Shown here in pieces: positions 1 to 64,000 of a stretch of DNA of 64,000 nucleotides. The notes beneath the pieces are model-generated. The model was not told where the DNA came from. It searched no databases and was given only the letters and a program-made list of their open reading frames with translations. Source of the DNA: an uncultured Colwellia sp. GTDB lineage: Bacteria > Pseudomonadota > Gammaproteobacteria > Enterobacterales > Alteromonadaceae. Each line of letters starts with the position of its first letter. Positions within the stretch are counted from its first letter, which is position 1. The stretch covers positions 62,001 to 126,000 of the forward strand of contig CAJXYE010000003.1 in the NCBI GenBank assembly GCA_913063325.1, given 5' to 3'. Position numbers and translations under genes: made by a program.

Positions 1-820
1 AAGCATCAGTTAATTCCACACTTATACCTCTAAGTTGCTTCCAAGAAGTCGATAATATCTCACCATCCGTATCACTTACCTCTCCTTGAAGGGTTACAGT
101 GCTCCCCTCATACTCTTCAAAATCTAGCCCCGCACTCACTAAAGGTGGTTTATTCACTGGATTGACAGTAATAGAAATTGAATCGGTACTTATAGCGTTT
201 AAACTATCTGTAACAGTTAATTCAAAAGTTAATATTTGAACTTCACCTAACGATAATACAGGAGCTATAAAAGTTGTATTAACTGAGGAAGCATCATCTA
301 ATTCTACACTGATACCCTCAAGCTGCTTCCAGGAAGTAGATAGTATTTCCCCATCAGGATCACTTACCTCCCCAGGAAGAGTTATAGCTTCTCCCTCATT
401 TACTTCAAAATCAGAGCCAAGACTTACTAGAGGAGGCTTATTAACAGGATTAGTGGTGATGCTAACAACTGAGGAACTTTTAGCGCCTAAATTATCAGTG
501 ACAGATAATTCAAAGACTAAAATTTTCGTTTCTTGCACAATAGGGGCGACAAACTCAGCGTTAATAGATGAATCATTAATAAGAGGGATATTCGGACCTT
601 CTAATTGAAGCCAAGTTGTTGAAACAATAGTTCCGTCTGAATCACTCGCTTCACCGAAAAGAAAAACTCTCTCCTTTTCATTGTAAACAGCATCAACTCC
701 CGCACTAACCATAGGAGGAACATTATCACTTTTATTTTCGGAGCTTTCACACCCCAGTAAAATAAAAAATATAACGATAGATAAACAGTAATAAATATTA
801 ATGTTCAAATCTTTGAACAT
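1..820 (-). CDS. Partial repeat lipoprotein with PKD/Ig-like domains (C-terminus beyond left edge)
   Basis: Reading leftward from the ATG at 820, the frame stays open to the window edge, giving 273 codons without a stop. A good ribosome site (AAAGGGAG) lies about 7 bases before the ATG. The N-terminus has a hydrophobic segment ending in the lipobox LLGC (Cys24), so the protein is probably a lipoprotein exported and anchored in the envelope. The rest is a series of roughly 97-residue repeats. Each begins near PVNKPPLVS and contains a D(P/S/T)DG motif followed by W-Q-L and later FEL-VTD, the look of PKD, REJ or cadherin-like beta-sandwich domains. Such domains usually mediate adhesion or carbohydrate contact; the function here is unknown. 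The gene is transcribed away from the adjacent polysaccharide genes. The DNA repeats are similar enough to suggest recent internal duplication. Confidence 0.8.
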   Translation of the reverse strand, partial: MFKDLNINIYYCLSIVIFFILLGCESSENKSDNVPPMVSAGVDAVYNEKERVFLFGEASDSDGTIVSTTWLQLEGPNIPLINDSSINAEFVAPIVQETKILVFELSVTDNLGAKSSSVVSITTNPVNKPPLVSLGSDFEVNEGEAITLPGEVSDPDGEILSTSWKQLEGISVELDDASSVNTTFIAPVLSLGEVQILTFELTVTDSLNAISTDSISITVNPVNKPPLVSAGLDFEEYEGSTVTLQGEVSDTDGEILSTSWKQLRGISVELTDA

Positions 821-1136
821 AACAAAACTCCCTTTTTAACGTTGTATGCCAGGCTCGGTGGTCGTTCATTAAATCAAGTGCTCATTCAAATTTGATTCAT
901 GCACCATTATATCGGCTAATTAAGTGTAGTGGCCAACTAATTCTAGCCATGGATTTGTATTTAAGGCCGTATCTTTTCTCTGAGAAATAGCATTATTATA
1001 TTTAAATATAAACAGAGACTAAGAAATGGATAATATATTGCAATAACACGGACAATTAATCTGCTTATTTGTTGAAAAACAATATATCATTTATTACAAA
1101 TATATAATTCATAAGAACAATTAGGTAATAAAAACC
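821..1136. other. Intergenic region between divergent genes, no recognised content
   Basis: About 316 bases of A+T-rich sequence separate the leftward lipoprotein gene from the rightward glycosyltransferase gene. It should contain both promoters, but no confident -35/-10 pair, repeat or RNA gene was found. A weak TGGC...GCCA inverted repeat near 932-955 is probably chance. Confidence 0.4.
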
Positions 1137-2348
1137 GTGAATATTCTTTTTCTCGCTCAACGCGTTCCTTTTCCGCCAAATAAAGGCGAAAAAATCCGCA
1201 CCTTTAACCAATTAAAACACCTTGCGGAACAGAAACATAAAATAAGTGTTTGTGCTCCTTTAGAGCAACATGAAGATGTTAATTATTTTAAAGAGTTAGC
1301 GGATAAATATTGTGAGAACATTACGAACCATGGATTAACGGTAAAACCTCTTAGATTACTTAAAGGGCTATTAAAAGGGCAAGCATTAAGCGTCGCCAAC
1401 TTTTATGTTAACGAGTTACAAAATAAATTTGATTGTTTATTACAACAAGAATGTTTTGATGTTGTTATTTGTACCAGCTCTGCCATGGCGGAATATATCT
1501 ACAAAAGTAAATCTATTCAAAACTTGGAAAAGAAACCACTCTTGTTAATGGACTTTATGGATTTAGATTCTGATAAATGGCGACAATATGCACAAACATC
1601 AAATTGGCCAATGAAATGGATTTATCAACGAGAGGCTAGGATTTTAGCTAACTATGAGCAACAGATAACGCATGATTTTGATACAAGTTTTTTCATCGCA
1701 GATGCAGAAGTTGACTTATTCAACTCACGATGCAACAACGTTGGAAAAGTACTGACAATGGGTAATGGTATGGATACTACTGCCTTCGTTCCTGCAAAGA
1801 CCCCCCCTGAAAATGAAGCCCCTGTGTTTTTGTTCACCGGCGTTATGGATTATAAACCTAATATCGATGCTGTGGTTTGGTTTGTTGAAACGGTTTGGCC
1901 AAGTATTTTGACTGAATATAAAAAAGCGCGGTTTATTATTGCTGGTATGAATCCATCTTCGGCGGTTAATGAATTAACAAATATTACCGGTATTGAAGTT
2001 ACCGGTTTTGTTGATGATATATTGCCTTATTATCATCAATCAGATTATTTTGTTGCTCCGTTTAGGTTAGCTCGTGGTGTCCAAAATAAAGTGTTACAAG
2101 CGTTTGCGTGCGGCTTACCGGTAATTTCAACGTCTATGGGTGCTGAAGGTATTGATTGCACTAAGGATAACGACATATTAATCGCGAGTACAGCTAGCGA
2201 GTTTTTATCTTGTATAAAACGGCTGGTGAGTGATAGTGAATTTAGTGAAAAAATAAAAGCCAACGCATTAAGCTTAATTCATAGAAAATATTCCTGGGAA
2301 GGAAAATTACAGATTTTAAATGAAACATTAAGAAAAGTAACGAGCTAA
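1137..2348 (+). CDS. Glycosyltransferase, GT4-like, of the PEP-CTERM/exosortase-associated sugar transferase type
   Basis: The 403-residue protein starts at a GTG codon; MNILFLAQRVPFPPNKGEK is the typical start of the 'sugar transferase, PEP-CTERM/EpsH1 system associated' family (TIGR03087-like). A GT-B fold is expected. The N-terminal half carries the acceptor domain. The C-terminal half has NGMDTTAF (near 207), the FTGVMDYKPN strand start, and a late G-AEGI segment typical of nucleotide-sugar binding in GT4 enzymes. It probably adds a sugar to a lipid-linked exopolysaccharide intermediate on the cytoplasmic face. Only 3 bases separate it from the following acyltransferase gene, so the two are probably co-transcribed. 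The link to an exosortase system comes from family resemblance alone, because no exosortase gene is in the window. Confidence 0.85.
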   Translation: MNILFLAQRVPFPPNKGEKIRTFNQLKHLAEQKHKISVCAPLEQHEDVNYFKELADKYCENITNHGLTVKPLRLLKGLLKGQALSVANFYVNELQNKFDCLLQQECFDVVICTSSAMAEYIYKSKSIQNLEKKPLLLMDFMDLDSDKWRQYAQTSNWPMKWIYQREARILANYEQQITHDFDTSFFIADAEVDLFNSRCNNVGKVLTMGNGMDTTAFVPAKTPPENEAPVFLFTGVMDYKPNIDAVVWFVETVWPSILTEYKKARFIIAGMNPSSAVNELTNITGIEVTGFVDDILPYYHQSDYFVAPFRLARGVQNKVLQAFACGLPVISTSMGAEGIDCTKDNDILIASTASEFLSCIKRLVSDSEFSEKIKANALSLIHRKYSWEGKLQILNETLRKVTS

Positions 2349-2351
2349 TAT

Positions 2352-4223
2352 ATGAGCAATACGCTGTACCGCCCTGAAATTGATGGTTTACGTGCCATTG
2401 CGGTGCTTGCTGTTGTAGTCTTTCACTTTAATCCTGCATGGCTCCCGGGTGGTTTTCTTGGTGTAGATATCTTTTTTGTTATTTCTGGGTTTCTCATAAC
2501 GTCAATAATTTACGAGAGTATTATAAAAAAGTCCTTTTCTTTTAAAGTGTTTTACATTAGACGAATAAAAAGAATACTTCCGGTTTTTTATGTAGTTACC
2601 GCGGCCACGCTTATCTTCGGATATTTCATCTTATTTCCTATTGATTATAAGTCAGTAGGAAATTCAGCTTTGGCCGCGACTTTATTTCTCGGAAATTTCC
2701 GTTTTGCCTTAATGGGTGACTATTTTCAAGAGGATATGACAAAACCTTTATTACACTTATGGTCACTTGCTGTTGAAGAACAGTTTTATTTTATTTGGCC
2801 CACTGTCCTGATCGTTATATGTAAATTTGTAAAAGATAAAAAAAATATCCTTTTTATTATCTTATTACTCACAATAGCATCATTTCTTCTTGCCCAAACA
2901 TTATCTGTTAATAGTCTATATGCGACATTCTCATATTTCTTATTGCCAACTAGAATGGGGGAATTATTTATTGGTTGTGCTTTAGCTATTTATAAAATAG
3001 ACATCCGTAATAAGTTTATCAATAACATCATAACTACTATTGGTGGGTTAATTCTGATTATTAGCTTGATTGTTATCGACAAATCATCGGTATTTCCTGG
3101 ATGGAACGCATTTTATCCTTGCTTGGGTACTGCATTAATCATTATGGGGGGCTCATCAAGTTATTTAAATAAATTTATTTCATTAAAACCCTTTATATTT
3201 ATAGGGCTAATTTCATATTCTTTATATTTATGGCATTGGCCTGTTTTAACCTTTATTAGGTACAGCAACCCTGGATATGAATTCACCTTCCTATCTGCAG
3301 CTTTGGTAATGATTGGATTAGTTATATTATCTTACTTATCCCTTATTTTTGTTGAACATAAAGCACGTCTATCAAAAATATCAGACAGAAATGTAATCAT
3401 TTGTTATTTTGTACTTCCCGCTATTTTTATTATAATTGTCAGTTTATTTATATCTAAAACAGGCGGGGTTCCGCAGCGTTATAATTTAACAAAAGAAATG
3501 ACAAGTATTGAAACCATTGGCTGTCACGGTTCTTTAACTAAGGATATCTGTTTTTTATCAAAAAATGAAAAACTTCAGAAAACAGCTTTACTTATAGGAG
3601 ACTCGCACGCGGGTCACTTTGGTCATTTCTTTGCTAAACTATCAAATAATTACAATATATCGCTGATAGATTCATCGTCTCCAGGTTGTGCCTTTTATTC
3701 AAAAGATATAAGTAATCTAAAATGTGAAAAATCAAAAGAAAGAATCGAAACATTATTAACTAAAGTTAGTACCGTTATTATTGCTAAACGATTTGATGAT
3801 ATATTCCAGAGGCAAAAATTTATTGATGAATTTTCATTATTTCTTGAAAGGCTCATTAATAGAGATATTCAGGTTTTAGTGTTAGCTCAAGTGCCTTTGC
3901 ATAATGACCCTCTATTTCTAAATCATTACATTCAGCAAAATGTTAATGGTAATATCTTAGATAAACGCAAAGAACCAAATAGTATTTATTTAAAAGCAAA
4001 TCGAAGAATTCACACTATTATAAACTCAAAAGACAATGTCAGGTTCCTAGATTTATCTCCTATTTTTTGCAATGAAAAGGAATGTTTACTAATTGATGAT
4101 AAAGGCTTTCCTCTGTACTTTGATGATGACCATTTAACCGCCTATGGTGCTGAATGGGCATCAGAGAGACTACTCAGAAATAAAGAATTCAACTGGTTAT
4201 TACCTTTTTTAATTAATGAATAA
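2352..4223 (+). CDS. Membrane acyltransferase, OafA/YrhL type with C-terminal SGNH domain
   Basis: The 623-residue protein starts with YRPEIDGLRAIAVLAVVVFH, the hallmark of acyltransferase family 3 (PF01757). About ten hydrophobic segments fill residues 10-370. The C-terminal part (about 390-620) is an SGNH-hydrolase-like domain: block I is GDSHAGHFG (near 417) and the DxxH block is DDDHLTAYG near the end. Proteins of this architecture move acyl groups, usually acetyl, across the inner membrane and onto exported polysaccharide or lipopolysaccharide. It follows the glycosyltransferase by 3 bases and precedes a second acyltransferase of a different fold, so the polymer made here is probably O-acetylated. 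Family and topology are secure; the acceptor sugar is unknown. Confidence 0.92.
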   Translation: MSNTLYRPEIDGLRAIAVLAVVVFHFNPAWLPGGFLGVDIFFVISGFLITSIIYESIIKKSFSFKVFYIRRIKRILPVFYVVTAATLIFGYFILFPIDYKSVGNSALAATLFLGNFRFALMGDYFQEDMTKPLLHLWSLAVEEQFYFIWPTVLIVICKFVKDKKNILFIILLLTIASFLLAQTLSVNSLYATFSYFLLPTRMGELFIGCALAIYKIDIRNKFINNIITTIGGLILIISLIVIDKSSVFPGWNAFYPCLGTALIIMGGSSSYLNKFISLKPFIFIGLISYSLYLWHWPVLTFIRYSNPGYEFTFLSAALVMIGLVILSYLSLIFVEHKARLSKISDRNVIICYFVLPAIFIIIVSLFISKTGGVPQRYNLTKEMTSIETIGCHGSLTKDICFLSKNEKLQKTALLIGDSHAGHFGHFFAKLSNNYNISLIDSSSPGCAFYSKDISNLKCEKSKERIETLLTKVSTVIIAKRFDDIFQRQKFIDEFSLFLERLINRDIQVLVLAQVPLHNDPLFLNHYIQQNVNGNILDKRKEPNSIYLKANRRIHTIINSKDNVRFLDLSPIFCNEKECLLIDDKGFPLYFDDDHLTAYGAEWASERLLRNKEFNWLLPFLINE

Positions 4224-4274
4224 ATTTAGTATTAAAAAATGTCGTGTCTAAGCACGGCCAAAAGGAGTGTTTTT

Positions 4275-4859
4275 TTGAAAAAGATAGTAAAAAAAATAGT
4301 GTTTTATATTGCAGCTGTTGCTGTATCTCCAATAACACTGCTTTACTTTATTTTTAATCTGGTTTTGAAAGGTGATGCCTTGTTATCAGGTTTTAGTCAA
4401 TTCTTATGCCTTATTCCAGGTAAACTTGGTGTGTACCTTAGAGCTGGATTTTATCGTTTTACACTGACTACATGTGCTCCCGATGCTGTAATATCTTTTT
4501 TCGTTTTATTTTCTCAACGCGATACTCAAATTGAGTCTGGTGTTTATATTGGCCCGCAATGTAATATTGGTAAATGCAAAATTGGCCAAGATACCTTGCT
4601 TGGTAGTGGTGTTCATATAATGAGTGGCAAAGGGCAGCATAATTTTTCAGACTTATCAAAGCCTATTAAAGATCAAGGTGGCTCATTCGAAAAAGTAACA
4701 ATAGGCAATGGCTCTTGGCTTGGTAATGGTTCACTTATTATGGCTAATGTGGGTAATCATTGTGTGGTAGCTGCAGGTGCTGTTGTTATTAATGATGTAG
4801 ATGATTATTCTATTGTCGCAGGTAACCCTGCCCAAGTTATAAAGAAGCTAGATGAATAA
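4275..4859 (+). CDS. Left-handed beta-helix O-acetyltransferase (LbH/WcaF-like)
   Basis: The protein has a hydrophobic N-terminal segment (about residues 8-35). A hexapeptide-repeat region follows (I-SGVYIGPQCNIG, IGQDTLLGSG, VTIGNGSWLGNGSLIMANVG), ending in VVAAGAVVINDV...SIVAGNPAQVI, the usual close of acyl-CoA-dependent sugar acetyltransferases of the CysE/LacA/NodL superfamily. It probably acetylates a sugar in exopolysaccharide assembly. An upstream in-frame ATG at 4239 has no ribosome site. The TTG at 4275 follows AAAAGGAG at a spacing of 7 and gives the natural start MKKIVKKIVFYI, so I chose it. The 3' end overlaps the next gene by 8 bases, which indicates translational coupling. Confidence 0.82.
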   Translation: MKKIVKKIVFYIAAVAVSPITLLYFIFNLVLKGDALLSGFSQFLCLIPGKLGVYLRAGFYRFTLTTCAPDAVISFFVLFSQRDTQIESGVYIGPQCNIGKCKIGQDTLLGSGVHIMSGKGQHNFSDLSKPIKDQGGSFEKVTIGNGSWLGNGSLIMANVGNHCVVAAGAVVINDVDDYSIVAGNPAQVIKKLDE

Positions 4860-5985
4860 ATACATATTATTTTTTATTCTTAATCTATTTTATGGCGCCC
4901 TTGCTAATGCTGTAACAATTAACACGAACGAGATTCTTCAAGCTAAATTACAACCTCAAATAAGTGTACCCGCTTATTATAAAACCTATTCGGTTAGCAA
5001 TATCAAACAAGTTTACCAAGCCCTAAATACCATTAAAAATGAGCAAGGCTACAGCGCAATTATATTTGAGGAGGGTGTTTATCACTTCAAGAAGACACTA
5101 AATATTACCACACCAAACTTAATGTTATTATCAAAATCAGCTAATCCGTCTAATACCATTTTGCGTGGCAATGGCATGAAAGCCACTAAAGGTGTAGATA
5201 ATCTATTACGTATAGCAGCCTCAAATTTTGTTCTAGATGGTTTGACACTTGAGCAAGCTGGTAATCATCTTATTCAAATAGCAGGTGAAAGTGGTGCTCG
5301 AAAGCCAAGAATTAGAAATGCTATTCTTCAAGACAGCTATGAACAATTATTTAAGGTGACTTACTCTAGAAAGCACACAGATAAATTTTCAAATGAAGGC
5401 ATAATTGAAAACTGTTTATTCAGATATACCAAGGGCGTTGGTCCCAATTATTATATTGGAGGTATTGACGCCCATGGTATTAGAAACTGGGTAATTCAAA
5501 ATAATATATTTGAAAACATTGCCAGTCCAAGTCAGTACATTGCAGAGCATGCTATTCACTTATGGAATGATACCTTTAATAATATAGTCAAAAACAACCT
5601 AATCATTAACTCTGATCGAGGTATAGGCTTTGGGATGAAGATGCATAATGCAAATTATATTTATCACTCAAATTTTGGCGGTATTATTCAAAATAACATT
5701 ATTTACCATGCCAATAACAAAAATAAATTTTCAGATGTCGGGATCATCCTCGAAGATAGTCCAAATACTCTTGTTGAAAGTAATATTATCTTTTTAGAAC
5801 ATAGTTACCCTTATGCTATTGAATTTAGATTTGAAAAATCAACCAACATAGTCATAAAAAATAATAATACTAACAAAGGTATTAGGCAAAGAAATGGTGC
5901 CGAAGCTTTAGTGATAAATAATAAAGTTTCAGTGCTGAGTGAGGCCGATTTAATTAATGCTGTTGAGAAGTTTAAAGGGAGTTAA
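4852..5985 (+). CDS. Secreted right-handed parallel beta-helix protein (polysaccharide lyase/epimerase-like)
   Basis: A signal peptide (residues 1-20, cut after ALANA) precedes repeating short strands rich in N-N-I and V-I-x-N-N motifs (IIENCLFR, WVIQNNIF, NIVKNNLI, GIIQNNIIYH, TLVESNII, NIVIKNNN). This is the pattern of a right-handed parallel beta-helix of the pectate lyase/NosD class (PF13229-like). The protein should act in the periplasm or outside the cell. Beta-helix proteins in EPS operons are usually lyases or C5-epimerases that trim or modify the polymer. No catalytic residue set could be assigned, so the activity is open. The gene overlaps the acyltransferase upstream by 8 bases and is probably the last gene of the operon beginning at 1137. 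Confidence 0.75.
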   Translation: MNKYILFFILNLFYGALANAVTINTNEILQAKLQPQISVPAYYKTYSVSNIKQVYQALNTIKNEQGYSAIIFEEGVYHFKKTLNITTPNLMLLSKSANPSNTILRGNGMKATKGVDNLLRIAASNFVLDGLTLEQAGNHLIQIAGESGARKPRIRNAILQDSYEQLFKVTYSRKHTDKFSNEGIIENCLFRYTKGVGPNYYIGGIDAHGIRNWVIQNNIFENIASPSQYIAEHAIHLWNDTFNNIVKNNLIINSDRGIGFGMKMHNANYIYHSNFGGIIQNNIIYHANNKNKFSDVGIILEDSPNTLVESNIIFLEHSYPYAIEFRFEKSTNIVIKNNNTNKGIRQRNGAEALVINNKVSVLSEADLINAVEKFKGS

Positions 5986-6094
5986 AGTTTCTTACGCTAA
6001 ATCACTGAGCGAATTCAATAGCACTATAAATTGTTTTGTTTATTCAAAGTACTATGTTGAGAATAAATACAGTGAACGGCTGGTAAATTGTATA

Positions 6095-6108
6095 TTTGGC
6101 TAGCCAAA
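6095..6108. promoter_or_regulatory. Perfect 14-bp palindrome upstream of sulfotransferase gene
   Basis: TTTGGCTAGCCAAA is a perfect palindrome 41 bases before the sulfotransferase start codon. Its size and place suit an operator for a dimeric regulator, but no second copy was seen, so the call is speculative. Confidence 0.3.
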
Positions 6109-6149
6109 ATCTTTGATGAAAATCACTTTTAAAGAATAAAAGGAAAAGC

Positions 6150-6881
6150 ATGGCAACAAGTAACATTGTAGTTTTAACAACAGGGCTAAGTGGTAGCTCG
6201 GTAGTTACCGGGTTTATTGCACAAAAAGATTACTGGCTAGGTGATAAAACCATTTTTAAGTCAAATGCCTCTGGACGTTATGAAACATATGAAAATGAAA
6301 AACTAGTTGAATTGAATAATGAATTGCTTGCTACGTTGAATGTAGAGCTTACTGAATCATCATGGTATGACATAGACTTATTTGAGCGTATTCGAAAAAG
6401 CCACAACGAAGTAAACACTAAAAAATTTGTTGAATTTATTAATTATTGTCAACAACATGGCAAGTGGATTTGGAAAGACCCTAGGTTATGGGTAACAATG
6501 GGCTTTTGGGGGGAATTACTCCGAGGTTGTGATATCAAATATATTATTGTTTCACGGCAGCCAATTTCTTTATGGGTTTCTTTGATAAGTAAGAGACAAA
6601 TTGTCAGTTACTCAAAACTTAGAGTATCTGAAAGAAACTCACACGATAGAATAGTTCGCTACTTGAATGATTGTGGTTTCCCTAACATAACGATGAATTA
6701 TGATAAATTAGTTGAACACCCACAAACTGAAATCAAAAAACTAAATCATTTTTTAAACTCTAACTATACGTTAAAGATGTTTAGTGATTTATATAAAGGT
6801 AAAGTAGGGGGGAAAACCTTTAGTAATAAAAACTTTTTTAAGGCCGTTTTAATTTATATAAAAAACTATAACCTAAAATGA
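6150..6881 (+). CDS. Sulfotransferase family protein
   Basis: The 243-residue protein has the two signatures of PAPS-dependent sulfotransferases. Near the N-terminus, GLSGSSVVTGFI is the 5'-phosphosulfate-binding loop (residues 12-23). In the middle, WKDPRLWVT (about 109-117) followed by YIIVSRQP is the 3'-phosphate-binding region, with the conserved Arg-x-Pro. It would transfer sulfate from PAPS to a sugar hydroxyl. With the flanking EPS genes it suggests a sulfated polysaccharide, common in marine bacteria. It has a ribosome site (AAAAGGAAA) before the ATG. At 243 residues it is shorter than many family members, but both motifs are intact. It sits alone, about 164 bases after the operon ending at 5985. 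Confidence 0.78.
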   Translation: MATSNIVVLTTGLSGSSVVTGFIAQKDYWLGDKTIFKSNASGRYETYENEKLVELNNELLATLNVELTESSWYDIDLFERIRKSHNEVNTKKFVEFINYCQQHGKWIWKDPRLWVTMGFWGELLRGCDIKYIIVSRQPISLWVSLISKRQIVSYSKLRVSERNSHDRIVRYLNDCGFPNITMNYDKLVEHPQTEIKKLNHFLNSNYTLKMFSDLYKGKVGGKTFSNKNFFKAVLIYIKNYNLK

Positions 6882-6982
6882 TATTTAGGAAAAATTTTCC
6901 ACGTAGTTACTCTCTTTTTGCGACATTTTTAAAACTCTATCTTTAATTTTGTTGAAGTACATTAAAGCAGTAGGATTTGGCT

Positions 6983-7954
6983 CTATTTAATGATTGAGTT
7001 TGAAAATGATTTGAATAAACCGCCTAATGTACCAATTGCTCTTGCGGCAAAATAAATTAAATAAAATTTTAATATAGTACTAAAATTCACTTTTCCTTTC
7101 GCCATACCATTTAGACGAAGGCTATACATAGCAACTGGTATAGCAATTGCGCTCAAGAGTACAAAAAAGGCGGTCAGGTGGCCAAATAACATTGAGAAAC
7201 AAGTTGCGATACTAAAAAAGAATACCCATAAAGGAACCAATATACTTGGCCATTCACGCAATGGAATGCTTCGCCCTAAAAGGGATTTTAAATTAGATTG
7301 ACCACGCCAAATTTCTTTATTAAAAAGCTGTTTCCAATTTTTATCTTCTCCTAAATGAACGTGTTGAGCTTTACTTGTGCAATATAGGTCGCCACTCTTA
7401 GCAATTTCAGATGTAAAGTAAATATCTTCACACGTTGCTAACTCTTCTGGAAAGCCTCCAACATCATTAAAGTCAGATTGATGAATAAACAAATTAGCTC
7501 CAGCTAATGCGTCTACGTTTGAATCGGCATAAGCGTTATTCATTACGGTTCTAATTTTTTCAATATTAGAACCGTGGTTTGATTCTACTTGAATCGCAGC
7601 AATGATCTTTCTTTGTTTATTTTCAGCCATTTCAGCCAGCATGACTGTTAACCAATTTTTAGACAGCTCAATATCAGCATCTAAAAAAGCAAGGTACTCC
7701 CCCGTAGACTGGCTGGCACCTAGGTTTCTTAACGCTGAAATTGTCAAACTATCGTCCTGAAAAGAGATGTTTACGTTGTCGTGTTGCTCAGCAAGTTTGG
7801 ATAGCTCAATTGAGGACTTATTCTGACTCACGACGATAACTTCATAATTCGCTTGTTCGTCACCTTGGTTGAGAATTGAGGTGACTGTCTGTATAAGCAT
7901 CTCTTCTCGCCCTTTATGGGGGATAATAAAAGAAACATTTGTCTTATTCGGCAA
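6983..7954 (-). CDS. Glycosyltransferase family 2 with C-terminal membrane segments
   Basis: The N-terminal GT-A domain (residues 5-230) shows VSFIIPHKGREEM, then ALRNLGASQSTGEYLAFLDADIE. The last part carries the DxD metal and nucleotide-sugar site (LDADIE near 94). Further on are DVGGFPE and CEDIYF, the usual acceptor-side motifs of GT2 enzymes. The C-terminus (about 235-320) has two or three hydrophobic helices, so the enzyme is probably bound to the inner membrane. The start codon is TTG (MPNKTN); AGGAC lies 6 bases before it. The gene points against its neighbours, so it has its own promoter in the 298-base gap to the right. It probably takes part in the same polysaccharide pathway. Confidence 0.85.
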   Translation of the reverse strand: MPNKTNVSFIIPHKGREEMLIQTVTSILNQGDEQANYEVIVVSQNKSSIELSKLAEQHDNVNISFQDDSLTISALRNLGASQSTGEYLAFLDADIELSKNWLTVMLAEMAENKQRKIIAAIQVESNHGSNIEKIRTVMNNAYADSNVDALAGANLFIHQSDFNDVGGFPEELATCEDIYFTSEIAKSGDLYCTSKAQHVHLGEDKNWKQLFNKEIWRGQSNLKSLLGRSIPLREWPSILVPLWVFFFSIATCFSMLFGHLTAFFVLLSAIAIPVAMYSLRLNGMAKGKVNFSTILKFYLIYFAARAIGTLGGLFKSFSNSIIK

Positions 7955-8252
7955 TTTAACGTCCTAGTCTAGTGTGCGGTATGAAGTTTGTAGCTATCAG
8001 AGATGAAAATCTATTATTTCACCTTATTATTACAATGCCAACCGTAATAATACAATTCCAGCCGTTTTATCGAGTCGTTATTTTCAACAACTAAAACTCC
8101 AGAAGAGTTACGTATAAATAGATCTACTAACACCAATATGCATTTTTAAAAAAGGCATAAATAATAAAGAAGATTATCGGTTGTTTTTCCATTATGATTA
8201 CCTCAGTTACCGTTATATTATTAGTGCTAAAATTCAATAATACAGAACATTG

Positions 8253-9386
8253 ATGTCTATAAAGAAAACATATACCACAACAATCAAGCCATTCGATATC
8301 TTTCAAAAAGAAAAGCTTGCAGAGAAATGGCTTACATTAGAAAGGAATTCTGATTGCAGTGTTTTTTTATCCTGGCAATGGATAGGCAATTGGCTCGATG
8401 TGGTTACGGATAAGCTATTTCTTGTTGAAGCATATCATGATGATAAAGTGGTAGGCTTAGGCTTTTTTGTTGAAACAACACGTAAAGTCTTCGGCTGTAT
8501 TCCTGTAAAACAATGGTGGTTGCATCGAACAGGCATTCAGCAACAAGATCAAATGTGGATTGAGTATAATGATTTTTTGTTAGATAAATCTTGCTCTATC
8601 GCTATTAGAGAAGAAATGATTAAGGCGGTAGTGGACTTTGACCCGTCTGTTAAAGAAATCATTATAGGCTTATCGGCCATTGAAAGGCTTGCTTGTTTTA
8701 CCAACTCTTTTATCAAGTTAAATTTTTTAGAGGCAAGTCTCGTTAAAACTAACGGTTATCTAGCTTCCTTATCGCGCCTTAATGGTGATTATTTAAATAA
8801 GACCCCTTCTAAAAATACCCGTTCTCAAATCACCAGAAGTAAAAAGATATTACAAAGCCAAGGGCAGCTAACTTTTGAGGTGTTTTCAAATCCTCAAAAA
8901 CTCGTTGAGTTATACCCTAAATTAGCTAGTATTCATATTGATAAATGGAAAGATACCAATGAAGGTAGTGGTTTTTCAAACCCAATATTTGATGGCTTTC
9001 ATAAAGCAATAGCCCTCAGTAATACCAACAATATGGTGCAAATTGCCGTATTAACTTTAGATGAAGTTGAACTGGGCTATTTAGTTAATTTTGTTTATAA
9101 CAATAGAGTTTATTTTTACTTGTCTGCTCTGCAACAAAATGCAGATAATAAAGTTAAAATAGGGCTGACTTTACACTGTGAAGCGATCCAATATTATACT
9201 CAGCAAGGGATTGAATCTTATGACTTTCTTGGGGGTGATGCACGATACAAAAAATCATTATCTGATGGGAAATATAATTTAGAAATGAAATGCTATTATC
9301 GAGATGATTTTATTTTACGTCTTGAGTGCAAATTGAAAAACTTTAAAATGAAATTTATTGCTATTATTACTAAGTATTTGAAGTAA
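8253..9386 (+). CDS. FemAB/GNAT-like acyltransferase of polysaccharide loci (PF13480 type)
   Basis: The protein resembles the 'GNAT family, CelD/BcsL-like' group. FLSWQWIGNWLDVV near residue 40 is a strong family signature. The C-terminal half contains LASIHIDKWKDTNEGSGF and the late segment CEAIQYYTQQGIESYDFLGGDARYKKSL, which corresponds to the second GNAT-like fold of FemAB proteins. Such enzymes occur in cellulose, EPS and exosortase loci, where they transfer an acyl or aminoacyl group; the true substrate is unknown. The open frame includes a TTG at 8250, but the ATG at 8253 is the simpler start. The gene precedes manC by 72 bases on the same strand and may share its transcript. Confidence 0.75.
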   Translation: MSIKKTYTTTIKPFDIFQKEKLAEKWLTLERNSDCSVFLSWQWIGNWLDVVTDKLFLVEAYHDDKVVGLGFFVETTRKVFGCIPVKQWWLHRTGIQQQDQMWIEYNDFLLDKSCSIAIREEMIKAVVDFDPSVKEIIIGLSAIERLACFTNSFIKLNFLEASLVKTNGYLASLSRLNGDYLNKTPSKNTRSQITRSKKILQSQGQLTFEVFSNPQKLVELYPKLASIHIDKWKDTNEGSGFSNPIFDGFHKAIALSNTNNMVQIAVLTLDEVELGYLVNFVYNNRVYFYLSALQQNADNKVKIGLTLHCEAIQYYTQQGIESYDFLGGDARYKKSLSDGKYNLEMKCYYRDDFILRLECKLKNFKMKFIAIITKYLK

Positions 9387-9458
9387 TAGCTTTACAGCAT
9401 AATCTCAATAACAATGCACTGTTGCATTGTGTAATTCAACCTCATCAACGGAATATAT

Positions 9459-10889
9459 ATGAGCACAAAATTAACTTCACCAGCATCAATTTTCCCTGCA
9501 ATAATGTGCGGTGGGAATGGTACACGCCTTTGGCCTCTTTCTCGCGCACTTTTCCCAAAGCAGTTTTTACCATTAGTTAATGATACCAGTATGTTGCAAG
9601 ATACATTACTGCGTTTACCTAAAAACAGTAATGAACCAGTGTTTATTTGTAATGAAGAGCATAGATTTTTAGTCGCAGAGCAAGTTCGGCAGTTATCGAA
9701 AGAGCAAAGCACTATCTTACTTGAGCCAGAGGGCCGTAATACAGCTCCTGCGGTTGCACTTGCAGCTATTAATGCTGTAGAAAAAAATGAAAACGCTATG
9801 TTATTAGTCTTAGCAGCAGACCATGTTATTCAAGATACCGTCGCTTTCCACCAAGCTATTGATAAAGCAAGTATTGCAGCTCAACAAGGCAAGTTAGTTA
9901 CTTTTGGTATTGTTCCGACTCACGCAGAAACGGGTTATGGTTATATTAAAAAAGGGTGTGAGCAAAGTTCAGATACTTTCAATGTTGCTCAATTTGTAGA
10001 AAAACCTAACGCACAAGTTGCCAGTGATTATTTAGCTTCGGGTGATTATTTGTGGAATAGCGGTATGTTCTTGTTTAAAGCTTCACGCTATTTAGAGGAG
10101 CTTGCCAAGCACCGTAGTGATATTTTAGATAATTGCCAAGAGGCCATGAACGGAGTTGAGCAAGATCTTGATTTTCTTCGCCCAAATAAAGCTGCTTTTT
10201 TAGCTTGTGCTAGTGAGTCGATTGATTATGCGGTAATGGAAAAAACCGACTCCGCTGTTGTCATTCCCCTTGATGCCGGTTGGAGTGATGTGGGCTCTTA
10301 TTCTGCTTTGTGGGAAGTATGCGAGCAGGATGAAAATAAAAATGTATTAAAGGGCGATGTAATAGCTCAACAGACAACGAGTAGTTATATTCATAGTCAA
10401 AATAAGCTAATAGCGACAGTAGGTGTTGATAACTTAGTAATTATTGATACGCCTGATGCGGTATTAGTTGCCAATAAAGACAAAGTACAAGACGTTAAAA
10501 AAATTGTTGAACAACTTAAAGCCGATAAGCGAAATGAAGCGGTATTGCATCGTGAAGCTTATCGCCCTTGGGGTAAGTATGACTGTATTGATACGGGTGA
10601 GCGCTTTCAAGTTAAACGTATAACTGTAAAACCTGGTGCTAAATTATCTGTGCAAATGCATCACCATAGAGCTGAGCACTGGATTATTGTTTCAGGCACT
10701 GCCAAGGTGACTATAGATGAAAAAACAGTGCTATTAACTGAAAATCAGTCGGCTTATATCCCTGTCGGCGCGGTACATGCTTTAGAAAATCCAGGAAAAC
10801 TACCGTTAGAAATGATTGAAGTACAATCCGGTAGTTACTTAGGTGAAGATGATATTGTTCGCTTTGAAGATAAGTACGGACGTGCTTAG
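9459..10889 (+). CDS. manC: Mannose-1-phosphate guanylyltransferase / mannose-6-phosphate isomerase (bifunctional)
   Basis: The 476-residue protein has the full type II architecture. Residues 12-300 are the nucleotidyltransferase domain, with [20 protein letters not shown] as the pyrophosphorylase signature and a later FVEKP motif. Residues about 355-470 form the cupin domain of type II phosphomannose isomerase, with [25 protein letters not shown] and [10 protein letters not shown]. It converts fructose-6-P to mannose-6-P and mannose-1-P plus GTP to GDP-mannose in the cytoplasm, supplying the adjacent polysaccharide genes. Length matches ManC/CpsB/AlgA. No phosphomannomutase is visible nearby. 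Its 3' end is convergent with the methyladenine glycosylase gene, and a hairpin sits between the stops. Confidence 0.96.
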
Positions 10890-10895
10890 TTTATA

Positions 10896-10932
10896 AATTA
10901 TGTGCAGTTTACTCTTCAACCTGCACATAATT
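10896..10932. terminator. Stem-loop between convergent manC and glycosylase genes
   Basis: AATTATGTGCAG at 10896-10907 pairs perfectly with CTGCACATAATT at 10921-10932 around a 13-base loop. There is no T-run, so it may stop transcription weakly or protect 3' ends from both sides. The right arm lies inside the last codons of the leftward gene. Confidence 0.5.
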
Positions 10933-11640
10933 ATCACCACTGGCAAACGCAATTAAACGGCTTAATTGCGTTAAGCTATAACCGCTCTCTTTTTGTAGGG
11001 TGTTAAAGTATATTTGAATAGCGCTTAAGCTTTTTTTACTTTGTAAGCCACCATCAATGATCTGTTGAGCTCTTAAATAAGCTTCAACATCACTGCTTAA
11101 AATAAAGGTATCTTTACCTAATAATCTCAAGGCATAAGGGCCTGTATTACCACCTAAGCGTTGTCCGTGCTTTTTCAGGTAAGTCCATAGCCCTATGATA
11201 TCTTCACTTGGCCAATCACTGATAAATTGCGCGAAACTGATGTTTTTATCCATAGTGATATCAAACATCATTTGTGCATTAGCTTGAATCGTTTTTACTT
11301 TATTGTAGTTACGAATTATTTTGGGATCTGCGGCTTTTCTTTCTAGCATTTCTTCGGGCATCATCAACATTTTTTCAATATTAAAATTAAAAAAGTGCTC
11401 TTCAAAATCAGGCCATTTATTTTCGACCACACGCCAGACAAAACCAGATTTAAATATTTGTTTGGTAAAGGCGGCCAGGATACGGTCATCACTTAATTCA
11501 GCGATGCTTTGTTGTGCGGCATTATCATCGAGTAACTTTTTACCGAGTATTCTTTTTCCTAACAAGGTTTCTAAAGCTTTTACGCCGCCTTTTCGTTGTG
11601 CTGCGCGTTGAAATAATGATTTAAAGGATTCGTGAGTCAT
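10909..11640 (-). CDS. DNA-3-methyladenine glycosylase I family protein
   Basis: The 243-residue protein resembles the methyladenine glycosylase family (PF03352). It contains DDRILAAFTKQIFKSGFVWRVVENKWPDFEEHFFNFN, in which the central W-x(n)-W-P-x-F spacing matches TagA's F-x-W-(V/E)-x-K-W-P-x-F region. A later helical segment has NYNKVKTIQANA, close to the family's NR-KI-a-x-x-NA. TagA's usual zinc ligands (Cys near the N-terminus and a C-terminal H-x-H-C) are not evident, so this is a divergent member. It would excise alkylated bases or act on a related lesion. It is a single gene ending 20 bases from manC on the opposite strand. Confidence 0.68.
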   Translation of the reverse strand: MTHESFKSLFQRAAQRKGGVKALETLLGKRILGKKLLDDNAAQQSIAELSDDRILAAFTKQIFKSGFVWRVVENKWPDFEEHFFNFNIEKMLMMPEEMLERKAADPKIIRNYNKVKTIQANAQMMFDITMDKNISFAQFISDWPSEDIIGLWTYLKKHGQRLGGNTGPYALRLLGKDTFILSSDVEAYLRAQQIIDGGLQSKKSLSAIQIYFNTLQKESGYSLTQLSRLIAFASGDNYVQVEE

Positions 11641-11678
11641 AGTGTCTAATTAAGGTAAGTCTTTTTAAAAGTAATATC

Positions 11679-11790
11679 ATTCCCGTAATTTAGGACGGGA
11701 ACCCAATGTTATGTTCATAAATATTGATAGTTAATGACAAAAATCCTGGATCCCCGACCAGACACTTCGGGGATGACGGTCTGTCTGGGG
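11679..11790. repeat. Palindromic intergenic repeat with two alternative hairpins
   Basis: TTCCCGT (11680-11686) pairs with ACGGGAA (11695-11701). Further right, ATCCCCGA (11750-11757) pairs with TCGGGGAT (11767-11774). Inside that hairpin's loop, CCAGACA (11758-11764) can instead pair with TGTCTGG (11782-11788). This style of GGATCCCCGA...TCGGGGATGAC sequence is typical of dispersed palindromic repeats in marine gammaproteobacteria. Only one copy is present in the window. It lies downstream of prlC and upstream of the glycosylase gene on the same strand. Confidence 0.6.
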
Positions 11791-11804
11791 TCTATAGCAG
11801 CTAT

Positions 11805-13856
11805 TTATGCTTCAATGCCACAGTGACGTAACAAAGCATCAATTTCAGGAGCGCGACCGCGGAAATTTTTGAATAATTCGCTTGGTTCTTCGCTACCGCC
11901 TTTCTCTAGAATATTGGTTAAGAATGACCGGCCTGTTTCTTCATTAAATATACCTTGTTCTTCAAATAAGCCAAACGCGTCAGCAGAAAGAACCTCCGCC
12001 CATTTATAGCTGTAATAACCTGCAGAATAACCACCACCGAAGATATGGCTAAAGCCATGTTGGAAACGATTAAACTCAGGTGCTTTTACTACAGAGTACT
12101 GAGTTCTAACATTATCCAGTACTTGTTGGATGTGCTTTTCATTGTTTACTGCTTTCGGATCAAAGCTTTCATGCATGGTAAAATCGAAGATACTGAACTC
12201 AAGTTGACGTAGCATTTGCATAGCCGATTGAAAGTTTTTGGCGGCCAGCATTTTATCTAACATTGCTTGAGGCAATGATTCGCCCGTTTCAAAATGACCA
12301 GAAATAAAGGCTAAAGCTTCTGGTTGCCAGCACCAGTTTTCTAAAAATTGGCTAGGAAGCTCAACCGCATCCCAAGGCACACCATTAATGCAGGCAACAC
12401 TGCTAGCATTAATTTGGCTTAACATATGGTGAATTCCGTGTCCAAACTCATGAAACAAAGTAACTACTTCATTATGAGTAAATAATGCCGGATTATTGCC
12501 TACAGGACCGTTAAAGTTACAAGTTAAATAGGCAACGGGAAGTTGAATAGTACCATCAGACTTCTCACTACGACCTACGCAAACATCCATCCAGGCGCCG
12601 CCACGCTTTTTCTCTCGAGCATAAAGATCTAAATAAAAGCTACCGCGCTTTTCGCCAGCTTTATCAAAAATGTCGTAAAACTCAACATCATCATGCCAAG
12701 TATCTACATTGTTACGTTGTTTAATGGTTAAACCAAATAATCTATTTACTACTTCAAAAAGTCCTGCAACCGCTTTGTCTTTTGGAAAATATGGACGTAG
12801 CTCTTCATCCGAAATCGCATAACGGCTTTGTTTTAACTTTTCGCTGTAATAAGCCAAATCCCATGCTTGTAGATTTGATTGATTAAACTCATTCGATGCA
12901 AAGTCTGTTAATTCTTGAAAGTCTTGTTTGCCTTGTTGTTGAGATTTAACTGCAAGGTCTTCTAAAAAGCCCATGACTTCATCTGTGGAGTTAGCCATTT
13001 TAGTGGCAAGTGAATGTTGGGCGTAATTATCAAAATCTAATAAATTAGCGAGTTCATGACGTAACTCCAGTAATTCATTCATGGTGCTGCTGTTATCAAA
13101 CTCATCTGCATTTGGCCCTTGATCCGAGGCACGAGTAACGAAGGCTGTATAAAGCTGTTCACGTAAGTTTGCATTGTCACAATACATCATTACCGGTAGG
13201 TAGCTTGGAATATCAAGAGTAAAGGTAAAACCTTGCTGCTCTTTTGATTGTGCTAATTCTTGTGCGGCAGCTAGGGCGCTGTCAGGCAAACCTGTAAGTT
13301 CACTTTTATCTTTAATCGTTACACTAAAAGCATGAGTTGCATCTAATACATTGTTGCTAAAGCCTGAGCTAAGTTCAGATAAACGAGTCACTATTTCACC
13401 GTAACGTTTTTTATCTTTATCATTAAGTGCAATGCCTGAAAGTTTGAAATCACGTAGCGCATTGGTGATCACTTTCTGTTGAGCAGTATCTAATTTTTCA
13501 AATTCATTACTACTTTTAAGGCTCTGATAGGCCTGATATAAACCTTGATGTTGACCAACAAAAGTACCGTATTCCGATAAAATCGGCAGGCAAGACTCAT
13601 AGGCATCACGCAACTCATCACTACTGAGTACAGAGTTCATATGCGAAATAGGTGACCACAACTTAGATAATACGTCATCAATATCATCTATTGGCATGAC
13701 TAAGTTCTGCCATGAAAATACATCATTGTCGGCGAGCACTTGTTCAATAACTTTTTTGCAATCGCTAATAGCTTGCTCAACAGCAGGTTTTACATGCTCA
13801 GGTTTGATTTTTGAAAAGGCAGGAAGTTCACTCGATACTAATAATGGATTGGTCAT
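11805..13856 (-). CDS. prlC: Oligopeptidase A (M3 family zinc metallopeptidase)
   Basis: The 683-residue protein matches oligopeptidase A in length and sequence. It starts MTNPLLVSSELPAFSKIKPEHV, as the family does. The zinc site is HEFGHGIHHML (about residue 469; HExxH) with the downstream Glu in ELPSQFLENW. The C-terminus has the family segment FGGGYSAGYYSYKWAEVLSADAF. It is a cytosolic endopeptidase that degrades short peptides, including cleaved signal peptides. In many gammaproteobacteria prlC lies near gor, as it does here (185 bases apart, divergent). No oddities were seen. Confidence 0.96.
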   Translation of the reverse strand: MTNPLLVSSELPAFSKIKPEHVKPAVEQAISDCKKVIEQVLADNDVFSWQNLVMPIDDIDDVLSKLWSPISHMNSVLSSDELRDAYESCLPILSEYGTFVGQHQGLYQAYQSLKSSNEFEKLDTAQQKVITNALRDFKLSGIALNDKDKKRYGEIVTRLSELSSGFSNNVLDATHAFSVTIKDKSELTGLPDSALAAAQELAQSKEQQGFTFTLDIPSYLPVMMYCDNANLREQLYTAFVTRASDQGPNADEFDNSSTMNELLELRHELANLLDFDNYAQHSLATKMANSTDEVMGFLEDLAVKSQQQGKQDFQELTDFASNEFNQSNLQAWDLAYYSEKLKQSRYAISDEELRPYFPKDKAVAGLFEVVNRLFGLTIKQRNNVDTWHDDVEFYDIFDKAGEKRGSFYLDLYAREKKRGGAWMDVCVGRSEKSDGTIQLPVAYLTCNFNGPVGNNPALFTHNEVVTLFHEFGHGIHHMLSQINASSVACINGVPWDAVELPSQFLENWCWQPEALAFISGHFETGESLPQAMLDKMLAAKNFQSAMQMLRQLEFSIFDFTMHESFDPKAVNNEKHIQQVLDNVRTQYSVVKAPEFNRFQHGFSHIFGGGYSAGYYSYKWAEVLSADAFGLFEEQGIFNEETGRSFLTNILEKGGSEEPSELFKNFRGRAPEIDALLRHCGIEA

Positions 13857-14041
13857 AGGGTCACTTAAATAGCTTTGAATACCTTATATGTAATGTTTAA
13901 TTAGGGTTTTTTCAAGGTATCGGGCGAATAATAAAGCTAAGCTTTTACGCAGCTTGCACCTTCTTTATAAAATGCTACTTGAAATCAGGTCTTAATGGGC
14001 ATATATATTGAGTACAAACAGATGAATTTTTTGAGAGAATT

Positions 14042-15406
14042 ATGACACAACATTTTGATTATCTTGCCATTGGTGGCGGTAGTGGTGGTATAGCATCAGC
14101 TAACAGAGCTGCTAGGTTAGGTAAAAAGGCCGCAGTTATCGAAGCTAAATATATTGGCGGTACTTGTGTCAATGTTGGTTGTGTTCCTAAAAAGGCCATG
14201 TGGTATGCCGGTCAGATATCAGATGCGTTAAAATATGCCAATGATTACGGTTTTAGCCAGCACCTTTCACAAGGTGAGTCTCAATTTGATTGGGGCAAGT
14301 TAGTGGCTAATCGTGAAGCTTATATAAAGCGCATTCATGCTGCTTACCAGCGTGGTTTTGATGCCAATGATGTCACTGTAATTAATGGCTTTGCTAAGTT
14401 TGTTGATAAAAATACGGTGGAAGTGAACGGTGAGTTAATTACTGCGGATCACATTACTATTGCTACTGGCGGACGTCCGTCAATTCCAGACATTGAAGGC
14501 GCTGAATATGGCATAAACTCCGATGGTTTTTTTGCGTTAACAGAGCAACCTAAAAGTGTTGCCGTTGTTGGCGCTGGTTATATAGCCGTTGAACTTGCTG
14601 GCGTATTTTATGCGCTCGGCAGTGAAACCCATTTATTAGTGCGTAAAGAAAAGCCATTACGTGGTTTTGATAACATGCTAAGTGATACTTTAGTTGAACA
14701 AATGGCGAAACACGGACCTACTTTACATAATCACAGTACGCCTGAACGTATTGAAAAGCTGAGTGACGGGAAATTAGTAGTGCACTTAACTAATGGTGAA
14801 TCATTAGCGCCAGTAGATACTTTAGTGTGGGCTATTGGCCGTGAGCCAGCGACAGATAATATTAATTTAGAGTCTACGGGGATAGTGTTAGATAAACGAG
14901 GTTTTATCCCAACAGATAAATATCAAAATACAAATGTTGATGGTATTTATGCCGTAGGTGATAACACCGGTCGTGCCCAATTAACACCTGTTGCCGTTGC
15001 TGCGGGTCGCCGTTTATGTGAGCGTCTATTTAACAATAAACCAGACTTACATTTAGATTATTCAGGCATTGCCACTGTAGTGTTTAGTCATCCGGTTATT
15101 GGTACCGTGGGCTTAACCGAAGACGAAGCTAAATCTGAATATGGTGAAGATAATGTTACTGTATATAACTCACAATTTACCGCGCTTTATCAAGCTATCA
15201 CTGAAGATTACCGTGATCCAACTCGTATGAAGTTAATTTGTGCTGGCGCGGAAGAAAAAGTGGTTGGTTTACATAGTATTGGTTTTGGTAGTGATGAGTT
15301 ATTACAAGGTTTTGCTGTTGCGATGAAAATGGGCGCTACTAAAGCTGATTTTGATAATACTATTGCTATTCATCCTACGTCAGCCGAAGAATTTGTAACC
15401 ATGTAA
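14042..15406 (+). CDS. gor: Glutathione-disulfide reductase
   Basis: The 454-residue flavoprotein has the FAD-binding start [19 protein letters not shown]. The redox-active disulfide is [13 protein letters not shown] (Cys42 and Cys47), and the second dinucleotide fold [15 protein letters not shown] is for NADPH, with the downstream Arg in LLVRKEK. The C-terminal catalytic block is [11 protein letters not shown]. It reduces oxidised glutathione with NADPH in the cytosol. The stop codon lies inside an array of five perfect octamers, which is described separately. A strong hairpin terminator follows at 15475-15507. Confidence 0.96.
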
Positions 15407-15434
15407 CCATGTAACCATGTAACCATGTAACCAT
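15395..15434. repeat. Tandem octamer (GTAACCAT x5) spanning the gor stop codon
   Basis: Five perfect head-to-tail copies of GTAACCAT occupy 15395-15434. The first unit encodes the last residues of gor (Val-Thr-Met) and the second supplies the TAA stop at 15404-15406. Adding or losing units leaves the protein unchanged as long as two remain. Confidence 0.95.
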
Positions 15435-15474
15435 TATTTTTACCTATCTCTAATGGTAAAAAGTTGAGCGATGA

Positions 15475-15507
15475 AAAGCCACAGCTAATACTATTAGCAG
15501 TGGCTTT
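15475..15507 (+). terminator. Hairpin terminator after gor
   Basis: AAAGCCAC and GCTAAT pair with ATTAGC and GTGGCTTT, with a single A-A mismatch in the stem. A-rich and T-rich borders on both sides make it plausible in either direction, serving gor and the DUF4399 gene. Confidence 0.75.
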
Positions 15508-15549
15508 CTACCGTAACAGGCTAGTTAAGTTTCTTGTGCAAAAGCTAGT

Positions 15550-15993
15550 TTACTTAACGGTTATAGTGATCTTCTTCGAGACAACTACTGGCTTGTGAGG
15601 AATATGGTGATGATCGCCCATAATAAGCTGTAAAGTATGTGTACCTTTAGGTAAGGTTAATGTTGTTTGTGTTTGCCCACCACCGAAGTGTTTTACATCA
15701 CCGCCCATAGGTTTATCAAAGGCAGGCAAAGAAGCTTTGTCGATTAATAAGTGATGATGGCCGGTATGTTTCTTCTCAATTCCCGCTGGCGCTACGCCCA
15801 TATCTTTTAAACCAAACTCTACCGTAAAAGTGCTCTGTACTGTTGCGCCATCAGCAGGTGAAATTATATAAACATTAGCATTTTCTGGCGCAACTGATTG
15901 TGGCATACCATCGTGTGCATTAACGTGTGCAGAGTTTAATAATACAGGGCTTAATGCCAAGGCTAATAACGATAAAGTGGCCATTTTTTTCAT
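15550..15993 (-). CDS. Periplasmic DUF4399 family protein
   Basis: The 147-residue protein has a signal peptide (residues 1-26, AHVNA-HDG). The conserved block VYIISPADGATVQSTFTVEFGL, the His-rich HTGHHHLLID and GGGQTQTTLTLPKGTHTLQLIMGDHHHIPH are diagnostic of DUF4399 (PF14347). The fold is probably a small beta-sandwich, and the His clusters could bind a metal, but no function is established. It is monocistronic or loosely linked to the beta-barrel lipoprotein gene 52 bases upstream on the same strand. Confidence 0.85.
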   Translation of the reverse strand: MKKMATLSLLALALSPVLLNSAHVNAHDGMPQSVAPENANVYIISPADGATVQSTFTVEFGLKDMGVAPAGIEKKHTGHHHLLIDKASLPAFDKPMGGDVKHFGGGQTQTTLTLPKGTHTLQLIMGDHHHIPHKPVVVSKKITITVK

Positions 15994-16045
15994 AGTGTCG
16001 CTCGCTTATTTTAGGTAAAGAGTTGTAAGTAAATTATGTTGTTAT

Positions 16046-16810
16046 TTAAAACTGATAGTCTATTTTAAAGTTAAAACTGGTATCTGTTTGACTGTAATTA
16101 CCCCAATTTAATTTGGAATAAACTAGCTCACCGGCTAGGCCCATGCCAAAAGAAAATCGATGTTCTATCGCTATATTAGCACCAATCATATCACCATCAC
16201 TTTCAAGTTTCTCAGTTGAGGCATTAGGAATAGTTTTATAGCCCTGTAAATCACCCCATTGGTAAAAAGGTCCGCCATATATAATATCTCTTTCAGCAAA
16301 CCTATAACCGACAATCCAGGCAATATCATAAATGTCAGTATCGTGTTCCCACATACCAAGCTCGTAAACTGGCTCACAATCTATTATATCGCAATTACTA
16401 TAGAAGTAATTTTGTTCCGTTGTGGTGTTTCTTTCGTATCCTAAGGCGAAGGCTTGAGAAAGGTTGCCTATGGTTGATTGCTCGGTATTTTTACCATAAA
16501 ACTGGTATTTAAGGCCAACTCGTGTGGCTGAGTCATCGTCACTTCTAATAGAAATTTCTAGACCCTTAGCGGCCGTTATATTGCCTCGAGCAAAGCCATA
16601 GATTTCAGTACCATCATAGTTATAAGGATCATCTTCAACGGTCAGTGTTGTTCTGCCTCCGTGGCCTAATGCCAAGTTAACCTTGAAGGTTTCACTACTT
16701 ACCTCTGGATTATCAAATCGTGTACTGGACATTGAGACTGTCACAGGATTAGTGGAGCAAGCTGAGAGTAGGGTTAACAGTAGGGAGCTAAGTAAAGCAG
16801 AGTATTTCAT
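16046..16810 (-). CDS. Predicted outer-membrane beta-barrel lipoprotein, unknown function
   Basis: The 254-residue protein has a signal peptide ending in the lipobox LLSAC (Cys18). The remainder alternates short amphipathic strands with turns rich in G, N and D, and ends ...NFKIDYQF with a C-terminal aromatic residue, as outer-membrane barrels do. No named family was recognised. A lipid anchor combined with barrel-like strands is unusual but known. The gene is divergent from the metal-resistance operon, sharing a 191-base promoter region, which could mean co-regulation; no shared operator was seen. Confidence 0.6.
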   Translation of the reverse strand: MKYSALLSSLLLTLLSACSTNPVTVSMSSTRFDNPEVSSETFKVNLALGHGGRTTLTVEDDPYNYDGTEIYGFARGNITAAKGLEISIRSDDDSATRVGLKYQFYGKNTEQSTIGNLSQAFALGYERNTTTEQNYFYSNCDIIDCEPVYELGMWEHDTDIYDIAWIVGYRFAERDIIYGGPFYQWGDLQGYKTIPNASTEKLESDGDMIGANIAIEHRFSFGMGLAGELVYSKLNWGNYSQTDTSFNFKIDYQF

Positions 16811-17001
16811 TAATATTGAGTCCTTTCATTATTTTCGCAGGCAAAGATAGCAAAGTTATAGGTTGGTCTCAATAGAAACACTTCTCATTCTTAATTTTGT
16901 CAATGCATGAGCTTGGATTTCTAAATCGTTGTTAATTTTTATACAGGTGGTAGAATAAGGTGTTTTTAAACATTTCTTCTGCTGTCGTGTAGGTTTTATT
17001 T

Positions 17002-17385
17002 GTGCGTATTTTTTTCTGCTACATTGTTGTTATCTTGATTGCTTTGCAATCGGTTAATGCGATCGCAGTGATTAATGTTAGCCATCAAGATTCTCATCAA
17101 AAATCACCATTGAAAAGTCTTGCTCACTCTCATCAAGACAGTGATCATCATAGTCTTGATGAATTGTCAGCTTTTCAGACTGAATCACTCTCTGGTGAAA
17201 GTGAACATAGCGATGCTGACCATCCCGATTGCCATGCAAACCATTGCCATCATAGCAACCTAGTGTATCTTGATTTACTACACGCTATGGTATTGTCGGC
17301 ACAGGTTAAAAACCAACAACAGCCTTATCATGTGATTTTTTCCTCCCAAATCGCGAGCCCTAATTTCCGCCCTCCAATAGCTTAA
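17002..17385 (+). CDS. Small exported His-rich protein of metal efflux operon (CzcI-like)
   Basis: This 127-residue protein starts at GTG with a hydrophobic signal segment (MRIFFCYIVVILIALQSVNA). It then carries His/Asp/Ser-rich stretches (SHQDSHQK, SHQDSDHH, HSDADHPDCHANHCHHS). Small periplasmic proteins of this kind precede czc/cnr-type RND operons and are thought to bind metal or modulate the system (CzcI family). It lies 104 bases ahead of the adaptor gene on the same strand. Sequence similarity within this group is low, so the assignment rests on size, export signal, histidines and position. The CxxxHCHH cluster could be a zinc or copper site. Confidence 0.65.
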   Translation: MRIFFCYIVVILIALQSVNAIAVINVSHQDSHQKSPLKSLAHSHQDSDHHSLDELSAFQTESLSGESEHSDADHPDCHANHCHHSNLVYLDLLHAMVLSAQVKNQQQPYHVIFSSQIASPNFRPPIA

Positions 17386-17489
17386 TTTTAAATAAATTAT
17401 CTGCAATTCACTTAACTTCAATTAAAGCCTTATAAAGCGCTTTAACTGAGATGTTTTGCTACGTTTTATTCTTAAATTAAGAGATTATT

Positions 17490-18782
17490 ATGAAATTTTT
17501 CTCAATGAAAAAGACCATTAAAAAACCAAGAAGATTAATAACATTGACCAGCTTGTTATGTGGCATAACCCTGTTATCTACGGCTTCACTAGCTAACGAT
17601 AATACAGCAAGAGACAAACATGACCATGGTGTGGAAGCTGCAACTCAACAGGCCGAGCACAATCATGCCCATGAAAAGGTACAAGAAGATACACATGATG
17701 AAAGTGCTCATGATCATGTTAAAGAGCCGGAAATCGATGATGGCCACGGGCATGATAGTGAAAATACTGCAGAAGAAGGTGTCAGCTTTAGTGCTGAAAA
17801 AATGGCATTAGCCAATATTAAAGTTTCTACTTTGCAGCCAAAGCTTTTTACCAAGAGTATTTATGCACCTGGTGAAATAAAAGCAAACGGCTATACCAGC
17901 TATATTGTCTCACCACGAACTGAATCTGTCGTGATCAGTCGTCACGCTATCTTGGGCGAGCATGTTGAAAAAGGCCAAGCGTTGGTGACATTATTTAGTG
18001 AATCAATGGCAGAGGCACAAGCACAATATCGTGTTGCTTATAGTGAATGGCAACGTACTAAAAAATTAGCTCGTGGCACGGTCAGTGAAAGTCGTTTGTT
18101 AACCAGTGAAACGGCTTTCATTTCAGCTTACGGTCGATTGACGGCCTTTGGTTTAACCAAGGCAGCGATTGAAGATATTGTTAAAAATAATTCATCAAAT
18201 TTAGGTGAGTATACCTTAGTGGCACAACGAGCTGGCGCTGTGTTAAGTGATGATTTTTCACAAGGGCAACGTGTTGCTCCTGGCGATAAAATAATGGTCT
18301 TAGCAAATGAAGATAACCTATGGGTAGAGGCGCGAGTTTCACCAAATAAGAAACTGAATTTACCGGTAGGCACAGTGGCTAAAGTTGAATTTTCAGGGCA
18401 AGTACATTTCGCTAAAGTTATCCAAGAAGCACACACTATAGATCCAATTACTCGCACTCGAATTGTTCGTTTATCTGTTAACAATAAAGATGACACGCTA
18501 CATTCTGGCATGTTTGTTAATGTTAACTTCCAATTTAAAACCCAAACCCCTGTAGTAGCAGTACCTGAGACAGCATTGATGCGTGGCTCTGATGGTGATT
18601 GGACTGTATTTGTCGAAGATCATCCCGGTGAATTTGCTGCGGTTGAGGTGGAGTTAGGACAACCTTTAGGCGATTATCGTCAAATTATCGGTATTGCTCC
18701 TAATACCAGAGTGGTTACCAAGGGGGCATTTTTTGTTGCTTCTGAAATAGCTAAAGGCGGATTTGATCCGCATAACCACTAG
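17490..18782 (+). CDS. Heavy-metal RND efflux periplasmic adaptor (CzcB-like)
   Basis: The 430-residue membrane-fusion protein has a signal sequence (residues about 15-36). A His/Asp/Glu-rich segment follows (about 40-95, with repeats such as HDHG, HNHAHEK and HDESAHDH), a likely metal-sequestering tail. The usual adaptor domains come next: barrel-sandwich halves (YIVSPRTESVVISR, GEHVEKGQALVTLFS), a short alpha-hairpin, a beta-barrel, and the membrane-proximal domain ending near VTKGAFFVASEIAKG. It bridges the inner-membrane pump to an outer-membrane channel and may hand over metal. It lies 15 bases before the pump gene, so it is co-transcribed. No CzcC-type outer-membrane partner is encoded beside it. 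Confidence 0.88.
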   Translation: MKFFSMKKTIKKPRRLITLTSLLCGITLLSTASLANDNTARDKHDHGVEAATQQAEHNHAHEKVQEDTHDESAHDHVKEPEIDDGHGHDSENTAEEGVSFSAEKMALANIKVSTLQPKLFTKSIYAPGEIKANGYTSYIVSPRTESVVISRHAILGEHVEKGQALVTLFSESMAEAQAQYRVAYSEWQRTKKLARGTVSESRLLTSETAFISAYGRLTAFGLTKAAIEDIVKNNSSNLGEYTLVAQRAGAVLSDDFSQGQRVAPGDKIMVLANEDNLWVEARVSPNKKLNLPVGTVAKVEFSGQVHFAKVIQEAHTIDPITRTRIVRLSVNNKDDTLHSGMFVNVNFQFKTQTPVVAVPETALMRGSDGDWTVFVEDHPGEFAAVEVELGQPLGDYRQIIGIAPNTRVVTKGAFFVASEIAKGGFDPHNH

Positions 18783-18797
18783 GTAAGGCGAATAAAG

Positions 18798-21700
18798 ATG
18801 TTTAATAAAATGATTGATTGGTCGATCAATAACCGACTATTAGTGATTATCGCGTTGATTGCCACCATGGCTGCCTCGGTTATGGTGATTCCACAACTGA
18901 ATTTAGATGCTTTTCCTGATGTTACTAACGTTCAAGTGGCTGTTAATACCGAAGCACCGGGGTTAGCGGCTGAAGAAGTTGAGCAATTAATAACGTACCC
19001 AATTGAAGCAGTAATGTACGCACTGCCTGATGTAGAGCAAGTACGCTCTATTTCTAAAACGGGATTGTCAGGTGTTACTGTTGTCTTTAAAGAAGGCACT
19101 GACATTTATTTCGCCCGTCAGTTAGTGTTTGAACGTTTACAAGCAGCAAAAGAATTAATTCCACAAGGTGTTGGTACGCCAGCCATGGGGCCAAACACCT
19201 CAGGCTTAGGTCAAGTATTCCAGTATTTGTTAATTGCTGATAAAGACTCGGGTTATGACTCTATGACCTTAAGAAGCTTAAACGATTGGATCGTTAAGTT
19301 ATTGGTTATGCCAGTAGATGGTGTTACTGACGTATTATCGTTTGGCGGCAATGTAAGGCAATATCAAGTTAATATTGAGCCGAGTAAATTACTGTCATAT
19401 CAGTTAACTCAAGACGATATTGTGAGCGCACTTGATAATAATAATGCCAATGTTGGTGGTTGGTATATGAACCGCGGACAAGAGCAGCTCGTTATTCGTG
19501 GTACAGGTTGGTTTAATAGTGGTGAAGCAGGTTTAGCTGATATTAGGCAAGTGCCGGTTAAAACCGTTGATGGCACTGTCGTTACCATTGATGATGTCGC
19601 GAAAGTTTTTTTGGGCAGTGAAATCCGTCAAGGCGCGGTTACTATGACTCGCAGAGACGCTCAAGGTAACATTGAAAACTTAGGTGAAGTGGTTTCGGGT
19701 ATCGTCTTAAAACGTATGGGTGCAAATACTAAAGCGACCATTGATGGCATTAATGCACGTATTCCCATGATAAACCAAGCACTACCTGAAGGTGTACGCT
19801 TTGAACCTTTTTATGATCAAGCTGATTTAATTACTAAAGCTGTGGATACTGTGGTCGAGGCATTGGCCTTAGCTTTTATGTTCATCGCGATAGTTTTAGC
19901 GTTATTTTTAATGAATTTACGCGCAACATTCCTAGTATTGATTTCAATTCCCATCTCTATTGCTATCGCTTTAATGGTGATGTCTTGGATGGGGATTTCA
20001 GCTAACTTAATGTCGTTAGGTGGTATTGCTGTTGCTATTGGTATGTTAGTTGATGGCTCTGTGGTGATGGTTGAAAACATGTTCAAACATCTTAATAGAG
20101 CTGATGATGACGATGAAGCTGATATTCCGTCACGATTAAAAGAGGCAGGGAAAGAAGTTGCCCGTCCAGTTTTTTTTGCCGCCTCTATTATTCTCGTGGT
20201 CTTTATGCCGTTATTTAGTTTTGAAGGTGTTGAGGCAAAACTGTTCCAGCCTATGGCTATTAGTATTATTTTAGCGGTTGTTTCCGCTATTTTAGTGGCA
20301 TTGCTTGTGGTGCCAGCTTTAGCGACTTTTATGTTCAAAAATGGCGTAAAGGAAAGAGAAAGCTTGGTTTTACAGCCATTAAATAAGCTATATCGCAAAG
20401 GTCTACAAGCGGCAATGAAACATACCAAAATAGTGATTGCTGCTGCAGTTATCTTATTTGTTGCTGCGGGCTCTTTAGTGCCACAAATAGGTACTGAGTT
20501 TGTGCCAGAGCTTGAAGAAGGTACCATTAACCTAAGAGCGACATTAGCGCCCTCATCAAGTTTGGATACGGCTTTATCGGTTGCGCCCATCCTTGAAGAA
20601 AAATTAATGCAATTTCCTGAAGTTGAATACACTCTAAGTCGCATTGGCCGTGCTGAAATAGGCGGCGATCCTGAGCCGGTTAACAATATTGAAATATATA
20701 TTGGCTTAAAGCCAGTGTCACAGTGGACAAGTGCCAGTAATCGTTTTGAACTGCAGGCGTTAATGGAAGTAGAGCTTGAGCAATTCCCTGGTTTATTACT
20801 TAACTTTTCACAACCCATAGCCACACGTGTTGACGAATTGCTTTCAGGGGTAAAAGCGCAACTTGCCATTAAATTGTTTGGTCCTGAGCTTGATATGCTA
20901 GCTAAAAAAGGCCAAGAAATTGAAGCTGCCATCAAGAATATTGACGGTGCTAGAGATGTCGCCTTAGAGCAAATAGCCGGTGAAGCACAGTTAGTGATCA
21001 AACCAAAGAGGCAGCAACTTTCTCGTTTTGGTTTATCTGTTGGTGATGTCATGAAAGTAGTTAAAGATGGTATTGGTGGTGTTAGTGCAGGGCAAATAAT
21101 TAATGGCAATGAACGTTATGATATTTATGTGCGCATTGAAGAAAAATATCGAGATAATCAAGAAGCGATCGCAGACATTAGAATACAATCCCCCACTGGA
21201 GCTTGGGTGCGCTTAGGTGATATTGCGACCGTTAGTTTTGAATCTGGTCCACCACAAGTACGTCGTGATGATGTACAGCGACGTGTTGTAATCCAAGCCA
21301 ATGTGCAAGGCCGAGATATGGGCAGTGTTGTTGCTGATATTCGTAAAACAATCGACGACAAAGTTGACTTGCCAGCAGGTTACTCTGTGGTTATTGGTGG
21401 TCAATTTGAAAACCAACAACGTGCCCAGCAACGACTTGCTGTAGTAGTACCTTTGTCGCTAGCATTAATTGCCTTACTATTATATTTCGCTTTTGGCTCT
21501 GTCGGTCAAGCGATGTTGATATTGGTGAATGTGCCATTAGCTGTGATTGGTGGTATTTTCTCGTTATATATTTCAGGCCAATACTTATCAGTGCCTAGTT
21601 CTGTTGGTTTTATTACCTTATTCGGTGTCGCTGTGCTTAATGGAGTAGTGATGGTGGAAAGCATTAACCAGTTGGTAAAAAACGGAGTTGATACCTCAAA

Positions 21701-21938
21701 AGCTGTTTTTGATGGCGCTATCTCGCGATTACGCCCAGTATTGATGACCGCTATTACTTCTGCATTAGGTTTAATACCTATGTTGATATCAAACGGTGTC
21801 GGCGCTGAAATTCAACGACCACTTGCGAGTGTTATTGTTGGTGGTTTAGTTACCGCAACGTTATTAACGCTATTTGTCTTACCTATATTATACCCATGGT
21901 TTTCTAAAACAAAAATTAAACAATTAACGTATCACTAA
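18798..21938 (+). CDS. Heavy-metal RND efflux pump, CzcA/CusA (HME) family
   Basis: The 1046-residue proton-driven pump has the RND plan: TM1 at the N-terminus, a large periplasmic loop, TM2-6, a second loop, TM8-12. The opening (NLDAFPDVTNVQV, EAPGLAAEEVEQLITYPIE) is typical of HME proteins. The TM4 motif is AIGMLVDGSVVMVEN (near 413-428). It keeps the second Asp and the Glu of the CzcA motif but has Ala where CzcA has the first Asp, as CusA does. The three methionines that bind Cu(I)/Ag(I) in CusA correspond here to Leu, Asn and Glu (in INLRATL, PVNNIEI and RVDELLSG). A divalent cation such as Zn, Cd, Co or Ni is therefore more likely than copper, but the substrate is unproven. Confidence 0.9.
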   Translation: MFNKMIDWSINNRLLVIIALIATMAASVMVIPQLNLDAFPDVTNVQVAVNTEAPGLAAEEVEQLITYPIEAVMYALPDVEQVRSISKTGLSGVTVVFKEGTDIYFARQLVFERLQAAKELIPQGVGTPAMGPNTSGLGQVFQYLLIADKDSGYDSMTLRSLNDWIVKLLVMPVDGVTDVLSFGGNVRQYQVNIEPSKLLSYQLTQDDIVSALDNNNANVGGWYMNRGQEQLVIRGTGWFNSGEAGLADIRQVPVKTVDGTVVTIDDVAKVFLGSEIRQGAVTMTRRDAQGNIENLGEVVSGIVLKRMGANTKATIDGINARIPMINQALPEGVRFEPFYDQADLITKAVDTVVEALALAFMFIAIVLALFLMNLRATFLVLISIPISIAIALMVMSWMGISANLMSLGGIAVAIGMLVDGSVVMVENMFKHLNRADDDDEADIPSRLKEAGKEVARPVFFAASIILVVFMPLFSFEGVEAKLFQPMAISIILAVVSAILVALLVVPALATFMFKNGVKERESLVLQPLNKLYRKGLQAAMKHTKIVIAAAVILFVAAGSLVPQIGTEFVPELEEGTINLRATLAPSSSLDTALSVAPILEEKLMQFPEVEYTLSRIGRAEIGGDPEPVNNIEIYIGLKPVSQWTSASNRFELQALMEVELEQFPGLLLNFSQPIATRVDELLSGVKAQLAIKLFGPELDMLAKKGQEIEAAIKNIDGARDVALEQIAGEAQLVIKPKRQQLSRFGLSVGDVMKVVKDGIGGVSAGQIINGNERYDIYVRIEEKYRDNQEAIADIRIQSPTGAWVRLGDIATVSFESGPPQVRRDDVQRRVVIQANVQGRDMGSVVADIRKTIDDKVDLPAGYSVVIGGQFENQQRAQQRLAVVVPLSLALIALLLYFAFGSVGQAMLILVNVPLAVIGGIFSLYISGQYLSVPSSVGFITLFGVAVLNGVVMVESINQLVKNGVDTSKAVFDGAISRLRPVLMTAITSALGLIPMLISNGVGAEIQRPLASVIVGGLVTATLLTLFVLPILYPWFSKTKIKQLTYH

Positions 21939-21951
21939 AATTAATCCATGA

Positions 21952-21990
21952 CACAGCAAAATGTGAATTAGCAACTCACATTTTGTTGTG
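21952..21990 (+). terminator. Long stem-loop after the metal efflux pump gene
   Basis: CACAGCAAAATGTGA at 21952-21966 pairs with TCACATTTTGTTGTG at 21976-21990, 15 pairs with one G-T wobble around a 9-base loop. No T-run follows, so it may be a 3'-end stabiliser or a Rho-assisted stop. Confidence 0.6.
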
Positions 21991-22233
21991 CCACGGAGGT
22001 AAATTTTAATTATTATTGATAAATATTCGAATAAATTTATTTATTCATCTGGTGGATCTGTTGCGAGCTACTGTTGTTATTGCCTTATGTTTTTTAGTTA
22101 GGTTGGAGTGTAAAAAAACTGTAAAAAAAGTTTAATAACGCGCTGGTAATTGCGCCAATTTCTGATAATCTCTTACCTCGTTATTTTAGCTAGTTGATTT
22201 TTTGTACAACTAAGAAATGACTCAATAATAAAA

Positions 22234-22388
22234 TTATCCACATATAATAAAAATAAAAACAGTGCGTATCAAAAGATTTGTGATCCCTACTATTTTTCAA
22301 TAAAATCATATCGTTACATTTTCATGGCCAGATTTGTTTTACACAAATTACTGGCTGTTTTTCGTACTTGATCACAAGGTTATCCACA
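22234..22388 (+). promoter_or_regulatory. DnaA-box cluster with GATC sites upstream of polA
   Basis: Two perfect DnaA boxes TTATCCACA lie at 22234-22242 and 22380-22388, and a relaxed box TTTTACACA lies at 22337-22345, all in the same direction. GATC sites are frequent here: 22279, 22370, and two within AGGATCATTGATCC just after the last box. DnaA is reported to stimulate polA transcription in E. coli, so regulation of the polA gene 380 bases downstream is the simplest reading. The flanking genes are not those usually found at a gammaproteobacterial chromosomal origin. Confidence 0.65.
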
Positions 22389-22440
22389 AGAGGATCATTG
22401 ATCCAGTCAATTAAGCACACTGATAAAGTGGAGCCTACTT

Positions 22441-22704
22441 ATACCAATTCCATTAAGTTTTCCCTCATTCAGAGTTTGTCAGCGGTTTGAGAACAAATAG
22501 AATTTTTTTGTATATAGTCATTCTATATCAAGGTAATTCTGTGCAGTTATCGAATTGCTGACAAACTCCCAAAGGGCGAGTTTAAAAGACTTACATGCAG
22601 CGTTATTGATTTTAACAAGGGAAAAACCATTATCTTCAATCAATGCCTTACCTCTAAGCCTTTTAACTCTCGCTGAATGGGAGCAAACTTAATGGACTTG
22701 GTAT
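22441..22704 (+). repeat. Family I hairpin element copy 1 (E1), upstream of polA
   Basis: The 264-base element has imperfect terminal inverted repeats of 32 bases (28 match), starting ATACCAATTCCATTAAG. Inside are two long hairpins. Arm A (22472-22568) has GAGTTTGTCAGC pairing with GCTGACAAACTC and an apex ATATAG-TCATT-CTATAT (22512-22528). Arm B (22576-22673) contains the core GTTATTGATT...AATCAATGCC. It encodes no protein and ends 59 bases before the polA start codon, so it may contribute to the polA leader or promoter. Confidence 0.85.
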
Positions 22705-22763
22705 TATACTTTATGGCATGCTTAGCCATCTTTAGCTTAATTTAGTCGCTTCGCGTATTTCTT

Positions 22764-25568
22764 ATGACAACTTCTACAACCCCACCTGATGCTAATAACA
22801 CGCAATCACCCTTGATATTAGTCGATGGTTCTTCGTATTTATTTCGAGCCTATCACGTACCCTATTTACAGGCACTTTCAACTGCTGATGGCCAACCAAC
22901 AGGTGCCATCACCGGTGTATTGAATATGTTGCGTAGTTTGAAAAAAGACTACCCCAATGGCAATATTATCGCGATTTTCGATGCCAAGGGTAAGACCTTT
23001 CGCAATGATATGTACCCAGAATACAAAGCAAATCGTCCACCAATGCCAGATGATTTACGTACGCAAATAGCGCCTTTGCATGAAATTATTACCGCGATGG
23101 GTTTACCCTTACTGGTTATTCCTGGCGTTGAGGCCGATGATGTTATCGGTACTTTGGCAAAACAAGCTGATGAATTAGGCATTGAAACCGTCATTTCGAC
23201 GGGTGATAAAGATATGGCTCAGCTAGTAACACAGCATGTACGTCTAATTAATACTATGACCGACGTTGAGATGGATGTTGCTGGCGTTAGTGAAAAATTT
23301 GGTGTTCGCCCTGATCAAATCATCGACTACCTTGCTTTGATGGGCGATAAAGTTGATAACATTCCTGGTGTAGTAAAATGTGGACCTAAAACTGCAGTTA
23401 AATGGTTAGCAGAACATGGCACCATGGCTGAAGTTATTGCTAATGCAGATAAAGTAAAAGGGAAAATAGGGGAGAATCTGCGCGATGCATTAGAGCAGTT
23501 ACCGCTGTCTTATCAATTGGCCACTATTAAGTGTGATGTAGAATTAGAGCAAACTGCAGCAGAATTAGCAGCCAATGACCCCGATATTGCTGCGTTAACT
23601 GAACTTTATCAAAAATATGAATTAAAACGTTTATTGGCCGATTTAGGCAAAGGCGGTAACGAATCCAATACCGCTACGTCTAAAGCAAGTAAGTCATCAA
23701 GCAAAAATTCAAGCTCAGCTGGTGATCAAGCAGAAGTTAATGCGGTAGATGTTGAATCAACAGAATACGACATCATTTTAGATAAAGATCTTTTTACTCA
23801 GTGGCTTGATAAGTTAAAAGCGAGTGATGCTTTTGCCTTTGATACTGAAACCACCAGTGTTAATTATATGAAAGCCGAGTTGGTGGGTTTATCTTTTGCA
23901 GTTGAAGTCGGTAAAGCCGCTTATGTGCCTTTGGCGCATGACTATGAAGATGCATCTGAGCAATTAGATAGCGAATGGGTACTAGCCCAACTTAAACCTT
24001 TATTAGAAAGCAAAGACATTAAAAAAATTGGTCAAAACCTGAAATATGATGCCAATGTATTAAGCCATTATGATATTGCTCTGCAAGGCATAGGTTTCGA
24101 TACCATGATTGAGTCTTACTGTTACAACAGTGTCGCCACCCGTCATAATATGGACGCGTTAGCATTAAAATATCTTGATTATAAAACGGTCCATTTTGAA
24201 GATATTGCCGGTAAAGGCGCTAAACAATTGACCTTTAACCAAATAGAAATTGAAAAGGCCGGCCATTATGCTGCGGAAGATGCTGATATTACTTTGCGTT
24301 TACATCAGGCAATTTTCCCTGCACTAGAGCAGTCTGCCTCACAGTTAAGTGTTTTTAATGACATTGAGATGCCACTATTACCTGTGCTTGCCCGTATGGA
24401 GCAAACCGGAGTATTAATTGATAGTGACATTTTAGCCGAGCAAAGCCAAAGCTTAGGTCAACGTCTAGCAGAACTAGAAATCGAAGCACATAACCTCGCA
24501 GGTAAAAGCTTTAATCTGGCTTCACCAAAGCAGTTACAGCAAATTCTTTTTGAAGAGTTAGAAATCCCGGTCATCAAAAAGACCCCTAAAGGTGCACCCT
24601 CTACAGCGGAAGAGGTTCTGCAAGAATTAGCACTTGATTATCCACTACCTAAGATAATCTTGGAAAATCGAGGTTTAAGTAAACTAAAATCAACCTATAC
24701 CGACAAGTTACCGTTAATGGTTAGTGACAAAACTGATCGTGTGCATACATCGTATCATCAAGCGGTTACGGCGACTGGTCGTTTATCTTCGACCGATCCA
24801 AACTTACAAAACATTCCGATTCGTAGTGAACAAGGTCGTAAGATCCGCCAAGCGTTTATTGCCCCTAAAGATCATAAAATAGTGGCGATAGATTATTCTC
24901 AAATTGAGTTACGCATCATGGCACATTTGTCGAACGATAAAGGTTTAGTAACCGCCTTTAGCGAAGGTAAAGATATTCATAAAGCAACAGCGGCAGAAAT
25001 ATTTGCTGTTGAACTTGATGAAGTTACCACTGATCAACGTCGTAGTGCCAAAGCAATTAACTTTGGTTTGATTTATGGTATGTCAGCCTTTGGTTTAGCT
25101 AAGCAACTCAATATTGGTCGTCAGCAAGCGCAAGAATATCAAGATAAGTACTTTCAGCGTTATCCTGGCGTATTAACGTATATGGAAGATACTCGCCAAA
25201 CTGCGAGTGAGCAGGGCTATGTTGAAACTATCTTTGGTCGTCGTTTATATTTACCTGACATTAATGCTAAAAATGGTATGCGCAAAAAAGCGGCTGAACG
25301 TGCAGCAATCAATGCGCCTATGCAAGGTACGGCTGCGGATATCATCAAAAAAGCGATGTTAGCGGTAGATAGCTGGTTACTTGATAAAAATGATGATCGC
25401 ATCAAAATGACCATGCAAGTTCACGATGAATTAATCTTTGAAATACACCAAGATATTGTTGAAGAAACCACTAATAAATTGGTTGAGTTGATGAACAACG
25501 CGGTAGAGCTTAGCGTACCGTTAATCGCTGAATACGGTATTGGTGATAACTGGGATGAAGCGCATTAA
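22764..25568 (+). CDS. polA: DNA polymerase I
   Basis: All three domains of the 934-residue enzyme are present. Residues 15-290 are the 5'-nuclease (LVDGSSYLFRAYH, GVEADDVIGTLA). Residues about 340-540 are the 3'-5' proofreading exonuclease, with the acidic motif DTETT intact. Residues about 560-934 are the polymerase, with motif A IDYSQIELRIMAH, the O-helix RRSAKAINFGLIYGMSAFG and motif C MQVHDELIFEI. A Ser/Lys/Asn-rich linker near residues 305-330 joins the first two domains. It fills gaps in replication and repair. Upstream are DnaA boxes and repeat element E1; downstream is a strong bidirectional terminator. The start MTTSTTPPDANN is slightly longer than in E. coli. Confidence 0.98.
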   Translation: MTTSTTPPDANNTQSPLILVDGSSYLFRAYHVPYLQALSTADGQPTGAITGVLNMLRSLKKDYPNGNIIAIFDAKGKTFRNDMYPEYKANRPPMPDDLRTQIAPLHEIITAMGLPLLVIPGVEADDVIGTLAKQADELGIETVISTGDKDMAQLVTQHVRLINTMTDVEMDVAGVSEKFGVRPDQIIDYLALMGDKVDNIPGVVKCGPKTAVKWLAEHGTMAEVIANADKVKGKIGENLRDALEQLPLSYQLATIKCDVELEQTAAELAANDPDIAALTELYQKYELKRLLADLGKGGNESNTATSKASKSSSKNSSSAGDQAEVNAVDVESTEYDIILDKDLFTQWLDKLKASDAFAFDTETTSVNYMKAELVGLSFAVEVGKAAYVPLAHDYEDASEQLDSEWVLAQLKPLLESKDIKKIGQNLKYDANVLSHYDIALQGIGFDTMIESYCYNSVATRHNMDALALKYLDYKTVHFEDIAGKGAKQLTFNQIEIEKAGHYAAEDADITLRLHQAIFPALEQSASQLSVFNDIEMPLLPVLARMEQTGVLIDSDILAEQSQSLGQRLAELEIEAHNLAGKSFNLASPKQLQQILFEELEIPVIKKTPKGAPSTAEEVLQELALDYPLPKIILENRGLSKLKSTYTDKLPLMVSDKTDRVHTSYHQAVTATGRLSSTDPNLQNIPIRSEQGRKIRQAFIAPKDHKIVAIDYSQIELRIMAHLSNDKGLVTAFSEGKDIHKATAAEIFAVELDEVTTDQRRSAKAINFGLIYGMSAFGLAKQLNIGRQQAQEYQDKYFQRYPGVLTYMEDTRQTASEQGYVETIFGRRLYLPDINAKNGMRKKAAERAAINAPMQGTAADIIKKAMLAVDSWLLDKNDDRIKMTMQVHDELIFEIHQDIVEETTNKLVELMNNAVELSVPLIAEYGIGDNWDEAH

Positions 25569-25611
25569 ACGAAAAATCGTTAATAATTGAGCTAACACGG
25601 GTTTAATTAAC

Positions 25612-25646
25612 AAAAAGGGTAGTTGCTGCGGCAACTACCCTTTTTT
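25612..25646. terminator. Bidirectional terminator between polA and the solute-binding protein gene
   Basis: AAAAAGGGTAGTTGC pairs perfectly with GCAACTACCCTTTTTT around the tetraloop TGCG. Runs of A before and T after make it effective for both convergent genes. Confidence 0.92.
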
Positions 25647-25684
25647 ATATTCATCAGGCTAAAGTATTGATCACTTAACCTGTA

Positions 25685-26701
25685 TTAAAAATCTAATGTA
25701 CAACCACTGCCAACGTCGATAAATCTTTTAGTTTCACCACTTTGTTGAAACTCTAGTAACGCTAGATTTATATCATCAAGGAGTTGATGACGTAGTGGAT
25801 AGTTATTACTGATCGCATAATATAAGTGATTGTATTTTAAAGCAGGCTCAATTTTTTCAATACTATTGAGTAGTGCTTGTTTGTTGCGATTTGATAAATT
25901 GGAGTAATTGACACTATAGGTAAATACACTCGGATCACCAATGATTAAGTCGACTCTTTTCGCAGCGAGTAACTTAACTAATTGTAATTCATCTACGGCT
26001 TCAACCACGGCGAATTGTTTTGCATCCATCATGGCATCAAATTCTGGAGTGTTTTGATAACCTCGAACAACGCCAATGATCTTACCTTTTAGATTTCCTA
26101 AATCTGCTTGTAAATTAAATGAGTCACCTTTGCGCTTTAGTAAAGATAAATCACCTCCAGCAAACTTATTTGATAGGGCGAGTAATTCTCGACGCTTTTT
26201 CCCTAATACCGCGTCTGAAGGGGCTGAACTTTCAATAAAATACTCAGGAAAGAGTATGTCCATTTTTCCCTGTTCCACCAACATAACGGACCTTGCCCAA
26301 GGGAAAAATTGAATATTTACTTGGTAACCTTTACTGACTAATATTGCTACTGTAAATTGAAACACCCAGCCTTTATTACAAACATTTTCACTAATATAAG
26401 GCGGCCAATTTAGTGTTGCTAAGTTGATGATTTTTTTGGAAGCTTTATTAAAACGATAACCATTAGACGTTTTGATTCCTTGAATGGTATGTTGTTGTTC
26501 ATTGACGTAATAACTTACCGTTAATTTATCGTTTGGCTCTTCGGCTTGTGCGATTCCGATTAAGCTGAAATAGGTAATTAAAAAAATTGGTAAAGTAATG
26601 CCTTGAATGGCACTGAAAATCAAACCTAATAAACTCATAAGTTGCTTAGGTTTGATTGAAGAGTGACTTGAATTGTTTCGGGCTGAACAGTAGAACAACA
26701 T
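25685..26701 (-). CDS. Periplasmic solute-binding protein, amino-acid (SBP_bac_3-like) type
   Basis: The 338-residue protein has an N-terminal hydrophobic segment (about 20-52, ending GIAQA) that should act as a signal or anchor. Its body matches the polar-amino-acid binding fold: NLATLNWPPYISENV near residue 91, FPWARSVMLVEQGKMDILFPEYF (about 130), GVVRGYQNTPEFDAM and AAKRVDLIIGD. Orphan proteins of this group are frequent in Alteromonadales. They may bind amino acids or serve signalling rather than ABC transport, because no permease genes are near. The N-terminal extension before the signal segment is long, so the true start may be an internal ATG (residue 23). Confidence 0.72.
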   Translation of the reverse strand: MLFYCSARNNSSHSSIKPKQLMSLLGLIFSAIQGITLPIFLITYFSLIGIAQAEEPNDKLTVSYYVNEQQHTIQGIKTSNGYRFNKASKKIINLATLNWPPYISENVCNKGWVFQFTVAILVSKGYQVNIQFFPWARSVMLVEQGKMDILFPEYFIESSAPSDAVLGKKRRELLALSNKFAGGDLSLLKRKGDSFNLQADLGNLKGKIIGVVRGYQNTPEFDAMMDAKQFAVVEAVDELQLVKLLAAKRVDLIIGDPSVFTYSVNYSNLSNRNKQALLNSIEKIEPALKYNHLYYAISNNYPLRHQLLDDINLALLEFQQSGETKRFIDVGSGCTLDF

Positions 26702-26796
26702 TAATTAATACTCCATCACTTGACGTTTTTCAAAGCTAACGTTAAGTGTAGCTGTTCATAGTCAGTATTTCTTTGGGAATACTCTTATTGTTTGTT

Positions 26797-26955
26797 ATAC
26801 CAACTCCATTAAGTTTGTGATCTTGTTGTGCGTAGAGAAAATAAATCAGGACAAGGCGCTTGACTGAGTAATAGCTTGCTATTGGGATTGAGAGCAACGC
26901 AGACGTGGATTATTTTAACCAGCACAAATGGGCAATAATTTAATGGAATTGGTAT
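26797..26955. repeat. Short hairpin element with family I ends (E2)
   Basis: The 159-base segment begins ATACCAACTCCATTAAGTT and ends AATTTAATGGAATTGGTAT, inverted repeats related to family I. Its interior differs from the other copies and centres on AATAGC-TT-GCTATT, a perfect short palindrome. The last base overlaps the TGA stop codon of the SLC13 transporter gene on the minus strand. Confidence 0.75.
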
Positions 26956-28331
26956 CAATACAAAAAGAAAAAAGTTACCGCTGCCACAACGCAGGAAACG
27001 ACAAAACTCAATAACGCGCCTTCTATAACCATATCTCTAATTTCTATCTCCCCGGTGCCATAAGCAATGGCATTAGGCGCTGTTGCCACGGGTAACATAA
27101 AGGCGCAACTGGCAGCCATAGCTGCAGGGATCATAAATATAGCAGGGTCAACGCCCATACTAGTACCAACAACGGCTAGAATTGGCATTAACAGCGTCGC
27201 AGTTGCGGTATTACTGGTGATTTCAGTGAGGTAAGTCACCACTAAGCAAAGTGTCAATACCATGGCTATCATAGGCAGGTTAGCTAATGAAGATAACCAA
27301 TCGCCCAGCATAGTACTTAAACCTGAGGCTGTAAAACCTTTGGCTAAAGCGATACCGCCAGCAAAAAGTAATAACATACCCCAAGGTATTTCTTTGGCGG
27401 TATTCCAATCTAAAATGCGGCCACCTTTTCCGTTAGGCACCATAAACATGATCACGACTGCAGCCAGTGCGACTGTACTATCACCCGCGATAGGTGTATT
27501 AAACAACTCACTCCAACCGCCAAAAGGTGCACCACGGGTGATCCATGCAAGCGCCGTTATGCCAAATAAAATTAAAGTACGCTTTTCTTCACTGCGCCAT
27601 TTAGGCAATGTAGGTAATTTAATTTCTTCATCTAAAGTAACTGAACGTGTTAACCACAGCGCCATTAGGGGGATGGAAATAAGTACTACGGGCACGCCAA
27701 TTTTCATCCATTCTAGGAAACCAAATTCTCTACCAGTGCTTTCTTCGTAAATGCCCATAAAGATAACATTAGGTGGTGTGCCAATTGGGGTACCAATACC
27801 ACCAACAGATGCTGAATAGGCGATACCGAGTATTAAGGCAACTTTAAGCTTTCTATTATTCACATGACTTAAAATGGCTAAGGCAATAGGCAACATTATT
27901 AGTGTTGAGGCGGTGTTGGAAATCCACATGCTTAAAATAGCGGTTGCTAACATAAAGCCAAACACTAAACGTCGACCACTAGATACACCGACTAAGCGCA
28001 CCATGTAAACCGCCATGCGTTCATGGGCGCCACTTTTAACCAGCGCGGTAGAAAGCATAAAAGCACCCATCAACAATAAGATGACATGACTGCCTAGCGA
28101 AGAGGCAACGGTTTTGTGATCAACAATACCGAATAGCGGTAGTAGAGCAAAAGGTACTAACGAGGTCGCAGGTATAGGAATGGCTTCAGTTATCCACCAT
28201 ATAACCGTCAATAGGGTAATTGCTGCGGCTATCGCAGGTTTATCATCTAAACCTAAGTGACCGAGTAATAAGTAAAATACAAAGGCTATGACGGGCCCAA
28301 GTGGGATAAAGTGCTGACGGGTAAATTTCAT
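26955..28331 (-). CDS. SLC13/DASS family anion permease (dicarboxylate:sodium symporter type)
   Basis: The 458-residue membrane protein has about 11 hydrophobic segments and both conserved SNT motifs of the DASS family: WISNTASTLIMLP in the first half and TEITSNTATATLLMP in the second. These motifs bind sodium and the carboxylate in VcINDY. PVATAPNAIAYGTG near the end is also characteristic. It probably imports C4-dicarboxylates or related anions with sodium, a natural choice for a marine cell. It is a single gene. The stop codon TGA coincides with the border of repeat element E2, so the element inserted at, or formed, the exact 3' end. Confidence 0.9.
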   Translation of the reverse strand: MKFTRQHFIPLGPVIAFVFYLLLGHLGLDDKPAIAAAITLLTVIWWITEAIPIPATSLVPFALLPLFGIVDHKTVASSLGSHVILLLMGAFMLSTALVKSGAHERMAVYMVRLVGVSSGRRLVFGFMLATAILSMWISNTASTLIMLPIALAILSHVNNRKLKVALILGIAYSASVGGIGTPIGTPPNVIFMGIYEESTGREFGFLEWMKIGVPVVLISIPLMALWLTRSVTLDEEIKLPTLPKWRSEEKRTLILFGITALAWITRGAPFGGWSELFNTPIAGDSTVALAAVVIMFMVPNGKGGRILDWNTAKEIPWGMLLLFAGGIALAKGFTASGLSTMLGDWLSSLANLPMIAMVLTLCLVVTYLTEITSNTATATLLMPILAVVGTSMGVDPAIFMIPAAMAASCAFMLPVATAPNAIAYGTGEIEIRDMVIEGALLSFVVSCVVAAVTFFFLY

Positions 28332-28403
28332 ATTGATAGTAAACTCTATTATTGTTTTTGTTATTACTTAACCTGAGCTCAGAGTAGCTATTTAACGCTA
28401 ATT

Positions 28404-30497
28404 TTATGCGTTTGAATACTGCTCTTTATTGCCTAGCCAACGTTGAATTAATGCTTGTGCACATTTAGGGTGCTGCCGTGATAATAAATAGGCTTGTTGT
28501 TTTATTTCGGGAATTAAATAGCCATCACGTACTAAGTCGGCAATTTTAAGTTCTGCTAAACCTGTTTGTCGAGTACCCAATAATTCACCTGGACCACGAA
28601 TTTCGAGATCTTTTTCGGCAATAACGAAACCGTCATTACTTTCACGTAATACTTTTAAGCGTTTAACCGCTGTTTTTGATAAGGGCGCTTTATACATTAA
28701 GACACAAAAAGAAGCGACAGAGCCACGGCCTACACGGCCACGTAACTGATGCAGCTGTGCTAAGCCTAAACGCTCAGGGTTTTCAATGACCATTAAGCTT
28801 GAATTAGGCACATCAACACCGACTTCAATCACGGTTGTGGCGATAAGTAGGTGTAAATCACCCTTTTTAAAGCTATCCATAATTGACTGTTTTTCATCTG
28901 CTTTTAATCGGCCATGCACTAAACCAATCTTTAGCTCAGGCAATTGCGCTTGCAATAAAATCGCGGTTTCTTCGGCTGCCTGACATTGTAAAACTTCTGA
29001 CTCATCAATTAAGGTACAAACCCAATATGCTTGTCTACCATCATCAACACAGCCTTTGCGAATTCGCTCAATAACATCAGGGCGACGAGAGTCAGGCAAT
29101 GCCACGGTATTTATTGGTGTACGCCCAGGAGGAAGTTCATCAATTACCGAAGTATCTAAATCTGCATAAGCCGTCATGGCTAAGGTGCGCGGGATTGGTG
29201 TTGCGGTCATAATCAGTTGGTGCGGATACTTATTATCAAATACACCCTTTTCACGCAGTGTTAGGCGCTGATGTACACCAAACTTATGCTGCTCATCAAT
29301 AATGACTAAGACAAGGTTTTTAAATATTACATCGGCTTGAAAAAGCGCATGGGTGCCAATAACCATCTGCATTTCACCACTGGCAATTTTCTCAAGGGCT
29401 TCTCTCTTAGCTTTAACTTTAGTTTTCCCGGCCAGCCAACCAGTATTAATACCTAAAGGTTCAAACCAATTGGCGAAGTTAATGGCGTGTTGTTCAGCTA
29501 AAATTTCAGTCGGTGCCATCAAGGCGACTTGATAACCCTCACTAATAGCTGTCAAAGCCGCTAGTGCCGCCACTAAGGTTTTACCTGAGCCTACATCACC
29601 TTGCACTAAACGCATCATAGGTTGGCTTTTAGCTAAGTCAGTTTTTATTTCATCAACAACTCGTGCTTGGGCATTGGTTGGTGAAAAGGGTAAGGCTTGC
29701 AGGAATTTTTGACTGATTTTTTCATCTGCCAATAACGGTATTGCATCATGAATATCACTATTTTGTCTGACTTTTAGCATGCTCAAGTTATGAGCAAGTA
29801 ATTCTTCTTTAATCAAACGCTGCTGAGCAGGGTGGCGACCTTGCTCTAGTTGCTCAATAGATACATTGGGTGGTGGGCGATGAATAATCGCTAAGGCTTC
29901 ACTGAGCGAATACTGCTCATTGAAGATATTGCTGGGTAGTAGTTCTTCAACTTGGCCACGTTGTAAGCGAATTAAGGCTTGTTCCGTTAAGCTGCGCAGG
30001 GATATCTGTCTGAGACCATCAGTACTGGGGTAAACTGGCGTTAAGGTTTCTTCAACTGTGGTTAATGCTCTGTCGTCATCGAGGGATTTATATTCTGGGT
30101 GAACGATTTGATAGCCGCGTGGGCCGCGTTTAACTTCACCATAACAGCGAATGGTTTTACCTATGGTTAAGCTATTTTTTATGCTGGCAGAGAAGCTAAA
30201 AAAGCACAATTGAATACTGCCAGTACCATCATGTAGGGTAACGACTAACATGCGGCGTTTACCGTTGGTAATTTGGCTATCGATCACTTCGCCAATAATA
30301 TTGGTCGACGTACCTGGTAATAAGTCACGCACTGTCATTACCCGGGTTTTATCTTCGTAGCGCAGTGGCAGGTGAAAGAGAATGTCTTGCACTGATAGCA
30401 AACCAATCTTCTCTAATTTTTCAGCTAAACTAGGCCCAACCCCCTTGAAGGTGCTGAGCGGAATTTGTGATAGCTTAGTGAGTGCTTCCATTGCCAT
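28404..30497 (-). CDS. recG: ATP-dependent DNA helicase RecG
   Basis: The 697-residue protein matches RecG. The N-terminal wedge domain (about 1-250, with LFHLPLRYEDKTRV) holds branched DNA. The helicase core has Walker A GDVGSGKTLVAALAAL (near 298), the DEAH-type IDEQHKFGVHQR (near 398), TATPIPRTLAM, and motif VI HQLRGRVGRG. It remodels stalled forks and Holliday junctions. An AGGA ribosome site precedes the ATG at 30497. Only 17 bases separate it from trmH upstream, so the two are co-transcribed, as in E. coli. Confidence 0.97.
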   Translation of the reverse strand: MAMEALTKLSQIPLSTFKGVGPSLAEKLEKIGLLSVQDILFHLPLRYEDKTRVMTVRDLLPGTSTNIIGEVIDSQITNGKRRMLVVTLHDGTGSIQLCFFSFSASIKNSLTIGKTIRCYGEVKRGPRGYQIVHPEYKSLDDDRALTTVEETLTPVYPSTDGLRQISLRSLTEQALIRLQRGQVEELLPSNIFNEQYSLSEALAIIHRPPPNVSIEQLEQGRHPAQQRLIKEELLAHNLSMLKVRQNSDIHDAIPLLADEKISQKFLQALPFSPTNAQARVVDEIKTDLAKSQPMMRLVQGDVGSGKTLVAALAALTAISEGYQVALMAPTEILAEQHAINFANWFEPLGINTGWLAGKTKVKAKREALEKIASGEMQMVIGTHALFQADVIFKNLVLVIIDEQHKFGVHQRLTLREKGVFDNKYPHQLIMTATPIPRTLAMTAYADLDTSVIDELPPGRTPINTVALPDSRRPDVIERIRKGCVDDGRQAYWVCTLIDESEVLQCQAAEETAILLQAQLPELKIGLVHGRLKADEKQSIMDSFKKGDLHLLIATTVIEVGVDVPNSSLMVIENPERLGLAQLHQLRGRVGRGSVASFCVLMYKAPLSKTAVKRLKVLRESNDGFVIAEKDLEIRGPGELLGTRQTGLAELKIADLVRDGYLIPEIKQQAYLLSRQHPKCAQALIQRWLGNKEQYSNA

Positions 30498-30514
30498 TGA
30501 AGTGTTCCTAACGA

Positions 30515-31222
30515 CTAATCATCGATATGTTGCCAAGCTTTTTTGTTCATTTGCATTTTTTGCCACCAGAGTTCATCAGCAACAATTTGACCTTCTTCAT
30601 CAATTTCAGGATAAGGTAAACCTTTACGCTGACAAGCTTCGGCAAAGATAGGGTGACCACCTTCAAATAAAGTGCGTTGACGACGTTCATTGCTTAACAG
30701 AGGTTTATCATACATACCAGCTGCCTGACGCTGGCGTTGTGCTTCGTATAAAACAACAGAGCAAGCAACAGAAACATTTAATGATTGCACCATGCCAACC
30801 ATAGGAATAATAATATGGTGGTCCGCTAGCTCAAGCGCTTCTTTTGAGGTACCAAACTTCTCTTGGCCTAAAATAATGGCGGTGGGCTTGGTATAATCAA
30901 TTTCGGTAAAGTTAACCGCAGTATCAGACAAGTTAGTCACCAATACTTGCATGCCTTGTGCTTTTAACGCTGCAATAGCATCGGCCGTTTTATGGTAATT
31001 ATGCACGTCAATCCAATTTTGACTACCTGCAGCACTTCCACCGCGTACTTCCGCCTCTTCACTCTTCCATACCGCATGCACATCACTAATACCAATAGCA
31101 TCACAAGTACGTACTACGGCGGCTAAGTTATGAGATTTGTGTAAACCTTCCATACAGACTGTTAAGTCAGGTTGGCGTTTATCTAACATGGTATTAATGC
31201 GTGCTAATCTTTCTGGAGTCAT
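30515..31222 (-). CDS. trmH: tRNA (guanosine-18-2'-O)-methyltransferase
   Basis: The 235-residue SPOUT methyltransferase starts MTPERLARINTMLDKRQPDLTV, as TrmH does. N-terminal HKSHNLAAVVRTCDA holds the Asn and catalytic Arg of motif 1. The knot region has ILGQEKFGTSKEAL and IIIPMVGMVQSLNVSVACSVVLYE (motifs 2 and 3), which bind S-adenosylmethionine. It methylates the ribose of G18 in the D-loop of tRNAs. It precedes recG by 17 bases and follows ridA at a 184-base distance, in the conserved order spoT-trmH-recG with ridA inserted. Confidence 0.95.
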   Translation of the reverse strand: MTPERLARINTMLDKRQPDLTVCMEGLHKSHNLAAVVRTCDAIGISDVHAVWKSEEAEVRGGSAAGSQNWIDVHNYHKTADAIAALKAQGMQVLVTNLSDTAVNFTEIDYTKPTAIILGQEKFGTSKEALELADHHIIIPMVGMVQSLNVSVACSVVLYEAQRQRQAAGMYDKPLLSNERRQRTLFEGGHPIFAEACQRKGLPYPEIDEEGQIVADELWWQKMQMNKKAWQHIDD

Positions 31223-31406
31223 TTTGTTAATCTTTTAAATAATTTTGCTCAGCTCTTTATCAAAGCTCGAGTACAGCAGGTAATAGGCAAAAGTAATGCG
31301 ATTTAAACAAAGCCGTCAAGCTATTAATTTAGGGAGCTTATAACTATAAGTGACTTAAATAAATAGCGCTGACAATGCAGGTTAAATGGTATTAATGAAG
31401 CCTATT

Positions 31407-31796
31407 TTAATTGACGCTAGGTAGTTCTAAAATTCCGTCAATTTCGATGGCTACATCTTTAGGTAATCTTGAAACTTCTACCGCAGCTCTTGCAGGATAA
31501 GGCTGAACAAAATAACGGCTCATTACTTCATTAACGGTAGCAAAGTTACTTAAATCGGTAAGGAAAATATTTACTTTTACCATGTTGTTGATTTCGCCGC
31601 CTGCTGCTTCACATACCGCAACTAGGTTTTTAAATACTTGCTCGGCTTGCTCGGCAAAGCCACCTTCAATCACTTCCATTGTTTCAGGAATAAGTGGGAT
31701 TTGACCTGATAAATAAACAGTATTATTTACTTTCACGGCTTGGCTATAAGTGCCAATAGCACTAGGTGCTTTGTCTGTACTGATAATGCTTTTCAT
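31407..31796 (-). CDS. ridA: 2-iminobutanoate/2-iminopropanoate deaminase
   Basis: The 129-residue protein is a RidA/YjgF/TdcF family member. Motifs are [22 protein letters not shown] at the N-terminus, the late [21 protein letters not shown] with the conserved Arg that binds the substrate carboxylate, and a trimer-forming size. It hydrolyses reactive enamine/imine products of PLP enzymes, protecting other PLP enzymes. It lies 45 bases after spoT on the same strand, a frequent arrangement in gammaproteobacteria, so it is probably in the spoT transcript. Confidence 0.95.
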
Positions 31797-31841
31797 GAGA
31801 ATTCCTTTAAAGAGCCTTTGAGGACTATTGTAGTAACTGTT

Positions 31842-33950
31842 TTATTTGTTTCGAATGACGCGTTGAACATCAATCATTACTTTAATTTTTCGAATTATAT
31901 CTGCTAAATGAATACGGTCACGACAGGTTATTTCCATGTCAATTACGTATAAGCCCGCTTCTTTTTCACCCGAATTTAAGCTGTGAACATTAGAGCCACA
32001 TTTTGCCACTGCATTGGTGAGTAAGGCTAATGCTCCTTGGTGGTTAACAATTTCTACCCGTAATTTAGCAATAAATTCTTTATCAATATCACTATCCCAT
32101 TTTACCGGGAACAAGCTGCCTTGCTCATGACCTTTAATATTACGACAACCTTGTTGGTGCACCATCAAACCTTTACCCGGGCTTAAGTAAGCTAAAATAG
32201 CATCGCCAGGGATAGGGCGACAACATTTACCGTAACTGACTAACATGCCTTCGGTGCCTTTTATCGGCATTTTAGTTTTTGAGTTGCTCGAGACTAAATC
32301 ATTATCTTCGGTAAAACCATCGGTGAGTTGTCTCGCAATACCTATACTTAAGGCATTTCCTAAACCTATGTTAGTCAATAATTGCTCAAGAGTCTTATTA
32401 CCACTTTGCTGTACCACTTCATCAATCTTTTCTTGTGCTAAATCTTCGAGCTTAGTTTTACCTAAAGCATGACTTAACAAGCGAGTACCTAAAGCATATG
32501 ACTCATCTTTTTCACAACTTCTCAGGTAAGTACGTATTTGCAAACGTGCTTTGGCGGTTACCACAAAGTTTAACCAAGTTGCGTTAGGTCTTGCTGCTGC
32601 TGAAGTAATTACTTCAATGGTTTGGCCAGAATCAATAGGCTGGCTCATTGGATAAGGCTTACGATCTACCTTAACTCCGACACAAGAGTTACCAACATCT
32701 GTATGCACCGCATAGGCAAAATCTATTGCGGTTGCGCCCATTGGTAGTTCAATAATACGACCGTCAGGGGTAAAGACATAAATTTCTTCAGGAAATAAAT
32801 CTGACTTAACGTTTTCGATAAACTCAAAAGAGCTACCAGCACTTTGTTGTAATTCTAATAAACTTTGCATCCAGCGACGGGCTTTCATTTGCGCTGTTGT
32901 ACCCGTGTTTTCGCCATCTTGTTTGTATAACCAGTGGGCAGCAACACCTTTATCAGCCATTTGATCCATGTCATGGGTACGGATTTGAATTTCTACGGGA
33001 ATACCATGGGGACCAATGAGTGAGGTATGCAGTGATTGGTAACCATTAGTTTTAGGAATAGCGATGTAATCTTTAAAGCGTGTTTCAATCGGTTTGAATA
33101 AATTGTGCATGGCACCTAAAGCGCGATAACAGTTGTCGATTTTTTCACTAACAATGACACGAAAGGCATAAATATCCATGACTTCATTGAACATTAATTC
33201 TTTATTGAGCATTTTACGATAAATTGAATAGAGGTGCTTTTCTCGGCCAATTATTTGAGCCTTAATACCGCTTTCTTCTAGGCGTGAGGCTATTTCTTTT
33301 TCAATATTATCAATTATCGCTTTACGGTTACCGCGTGCGCTTTTTACTGCCGATCTCAATGCACGTGAACGCATAGGATATAGTGCCTCAAAACCCAAAA
33401 GCTCGAGTTCATTTTTTATATCATGAATACCTAAACGGTTAGCTATTGGTGCATAAATTTCTAAGGTTTCACGGGCAATACGGCGACGTTTATCTGGTCG
33501 TAAAGAGCCCAAAGTACGCATGTTATGAGTTCGATCGGCAAGTTTAATTAAAATAACACGAATATCTTGCACCATGGCCAGTACCATTTTACGGAAGTTC
33601 TCCGCTTGCATTTCTTCTTTATTATCAAATTTTAACTTATCAAGTTTGCTGACGCCTTCAACGAGTTCAGCCACGGTATGACCAAAAAGTTCCGCTAATT
33701 CATCTTTAGTAACTTCGGTATCTTCAATAACATCGTGTAATAAAGCGGCCATGAGCGTTTCATGATCTAAGCGCATTTGGGCTAAATTAATTGCGACAGC
33801 AACGGGATGAGTTATGTAAGGATCACCGCTAGAGCGCATTTGGCCATCGTGAGCATCACGCGCGACAACATAGGCGTGTTTTAGCAAATCAATTTGTACT
33901 TTTGATAGGTAAGTAGAGCTAAGTTCTTTTAAAGGTTCAAATAGGTACAC
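31842..33950 (-). CDS. spoT: Bifunctional (p)ppGpp synthetase/hydrolase
   Basis: The 702-residue protein has the complete long RSH layout. The HD hydrolase domain is intact (YITHP near 46, then LLHDVIEDTEV with His72-Asp73, the metal ligands). The synthetase domain follows (YRALGAMHNLFKP, FKDYIAIPKTNGYQSLHT). TGS is at about 385-450 (IYVFTPDGRIIELPMGATAID), then a helical and zinc-finger region, and ACT at about 625-702 (RVEIVNHQGALALLTNAVA). Intact hydrolase residues identify SpoT rather than RelA. It balances the alarmone in starvation. Unlike E. coli, a strong terminator and a 263-base repeat element lie between it and rpoZ, so it probably has its own promoter within 33951-34006. Confidence 0.97.
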   Translation of the reverse strand: MYLFEPLKELSSTYLSKVQIDLLKHAYVVARDAHDGQMRSSGDPYITHPVAVAINLAQMRLDHETLMAALLHDVIEDTEVTKDELAELFGHTVAELVEGVSKLDKLKFDNKEEMQAENFRKMVLAMVQDIRVILIKLADRTHNMRTLGSLRPDKRRRIARETLEIYAPIANRLGIHDIKNELELLGFEALYPMRSRALRSAVKSARGNRKAIIDNIEKEIASRLEESGIKAQIIGREKHLYSIYRKMLNKELMFNEVMDIYAFRVIVSEKIDNCYRALGAMHNLFKPIETRFKDYIAIPKTNGYQSLHTSLIGPHGIPVEIQIRTHDMDQMADKGVAAHWLYKQDGENTGTTAQMKARRWMQSLLELQQSAGSSFEFIENVKSDLFPEEIYVFTPDGRIIELPMGATAIDFAYAVHTDVGNSCVGVKVDRKPYPMSQPIDSGQTIEVITSAAARPNATWLNFVVTAKARLQIRTYLRSCEKDESYALGTRLLSHALGKTKLEDLAQEKIDEVVQQSGNKTLEQLLTNIGLGNALSIGIARQLTDGFTEDNDLVSSNSKTKMPIKGTEGMLVSYGKCCRPIPGDAILAYLSPGKGLMVHQQGCRNIKGHEQGSLFPVKWDSDIDKEFIAKLRVEIVNHQGALALLTNAVAKCGSNVHSLNSGEKEAGLYVIDMEITCRDRIHLADIIRKIKVMIDVQRVIRNK

Positions 33951-34006
33951 CTAATACTCCAAATTGAGAGGGAAGAAGGGGGTAATTCGAGTATATACCC
34001 TAGTTA

Positions 34007-34269
34007 ATACTCATGTTACCTCGAAATGCACGGTTCAGCGAGCATTAAAAGGCTTAAAGGCAAGGCATTGATTGAAGAAAATGGTTATCCCCTTCTCGAA
34101 ATTAATAACGCTGTATTTATGCCTTTTAAACTCGCCTTCTAGGGGCTTCTGAGCAAATAATGCTCAGTGTTGTATCTTTTTTTAAGGGATCACCATTAAT
34201 AAAAAAATTCGCCTTGATCATGAATTGCTCAAAAGTCCTGAAACGCACATTTTGAAGTATCATGAGTAT
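34007..34269 (-). repeat. Family II hairpin element copy 1 (E3), between rpoZ and spoT
   Basis: The 263-base element has terminal inverted repeats: ATACTCATGTTACCTCGAAA at the left, and at the right, read in reverse, ATACTCATGATACTTCAAAA. The interior holds the core also found in family I elements (GGCTTAAAGGCAAGGC, then ATTGATTGAAG and later AATTAATAACGC). A second hairpin includes TTGATCATGAATTGCTC near the right end. It has no coding capacity. Confidence 0.82.
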
Positions 34270-34337
34270 AAATAGCATACGCGGCAATAGGCTCTATTTA
34301 CAAGGAAAAATTAAAGTTCGACTTATATTAGCGCAAT

Positions 34338-34390
34338 AAAAAACGCGTAACCTATTTTCTGAGATAAATCAGAATGGGCTACGCGTTTTT
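34338..34390. terminator. Strong bidirectional terminator downstream of rpoZ
   Basis: AAAAACGCGTA at the left pairs with TACGCGTTTTT at the right. The stem continues through imperfect CC-TATT-TCTGA / TCAGA-ATGGG pairing around GATAAA. On the minus strand, a T-run follows directly, so it should stop rpoZ transcription before spoT. Confidence 0.9.
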
Positions 34391-34436
34391 AACAGCTTAA
34401 AACGTGACCTTTCTACAAGTAGAAAAGAGAGGTTTT

Positions 34437-34724
34437 TTAGCTTAATTCGTCTTGTTGACCACCAACAATCGCGGCAACAGCATCTAATTCAGCAGTGTCT
34501 TGCTGGATTTGTTGTGCACGATCAGAAGTGTTCATAATGTCTGTCGTAATTAAACCGGCTTCGATTTCACGCAAAGCAATTACCGTTGGTTTGTCGTTTT
34601 CGACTTCAACCAATGGATCTTTGCCGCCAGTTGCAATTTGACGAGCACGACGTGATGCTACTAGCACCAAATCAAAACGATTACCGACTTTTTCTACGGC
34701 ATCTTCAACAGTTACGCGAGCCAT
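34437..34724 (-). CDS. rpoZ: RNA polymerase omega subunit
   Basis: From the ATG at 34724 the protein is 95 residues. It opens [20 protein letters not shown] and continues [16 protein letters not shown], the invariant omega signature. It helps assemble and stabilise RNA polymerase and, with beta prime, forms a ppGpp-binding site. A longer open frame reaches 34781, but the added residues are unlike omega. GGAG sits 7 bases before the 34724 ATG, so the shorter form is correct. The C-terminal tail is acidic ([21 protein letters not shown]). gmk lies upstream on the same strand, 134 bases away. Confidence 0.96.
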
Positions 34725-34858
34725 CTGGGCACTCCAACTAATAAACCAACTTACAAAATAGCTGCGTAGTTTACTGTTCACTCACTAATTAAGCAAGCAA
34801 TAGCCACACAACAGAGGATATTTCTTATTATATTACTTTATTCAGTAGACACAGTGAC

Positions 34859-35527
34859 TCAGTTATTAAGTAATTTACTAAATAACTCTTGCTGAGCAAT
34901 GGCTTGCTGGCTGTACTTAAGGCGTTGATTATTTACTATGGTGGTTAGATCAAGCAGGGCTTGGTCAAAATCATCATTAACAATAATATAATCAAATTCA
35001 TTATAGTGAGAACATTCAGCCTGCGCTTGTGCCATTCGACCAACAATAACCTCATCACTGTCTTGGCCACGACCACGTAGGCGGCTTTCCAACTCTTCTT
35101 TAGAAGGCGGACTAATAAATATAGTCGTTACATTCGGCTTTTTCATACGCACTTGTTGCGCACCTTGCCAGTCAATATCAAGAAAAACATCAATACCTTG
35201 GGCAAGCTGTGCATCTATAGCAGCTTCAGACGTGCCGTAATAGTTGCCAAACACTTCAGCATATTCATAAAAAGCATTTTTTTCTATCTGCTTTTTAAAC
35301 TCAGCAACACTAACAAAGTGATAATGTTCGCCATTATTTTCACCAGGACGAGTATCTCGGGTGGTATGAGAAACTGATACCTGCATAGCTCTTGCAGATG
35401 CTTGACTGTCTTCTTTTAGTAAGGCATTAATAAGGCTTGATTTTCCTGCACCACTTGGCGCAGAAAGAATAAATAAATTACCGGGAACAATCACAGGGCT
35501 TTCCTTTAAAACAAACTTGAATGACAT
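34859..35527 (-). CDS. gmk: Guanylate kinase
   Basis: The 222-residue enzyme has the P-loop [11 protein letters not shown] (residues 22-32), the GMP-binding region [22 protein letters not shown] and the strand [15 protein letters not shown]. The lid [15 protein letters not shown] follows. It phosphorylates GMP to GDP with ATP in the cytosol. The first 15 residues before GNLFIL are extra compared with E. coli, so the start could lie further in, but no better start codon is visible. Order gmk-rpoZ is conserved across gammaproteobacteria. Confidence 0.96.
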
Positions 35528-35594
35528 ATAAGTTGCACCAAGTGGCGTAATTAATTAAATGTCATTAATCCGCTTGGTTATAAATTTCAGCCAA

Positions 35595-35645
35595 TAAAAA
35601 AGGCTAAGCTCTATTTTACTCTATTAGAATAAAAAAAGCTCAGCC
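35595..35645 (-). terminator. Terminator after the aminotransferase gene
   Basis: On the minus strand GGCTGAGCT pairs with AGCTTAGCC (one mismatch), with further A/T pairing inside, followed by TTTTTTATT. It closes the aminotransferase transcript ahead of gmk. Confidence 0.8.
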
Positions 35646-35708
35646 AGATTTTAAGCCATGTTAAAAATGGCTTTTTGATGTGTTAAAACACTGTATTAAT
35701 TAATGGGA

Positions 35709-36899
35709 CTAAAGCACTTTAGCAATAGATTTTGCTAAGTAATCAACATTACTATTGGCAATACCAGCAATGCTCATACGGCTAGAGCCTACTAAATAGA
35801 TACTGTATTCATCTTGTAGTTGTTGCACTTGCTCTAGCGTTAAACCTAAGAAAGAAAACATACCATTTTGACGACTAATAAAACTAAAGTCGCGAGTAAC
35901 GCCATTTTCAATTAGCTTATCAACAATTAATGTACGGTTGCCATTAATGCGATCACGCATTGCTTTTAATTCGCTATACCATTCAGCGCGTAGTTCGTCT
36001 GAAGTAAGGATAGTTTCAACAATAGCAGCACCATGCGCTGGTGGCATAGAGTAAATAACGCGTACAACATAGAGTAAAACTGAGTTAGCAATATCTACAG
36101 CAATGCTTGATTCACCAATAATAGTACAAGCACCAATACGTTCACGGTATAAGCCAAAGTTTTTAGAACATGAACTACAAACAATCATTTCTTTAACGGT
36201 TTCAGCCATAAGACGTAAACCGTAAGCATCTTCGTCTAAGCCTGAGCCAAAACCCTGATAAGCCATATCGATTAATGGAGTAAAGCCAACATCTTTAGCT
36301 ACATCAGCTACTTGTTGCCATTGTTCTTTATTTAAATCCATACCACTTGGGTTATGACAACAAGCGTGTAATAACACCACATCATCACTGCTAACTTCTT
36401 TAAGGGCATTTAACATACCGTCAAAGTCTAAGCTTTTGTTTTCATAATCGTAATAAGGATACGTTTTAACATTTAAACCAGCGGCTGCAAATAAACCAGT
36501 ATGGTTTGCCCATGTTGGGTTACTTACCCAAATAGTTGCGCCTGCTTTGCACGATTTGATAAATTCTGCGGCAACACGTAAAGCGCCAGTACCGCCAGGA
36601 GTTGATATAGTGCGAGCACGATTTTCGTTTAGCACTTTATGTTCAGCGCCAAAAATAAGCTTGGCCATTTCATCATTAAATACAGGGGAGCCTGTAGGAC
36701 CGATATAAACTTTACTATCTTCGGTATTGGTACGATGTTGCTCAGCTTTTTTTACACAATCTAAAACTGCAGTATGACCTGCTTCGTTTTTGAATACGCC
36801 AACACCCAAATCAATTTTATTTGGGTTGTTATCTTTTTTATATTTAGCTAATAATCCAAGAATTGGATCGGCAGGCAAAGCCTTTAAACGACCAAACAT
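35709..36899 (-). CDS. Aromatic amino acid / aspartate aminotransferase (class I, AspC/TyrB type)
   Basis: The 396-residue PLP enzyme matches the AspC/TyrB subgroup: MFGRLKALPADPILGL, DLGVGVFKNEAG, YIGPTGSPVFN, NPTWANH, HACCHNPSGMDL. The catalytic Lys sits in SCSKNFGLYRERIG (about residue 247), and the substrate-carboxylate Arg is in VGSSRMSIAG. It exchanges amino groups between aspartate or aromatic amino acids and 2-oxoglutarate. The choice between AspC and TyrB cannot be made by eye. It is monocistronic, with a terminator after it. The leader carries CCTTAT...ATAAGG that may form a hairpin near the ribosome site. Confidence 0.93.
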   Translation of the reverse strand: MFGRLKALPADPILGLLAKYKKDNNPNKIDLGVGVFKNEAGHTAVLDCVKKAEQHRTNTEDSKVYIGPTGSPVFNDEMAKLIFGAEHKVLNENRARTISTPGGTGALRVAAEFIKSCKAGATIWVSNPTWANHTGLFAAAGLNVKTYPYYDYENKSLDFDGMLNALKEVSSDDVVLLHACCHNPSGMDLNKEQWQQVADVAKDVGFTPLIDMAYQGFGSGLDEDAYGLRLMAETVKEMIVCSSCSKNFGLYRERIGACTIIGESSIAVDIANSVLLYVVRVIYSMPPAHGAAIVETILTSDELRAEWYSELKAMRDRINGNRTLIVDKLIENGVTRDFSFISRQNGMFSFLGLTLEQVQQLQDEYSIYLVGSSRMSIAGIANSNVDYLAKSIAKVL

Positions 36900-37135
36900 G
36901 ACAGAAGTTTACCTTATGTTAGAGGAGAGTTACCTCAATAAGGCATCATCGCGCTTATGAGTCCTAACTCTCTAATTTTTAATCACTCAAGCATAACGTA
37001 AAGTGAGGGCGTAATTAAAGTGATTTTTATGCCATATGGTGACAAAAGTAAGATTAATTTGTACAGATGTTGCTCATTATTTTATAAGTAAAAATTAATA
37101 TAAGTCATTTTGTTATGATGGTGGTCGATTTACCA

Positions 37136-37846
37136 CTAAAAACTATTAGTAAGAGCTGCAACCACGCCGATTAGACCACCAAAGATGCCTCCCCAAACAA
37201 CTAACCAACCGAGATGCTTTTTAATCATCTTCTGAACAATTTCTTTGACTAATTGTGGTGTTAATTCATCAAGACGTTTTTCTATAATATCACTTACTTT
37301 ATCCCGCATGCCGGAAATAATACCGGGTTGCTCTAACTCTTCTCGCAACAGAGTATTGAATTGTTCACTTTGGCTAATTTCTTGAATGGAGGCTTTCATT
37401 TTTTCAATAAAAGGCTCTCTCATTGGCTGAATGGCATCACTGCCGCCAACCATAGCAAGCATAGGGCCGAATGATGATTGTTCAATGACTTCGACTAAGC
37501 TGTTAAAAGCAGGGCTTAAATCTACTTTGGCAATCACTGGAGTCAGGTCAATAGTACTGGCTTTACCCGTGCTATCGGAAAGAAATCGGTCGATGTTCTC
37601 TTCAGTAAAAAACTGTTCCATCATTAATTGACGAATAGCAACTTTGAATTCCTCAAACCGTGCAGGAATAACGCCAGAGCCATACAGTAAGGGCACCTTT
37701 TCAAATAACATATGTATGGCAAGCCAGTTAGTTACCGCACCAGATAAGGCAAAAAGGCCTAAGGTAAAAATAATATGCTGATCGCTAACATAGCCTGCCA
37801 AAGTACAAGCTAAAGCAATAAGATTGGTGATAAGGCTTTTGTTCAC
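37136..37846 (-). CDS. DUF445 family membrane protein
   Basis: The 236-residue protein has two hydrophobic segments at the N-terminus (about 5-50, with GLFALSGAVTNWLAIHMLFEKVPLLYGSGVIP) and one at the C-terminus (LGWLVVWGGIFGGLIGVVAAL). A helical cytoplasmic or periplasmic region lies between. The segment GAVTNWLAIHMLF...P--YGSG-IP--- is the DUF445 (PF04286) hallmark. Function is unknown. The gene diverges from the cyclophilin gene across element E4. Confidence 0.85.
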   Translation of the reverse strand: MNKSLITNLIALACTLAGYVSDQHIIFTLGLFALSGAVTNWLAIHMLFEKVPLLYGSGVIPARFEEFKVAIRQLMMEQFFTEENIDRFLSDSTGKASTIDLTPVIAKVDLSPAFNSLVEVIEQSSFGPMLAMVGGSDAIQPMREPFIEKMKASIQEISQSEQFNTLLREELEQPGIISGMRDKVSDIIEKRLDELTPQLVKEIVQKMIKKHLGWLVVWGGIFGGLIGVVAALTNSF

Positions 37847-37907
37847 GCAAACTCCACGATGATTTAATTAAACTTTATAGGAGGCTATGATAGCATTTAA
37901 TTTACTT

Positions 37908-38221
37908 ATACCAATTTGATTAAATTTCTTCCCGACTCAGAGCTCTGCTCGATGTTCAATAACAAGGCAAATCTATTTCGGCTTAGTCATTCTAAGTCAA
38001 ATAAATTTAACGCTGTTAATGGATATCGAGAAAGCTCCCAGAGGGCGAGTTGAAAAGGCTTATATGCTGCGTTATTGATTTTGACAAGGACGCTGCATGG
38101 AGGCAGCTTATTAGAGAATGCAGGAGCTTACTTCTCCTGAATAGCCATTCTCTTCAATTAATGCCTTGCCTCTAAGCCTTTTAATTCTCGCTGAGTGGAA
38201 AGACCTTAATCAACTTGGTAT
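37908..38221 (+). repeat. Family I hairpin element copy 2 (E4), upstream of the cyclophilin gene
   Basis: The 314-base element begins ATACCAATTTGATTAA and ends TTAATCAACTTGGTAT. Arm A (37940-38037) pairs GAGCT and CTCGAT with ATCGAG and AGCTC, capped by CTTAG-TCATT-CTAAG (37982-37996). Arm B holds the core GCGTTATTGATTTTGACAAG...CAATTAATGCCTTGCC. Inside arm B is an extra segment of about 60 bases (near 38090-38150) with its own GCAGGAG...CTCCTG hairpin, absent from E1 and E7. Confidence 0.85.
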
Positions 38222-38248
38222 TACCTTAAAATAGATAAAGGCTCGGCT

Positions 38249-39112
38249 ATGAAAGCTTCTTTGAAAAGTATTTTATCATTAACAACGTTATTTTTTATTA
38301 GTGCCTGCGGTGCTGATGATTCAGCTTGGCGTAAGCTTGAGCTTAATAACACCGCATTGCTTACTTTGCCCCATGGCAAAGTTGTTATTGAGCTTGCACC
38401 ACAATTTTCTCCTAAACATGTGGCACAATTTAGTGAGCTAACTAAACAAGGTTTTTATGATGGCACTAAATTTTACCGCGTTATTGACGGTTTTGTTGCC
38501 CAAGCTGGACCTAAAGATGGTAGTAAAAAAGATAAGTCAGTGCCTTTACTTGAGATGGAGTCACAGTGGAAAACAGATAAAAACTGGTCGTTTACACAAG
38601 TGCAAAAGCAAGATTTATTTGCCCAACAAACTGGCTTTAAAGACAGCTTTGCTATTGCTTATCAGGCTGGTGAAAAGCAAGATTCAGGTAGTGCATGGTT
38701 AACACACTGTCCTGGTACATTAGCCATGGCGAGAGGTAATGAGGCTGATTCGGCATCGAGTCATTTTTACTTTGTTATTGGTCAAGCGCCACGTTATCTT
38801 GATGATATTATGACTATATTTGGTCGTGTGGTTTATGGCATGCAGCATGTGCAAGCTATACAGAGAACAGAGGTTGTTGAAGGTGAGTATGCGGTTGATC
38901 ATCGTGACTTTACTAAAATCATCAAGATGCAATTGATGAGTGATGTGGTAAAAGTTGAACAAATACATATTGAAGTAGAAAATACTGAATCATCAGCCTT
39001 TGCAGAACGCTTAGTTAAACGTCGTGCCCGAGATGGCGCCTTTTTCTATAAAAAACCACCACCAGTGCTCGATGTTTGTCAAATCCCGATTAGAAGTCGA
39101 ATAGTTCAGTAA
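38249..39112 (+). CDS. Cyclophilin-type peptidyl-prolyl isomerase lipoprotein
   Basis: The 287-residue protein has a signal peptide with the lipobox FFISAC (Cys20), so it is probably anchored in the envelope and periplasmic. The cyclophilin domain (about 35-230) shows TLPHGKVVIELAPQFSPKHVAQF, KQGFYDGTKFYRVIDGFVAQ with the catalytic Arg, GTLAMARGNEADSASSHFYFVIG and TIFGRVVYGMQ. The C-terminal 55 residues (basic, SAFAERLVKRRARDG) are an extension. It should speed folding of exported proteins at proline bonds. The insertion between GFVAQAGP and GTLAMARG (about 60 residues) is longer than in E. coli PpiA. Element E4 ends 27 bases before the start codon and may contain part of the promoter. Confidence 0.9.
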   Translation: MKASLKSILSLTTLFFISACGADDSAWRKLELNNTALLTLPHGKVVIELAPQFSPKHVAQFSELTKQGFYDGTKFYRVIDGFVAQAGPKDGSKKDKSVPLLEMESQWKTDKNWSFTQVQKQDLFAQQTGFKDSFAIAYQAGEKQDSGSAWLTHCPGTLAMARGNEADSASSHFYFVIGQAPRYLDDIMTIFGRVVYGMQHVQAIQRTEVVEGEYAVDHRDFTKIIKMQLMSDVVKVEQIHIEVENTESSAFAERLVKRRARDGAFFYKKPPPVLDVCQIPIRSRIVQ

Positions 39113-39299
39113 CCTGGGCTAAAGTTAGGTGTACCGTAGGGAATCATGAGGTGACTTGGGTATATACTCTGCCTGTATAAAGTTGTTATTACTTTGTAAT
39201 TCCTGTTCATTATTTGTGCCCGAATGGTGGTGCTATGTTAATGTGGGTTATTAAATGGGCATTGTCCCCATATTTATGCAGCCAGACTGAGTCGTAATT

Positions 39300-40805
39300 T
39301 TGCCAACTTTCTCAATAAATTCGTTAATTAAGCACTTTTTTAATAGCCCAAATAAAAATAGTACCTTATTAGCTACATTCTTGTTTATTTGGGGACTTTC
39401 GAGTAGTAATGCCGTCGCTGATATTCAACCGCGTAGCGCTAGTCTAAATTACTCACAAAAATCATTATCAAATGCAGGTAATCCTGCTTCGGCTGCATTA
39501 ATCGTTAAACGGAAAGACCCTCATGTTATGACAGGAGGCTTAATAGAACTGGGCGCAGGTATTGAATATGGCGATTTAGATGAATTATTTGCTAAAATTG
39601 ATGAGTTATCAGAATTATTTAATCCTCCTAGTGAAGGTGATGATGGCAGTGAAATAGAACTACCCCCAACGCCAGAAAATCCTATCAGAGATTATACTTG
39701 GGAAGATTTATTTGCCGAGTACCCCGAGTTAGAAGATCGTCTTGAACTTGTCAAACATAAAGTTGTTACTACCGCAGGTATACTCGCACTCATCGCCGTC
39801 GAAGGCTACGGTAAAGCCGAAGCGACTAGTGAAGCGAGCTTTGTTGTGAATGAAGATTTGTTTGGTGGCACGTTATTATTTGGCATGGCCTATAAAGGTA
39901 ATTCAAAAGCGGTAGGTATTTTTGAAAATATCAACTTTGATGGTGAGCAGGCTAAAAGTGAACTCCAAAAAATACCTAGCTTTACCGAGGATGACCCAGT
40001 GCAAGAGCTCGATCTTTCTGGCGGTATCAGCTTGTTTTATAATCCAGCCAACAACAAGGTTAAAATGACTGTCGATAATGACAGTCTACTTTTGATTAAA
40101 GCGGCAAAAGTATCTCAATTTTCTCTGTCATATAGCCGTCATGCATTACAAAGTGATGCTGGCGATTTGTATTGGGGCATTAAGCCGGTTTTCTATCGTG
40201 TAGGTTTAACCAATGTCGGTACACGTATTGGTGATATTACCGATACCGAAGCTTTATTTGATGACATAAAAGATGCAAGTTTTATCTATGAGAATGGCTA
40301 TGATGTTGACTTAGGTATTGTTTGGGCTGCTCCGCACTATCAATTAGGGGCGTCACTGACTAGCTTATTTGAACATACATATGAATTTCCAGAGCTTGAT
40401 AGAAGACGGTTTAGCTCTGAAAGTATTTTAAATCAGCTAAATCGGCATGAAGTCTATGTTATGGAGCGTCAGCTGAAGCTTGAGGCGGGTATTTATACTG
40501 ACCAGCGACATTGGAGCTTAAATGTAGAACTAGATGCTAATCCGGTTAGCGATCCTATGCATGATGAATATCAATGGTTTACCTTAACAGCAGGCTATGC
40601 AGCAGACAGTTGGTGGTTGCCGAGCGCCCGTTTTGGTATGAGTAGAAACTTAGCAGGAACGGGCTTAGGTTATATAAATGCTGGAGTGACCGTGATGAAG
40701 TTTATTAATATTGATGTAGCCACAACCCTTGATACTGTTACCTTGGATGGTACTGAAAGGCGCCGCGGTGCTAATATTCGTTTAGGTGTTCAATTTGATT
40801 ATTAG
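39300..40805 (+). CDS. Outer-membrane protein of the TraF-like family (PF13729 type)
   Basis: The 501-residue protein starts at TTG; the signal segment is about 23-41 (LLATFLFIWGLSSSNAVA). RSASLNYSQKSLSNAGNPASAALI and the late FGMSRNLAGTGLGYINAGVTVMKFINIDVA resemble the 'conjugal transfer protein TraF' family. In marine bacteria, chromosomal members are probably outer-membrane barrels unrelated to conjugation. The mature protein alternates strands and ends in an aromatic (RLGVQFDY). An acidic low-complexity loop (PPSEGDDGSEIELPP) lies near residue 115. No conjugation genes are near, so a role in DNA transfer is unlikely. Confidence 0.7.
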   Translation: MPTFSINSLIKHFFNSPNKNSTLLATFLFIWGLSSSNAVADIQPRSASLNYSQKSLSNAGNPASAALIVKRKDPHVMTGGLIELGAGIEYGDLDELFAKIDELSELFNPPSEGDDGSEIELPPTPENPIRDYTWEDLFAEYPELEDRLELVKHKVVTTAGILALIAVEGYGKAEATSEASFVVNEDLFGGTLLFGMAYKGNSKAVGIFENINFDGEQAKSELQKIPSFTEDDPVQELDLSGGISLFYNPANNKVKMTVDNDSLLLIKAAKVSQFSLSYSRHALQSDAGDLYWGIKPVFYRVGLTNVGTRIGDITDTEALFDDIKDASFIYENGYDVDLGIVWAAPHYQLGASLTSLFEHTYEFPELDRRRFSSESILNQLNRHEVYVMERQLKLEAGIYTDQRHWSLNVELDANPVSDPMHDEYQWFTLTAGYAADSWWLPSARFGMSRNLAGTGLGYINAGVTVMKFINIDVATTLDTVTLDGTERRRGANIRLGVQFDY

Positions 40806-40821
40806 CAGCCTCAACCCGATC

Positions 40822-41316
40822 TCAATTACTGCTTTTAGGTAAAGATTTATAACGAATAGCAATAATATCGAAAATACGTTCACCTTCGGGTGTCTGAACT
40901 AGCACTTCATCATCTACCGCTTTACCTAAAAGTGCTCGGGCCATAGGGGAATCAATACTGATCTCTCCGCGGTCAACGTTCCACTCATCAGGACCGACTA
41001 AGCGATAAATAATTTCAACATCGTCTTCGTTAATTAAAGTAACCCAAGCACCAAAAAATACGCGGCCTTCTTGCTGTGGATCTGGGTATACAATGGTTAA
41101 ATCTTCAGTTCGCTTCATTAAAAATCGCACTCGGCGATCTATTTCACGTAAACGTCTCTTCCCATAAATGTACTCAGCATTCTCACTACGATCGCCTTGG
41201 GCTGCTGCCTCACTCACTGATCGAGTAATCTTGGGACGCTCATCTTTCCAAAGAAATTTAAGTTCTTTATCTAAACGATCCCAGCCTGCACGAGTTATAT
41301 AGCTTGATTTTTTCAT
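40822..41316 (-). CDS. greB: Transcription elongation factor GreB
   Basis: From the ATG at 41316 the protein is 164 residues, the usual GreB length. It starts MKKSSYITRAGWDRLDKELK and has the coiled-coil tip DRSENAEYIYGKRRLREIDRR with the two acidic residues that stimulate RNA cleavage by polymerase. The C-terminal FKBP-like domain follows (VFFGAWVTLINEDD, RLVGPDEWNVDRGEISIDSPMA). The open frame extends upstream to 41403, but those residues are not GreB-like, so the shorter start is preferred even though its ribosome site is weak. greB beside tex is a conserved gammaproteobacterial neighbourhood, here with a GGDEF gene between. Confidence 0.95.
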   Translation of the reverse strand: MKKSSYITRAGWDRLDKELKFLWKDERPKITRSVSEAAAQGDRSENAEYIYGKRRLREIDRRVRFLMKRTEDLTIVYPDPQQEGRVFFGAWVTLINEDDVEIIYRLVGPDEWNVDRGEISIDSPMARALLGKAVDDEVLVQTPEGERIFDIIAIRYKSLPKSSN

Positions 41317-41518
41317 GGTATATTTTACATCATAAGTATCTTCTGCATGGATAATATCAAAAATCTCCAGCACATTGGTAAATACCAAGTATCTTCGAGC
41401 CATGACTTTTGCTTAAACATTTGGTTATCAGATTAAGGAGAATTACTGCATAGACTTGGTATTACTCATGATCACCTACCATACTATAAAATAATTAATC
41501 ATTTCGATGGAAGTGTGA

Positions 41519-42811
41519 ATGAAAGCATTGGTTGTTGAACCCTCAAAAATGTATCAATTACTGCTAGATGAATTTCTCAATGGCTTTTCTATTAGTCACC
41601 AAGTAGTCACCACTGGAGAGTCGACGTTAGCTGAATTAGCCAAAGAGTCGGTAGATCTAGTCATTATTGCTATGAATCTATCGGATACTTTAGCGACTAC
41701 GCTCGCTGGTAAAATTAAGTCACAGGAGAAATTCTCTCATATCACTATTGTCATCATGACAGGTGAACATGATCAAGAAAAGCTTACACAAATGAAAACT
41801 GCTGAAGTGAACTATGTTTGCCAGCGTCAGGAGTTAAATCAGCTAAAGCATGTTTTAACTCAATTAACTCGAAATGATCTATCAATTAGTACTGTTTCAG
41901 GACACATTTTGTATATTGAAGACCACCTGACCATTGCCAATATGACCATGGATATTTTGAAGCAAATGGGGCTAACCTTTGAGCACTGTAACTCTGCAGA
42001 GCAAGGTTTAGTGCTATTTGAAGAAAATAGCTACGATTTAGTCTTGTTAGATATTATCTTGATGGGTAAAAAAGATGGTATTGAAATGATAAAAGAGATC
42101 AGAGCACGACCAGACCATAAAAATTTAATCCCTCTATTAGCCATGTCTGGAACCTCTAAAACCAGTGAGCGTATTCATGCTTTAAAAGTGGGGGCTAATG
42201 ATTTTATTATAAAGCCCGTAGTGCAAGCTGAGCTCTCAGTGAGAGTTAAAAACCTTATTGTAGCCAGACAATTACATTTAAAAATAATCAGTCAACAACA
42301 AGATTTAGAGAAATTGGCGATGACAGACCAATTAACTGGACTCTATAATCGCTACTTTCTAAGCTCCTTCATCGAAAAAGCATTGAGTCTGGCAAAGCGT
42401 CATAAATATCCACTTAGTATAGTTATGATCGATCTTGATAAGTTCAAATTTATCAATGATAACTTTGGCCATGAATTAGGCGATGAAGTACTGGTAAAAA
42501 TTTCGTCAGTACTGCAAAAAAATTGTCGGTTAGAAGATATTGCTGTGCGTTTAGGCGGAGATGAGTTCTTAGTGGTTTTACCACACTGTGCACAAGAGCA
42601 AGCCATTAAAAAAGCCAATGACATTTGTAGTAAAGTTCATGCTATTGAAGCTAGCCAAGCGGATGTTGTGGTGGCGGCAAGCTTTGGTGTTAGTTCGACC
42701 GAACAAGGTAGTTTCAACTATAAGACCTTATTTGATTTGGCTGATCAGGCCGCTTATCAGGCCAAAAAACAAGGCGGAAATTGTGTGTGTTCTTTAGGAG
42801 GTGAAACTTAA
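41519..42811 (+). CDS. Response regulator diguanylate cyclase (REC-REC-GGDEF)
   Basis: The 430-residue protein has two receiver domains followed by a GGDEF domain. The first receiver (1-120) is degenerate: Ala51 sits where the phospho-accepting Asp is expected ([10 protein letters not shown]). The second (128-255) is intact, with Asp178 in [10 protein letters not shown] and the conserved Lys in FIIKPV. The cyclase domain (about 270-430) has [10 protein letters not shown], the active site GGDEF at 346-350, and an RLED inhibitory site 5 residues before it. It should make c-di-GMP when the second receiver is phosphorylated. No cognate kinase is adjacent. Confidence 0.92.
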
Positions 42812-42903
42812 AACTGATTTGTTCGTCGCACTATAATTTTCGTCAGAACGCTTTTCTGTTATCATGCTGTTCAACATATTATCTCAGCTGGAACTGCCTT
42901 TTA

Positions 42904-45270
42904 ATGTTAACTATTGCCGAGCAAATCGCTCAAGAACTCAATGTTAACGCGGTACAAATTAATGCCGCTATTACCTTACTTGATGATGCCTCTACCGTGC
43001 CATTTATCGCTCGTTACCGTAAAGAAGCCACTCAAGGTTTAGATGATAATCATCTTCGACATTTAGCACAGCGATTAAGCTACTTACGTGAGTTAGCCGA
43101 TCGTCGACAAGTGATATTAACCAGTATTAAGCAGCAAGATAAACTGTCCCCCGCGCTGGAGAAATTAATTGAGCAAGCCGACAACAAAACACGTTTAGAA
43201 GATTTGTATTTACCTTACAAACCTAAACGTCGTACCAAGGGGAAAATTGCCAGTGAAGCAGGCATAGAGCCATTAGCAACAAGTCTTTTTAATAACTGGC
43301 AGTTATCACCTGAACAAGAAGCTAAAGCCTTCATTAATGAAGCTGCAGGTTTTGGTGATGTTAGCTCTGTATTGGAAGGTGCGAGTTATATTCTAGCGGA
43401 ACGCTTTAGTGAAGATGCTAATTTATTAGCAAAGCTTCGTCGTCATTTATTAAAACAAGCACATTTAACCAGCAAGCTAGTTAAAGGCCAAGAGAGGGCT
43501 GGAGCCAAGTTTCGTGATTATTTCGAACATAGTGAAAAATTAAGAACCGTTCCATCTCATCGTATGCTCGCCATGTTACGCGGCAAGAACGAAGGGTTTT
43601 TGCAAGTGAGTATCGATGTCGACCCTGGCCAAGAAAAAGGCACGGTTAGTAGCGCTGAACAAATCATAACTGAGCACCTAACATTAAGGCTAACTAAGCA
43701 AGCGGCAGCCGTTTTTTTAACTAAAGTTGTACAATTGACATGGAAAGCCAAACTAAGTGTCAGTTTATCAACTGAGCTGATCACTAGTTTACGTGAGCAA
43801 GCGGAAACACAAGCGATAGATGTTTTCTCTAATAATCTTGCTGATTTATTAATGGCTGCACCAGCAGGCCCTCAAGTAACGTTAGGATTAGATCCAGGCT
43901 TAAGAACAGGTTGTAAAATTGCCATTGTTGATGGCACAGGCAAGTTACTGCATACCGCCACTATTTTCCCGCACGCGCCACAAAATCATTGGGATAAATC
44001 TGTTAGGACGCTTGTTAATACCTGTCGTCAACATAAAGTGGAATTAGTCGCGATTGGTAATGGTACTGGCTCACGCGAAAGTGACAAGTTAGTTGCTGAA
44101 GTTATACAAACTTTTAAAGACGATGAAAGCAAATTACAGCTCACAAAAATGATTGTTAGTGAGGCAGGGGCATCTGTTTATTCTGCTTCAGAATTTGCCG
44201 CTAATGAATTTCCTGATTTAGATGTGTCAATTCGTGGTGCAGTGTCGATTGCCCGTAGATTACAAGATCCGTTAGCTGAATTAGTTAAAATTGATCCTAA
44301 AGCAATCGGTGTTGGTCAATATCAGCACGACGTTAGTCAGAGCCAACTCAGCAAAACCCTTGATGATGTTGTCGAAGATTGTGTAAATGCAGTGGGTGTT
44401 GATTTAAATAGCGCATCAGCAGCTTTATTAACTCGTGTTTCAGGGTTAAACAAAACAATGGCAAATAATATTGTTTCCTATCGCGATGAGCAGGGGCGTT
44501 TTACCAATAGAAAGCAACTGAAAAAAGTTGCACGTTTAGGGCCAAAGGCGTTTGAACAATCAGCTGGATTTCTACGTATCAGTGATGGTGATAATCCGTT
44601 AGACCAATCGGCACTGCACCCTGAGAGTTATCCCGTCGTTGAAGGAATTTTAAAACAATTGCAGCTTGATGTGAATAAAGTGCTTAATAACGATGAGCAG
44701 TTAAAGTCACTCGATATTAGTCAATTAACAAGTGGTGATATTGGTGAAGTCACCATCAAAGAAATTATTAAGGAGTTGGCTAAACCCAGTAGAGATCCGC
44801 GGCCTGAATTTAAAACCGCAAGCTTCGCTGAAGGTGTTAATACCATGGCGGATTTAACCATAGGTATGATACTTGAAGGGGTTGTTTCTAATGTCGCTAA
44901 TTTTGGCGCTTTTGTTGATATTGGTGTGCACCAAGACGGCTTAGTACACATTTCATCAATCACAGACAAGTTTGTTAGTGATCCACGTGAAGTTGTCAAA
45001 GCAGGGGACATTGTTAAGGTGAAGGTATTGGAAGTTGATGTTGCGCGTAAACGTATCAGCTTAACTATGCGTTTGGATGAGCAAGTTGTTACCGCTAGTC
45101 AAAGGCCTTCTTCAGCACAAAGTCGTGATAACAATGCTACAAATCATAGTAACAATAAGAATAACCATGGAAAACCAGCTCATTCGCAAAATAAGCCAAA
45201 AAGTAAAAAAGTAGACAATGCCGCGATGGGTAACGCTTTCGCTGATGCTTTTGCTAAGCTGAAGAAATAA
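42904..45270 (+). CDS. tex: Transcription accessory protein Tex
   Basis: The 788-residue protein matches Tex/YhgF. Residues 1-310 are helical ([39 protein letters not shown]). A YqgF-like RNase H domain follows ([19 protein letters not shown] near 327), then helix-hairpin-helix repeats ([40 protein letters not shown]). An S1 RNA-binding domain near 655-725 contains [28 protein letters not shown]. The tail is basic and Asn/Ser-rich. It binds nucleic acids and affects transcription elongation. It precedes the tandem Fur-box RNA genes and is transcribed in the same direction. Confidence 0.96.
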
Positions 45271-45306
45271 ATAACAAGTATTATAAAAATAATTGTCGAA
45301 ATAGTG

Positions 45307-45335
45307 TTGACTACCGTAATGAGAATGATTATCAT
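45307..45335 (+). promoter_or_regulatory. Fur-controlled sigma70 promoter of sRNA copy 1
   Basis: The -35 hexamer TTGACT (45307-45312) and the -10 hexamer TATCAT (45330-45335) are 17 bases apart. The Fur box TGAGAATGATTATCA (45320-45334) matches the 15-base Fur core TGATAATnATTATCA at all but one position and overlaps the -10, so iron-loaded Fur should block transcription. Confidence 0.88.
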
Positions 45336-45341
45336 TTGTTT

Positions 45342-45528
45342 CGTTGCTTAGGCAGTGAATGCTCTCTCACTAAATAAGCAGCAGCAAAGCACGGAACTTA
45401 GTGGTTATGTTCCAGGACGCATAACCGCTGAGTGCCAACTTTGAGACTTTACGGAGTCAATCGGCTTTAAAATTTTTGATGGTTTAACCAGTTACACTTT
45501 CTTGATGGCAAGTGTTACTGGTTTTTTT
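45342..45528 (+). ncRNA. Predicted Fur-regulated small RNA, copy 1 of a tandem pair
   Basis: About 187 nucleotides run from a start predicted 7 bases after the -10 to the end of the terminator T-run. A 5' hairpin (AGTGA...TCACT) exposes the loop ATGCTCTC. Next comes the octamer AAAGCACG, which also occurs in the RyhB core of enteric bacteria. A central hairpin pairs CTTAGTGGTTATG with CATAACCGCTGAG (two G-U pairs) around a loop containing TCCAGGA. The terminator pairs ACCAGT-T-ACACTT with AAGTGT-T-ACTGGT, followed by TTTTTTT. No convincing open frame is present. By analogy with PrrF and RyhB it probably spares iron by base pairing with mRNAs when iron is scarce. The class is inferred, not matched. 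Confidence 0.82.
45487..45528 (+). terminator. Rho-independent terminator of sRNA copy 1
   Basis: A 13-position stem (ACCAGTTACACTT / AAGTGTTACTGGT, one T-T mismatch) is followed by seven T residues. Confidence 0.92.
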
Positions 45529-45596
45529 ATGTCTATAAATCAAAGTTTATTTTATACGATTTTAAAAATTACCACTTAGTTAGTACAATTTCTATT

Positions 45597-45780
45597 AAAT
45601 TTTAAACGACCCTACTATCCCCAAGTATTTCTTATTACTTCCCCTTAAGCGCAGGCTAACTTCATTTAGTTGTTGTGTAGTTGCTAGTGACATCTGTCAT
45701 ATCTGCGAGATCATTAATGCGTGGATTAACTTCATTGGGTGCTTGCTTTGTTACTCGATAATACGTGTAATTTGTGTATT
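45597..45780 (-). pseudogene. Decayed duplicate of the chemoreceptor gene 3' end
   Basis: Read leftward, this segment matches the last 60 or so codons of the chemoreceptor gene at 46051-47685. Its end reads LNEVSLRL...VGSFKI, compared with [10 protein letters not shown]...VSRFKI in the intact gene. In-frame stops and small shifts make it non-coding. It was carried along when the neighbouring small-RNA gene was duplicated. Confidence 0.85.
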
Positions 45781-45803
45781 TAAAAATAATTGTCAAAATA
45801 GTA

Positions 45804-45832
45804 TTGACTATCTTAATGAGAATGATTATCAT
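45804..45832 (+). promoter_or_regulatory. Fur-controlled sigma70 promoter of sRNA copy 2
   Basis: TTGACT (45804-45809) and TATCAT (45827-45832) are separated by 17 bases, and the Fur box TGAGAATGATTATCA (45817-45831) is identical to that of copy 1. Confidence 0.88.
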
Positions 45833-45838
45833 TTGTTT

Positions 45839-46026
45839 CGTTGCTTAGGCAGTGAATGCTCTCTCACTAAATAAGTAACAGCGAAGCACGGAACTTAGTG
45901 GTTATGCTCCAGGACACATAACCACTAAGCACCACTTTGGGGTTCTACAGTTTTAAATTCGACTTTAAAATTTTTGATGGTTTAGCCAGTAATACTTACT
46001 TAATAGTCAGCGTTACTGGTTTTTTT
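45839..46026 (+). ncRNA. Predicted Fur-regulated small RNA, copy 2 of a tandem pair
   Basis: About 188 nucleotides, laid out like copy 1. The 5' segment to AAATAAG is identical to copy 1. The RyhB-like octamer is reduced to AAGCACG. The central hairpin CTTAGTGGTTATG / CATAACCACTAAG is now fully Watson-Crick: changes relative to copy 1 turn its two G-U pairs into A-U pairs, and the loop keeps TCCAGGA. The segment between the central hairpin and the terminator has diverged most. The terminator pairs CCAGTAA with TTACTGG, then TTTTTTT. Transcription ends about 25 bases from the stop codon of the convergent chemoreceptor gene. The different middle parts could give the two RNAs partly separate targets. 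Confidence 0.82.
45986..46026 (+). terminator. Rho-independent terminator of sRNA copy 2
   Basis: CCAGTAA pairs with TTACTGG, with a looser inner stem, followed by seven T residues. Confidence 0.9.
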
Positions 46027-46050
46027 ATGCTTATAAATTAGTGCTTATTT

Positions 46051-47685
46051 TTAAATTTTAAAACGACTCACTACTTCAGACATACCATTGCTACTGAGTT
46101 TTAAATGCTGGCTAGTCTCATTTAATTGTTGTGTGGTCGCCAAAGATTCATCAGTCATGCCTGCGAGATCATTTATACTTAAATTAACTTCATCGGCTGC
46201 TTGGCTTTGTTGCTCGGTAGCTCGCGCAATTTGAGTATTCATATCTGAAATAACTTCCATTAAGCGATCTATTTCAGATAAAGAATCATCAGCTTTGGCT
46301 GTCTGCTCTACCGTTTGCAGTGAAATATCTTGACTAACTTTCACCGCAGAAACTGCATCTTGTGCCCCAGCTTGCAATTTTTGAATCATTTTCTGAATCT
46401 CGTTAGTACTTTGCTCTGTTCGGTTAGCTAAAGTACGCACTTCATCAGCGACTACGGCGAAACCACGGCCTTGTTCTCCTGCGCGTGCAGCCTCAATTGC
46501 GGCATTCAGCGCTAATAAATTGGTTTGTTCTGCAATACCTCTAATGACATCGAGAACTGAGCCAATATTGTCACTCTCAGATGCTAAGCTAGCAACTACT
46601 TGACTAACATCATTAATATTACTCGATAACGATTGCATTTGGGTAATGGTATGAGAGATGATTTCTTTGCCATCGGAGGTATTACTTCTCGCATCATTTG
46701 CAGCTTGCTCTGCAGAGCTGGCGTTGTCACTCACTTCTCTAATTTGTGAGGTCATTTCTTCCATCGCGGTAGCGACTTGTGCGGTAATATCATTTTGGCT
46801 TTGGATAAGGGTTTTCACTGTATCACTAGCCCCAGATACGGCCTCTGCATGCTCTATAACTTGTGCGGTATTATCGGCAACATCTTGCAATGATTGACGC
46901 ATCTTTCCAGTAAAATCATTGAAATACTTAGATAAACGCGATATCTCATCTTGGCCACTAGCATCTAAAGCACTGGTAAGGTCACCTTCGCCTTGAGCAA
47001 TATCTTTCATTAATTCAGCGGCGGAGCGAGTCGGAACTAAAATACTCTTGCCAATAACGTAACTTACGCCCATGATAATAATGGCAATAATTAAGCTGTC
47101 AATAATCACTATATTACGTTGTTTAGCAAAATCTGCGTTAATATCATCCAAGTAGGTGCCTGTACCTAGGATCCACTGCCAAGGAGTAAAACCTTTTACA
47201 AAACCAATTTTATCAACGGGATCGTCAAAGCCAGGTTTTGCCCATTTGTAATCAACGAAGCCTTCGTTTTTCGCTTTGACAATATTAACCATCTCGATAA
47301 ATAAGGCTTTACCATCAGGGTCTTTAACACCTGCTACGTTTTTACCATTCAACTGAGGTTTAATCGGGTGCATGATCATATTGGGAGTGAAGTCGTTAAC
47401 CCAAAAATAATTATTGGTATCGTAACGTAAATTGGAAATAATGGCTAAGGATTGCAACTGTGCTTCTTTTTCAGTAAGTTCGCCGTTTTGTTGTAGGGCA
47501 TAATGGTGCTCAATAATGCCGTAACTAGTGTAGACTAACTCGTTAGTTGTGAATTTTTTTTGCTCCAATAAAGTATGATACTCTTCAGATAGACTCACGA
47601 AATCAAGTACAATTAGCCCAATAATGATTAATGACACCAGCATAGCTAACCTCTGCTGTATGGTATATTTACGTAAAAAACCCAT
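46051..47685 (-). CDS. Methyl-accepting chemotaxis protein with single Cache domain
   Basis: The 544-residue receptor has TM1 at about 12-32 and a periplasmic sCache_2 domain (about 35-185, with [19 protein letters not shown] and [18 protein letters not shown]). TM2 is at about 192-212, then HAMP. The signalling hairpin tip is [20 protein letters not shown] with downstream [20 protein letters not shown]. sCache_2 domains usually bind small organic acids; the ligand here is unknown. No methylesterase-binding pentapeptide was seen at the C-terminus (VVSRFKI). The 3' end is duplicated as a remnant at 45597-45780. Confidence 0.93.
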
Positions 47686-47793
47686 AAAATTCTCTTCTGA
47701 ATTAGTAAGCTGTATTTGTTAGTTTAGTTCATTTTTTACTATAATCACTAATAGGCAAGATTAAAAAAATCTCAGCTGAAAATAGCAATGAAT

Positions 47794-47815
47794 AAAGGCT
47801 CTCTACGACGCCTTT
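47794..47815. terminator. Short hairpin after the symporter-kinase gene
   Basis: AAAGGC (47794-47799) pairs with GCCTTT (47810-47815), with A- and T-rich borders. The stem is only six pairs, so termination strength is uncertain. Confidence 0.5.
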
Positions 47816-47818
47816 TTA

Positions 47819-50755
47819 CTATGGACCCATAGTGTGGGGGATAGATATTCTAAATGTTTTTCCTTGGGCTTGGTCTGTAATTAACTCTATGTTGCCCTTT
47901 AACTTTTGAGTCACAAGATTGTAGACAATATGTGCTCCTAAACCTGAGCCACCTTGACCTCTTTTAGTGGTATAAAAAGGTTCAAATAGTTGTGTTTTTG
48001 TTTCTTCATTCAACTTGCAACCGTTATCACCATAGTTCAATTCAATACTTTGAGCTAAGCGTTTAATCTCAATAGTGATCTCGCCACTGCCATCACTGAT
48101 TTCAGCAAAGGCGTGCACCAAGCTGTTAATAATCAGGTTATTTGTTATTTGTGCTATTGCGCCAGGGTATGAATTAATTAATACATCTTTAGCGCCAGTA
48201 AGTTTTATTTTGACTCGGGCTTGTCTTGCTTTAGGCTGTAATGATCTAATAATGTCTTCTAAATAATCATGCACATTGAGCGTGCGTGCATCATCAACAA
48301 CACTATCAACGGCAATAAGTTTAAAGCCTTCAATCAATTCAACAGCGCGGCTAATATTCCTAAGTGAGAGATCAAATCCTTGATCAAGTTCATCGGTAAA
48401 CTTGGCTAGTTGTTTGGCGCTCAAGCTTTTATCGTCCACAGCGTTAACGATATTAAGGCATCTTTCTTTCATAAAGCTAATAGAGGTGAGAACTATGCCA
48501 ATAGGGGTATTAACTTCATGGGCAACACCAGCAACTAAACCACCGAGTGACGCCATTTTTTCGTTTTCTAGCAATTGTCCTTGGGTGATCTTTAGTTCTT
48601 CGAGTGTATGATTAAGCTCTTCATTACTTTGGCTTAATGCTTGTGTTCTTTCTGTTACTCTCTGCTCTAAATCTTCGTTAAGAGAATTCGCTATTTGCTC
48701 AGCTTTTAAGCGCTGCACTATCTCAATTTCTAATTTGGCTATTGTTTCGAGTTGTTGATTAGCATGGCTCTCTAATAGTTCGCGTTTTTGTTGATGAAAG
48801 TTAACTTGTTCAAATAGCTCTTTGGGGGATAATTGTAACTGCGCAAAGAAGTGTGAAAAATAGCTGGCGAGTTGTTGCTCTTCTTCGGCGTTGATTAAGT
48901 CAATATTATTAAATGCTTTATATGCGGAAGCCATACCAATGGCGCCTGCTAAACTATTAAGTGCTGCATTTTTTAATGATGATAGTTCAACTATATTAAT
49001 CTTTTCTTGCTTGTATATTGTAGCCTTGCCTAAAGATTGCTGTAATTTTACTTCAGCTAAAGACTCAGGTAGGTATTGTTGAAAAACTTGTTTTATCAGG
49101 CGTTTTTTACTGAAAAGATCAATGTTGGCAGGTGTACCTTCGGCAAAGTTGTTTTTAAAAGAAATATTCTGAATCTCGACAAATTGATGCGATATTTTTT
49201 GCTCCTCCTCGGACATTTTAGTAAATAAAGAAACACCGACATAACAAATAATATTGGCCAGTAAGGTCCATACCAGTGCATTTGTTAAGGAATTAATACC
49301 TTGAATAGCAAAAAGCTGTTCGGGATTAAACCAATAAAAGAAACCGCTGTCTTGGGATAATATTGACCAATCTAACCAACCAGAGCGAATTAAAGACGGT
49401 AATAATGAGCTATAAAACCATAAGCTAGCGCCAACAATAAGTCCGCTAAATGCTCCAGCCAAGTTGCCTCTACGCCAAATAAGGCCACCAATTAATGCTG
49501 GCGCAAACTGTGCTGTGGCAACAAAACTTATACTGCCAATACTAACTATAAGCTGAGAATCACCAATAGCACGGTAATAAAAAAGACTTAAAAAGAGTAC
49601 TGTAAATACCATTAACCAACGCAGAGGTAAAATTTGACGTTTCAAGCCACTTAACTGAGGCGTTTGCATAATTACCGGCATTAAAATATGGTTGGTCAGC
49701 ATGGTTGAAAGTGTCATAGCACTGATCATTATCATGCCTGTTGCCGCGGCAAAGCCACCTAAAAAAGTGATCACGGCAATAAATGGGGCATGTTCAGCTA
49801 AAGGTAAGGTTAGCAATAATAAATTTGCTGATTCTAGCAACTCTGGCGAGAGTAGCGCTGTCAGTGCAACAGGAAAAGTAAATAAGTTAATTAACAATAA
49901 ATAGAGTGGGAAAAGCCATTTAGCTCGGTCTAAAAACTTAACATTACTACATTCGACAATACCGACATGGAATTGCCTAGGTAGAGTAATAATACCTAAT
50001 GCTCCAATTAGCATAAAGCTAAGCCACTGCTGGGTTGATATAGTTTGTACTTTTGGATTCAATTGCGCTTGATTGGCAACTTGCTCGAAGATACTAAAGA
50101 TACCCGGATTGACTATATAACAAACCCACACGGTACCAATGAGCATAGCTAATAACTTTAGAATGCTCTCTCCGGCAAGCGCCACCATCATACCTGGGTG
50201 CCGCTCTGTTGGATCTATATGACGTACACCAAACATAATAGTGAAAAAAGCCATCATCAAAACAATCAATACATCTAAATAATCGATAAATGCCAGTGTC
50301 TGCTGCGAATTAGTGGTTAATACTTGAAAGCTATCAATGACTGATTTCAATTGAATGGTTAAATAAGGTGTGATGCCTATAAAGCAAAGTAAGCTAATTA
50401 ACGCCGCTAAACCTTGAGATCTCTTATAACGAACCGAGATAAAATCGGCAATACTAGTGGAATGAAATTCATTTTTCAATATCACCATTTTTTTCAATAA
50501 TGGCGTCATAAAAATAAACGTTAAGGTGGTGCCTAAATAGAGGGCAACTGGAAACAGGCCCTGCTCGGTCGAGACGGCAATATTGCCGAAAAATGTCCAA
50601 GAAGTGCAAAAGACCGCCAAGCTTAAGGCATAGGTATTGGCTGAATTTCGTATTTTTTTAGCACTTTTACTTTCTGACTGTCCCCATTGAGCTAATAAAA
50701 ACAGTGAAATGATATAAAGAGCGAGTAGTGAAATTAATAGGCTAAATGAAATCAC
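47819..50755 (-). CDS. Sodium/solute symporter-histidine kinase fusion (CbrA-like)
   Basis: The 978-residue protein joins an SSS-family transporter domain (about 1-510, 13 hydrophobic segments, with CTSWTFFGNIAVSTEQG and FHSTSIADFISVRY) to a cytoplasmic sensor kinase. A linker (about 540-660) and a coiled coil with QRVTERTQALSQSNEEL precede the dimerisation and phosphotransfer domain. Its His746 is in AGVAHEVNTP. The ATPase has NNLIINSLVHA (N box), YGDNGCKL (G1) and GQGGSGLGAHIVYNL. No receiver domain is attached. It should sense or import a solute and signal to a separate regulator, as CbrA does with CbrB; no partner gene is near. It is coupled to the small membrane protein gene 6 bases upstream. 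Confidence 0.92.
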   Translation of the reverse strand: MISFSLLISLLALYIISLFLLAQWGQSESKSAKKIRNSANTYALSLAVFCTSWTFFGNIAVSTEQGLFPVALYLGTTLTFIFMTPLLKKMVILKNEFHSTSIADFISVRYKRSQGLAALISLLCFIGITPYLTIQLKSVIDSFQVLTTNSQQTLAFIDYLDVLIVLMMAFFTIMFGVRHIDPTERHPGMMVALAGESILKLLAMLIGTVWVCYIVNPGIFSIFEQVANQAQLNPKVQTISTQQWLSFMLIGALGIITLPRQFHVGIVECSNVKFLDRAKWLFPLYLLLINLFTFPVALTALLSPELLESANLLLLTLPLAEHAPFIAVITFLGGFAAATGMIMISAMTLSTMLTNHILMPVIMQTPQLSGLKRQILPLRWLMVFTVLFLSLFYYRAIGDSQLIVSIGSISFVATAQFAPALIGGLIWRRGNLAGAFSGLIVGASLWFYSSLLPSLIRSGWLDWSILSQDSGFFYWFNPEQLFAIQGINSLTNALVWTLLANIICYVGVSLFTKMSEEEQKISHQFVEIQNISFKNNFAEGTPANIDLFSKKRLIKQVFQQYLPESLAEVKLQQSLGKATIYKQEKINIVELSSLKNAALNSLAGAIGMASAYKAFNNIDLINAEEEQQLASYFSHFFAQLQLSPKELFEQVNFHQQKRELLESHANQQLETIAKLEIEIVQRLKAEQIANSLNEDLEQRVTERTQALSQSNEELNHTLEELKITQGQLLENEKMASLGGLVAGVAHEVNTPIGIVLTSISFMKERCLNIVNAVDDKSLSAKQLAKFTDELDQGFDLSLRNISRAVELIEGFKLIAVDSVVDDARTLNVHDYLEDIIRSLQPKARQARVKIKLTGAKDVLINSYPGAIAQITNNLIINSLVHAFAEISDGSGEITIEIKRLAQSIELNYGDNGCKLNEETKTQLFEPFYTTKRGQGGSGLGAHIVYNLVTQKLKGNIELITDQAQGKTFRISIPHTMGP

Positions 50756-50761
50756 AGACGA

Positions 50762-50986
50762 TTATTCCTTTGGTGCTAAATCAAGGGTAGTGTCTGTAGT
50801 CTTCTTTTGGTTGGACGGTAATTTGAACGGTAATAAGGCTGATAATAAAATGATGAGGCCCCAGCTAATAAAAATATATAGCCAGTTTGTTAATAGCGAT
50901 ACTTCATCGGTAAGTACTAAGGGCACGATAAAAGCAATAAAAGTCAGTACCGCAAGGAAGCTGCGTTTAGCGATAACATGAGACAT
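50762..50986 (-). CDS. Small membrane protein preceding the symporter-kinase
   Basis: The 74-residue protein has two hydrophobic helices (about 8-26 and 35-54) joined by a short polar loop, and a polar C-terminal tail (SNQKKTTDTTLDLAPKE). Its stop is 6 bases from the symporter-kinase start, so they are probably co-translated. Small two-helix proteins accompany many SSS-type transporters (for example YjcH with ActP). The same role as a transporter partner is plausible but not shown. Confidence 0.75.
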   Translation of the reverse strand: MSHVIAKRSFLAVLTFIAFIVPLVLTDEVSLLTNWLYIFISWGLIILLSALLPFKLPSNQKKTTDTTLDLAPKE

Positions 50987-51057
50987 TTTATTAACCTATG
51001 ACGAGAAAGTATTACTTCATTATAGATATAAAAGGAAAACTTTATCAATAGCAACTT

Positions 51058-51369
51058 TATACCCAAACGACTTCAAAATGCTCGTTTCAGGACGCCTGAA
51101 CAATTCATGATCAAGGCGTGTATTTCATTAATGGTTGTTCCCTTAATGAACTACATAACGATGAGCGTGATTTGATCAGACGTCCCAGAATGGCTGGTTT
51201 AGAAACGCTTTATACATCGTTATTGATTTCGACAATAACGCTACACGGATGGTGTTAATAGAGAATGCAGGAGATGTTCTCCTGAATAACTATTATCATC
51301 AATCAATGCCTTGCCTAAAGGCGTTTCTAATTCCAGCTGAATCCTGCATATTGAGGTGGCTTGGGTATA
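51058..51369 (+). repeat. Family II hairpin element copy 2 (E5)
   Basis: The 312-base element opens TATACCCAAACGACTTCAAA and closes AGGTGGCTTGGGTATA, with inverted ends (compare TATACCCAAGCCACCTCAA in reverse). It contains the common core CGTTATTGATTTCGACAA and AATCAATGCCTTGCC. It also has the same extra internal hairpin as E4 (GAGAATGCAGGAG...CTCCTGAATA). It abuts element E6 at the perfect palindrome GGGTATATACCC (51363-51374). Confidence 0.82.
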
Positions 51370-51632
51370 TACCCGCTACCATTCAAAGTGCGTGATTTCA
51401 GTGGAAGTTAAAAGTACTTTAGGCAAGGCATTCATTTTAAACAATGGTTACTCCCTTGTTCAAATGAATAACGCAGCGTAAATCGCTTTTAACCCCATCG
51501 AAGAAGTGCTTGAACAACATCACTTCATCGTTGCTGTGATTTATAATGGAGTAACCATTATTTCATCACGGCGCCTTGAATTGAAATTGTTCAAGCACTC
51601 TGAAACATGCATCTTGAATGGCAACTGGTATA
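51367..51632 (-). repeat. Family II hairpin element copy 3 (E6), adjoining E5
   Basis: The roughly 266-base element opens TATACCCGCTACCATTCAAA and, read from the other end, TATACCAGTTGCCATTCAAG. The core appears as AGGCAAGGCATTCATTTTAA...ATGAATAACGCAGCG; TTGATT of other copies is TTCATT here, with the matching change AATGAA on the partner strand, so pairing is kept. A second arm pairs GAAGTGATGTTG-like and ATCACGG-like segments less perfectly. A short open frame inside (51506-51688) is not a gene. Confidence 0.75.
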
Positions 51633-51664
51633 GAATATTCAAGTTGATGTTTTACCATAAAAAA

Positions 51665-51690
51665 AGGGAAGCAAGTGCTTCCCTATAAAA
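51665..51690 (-). terminator. Terminator after the DcaP-like porin gene
   Basis: AGGGAAGC (51665-51672) pairs with GCTTCCCT (51677-51684) around AAGT. On the minus strand, seven T residues follow the stem. A second hairpin TAACCTC...GAGGTTA lies just upstream at 51691-51707. Confidence 0.88.
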
Positions 51691-51768
51691 TAACCTCAAA
51701 GAGGTTAACTAACGCAAACTGGTTAGATCACTTTGATAGCTAAGGTATAAACTATCTAGGTGACAAAA

Positions 51769-52845
51769 CTATAAAACGTATTTAGCTGAGAATTGGACGT
51801 AATCAGAATCAGCATTTGATTCAGCCATTTCAAAGTTACCCACTTCTAAACCAAAAGATAATTGTTTAGTCACGTTTTTAAAGATATTCACACCCCAGTG
51901 AGAGCGGTCTCTATCAGTTTCTTCTGTAGTGGTATTACCAAAAAAGACTGAACTACGCATATCGTCTGTCCAGAAGTGACGATACGCCACCATAACTGAA
52001 GTGGTTTCTTCTACTTCTTCCCCTACTATATCTGTTGAGGCAACAACACCTACATAACGACCAACATTACCGCCGTGCAACTGGAAGCGGAAATCATCTT
52101 TACCAAAAGTTTTAATGCGGCCGGCAACACCGTAACCAAAAGCTGATTCGCTTTCATTTGTTGCCGTTTTTAATTGACGGGCAAGGCCTGAAACTGAGAC
52201 ATTACCCCAATCGCCTTTAAAGGTATATTTGCCGATAAAATCTGGAACATTATCATCACGCTTTGTTGCGTCCCCACGGTAACCACCGTAAGATTCTGGG
52301 TTTTCAATTGAAAGTTGCAAACCACCCATAGTATAACGAATTTGGCCTTGACGAATAAATGCAGAGGCAACTAATGGGCCGCCAAAATCAGCTGCTTCAG
52401 CTAATGAACTGGTATTTTGAAAGGTAGTCCAAGTTTGACCAACTAATACATTTTTGTATTTAATAAAAGCATGGCGCAAACGAGGGCTTGATGAGTTAGA
52501 AATAACTTCATTACCACCACCAGCTACCGCGTCACCGTAAAAATCCATTTCAATAAAACCAGTAACATCACCGTGAACGTATTTGGTATTAAAACGGGTT
52601 TCGTTAACAGCAATACCAAAGTTTGATTGGCTCTCTGCTAATACTGTTCCACCACCGTACCAATAGTCCGTAGCGGCAATGTTACCGTCAACATAACGCG
52701 CATCAACTTTAACGTAGCCACCAAATGTTATGCTATCACCATCATCTAATTTGATGGTGTAACCGGCATTTGCGGCACTGGTAACGGCTAATAAACTGGT
52801 TGCGAGTACTAATTTTTTAACTGTAAATAATGAATTCTTCAACAT
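51769..52845 (-). CDS. DcaP-like trimeric outer-membrane porin
   Basis: From the ATG at 52845 the protein is 358 residues, with a signal peptide ending TSAANA. The mature start TIKLDDGDSITFGGYVKVDARY, then FGIAVNETRFNTKY, GFIEMDFYGDA, LRHAFIKYKNVLVGQTWTTF and ending YVQFSAKYVL match the DcaP-type porin group (PF19577-like). The protein should form an outer-membrane channel, probably for carboxylates or similar anions. An ATG 12 bases earlier lacks a ribosome site, while GGGGA precedes the chosen start. It has a strong terminator and is monocistronic. Confidence 0.82.
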   Translation of the reverse strand: MLKNSLFTVKKLVLATSLLAVTSAANAGYTIKLDDGDSITFGGYVKVDARYVDGNIAATDYWYGGGTVLAESQSNFGIAVNETRFNTKYVHGDVTGFIEMDFYGDAVAGGGNEVISNSSSPRLRHAFIKYKNVLVGQTWTTFQNTSSLAEAADFGGPLVASAFIRQGQIRYTMGGLQLSIENPESYGGYRGDATKRDDNVPDFIGKYTFKGDWGNVSVSGLARQLKTATNESESAFGYGVAGRIKTFGKDDFRFQLHGGNVGRYVGVVASTDIVGEEVEETTSVMVAYRHFWTDDMRSSVFFGNTTTEETDRDRSHWGVNIFKNVTKQLSFGLEVGNFEMAESNADSDYVQFSAKYVL

Positions 52846-53121
52846 GGTATTCCCCATTTTGTTTACTTATTATTGTGAGACTATTTTTAGTGTGATTTAT
52901 TGTAATATATTTGTTTCAAGCTTAATCGTTTATGAGGTCTTAATTGCCTCTTATGAGTTAATTTCAAACTTGTTTGGTTGTTACTTTTTGTTATCGAATA
53001 ATACGTTAGTGTGTAAAGTGAACAAAAGGAATTAGACCTAAGTCTACATTGCTAAAAAATCGGGTAGACTTTAGTCTATTTCAGCCATTTTTTAGTGAGA
53101 ACCTTACTTTGTTAGAGCTAA

Positions 53122-54705
53122 TTACTTGGCTTTAAAGCCAATTCTAAAACCGCCCCAGTGTTTGCCTTGAACAAATATTGGCGCTGACACGTCATGCATG
53201 ATTTCTCCTGTGTCGCGCTTGTATGTTTGCAGTAAAAACTTATCGGTATGTTTACCGCAGCGACTGCCTGTTGGATCATCAAAAATACGCTTAGTGCGAT
53301 TATTCATTACATCAATAGCGGCGTTGCCTGTTAAAGGTTTAGAGAAACATTTGTTATGGGTAGGAAAATAACCATTAATATCAACCGCGCCAGCGTAAAT
53401 CATTTCACTAAATTGTATTAATAGCGGCTCTTGAATTTTTGGCAGGTATTGGTCGGTAAACTTATCAAAGCCAGTGGTATATTTTTTAGGCTCACTACTG
53501 CCTAATTGTCGGTAATTAAAATCAAATAACTTCTGATTAGAAATAATATTATTATTGATGTTTTGCTCAAATAATTGGCTGACTTGACTGGCAGCATGTT
53601 GTGCTTGTTGGCACATAGTTGCGATGAGAGAGCTATTTTCAAAAGAAGATATATGAACGAAAATAGACTCTGTGCTGTTAGATAGGGTTTCCGCCTGCAC
53701 TGATGCCGCTTGTGTTTCGGTACTTTTACTTAATAAAAAATCATGCAAACTGACGACAGAAGATGAAATTTCCTCGGCAGCAAAGTCTTGTTCTTTTAAA
53801 GCGTGGCTAATTTGATCACTAGCGGCAGAAGAGTCTGTCATTAACTGCTCTATTTCAGCGAAGCTGTGCGATAACTCCGTCATTGTCGTTACCACACTGT
53901 CGGTTTGCTCAACAATTTTCGACATTACTTGGGTTGTTTCACTGGTTTCATCACTTGTTTGTTTAAGCATTTCGCCAATTTGTGCGGTAGCATCGGCTGT
54001 TTTCCCTGCTAGGGCTCTTACTTCATCAGCGACAACGGCAAAACCACGACCTTGTTCTCCTGCGCGTGCTGCTTCTATTGCCGCATTAAGGGCAAGTAAG
54101 TTGGTTTGTGCTGATATACCATCAATAACATCGGTAATGCTTTGAATGGCGAGGGCTTTTTTCTCAAGGGACTGTATTTTTTCGGCGGCATTATTTACCG
54201 AGTCGCTCAGTTGATTAACAATATGAATATTGTTACCTAGCTGTGCCGAACTGGCTGTACTGGCTGTCATTGCGGTATTTGCTTGTTGGGAAGCAAGTAC
54301 GGCATTGTCGTTAATTTGTTTACTGTTGGCTGACATTTCCTCTGCTGCTGTGGCGAGACGATCAACATCTTCACTCGACTTGTCGATAGCTCCACTCAGT
54401 TGTCCTAAAAAGAAGCTGATTTCGGCAGAATTAATGGCAAGTTCACTCGCTTGATTGCTTATTTGGCTACCTATTTCAGACAGTTCTTCTGTGGTGTGTG
54501 TTTGCTTATTCTCAGGTATGTTAGCAAACGCTTGTTGTGCTCGTTTAGCTATTATTTGGCCAAAAATAAACAGGGCTACTGTACTAACCATTAAAAAAAC
54601 AATAGCCGCAATGACTGATGATTCAACAAGGCGATAACTCAAGTAAGCTAGCAGTGAGAGCAAAATAGATTGCAATGTGATAACTGGGATTAGGTTCTTA
54701 TTCAT
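53122..54705 (-). CDS. Methyl-accepting chemotaxis protein with C-terminal sensory domain
   Basis: The 527-residue protein has two closely spaced hydrophobic segments at the N-terminus (about 7-48) with almost no periplasmic loop. The signalling module has the tip [20 protein letters not shown] near 208 and [20 protein letters not shown]. The C-terminal 170 residues (about 355-527) form a separate globular domain ([66 protein letters not shown]). The last part resembles the end of a Cache/PAS-like domain. The sensor therefore lies in the cytoplasm after the signalling region, the reverse of classical receptors. Ligand unknown. Confidence 0.88.
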
Positions 54706-55110
54706 TTTATTCTCGCTAACAACGGGTGTTTACTGCACCGGAAAATTGGGTGTAATAGCAAACGAATTAATTGCTCAATAAATTAATCAAATTGCTATAG
54801 ATAAGCTCCTTTACTTTCGCTTCCTTTGGGTTATGGAATATGTAACCCTTTGAAGAGATTAACACTAAGCACAGCAAAAACAATGGTACAGCCATTAGAC
54901 TTTAGTGTTGTATGGTGACGATATTTGGACTATTTAACATGAGTTTTTAGCGGTGTTTTAGAAAGGTAGCCTGAAAATCGACAGCGTAGTTTCGGGTAAA
55001 TTGTTAACTTCAATTAGTGTGTTAAAAGTCAGTTTTATAACTGGATTAATTTTAAGAGGGTATTATGAGAAAGGATGTTTTTTGATTTTATCGTTTGCAG
55101 GGTTAGTAAT
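54706..55110. other. Intergenic region left of the TonB receptor terminator, nothing recognised
   Basis: About 400 bases between the second chemoreceptor and the hairpin that closes the TonB receptor gene. It should carry the chemoreceptor promoter. No repeat, RNA gene or convincing open frame was found; the small frame at 55001-55186 overlaps the terminator and is not credible. Confidence 0.4.
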
Positions 55111-55165
55111 AAAAAAGCCTAGAGTTTCACGCATGTTTACCATACGTGAAGCCATAGGCTTTGTT
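55111..55165. terminator. Long hairpin terminator after the TonB receptor gene
   Basis: AAAGCCTA (55114-55121) pairs with TAGGCTTT (55155-55162), and TTCACG pairs with CGTGAA inside. On the minus strand, T residues follow (TTTTTTATTAC). The base run on the plus side also suits the other direction. Confidence 0.85.
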
Positions 55166-55182
55166 GTTTTACTTTTTATGTT

Positions 55183-57285
55183 TTAGAAGGCAACTTGCAT
55201 TGCTAATCGGTAACTTCTTTCATCACCTACAGTAACATTCGAAGTGCCGCCACCAGCAAGGTAGTCGGTATCAAATAAGTTTTGCACGTTAAAACGTAAG
55301 TTAATGTCAGTATCGCTTACGGTTATCTTATAAGTAGCACCAAGGTCAATACGGGTATAAGCATCTTTTACTATAGTATTATCGTTATCAGCAAAGCGCT
55401 CACCTTCATAAAAAGCACCCGCATTAATTGCAAGGTTTTCAGTTAATTCATAGCGAGACCAAATAGACGCTGACCATTCGGGTGCATCAACAGGCGTTTT
55501 ACCTGTGAACTCTTCATCATTTTCATAAACAGCATCTAAGTTCATTACTGAGGACATGATAAATAACTTGTCGGTTACCGCACCTTGCGCAGCCATTTCA
55601 AAACCTTTATGACGTTGTTCACCTACCTGAGAAGTGCGATAGCTATCATCTTCATAATACTCAGTGACTAAAACACCTGACTTAGTAATGTCAAATATTG
55701 CTGAAGTTAACAGCAGGCGGTCATCGAGTAGTTGCCATTTTGCGCCAAGCTCATACTGCTTTGAGGTCATGGCATCTATTTCCATGCCGTAATTTAAATC
55801 TTCGTCATCGTTAATGGTTTCACTTCTTTGTGGTTCAAAACCTTCACTATAACTAGCATAGAAAGTAGTGCTCTCACTTGGATGGTAGAGAAGGCCACCT
55901 TTAGGTAATAATGACTCATTGTCAGCACCTTTTTTACTTTGTTTATCATAACGACCACCAAGCATAACTTGCCACTCTTGGTTAATGGTTATTAAGTCTT
56001 GAATATAAATACCGTAATAGTCATATTCGCTGGTATATAAGCTATCGTCTGTTGTATAGCTTATATCTGGGCGAGAAGGCTCAGCTTGGCCTGCTGAATA
56101 TTCAAATGAGTCACCCTTTACTTTTAATTGACCGTAGTAATAATCAAGGTAGTTAGCACCGACAAGTAAATTATGATCAACACCAACAAGTTCAAACTCA
56201 CCGGAAAAATCAATAAACGCCGTTTTAAATTGCCAATCATCAAAGCGATCATATGGCTTTGATGTATATGAGTCACCTTCCTCAAAGTCACTCGGTTTCT
56301 TTGGTGCTGACTCAAAGCGTTGACGTTCGAAAGTTTGCTCGTTATAGCCCACTTTTACTTGCCATGCGTCATTGATAATATAATTGGCATCAATACCATA
56401 ATTCTCTACAGTGATGTCAGTAAAGGCCCATGACATATCACGAATAGTTTTATCATCGCCAATAACATTACCTTCATCATCTAACCAAGCGCCTGTATCT
56501 AAGCCGGCTTTATCATTGGTTTTATCATAATGAACACTAACTAATAAGTCGTCATTGATATCATAATCTACCACTAAAGCACCAAGAAAACGTTCACGTT
56601 CTCTTTGTTCACCGTTTTGATATTCACGTTGGTAAGTTACATCTTGTTTTACTAAATTTGCTCTATAACGCAGCGAGTCGTCTTCAGTGATTGCGCCACC
56701 AACATCAAGTGTTAAACGCGATGAACCCTCTTGGTCAAAATCTATACCTAAATTAAAAATATTATTAGCGGTAGGTTTTTTAGTGACCATATTTACTAAG
56801 CCACCTGGGCCAGATTGACCGTACAAAATACTTGAAGGACCTTTGATTACTTCGATGCTATCTAAGGTTTCAATGGGCTGTTGATAATGAGACCAATGCT
56901 GATGTCCGTCACGTAAATAACCGTTAGAAGAGCTCAAAGTAAAACCACGTAGATTAAATACTTCTCGGTTACGCTGTTTTGAACCAGCGGTTAAGCTGGC
57001 GTCATTAACGAGCACCTCACCTAAAGTGGTGGCTAATTGTTCATTAATAACTGTATTTGGAATAACGGTGACCGATTGCGCAGTTTCTAATAATGAGACA
57101 TTGCCGCGCATAGCGCCATTAGCCTCATCAACTTTATAACCATGAAAATAGCTGCCTTTTACTTCAATGACTTCCATAGCCTGCTTGTTTAACGAACTAT
57201 CAGGTGAACTTTCTGCTGTGTTAGCAAAAACTGCCGGTGAGGAAAGTACCGCACTTACGGCTAAAAAGAGTGGAGAAAACTTCAT
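55183..57285 (-). CDS. TonB-dependent siderophore receptor
   Basis: The 700-residue outer-membrane receptor has a signal peptide ending SSPAVFA. A TonB box-like EVIEVKG lies near 38. The plug domain (about 50-170) contains SLLETAQSVTVIPN, LRGFTLSSSNGYLRDG and IEVIKGPSSILYGQSGPGGLVNMVTKKP. A 22-strand barrel ends in ...SYRLAMQVAF with the C-terminal Phe. The plug is typical of ferri-siderophore receptors of the FhuA/FpvA class, without the extra N-terminal signalling domain. A Fur box lies about 70 bases upstream of the ATG, so it is probably induced by iron starvation. The siderophore cannot be named from sequence alone. Confidence 0.93.
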   Translation of the reverse strand: MKFSPLFLAVSAVLSSPAVFANTAESSPDSSLNKQAMEVIEVKGSYFHGYKVDEANGAMRGNVSLLETAQSVTVIPNTVINEQLATTLGEVLVNDASLTAGSKQRNREVFNLRGFTLSSSNGYLRDGHQHWSHYQQPIETLDSIEVIKGPSSILYGQSGPGGLVNMVTKKPTANNIFNLGIDFDQEGSSRLTLDVGGAITEDDSLRYRANLVKQDVTYQREYQNGEQRERERFLGALVVDYDINDDLLVSVHYDKTNDKAGLDTGAWLDDEGNVIGDDKTIRDMSWAFTDITVENYGIDANYIINDAWQVKVGYNEQTFERQRFESAPKKPSDFEEGDSYTSKPYDRFDDWQFKTAFIDFSGEFELVGVDHNLLVGANYLDYYYGQLKVKGDSFEYSAGQAEPSRPDISYTTDDSLYTSEYDYYGIYIQDLITINQEWQVMLGGRYDKQSKKGADNESLLPKGGLLYHPSESTTFYASYSEGFEPQRSETINDDEDLNYGMEIDAMTSKQYELGAKWQLLDDRLLLTSAIFDITKSGVLVTEYYEDDSYRTSQVGEQRHKGFEMAAQGAVTDKLFIMSSVMNLDAVYENDEEFTGKTPVDAPEWSASIWSRYELTENLAINAGAFYEGERFADNDNTIVKDAYTRIDLGATYKITVSDTDINLRFNVQNLFDTDYLAGGGTSNVTVGDERSYRLAMQVAF

Positions 57286-57353
57286 AAATAACTCAAACCT
57301 TAATCAATATAAGAGTAAACAAATGTTCAAAAAAACTATGGTGCGAATTCTAA

Positions 57354-57368
57354 TGATAACCATTATCA
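57354..57368 (-). promoter_or_regulatory. Fur box upstream of the TonB siderophore receptor
   Basis: TGATAACCATTATCA matches the Fur core TGATAATnATTATCA at 14 of 15 positions. It lies 69 bases before the receptor's start codon, consistent with a promoter-overlapping operator. Confidence 0.88.
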
Positions 57369-57421
57369 TTTGCAATAACTCTTTTGTTATTATTTGACTT
57401 ATTTGTCAGGAAATTGATCTA

Positions 57422-57685
57422 ATACCAATTTGATTAAATTTCTTCCCACTCAGCGAGAATTAAAAGGCTTAAAGGCAAGGCATTGATTGAAGATAATGGT
57501 TATTCCCTTGTCAAAATCAATAACGCGGCATATAAGCCTTTAAAACTCGCCCTTGGGAGCTCATTGATAAACTAATAACGTCACAAAATTAACTAAATAT
57601 AGAATGACTATGTTTAATAAATTTTGTTTATTCTAAGCTCATCAATGTAGCTCTGAGTAGGGAAGAAATTTAATCAAATTGGTAT
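57422..57685 (-). repeat. Family I hairpin element copy 3 (E7), between TonB receptor and S9 peptidase
   Basis: The 264-base element has nearly perfect terminal inverted repeats (ATACCAATTTGATTAAATTT, continuing CTTCCC-ACTCAG). Arm A (57557-57653) pairs GAGCTCATTGAT with ATCAATG(T)AGCTC and is capped by ATAG-AATGA-CTAT (57599-57611; TCATT on the other strand). Arm B contains GGCTTAAAGGCAAGGCATTG...CAATAACGC and lacks the extra internal hairpin seen in E4 and E5. It lies in the opposite direction to E1 and E4. Confidence 0.88.
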
Positions 57686-57724
57686 AGCGCAGGTTTTTTA
57701 TTCAAACTTGTTTGAGGGCAATAA

Positions 57725-57749
57725 AAAAGGCCAGCTAAGCTGACCTTTT
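57725..57749. terminator. Terminator after the S9 peptidase gene
   Basis: AAAAGGCCAGCT pairs with AGCTGACCTTTT (one mismatch), with T residues following on the minus strand. Confidence 0.85.
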
Positions 57750-57781
57750 AGAATGTTTACTTGTAACAACGATGTACGATA

Positions 57782-59863
57782 TTATTTTTTGTCTGCTGCT
57801 TTTTGCGCTGTTAAGTTAGCTGCATGAGGTAAGTCATGTGCTGGCATTGGCTTATTGTCATGCTTTAAGTAGTTATCCATCCAACGCATTAAACGTAAGC
57901 TGTAGTCATACTTTGCCGCAGCTCGTTTATTACCATGGCCTTCGCCTGGATAATAAACTAAACGAACTGTTTTACCGCGAACCTTCATATAACGGTACAT
58001 TTCCATAGATTGTGCAGGATGTACGCGAGGATCGGCTTTACCATGCATAATAAGTAATGGTGTTTCAGATTGCTCTACCCAGTAAATAGGGCTGCGCTCT
58101 AGGTACCATTGCCATTTGTCCCACGGATATGAACGTGCATGAACTAAATGCATTTCGTTAGAAATATCGGTAGTACCAAACTTTGATAACTGATTAGAAA
58201 TACCAACAAACATTACACTTGCCGCAAAATGTTTAGTTAACTTAGTTGCACCCCAAGCTGAAGCATAACCACCGTAAGAGCCGCCAGTGATACCAACTTT
58301 TTTCTCGTTAACTAAGCCTATATTTACTAAGTGATTTTTAAGATCGACTAAGTCATCAAATTCTTTACCTGCGTAATCGTTTTGACCAAGCTTAGAGTAG
58401 TCTACGCCTTTACCAGTGCTACCACGGTAGTTAGGGTAAAATACCGCATAACCTTGAGCTGCTGCTAATTGACCAGGGCGAGAGTAAGCTGTCATCCAAC
58501 CATCTTTATCATGGCTTTCAGGACCGCCGTGAACAGACATGATTAACGGGTAGCGTTGACCTTTCTTGTGGTTTAATGGGTAAATAAGTACGCCACCAAT
58601 TTCAACGCCGTCACGGGCTTTGATAGTAAGGCTTTCTTGTTTTGCTAAAGCAATATCATTTAACCAAGTATTTGAATCAGTTAAACGTGTTTTTTTCTTA
58701 CCGCGCAACATAAATACTTCATTTGGATGTTGTGAATTGTTAGCTTTAACAACAACAGTTTTGTCTGAATCAGAAATACTTAAGTTACCAGCAATAAATT
58801 TACCTGCGGCAACCACTGTTTTGTACTTGTTTGAACCGGGCTTAATTTTAGCAACAACAGTGTCTGTGTTGATATTGGCAGTGAAATATAATTCATTGCG
58901 TTTATTAGACCATTCAAAGTCACTTACATGACCTTTAAAGTTTGGTAACCAGTTTGATACCTTGCCTGACTTTACTTCGGCAAGAAATAAACGACCATTT
59001 GCTGGATCATGTTTATCTTGAGCGCCATGAAGTGCAACATATTGTCCGTCGTATGAGAACTCAGCAGCACCTAATTTACCTTCAGTAGCAAAAGATGTTT
59101 TTACTGATTTTGTAGCAAGATCAACAATGTGCCATTGTGACTTCATGTATTTGTCATCAATTAACGCAGTAGGTTGAGTTTTTACTAATAAATCTTTACC
59201 TGTTGGTGAAAAGTGTACATCAGATACATAACCTTTGATGTTCCATGCTTCAGGGGTAATCGCTTTATCAGATTGAGCTAAGTCAGTAACATATAAAAAC
59301 TGGTCAGTTAATTGTTCTTCAAAAACTTCAGCTTTAAAACCTAAGTCTTTCAATTTTTTAACTGATTTTTCTTTGGCTTTTTTCGCTAAGATAGCAATTT
59401 TTTTGTTGTCACTGCTTAGTGCGTATTTACTAATGCTAGTATCTTTTAATACCACAGCTTTTTGCGCTTGGCCGCCATTTGCAGGAATTTGGTAAAGCGT
59501 GGTGTATTTATCATCATTCATTTTTGCTAAGAAAAAGATTAATGAGCCATCAGCAGACCATTGAATATTATGGATGTTAACTTTGCCAGTAATGAATGGA
59601 CGTTCAACGCCTTTATCATTTACTAGGTATAATTCACCCCAGTTTTTACCGTCTTTCTCAACATAAATTTCACGCGGTACAGAACGAGTGTAAGCAATAT
59701 ACTCACCGCTTGGACTTACTTGTGCACTGCTAACAGATTGTAGCGTTGCTAGGTTTTCAGCGGTAATCACTTTACTTGTTTGTTCAGCGGCAATCACTGA
59801 ACTGGCTAGCAAACCTAGGCTCACAGCCAGAGCTTGTTTTAAATAATTAATTTTTTGTTTCAT
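57782..59863 (-). CDS. Exported S9 family prolyl oligopeptidase / acylaminoacyl-peptidase
   Basis: From the ATG at 59863 the protein is 693 residues. AGGA is 6 bases before this ATG; an upstream ATG at 59899 lacks one. The signal peptide ends SSVIAA. The N-terminal beta-propeller (about 30-420) has repeated Y-x-A and W-S-DG segments. The alpha/beta hydrolase follows (IMSVHGGPESHDKDGW). Catalytic Ser is in GGSYGGYASAWG (about 525), Asp in MHGKADPRVHPAQS (about 609), His in YPGEGHGNKR (about 643). It should cleave peptides after specific residues in the periplasm, or at the outer membrane, as part of peptide use. Confidence 0.93.
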   Translation of the reverse strand: MKQKINYLKQALAVSLGLLASSVIAAEQTSKVITAENLATLQSVSSAQVSPSGEYIAYTRSVPREIYVEKDGKNWGELYLVNDKGVERPFITGKVNIHNIQWSADGSLIFFLAKMNDDKYTTLYQIPANGGQAQKAVVLKDTSISKYALSSDNKKIAILAKKAKEKSVKKLKDLGFKAEVFEEQLTDQFLYVTDLAQSDKAITPEAWNIKGYVSDVHFSPTGKDLLVKTQPTALIDDKYMKSQWHIVDLATKSVKTSFATEGKLGAAEFSYDGQYVALHGAQDKHDPANGRLFLAEVKSGKVSNWLPNFKGHVSDFEWSNKRNELYFTANINTDTVVAKIKPGSNKYKTVVAAGKFIAGNLSISDSDKTVVVKANNSQHPNEVFMLRGKKKTRLTDSNTWLNDIALAKQESLTIKARDGVEIGGVLIYPLNHKKGQRYPLIMSVHGGPESHDKDGWMTAYSRPGQLAAAQGYAVFYPNYRGSTGKGVDYSKLGQNDYAGKEFDDLVDLKNHLVNIGLVNEKKVGITGGSYGGYASAWGATKLTKHFAASVMFVGISNQLSKFGTTDISNEMHLVHARSYPWDKWQWYLERSPIYWVEQSETPLLIMHGKADPRVHPAQSMEMYRYMKVRGKTVRLVYYPGEGHGNKRAAAKYDYSLRLMRWMDNYLKHDNKPMPAHDLPHAANLTAQKAADKK

Positions 59864-60196
59864 TTCTAGTCCTAGTGGTCTAATCGAAAATTTTTTCACG
59901 CTTGAGTTTATGTTTTTTTGAGCGTGAAACCAATGGAAAGAGCATTAAATTCGAATAAAAGAGTGATAATCGATATTAAATAGAGATAGTGTCGCTCTAT
60001 TCTGTGCGGTTCATCTATTACCATGATTTGGCAATGATATTCAGGTAACAATATGTAGCTGTTGGGGGGTAATGACAAGAAGAGCCTGGCCGTTAAAAAA
60101 GATCTTTAAACAAATAAGAAAAAGCCTGAATTATTATTATCAAAAAGACATAACACAGGCTTTAGTATGTTTGGAAAGATTAGTTAGTATTATTAA
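59864..60196. other. Intergenic region between the peptidase genes
   Basis: About 333 bases hold the S9 peptidase promoter and, at 60121-60163, the terminator of the M17 peptidase gene. Nothing else was recognised. Confidence 0.4.
60121..60163 (-). terminator. Terminator after the M17 aminopeptidase gene
   Basis: AAAGCCTG pairs with CAGGCTTT around a loop of about 27 bases that itself contains TTATG/ATAAT-type pairing. On the minus strand the stem runs into CTTTTTC. Confidence 0.7.
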
Positions 60197-61570
60197 TTAT
60201 TTGAATCGAGCTTCTAAATAATCAAACACAGCACGAATACCAAACGCTTCACCACCTAATGGACGACCTGATAAATGACGTACATTAAAGGCCATCACAT
60301 CAAAATGAACCCAATCTGTTTTTTCGACAAAACGTTGTAAATATAATGCGGCGGAAATAGCGGCACCAAATGGTTGCGTTGGACAGTTAGTCATATCGGC
60401 GATAGTGCTTTCGAACAAGTTATCATAAGGTTTATGTAATGGCATACGCCATACCGGATCACTATTTTTAAGACCGGCTGAAGTGATATCGGCGGCAACT
60501 TGATCATTAGTGGAGAAGAAACCCGGTAGTTCAGTACCTAAGGCAACGCGCATTGCGCCCGTTAAGGTAGCAAAATCTATGATCAGTTCAGGTTCATCGT
60601 TTTCTGCTTCGGCTAACGCATCACATAAAACTAAACGACCTTCAGCATCGGTATTATGAATTTCAACGGTAAGGCCTTTACGTGTAGTAACCACATCACC
60701 AGGGCGAAGCGCATTGCTTGATACTGCATTTTCTACTGCTGGAATTAATACACGTAAATTAATAGGTAAGTTAAACGCCATAATTAATTGCGCTAAACCT
60801 AAAACATGAGCAGCACCGCCCATATCTTTTTTCATATTACGCATACCAGCAGCAGGTTTCATATCTAAACCACCACTATCAAAACAAACACCTTTACCCA
60901 CTAAAGTCACCAGTGGGTTTTTGCTATCACCCCAAGTTAAGTCAACTAAACGAGGTGTATGAACACTGGCGCGGCCAACGGCATGAATGGTTGGGTAATT
61001 ATGAACTAAAAGTTCATCACCAATGATTTGCTTCACGTTACCGTTAAATTGTTCTGCGAGTGCTAACGCAGCTTTGGCAATATCTTCCGGCATCATATCG
61101 GCAGCAGGTGTATTCACTAAGTCACGCGTTAAAGCCGTTGCCTCTGCAAACTTAATGGCACGGTCAACAATATCAGCATTACCTTCTACATCGGTAAGCG
61201 CTAAAGTCGCTAATTGCTTGTCGGATTTATTACTGATGTATCTATCATATTGGTAAGCACCAACTAACCAGCCAAAGCTAATTGCTTCAACATGCTCAGG
61301 CTCAGCTTGCAATAAATATTGCCCATGGGGTAATTGCTTGATTAAATCACCACAAGAAAAATAATCGCTAGCATCTGAAACCACAAATAGAGCTTGGCTG
61401 AGTTCGCCTTGGTTATTAGGAATAAGAGCTAAACCTTTACCGTTAAATTGAGTGTTCGACAACCAAGTTTGACTGTGTTTTTCTTGGTTTTCAAGCCATG
61501 CTTGATAGGCTGGTTTTTCTATGATGATTAACGGCGTTCCGCTGTTTTCTGCGTTCAATAAATTATTCAT
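60197..61570 (-). CDS. Leucyl aminopeptidase family protein (M17)
   Basis: The M17 signatures are present: GKGVCFDSGGLDMKPA near 226, MKKDMGGAAHVLG with the catalytic Lys, and NTDAEGRLVLCDAL near 308, which provides the Asp and Glu metal ligands and the bicarbonate-site Arg. It removes N-terminal residues from peptides in the cytosol and needs two metal ions. Of two possible starts, the ATG at 61570 has AAGGA 5 bases before it, while the ATG at 61576 overlaps that site. At about 457 residues it is shorter than PepA (about 500), resembling the PepB-like subgroup. Adjacent to the S9 peptidase, it fits peptide catabolism. Confidence 0.93.
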   Translation of the reverse strand: MNNLLNAENSGTPLIIIEKPAYQAWLENQEKHSQTWLSNTQFNGKGLALIPNNQGELSQALFVVSDASDYFSCGDLIKQLPHGQYLLQAEPEHVEAISFGWLVGAYQYDRYISNKSDKQLATLALTDVEGNADIVDRAIKFAEATALTRDLVNTPAADMMPEDIAKAALALAEQFNGNVKQIIGDELLVHNYPTIHAVGRASVHTPRLVDLTWGDSKNPLVTLVGKGVCFDSGGLDMKPAAGMRNMKKDMGGAAHVLGLAQLIMAFNLPINLRVLIPAVENAVSSNALRPGDVVTTRKGLTVEIHNTDAEGRLVLCDALAEAENDEPELIIDFATLTGAMRVALGTELPGFFSTNDQVAADITSAGLKNSDPVWRMPLHKPYDNLFESTIADMTNCPTQPFGAAISAALYLQRFVEKTDWVHFDVMAFNVRHLSGRPLGGEAFGIRAVFDYLEARFK

Positions 61571-61728
61571 GAGCATCCTTTGTATGGCTATTTTTTAGCA
61601 TGTCATGATTGTAACCTAAGCAGGGTAAAGCGGAAGAGATACAGTTCAAAAGAATCCTGTATTTGGCAAAATAGATGTTAAATTGATATAACGGATGAAA
61701 TTCTACCAATGCTAGTACAATAGTTAGT

Positions 61729-61780
61729 TAACCTGAACTCTGGATAATGAATAAGTGTTGCTTATCCAAAGTTTAGGTTA
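61729..61780 (-). terminator. Long hairpin after the exonuclease gene
   Basis: TAACCT, AACT and TGGATAA on the left pair with TTATCCA, AGTT and AGGTTA on the right, with small internal mismatches, immediately after the exonuclease stop codon. No long T-run follows. Confidence 0.65.
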
Positions 61781-61781
61781 G

Positions 61782-62498
61782 TTATAACAGAACATCTTTA
61801 AGCGTGGTTTTACCGTCTCGATTGGCTTTGCTCATCTGTGCCATAAATAATTCACCGGTGGCTATCGCATCGTTTAATGCATTATGGGCATGATGTTCTG
61901 GTAGTTGAAATTTATGTCGTAAGTTAGTTAGTCGTAACTCTGACGGATCGTAGGCAACATCGCGTTTATCTAACCGGCGCTTTGCCAGGGCAAGGGTATC
62001 TATCATTGGAAAAATAGGCGCCATGCCATAAAGCTCATAACAAGCTTCGGTCAAAAATTGTTTTTCAATACGGGCAAAATGCACCAGCATCACTTTACCC
62101 GCCAAGGCTTTTAATAATGCTTCAACGACGGTAGCTAAAGCTTGCCCTTGTTCTTTTTGGCTGTCGGTAATGTGATGAATGATGACATTACTTTCTTCAA
62201 GCTGTGCTTGGGTTTTGATTATTTGATGGTAACTTGTTTTGAGTGACATTTGTTGTTGTTTAAGCGTGATAAAGCCAACACTCAACAGCTGGTCTTGTTT
62301 GGCATCAAGACCAGTCGTTTCAAAATCAACGGCTAATACCTCAAATTTATTAACGGGGGTGTCCATACTAGGTAAAGGTACGGATAAATAATCTCGTAAT
62401 GCGCCTGCAGGAGCCTTTTTTAATAATTGCTTACGCTTGGCTTCATAACCAAGCAGCCAGCCAAAGAGTGTTGAATTTGCTAACAGAGTAGTAGGCAT
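61782..62498 (-). CDS. DEDDh 3'-5' exonuclease (DNA polymerase III epsilon-like)
   Basis: The 238-residue protein has Exo I VLAVDFETTGLDAKQDQLLSVGF (Asp and Glu ligands), an Exo II region near MLVHFARIEKQFL, and Exo III HHAHNALNDAIATGELF with the DEDDh His and Asp. It resembles the epsilon/RNase T superfamily but lacks the polymerase-binding tail of DnaQ. Its ATG overlaps the stop of the CBS-nucleotidyltransferase gene (TAATG), so the two are translated together. In marine gammaproteobacteria this pair often follows acetate permease or acetyl-CoA synthetase genes. Its nucleic-acid substrate is unknown. Confidence 0.9.
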   Translation of the reverse strand: MPTTLLANSTLFGWLLGYEAKRKQLLKKAPAGALRDYLSVPLPSMDTPVNKFEVLAVDFETTGLDAKQDQLLSVGFITLKQQQMSLKTSYHQIIKTQAQLEESNVIIHHITDSQKEQGQALATVVEALLKALAGKVMLVHFARIEKQFLTEACYELYGMAPIFPMIDTLALAKRRLDKRDVAYDPSELRLTNLRHKFQLPEHHAHNALNDAIATGELFMAQMSKANRDGKTTLKDVLL

Positions 62499-64000
62499 TA
62501 GTAGCTCGATTGCCTAACATCTTGCAAGCTTTTAATAACCTTAAAAGCATCTTTAAGATGTTCACGCTCCAGCTTAGATATCTCTTTTGGTGATAAGTAG
62601 TTATCAGGGCTTTCTCCGCGCATTAACTCTTTTGCTTGATGTTCAACTCTGAGCATGCCTAAAAACTCATAAGCATCAATCAAGTTTTCTGCCGACTCTC
62701 GGCTTAATGAGGGTGTGCCTGCTGCTTGTTGAATTCGTTCTATGGTATTTACCGCACTGATGCCTTCAGATAAGGCATAAATTCGCGCTAAATCCACTAC
62801 CGGTGCTATGCCATTATGTTTTAAGTCCAATGTGGCTCTATGTTTACCACTTTGTTTTAAAACAAAGTCACGGAAAAACCCTAGAGGAGGGCGTAAATTT
62901 AAGGCGTTTTTAGAGAGGTGAGCAATAAATAAGGTGCTATTTTGCGTTTTTATCAGCAGTTGTTTTCTTACTTTGTTAAGTAAAGATACATCACCATAAA
63001 TTGTTTCTAAATCAAAGAAAACACTACTGTTCAATAAGGCTTTCGGGCTTGGTGTCTCTACCCAATCAGTAAAGTATTTTTGCCATACTCTTTGTGGTTG
63101 TCGCCATTTTGGGTTGGTGCCCATAATATCGCCTGGACAGTAGATAAAACCACACTCAGCTAAACCATCACAAACAAAATGAGCGAGACTTTCAAACCAA
63201 GCATCATCGTAAGGTTTCATGGAGTCACATATAATAATGGCATTATCTTGGTCTGAATGGGCAAGCTGTTCCTGTCTTGCTTGCGAACCTGCAGCAAGCC
63301 AAGCGTAAGGTACAGGGGCTTGGCCATACTTGTACTCAGCCATTTCAATTAAACGTTTGGTAAAAGCCATAGTAATTGCACTAATACTTTTCCCAACATG
63401 GTCGGCACTACTACCTAACTTGGCTAATCTGATTTGAAGTTTAGGCAATAAATGGCTAATTTCTTTCAATTCAGTGACCGTATTTGCCTTATGAATAATG
63501 CTAGATAAATTAATAGCATTATGGCCTTCATTATTGATCAAGTCCGTGACGGTCACCATACCGACAAGGTCGTCATGCTTGGTGACAGGGAGGTGATGGA
63601 TATGTTTTGCCGTCATCATCATTAAGGCATCATAGGCGTTGCTTTTTACGTCGATAGTGCACATATCACGCGTCATAATTTCACTAATGGCTTTACTGGT
63701 GGCTAATCCCGTAGCTACACAGCGGCGTCGAATATCTTTATCAGTAATAATACCAACAGGGTTTCCATTTTCAATCACAACCAAGCAAGAATAGCCTTCT
63801 TCATTCATCTGCATAGCCGCTTGCTGAATCGTTTGTTCAGCGCTAATAGAGGCAATAGGACTTTGATAGAAGTTACTGACAGAAGTATTCATTAAAGTAG
63901 AAGATAAAATAGCCTCTTCATTAACCTGACTCATTTTATTTTTCAAGCGTTGAGCAGAGTTTTGGCTGAAATAGTCACTGATACTCGGGAAACGTTCACC
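62498..64000 (-). CDS. CBS-domain / DUF294 putative nucleotidyltransferase, N-terminus beyond right edge
   Basis: The frame is open to the window edge, giving 500 visible residues. It begins in what looks like the end of a cyclic-nucleotide-binding domain (GERFPSISDYFSQNSAQR), followed by a CBS pair (about 45-165: SPIASISAEQTIQQAA, GNPVGIITDKDIRRR, DLVGMVTVTDLI). The DUF294 nucleotidyltransferase-like domain has AWLAAGSQARQEQLAHSDQDNAII (GS-x(9-11)-D-x-D pattern). The DUF294 C-terminal helical domain follows. Family members are usually near 610-640 residues, so about 110-130 are missing. A TTG at 63946 could be mistaken for a start, but it has no ribosome site and the family reading continues past it. 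It overlaps the exonuclease gene by 1 base. Confidence 0.88.
   Translation of the reverse strand, partial: GERFPSISDYFSQNSAQRLKNKMSQVNEEAILSSTLMNTSVSNFYQSPIASISAEQTIQQAAMQMNEEGYSCLVVIENGNPVGIITDKDIRRRCVATGLATSKAISEIMTRDMCTIDVKSNAYDALMMMTAKHIHHLPVTKHDDLVGMVTVTDLINNEGHNAINLSSIIHKANTVTELKEISHLLPKLQIRLAKLGSSADHVGKSISAITMAFTKRLIEMAEYKYGQAPVPYAWLAAGSQARQEQLAHSDQDNAIIICDSMKPYDDAWFESLAHFVCDGLAECGFIYCPGDIMGTNPKWRQPQRVWQKYFTDWVETPSPKALLNSSVFFDLETIYGDVSLLNKVRKQLLIKTQNSTLFIAHLSKNALNLRPPLGFFRDFVLKQSGKHRATLDLKHNGIAPVVDLARIYALSEGISAVNTIERIQQAAGTPSLSRESAENLIDAYEFLGMLRVEHQAKELMRGESPDNYLSPKEISKLEREHLKDAFKVIKSLQDVRQSSY

Follow-up and report, generated by a model that had tools for sequence, protein, structure and literature searches.

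Two head-to-tail RNA genes occupy positions 45284–46050 of the window (the whole 64-kb stretch of DNA that was analyzed), flanked by tex and a chemoreceptor gene, and it is likely that each copy encodes a Fur-repressed small RNA that blocks iron-protein translation under iron shortage, an analogue of RyhB and PrrF without their core. The locus carries promoters with Fur-box-like sites, terminators, a conserved structure, an exposed loop (loop 1), and complementarity between that loop and ribosome-binding sites of iron genes. Because no Rfam membership and, among open-licence papers, no prior description was found, we refer to the pair as an undescribed RyhB/PrrF analogue.

Both flanking genes were named by eye; tex lies on the plus strand at 42904–45270 and the chemoreceptor gene (mcp) on the minus strand at 46051–47685. 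The tandem pair that the initial annotation had placed between them was confirmed by repeat comparison, which gave direct repeats offset by 497 bp, with 92% identity over 154 nt (45284–45437 versus 45781–45934) and 83% identity over 93 nt in the terminator part of the copies. The identical 5′ region reported there is exactly 62 nt long (45317–45378). Judged from the fold and the terminator, and with the 5′ end assumed to lie 7–8 nt past the −10 element, RNA copy 1 would be ~186 nt long (45343–45528, plus strand); RNA copy 2, also with a predicted 5′ end, would be ~187 nt (45840–46026, plus strand). Covariance model matches covered 45341–45436 of copy 1 and 45838–45933 of copy 2, the sequences of both copies being among the sources of the model. 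In the repeat comparison, the space between the RNA genes also proved to contain a broken second copy of the mcp 3′ end (approximately 45590–45790, minus strand), so that the duplicated unit consists of an RNA gene and this gene end. This degenerate stretch had been overlooked in the initial annotation.

A promoter scan returned a σ70-type promoter with TTGACT-17-TATCAT spacing at each copy (45307–45335 and 45804–45832, plus strand), as previously claimed, although this evidence is weak alone, since 6 promoter-like sites were observed compared with 3.4 (S.D. 1.7) in shuffles. Fur-box-like sites matching the consensus at 15 of 19 bases overlie the −10 elements of copy 1 (45315–45333, plus strand) and copy 2 (45812–45830, plus strand), in agreement with the Fur boxes noted earlier. 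This score was reached by only four plus-strand sites in the 64-kb window, and in order-1 Markov versions of the 1.3 kb around the copies the mean was 0.0 matches at 15 of 19. Expression and Fur control of the two genes are predicted from these elements, and an iron response of the pair is expected from the Fur box. The window's highest-scoring Fur-box match, 16 of 19, lies elsewhere, at 57349–57367, just upstream of a minus-strand gene (55183–57285) that reads like a TonB-dependent receptor. Intrinsic terminators were assigned from the fold and the T tract at 45487–45528 in copy 1 (T7 tract at 45522–45528) and 45984–46026 in copy 2 (T7 tract at 46020–46026), both on the plus strand; folding placed a hairpin before each T7 tract, which bears out the seven-T terminators described at the outset. 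A terminator scan that allowed loops of 3–8 nt reported none at either copy, probably because of this loop limit.

Compared with shuffles, fold stability corresponded to z = −5.5 for copy 1 and −4.4 for copy 2. The predicted order is hairpin 1 (loop AUGCUCUC), hairpin 2 (CAGGAC loop), and terminator. Loop 1 is 8 nt long, lies at 45359–45366 in copy 1 and 45856–45863 in copy 2 (plus strand), and has an unpaired probability of 0.99–1.0; this exposure and its complements at iron genes make it the proposed seed. Loop 2, CAGGAC, was placed by alignment at 45413–45418 in copy 1 and, by alignment and unpaired probability, at 45910–45915 in copy 2 (plus strand), with an unpaired probability of 0.68–1.0. 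Hairpin 2, 13–15 pairs in length, corresponds to the central hairpin originally annotated in each copy and was seen both in the folds and in covariation; it has 13 inner pairs in copy 1 (45397–45432, plus strand) and 13-nt perfect arms, recognized as an inverted repeat and in the fold, in copy 2 (45894–45929, plus strand). For its alignment, 55 of the 59 sequences found were used, four chance GGAC places being dropped. Pairing was retained in 98.2% of cells, and 9 of the 13 pairs showed changes on both sides, a level of covariation reached by 0 of 500 shuffles (which ignore relatedness) and by no slid control. All 55 aligned sequences have the GGAC of loop 2, partly by construction, because every one had been selected for RGGAC in a hairpin. 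As judged from this alignment, hairpin 2 and its CAGGAC loop are under strong structural selection.

These data also bear on whether the locus is regulatory at all, the alternatives being that a Fur-controlled promoter gives rise to transcription noise or that the locus is a small-protein leader. Short reading frames are present, the one in copy 1 being 29 aa, but this frame has no counterpart among the listed plus-strand frames of copy 2. A coding reading was rejected on this ground and on the strong base-pair covariation in hairpin 2, and with the promoter–terminator arrangement also kept in most loci of the genus, we regard noise or a leader as extremely improbable.

A covariance search built from both copies showed relatives to be spread across the genus, with strong covariation. 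The first model was made from seven sequences, including both window copies, drawn from three genus genomes and G080. At E ≤ 0.1, and with antisense matches left out, it matched 39 of 395 family genomes, namely 29 of the 31 listed Colwellia/Litorilituus genus genomes (3 of these 29 being model sources) and 10 in other genera. Named genomes were also scanned with a stringent pattern in which both loops were kept constant; all 28 stretches recovered were titled Colwellia or Litorilituus. A wider model of 55 sequences matched 10 of 39 chosen genomes, several of them by construction, including 2 of 7 further genus genomes (two earlier misses among the seven), for a genus total of 31 of 36. It found nothing in genus members G465, G476, G508, G511, and G512. 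The tex gene of G465 reaches the contig end, so a gap in the assembly may account for the absence there; tex was not matched in G508, and the completeness of G512 is 76%. Behind tex in G511 (L368) stands a terminator like that of the RNA, without a Fur box or core, perhaps the relic of a lost copy.

Genus loci (L053–L082 minus L074) lay within 1.5 kb of tex or mcp in 27 of 29 cases and near both in 20 of 29, and most retained the promoter–terminator arrangement. Two or more copies or modules were tallied in 17 of 29 genus genomes, with one possible double count: in G435, contig C6 ends in a copy whose core is identical to that of the copy on C43, so the two may be the same one. When the sequence behind tex was read, the tex end was not located at 8 of 29 loci so examined; a rescan of these eight whole loci gave no Fur-plus-RGGAC pair. 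At L004 (1557–1892) and L005 (1310–1585, minus strand), a single transcript carries the two-loop module more than once, and L004 has a third GGAC hairpin as well.

Outside the genus, matches lay beside tex in G040, G048, G080, and G236 and away from it in G007, G340, G364 (g8), G025 (g26), and G032 (g33); the match in G397 is probably false, having no Fur box. Model matches L095 and L102 were taken as false for the same reason, as were L356 and L364, in which no Fur box was seen by eye, and wider-model matches in G004 and at one place in G510 also look false. A GGGACG- or AGGACG-type loop was kept in 8 of 9 other-genus members; G025 has lost the GGACG-type loop and kept loop 1 letter for letter. 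The wider model contributed new members with a Fur-like promoter in G041 and G046 and at another place in G510, whose member L365 retains hairpin 2 but not GGAC. Two further Fur-box RNAs with a CAGGACG loop stand behind tex in G003 (g4) and G013 (g14) (L378 from 2143, plus strand; L379 from 2172, minus-strand reading). Each has a Fur-box-like site of 14 of 19 bases and hairpin loops of ACAGGACGC or CCAGGACGC type; both were missed by the two models, so the counts understate the breadth of the family. Loop 1 reads CACUACUAC in g8, g41, and g46. Fur-box RNAs with this loop 1 and with AGGACG as loop 2 (GGGACG in L091) were noted at L090, L091, L092, L360, and L363, all in other genera, and may represent a seed swap.

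Loop 1 complements the ribosome-binding sites of sodB (GGAGAGCAU), fumA (AGAGAGCA), and iscR (GAGAGCA). In the RNA's own genome the sodB leader ends in TAGGAGAGCATAATG, which allows 9 pairs with loop 1, one of them G-U. Within 6 nt of ATG, GAGAGCA gave 55 matches compared with 23 for the reversed pattern, and the control GAGAGAA gave 49 compared with 42. One gene-start filter, by which starts were dropped if the frame was open for >40 codons upstream or encoded <50 aa, left 18 test (GAGAGCA) and 23 control (GAGAGAA) starts; 1 of the 55 GAGAGCA matches was not recovered at this step. With gene roles taken from Pfam and reading, the sorting unblinded, and the control chosen after the test set was known, iron, Fe-S, or heme roles were assigned at 10 of 18 test starts and 1 of 23 control starts (p = 0.0003). 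When the count was restricted to likely metal-binding proteins, leaving out CcmD, NapE, and the paralogue described below, it was 7 of 18 versus 1 of 23 (p = 0.013), and additionally counting two control TonB receptors as iron-related gave 7 of 18 versus 3 of 23 (p = 0.075). Enrichment of iron proteins among complementary gene starts, a mark of Fur-repressed iron-sparing small RNAs, was thus found at p values of 0.0003 to 0.075 according to the sorting rule. Duplex energies favor the test set by construction and were set aside.

The iron side of the test set comprised an Rrf2 protein (read as IscR), CcmD, an Fe/Mn superoxide dismutase, a fumarase that we take to be of the Fe-S class (class I), a 4Fe-4S DmsB-like protein, NapE, cytochrome c, a radical SAM protein (below the Pfam cut-off), an FA_desaturase-family protein read as AlkB-like, and its contig-cut paralogue (no Pfam match, assigned by likeness). 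The other eight were AstA, DctM, DAHP synthase, a DHH protein, acyl-CoA dehydrogenase, CoA transferase, and two proteins that fell into no family. Among the 18 we retained L145, which is 60 aa long, has no Pfam family, and is probably spurious. The control set of 23 held NadA, two TonB receptor plugs, and 20 others.

Leaders were then compared across the genus. GAGAGCA was found in 25 of 27 fumA leaders (30 loci), despite two lineages with different flanks, and at least 7 bp of pairing was available in 26 of 29 sodB leaders, 19 of them exact. For iscR the exact count alone was used (10 of 28), because some matches of 7 bp or more lie off the ribosome-binding site; pairing was absent from more distant members. 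Leader starts were not found at 3 fumA, 2 iscR, and 1 sodB loci, and 2 of 32 genomes were without a locus in each of the three locus searches. RNA-bearing G319, G247, and G486 read GAGAACA at iscR, and G495 carries the RNA, yet has GGAGAACA at sodB and GAGAGCC at fumA. No RNA was found by the models in G476, G508, and G511, yet all three keep GGAGAGCA at sodB, and G476 and G511 keep GAGAGCA at fumA; in G465, another genome in which the RNA was missed, neither sodB nor fumA carries the motif. Since the motif occurs without the RNA (G476, G508, and G511) and the RNA without the motif (G495), ordinary ribosome-binding sequence may account for part of the signal; GAGAG belongs to the ordinary site, which makes a complement of 7–9 nt short.

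Loop 2 was rejected as a second seed. A genome-wide search for near-full complements returned only loop 2 itself and one one-mismatch site (window 41894–41906), and there was no excess at loop-1 gene starts, where the mean was −7.0 kcal/mol compared with −7.6 in controls and GTCCT lay near 2 of 18 test and 1 of 23 control starts. A CsrA-type protein is one candidate partner of the CAGGAC loop, and the lack of complements would suit an RNA whose loop 2 GGA titrates CsrA/RsmA under iron starvation, the loop 1 match being incidental. CAGGAC(G/A/C) of loop 2 resembles the CsrB repeat CAGGA(U/A/C)G given in the available text of PMC7652899, none of the 55 aligned sequences (selected for the motif) departs from GGAC, and GGA hairpins multiply inside one RNA, with three in L004 and two in L005. 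However, the many GGA hairpins of a CsrB/RsmZ-type sponge were not found: each window RNA has a single one, and the maximum was three in L004, whereas three Pseudoalteromonas Csr RNAs have 25, 21, and 9 GGA motifs according to the accessible part of PMC11882849. CsrA SELEX ligands, as far as described in the excerpted PMC7652899, mostly have a stem of at most four pairs and a 6-nt loop, unlike hairpin 2 with its long stem and loop of 8–10 nt. The same excerpt states that iron-limited growth of Escherichia coli needs CsrA repression of bfr and ftnB, so that titration of CsrA would work in the wrong direction. The excess of iron genes would also be left unexplained, and the G510 member L365 keeps hairpin 2 but not GGAC. 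Titration of CsrA as the main role of the RNA is therefore doubtful.

We prefer the reading as a Fur-repressed, iron-sparing RNA. When iron is short, Fur repression would be lifted and each copy transcribed; loop 1, held open by hairpin 1, would pair with ribosome-binding sites of iron, Fe-S, and heme mRNAs. Predicted targets are sodB, class I fumarase, and iscR, and probably ccmD, cytochrome c, napE, and others. Pairing would block translation and so spare iron, and use of Hfq and repression of these targets are predicted likewise. Hairpin 2 with its CAGGAC loop may have a second job in protein binding or stabilization. Tentatively, the RNA may even be two-headed, loop 1 silencing iron-protein mRNAs and CAGGAC recruiting or titrating an RNA-binding protein (CsrA or another), with the loop 1 seed swappable between genera and loop 2 near-fixed. 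Such an RNA, if real, would tie iron starvation to a second global regulator. Across genera, the scaffold varies in its proposed pairing loop and scarcely at all in the other.

Neither copy matched any Rfam family at gathering score. At E up to 10, six weak matches were obtained, two of which were the PrrF promoter and Fur box; these PrrF (RF00444) matches scored 16.3 and 15.7 bits against a gathering score of 90 and covered that part only, and PrrF kinship was rejected on this basis. RyhB gave no match. Among the RyhB places read in the order's other families, 8 of 9 keep the RyhB core ATTGCTCACATTGCT, the ninth (L087) having one extra base; the core is absent from both window copies. An octamer offered in the initial annotation as a link to RyhB, AAAGCACG, is indeed present in copy 1, but copy 2 reads GAAGCACG and the site varies across relatives; as it is not kept between the two copies, it is no evidence of kinship and was rejected as a RyhB relic. 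The suggestion of a family separate from RyhB and PrrF gains support from the Rfam result, the missing ATTGCTCACATTGCT, and the genus-wide recurrence with covariation. The RyhB model matched 42 of 119 order genomes and none in family f1, own genome included. Tandem RyhB-like genes under the Rfam cut-off were noted at L083, L084, and L085 in families f2 and f16.

A true RyhB orthologue that has diverged beyond recognition by sequence or place would share the type of control site and the overlapping predicted targets, and the available portion of PMC2964681 describes a Shewanella ryhB that neither BLAST nor the Rfam model picked up and that occurs in tandem in S. amazonensis. Against such descent stand the lack of the RyhB core in either copy, the different seed and hairpin setting, and the neighborhood: no tex lies within 1.5 kb of 20 RyhB loci (L033–L052), leaving synteny via tex unsupported, and the four loci read by eye differ, with hemB, a GNAT gene, and polA at L039 and polA at L045. 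Hidden orthology is therefore very unlikely. Open-licence literature on Colwellia, Alteromonas, and Alteromonadales with RyhB, Fur, or small RNA held, in its accessible text, no description of the Colwellia RNA. In the same papers no iron-sparing RNA turned up for this marine genus, in whose family the RyhB model gave no match.

Judged by its sequence features, the Colwellia RNA probably works like RyhB and PrrF and is a member of neither family. Both iscR and fumA are RyhB targets. Like RyhB (RF00057), it has a Fur-box match at the promoter and complementarity to the ribosome-binding site of sodB, a RyhB target according to the accessible part of PMC9294342, here through a different seed. RyhB is also tandem in some genomes (places in f2 and f16), as is the Colwellia pair. 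In contrast to RyhB, the Colwellia RNA has no ATTGCTCACATTGCT and no Rfam match, carries its seed in a hairpin loop, lies in another neighborhood, and has a second conserved loop. In PrrF1/PrrF2, each copy has its own promoter and Fur box. The likeness to that pair proposed initially holds for this feature and for the head-to-tail layout, which is mentioned for PrrF1/PrrF2 in the available portion of PMC2964681, but not for the RNA body, which differs in sequence beyond the promoter and Fur box. CsrB/CsrC and McaS-type dual RNAs are alike in having a GGA hairpin loop, with CAGGAC close to the CsrB repeat (PMC7652899, as excerpted), whereas the Colwellia RNA usually has one GGA hairpin, a long stem, and a Fur-box promoter, CsrA being a candidate binder. 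FsrA of Bacillus (PMC9294342) and IsrR of Staphylococcus (PMC9410917), as described in the accessible text of these papers, have unrelated sequences and the same iron-sparing logic; they come from distant bacteria and were compared by that logic, the Rfam scan being the sequence comparison. RyhB-like RNAs share little sequence and control similar transcripts, according to the part of PMC9294342 available. The Colwellia pair would add to the designs known for iron-sparing RNAs in Gammaproteobacteria, with targets nameable to the base, and the job of RyhB in E. coli is apparently done in Colwellia by a different sequence and shape.
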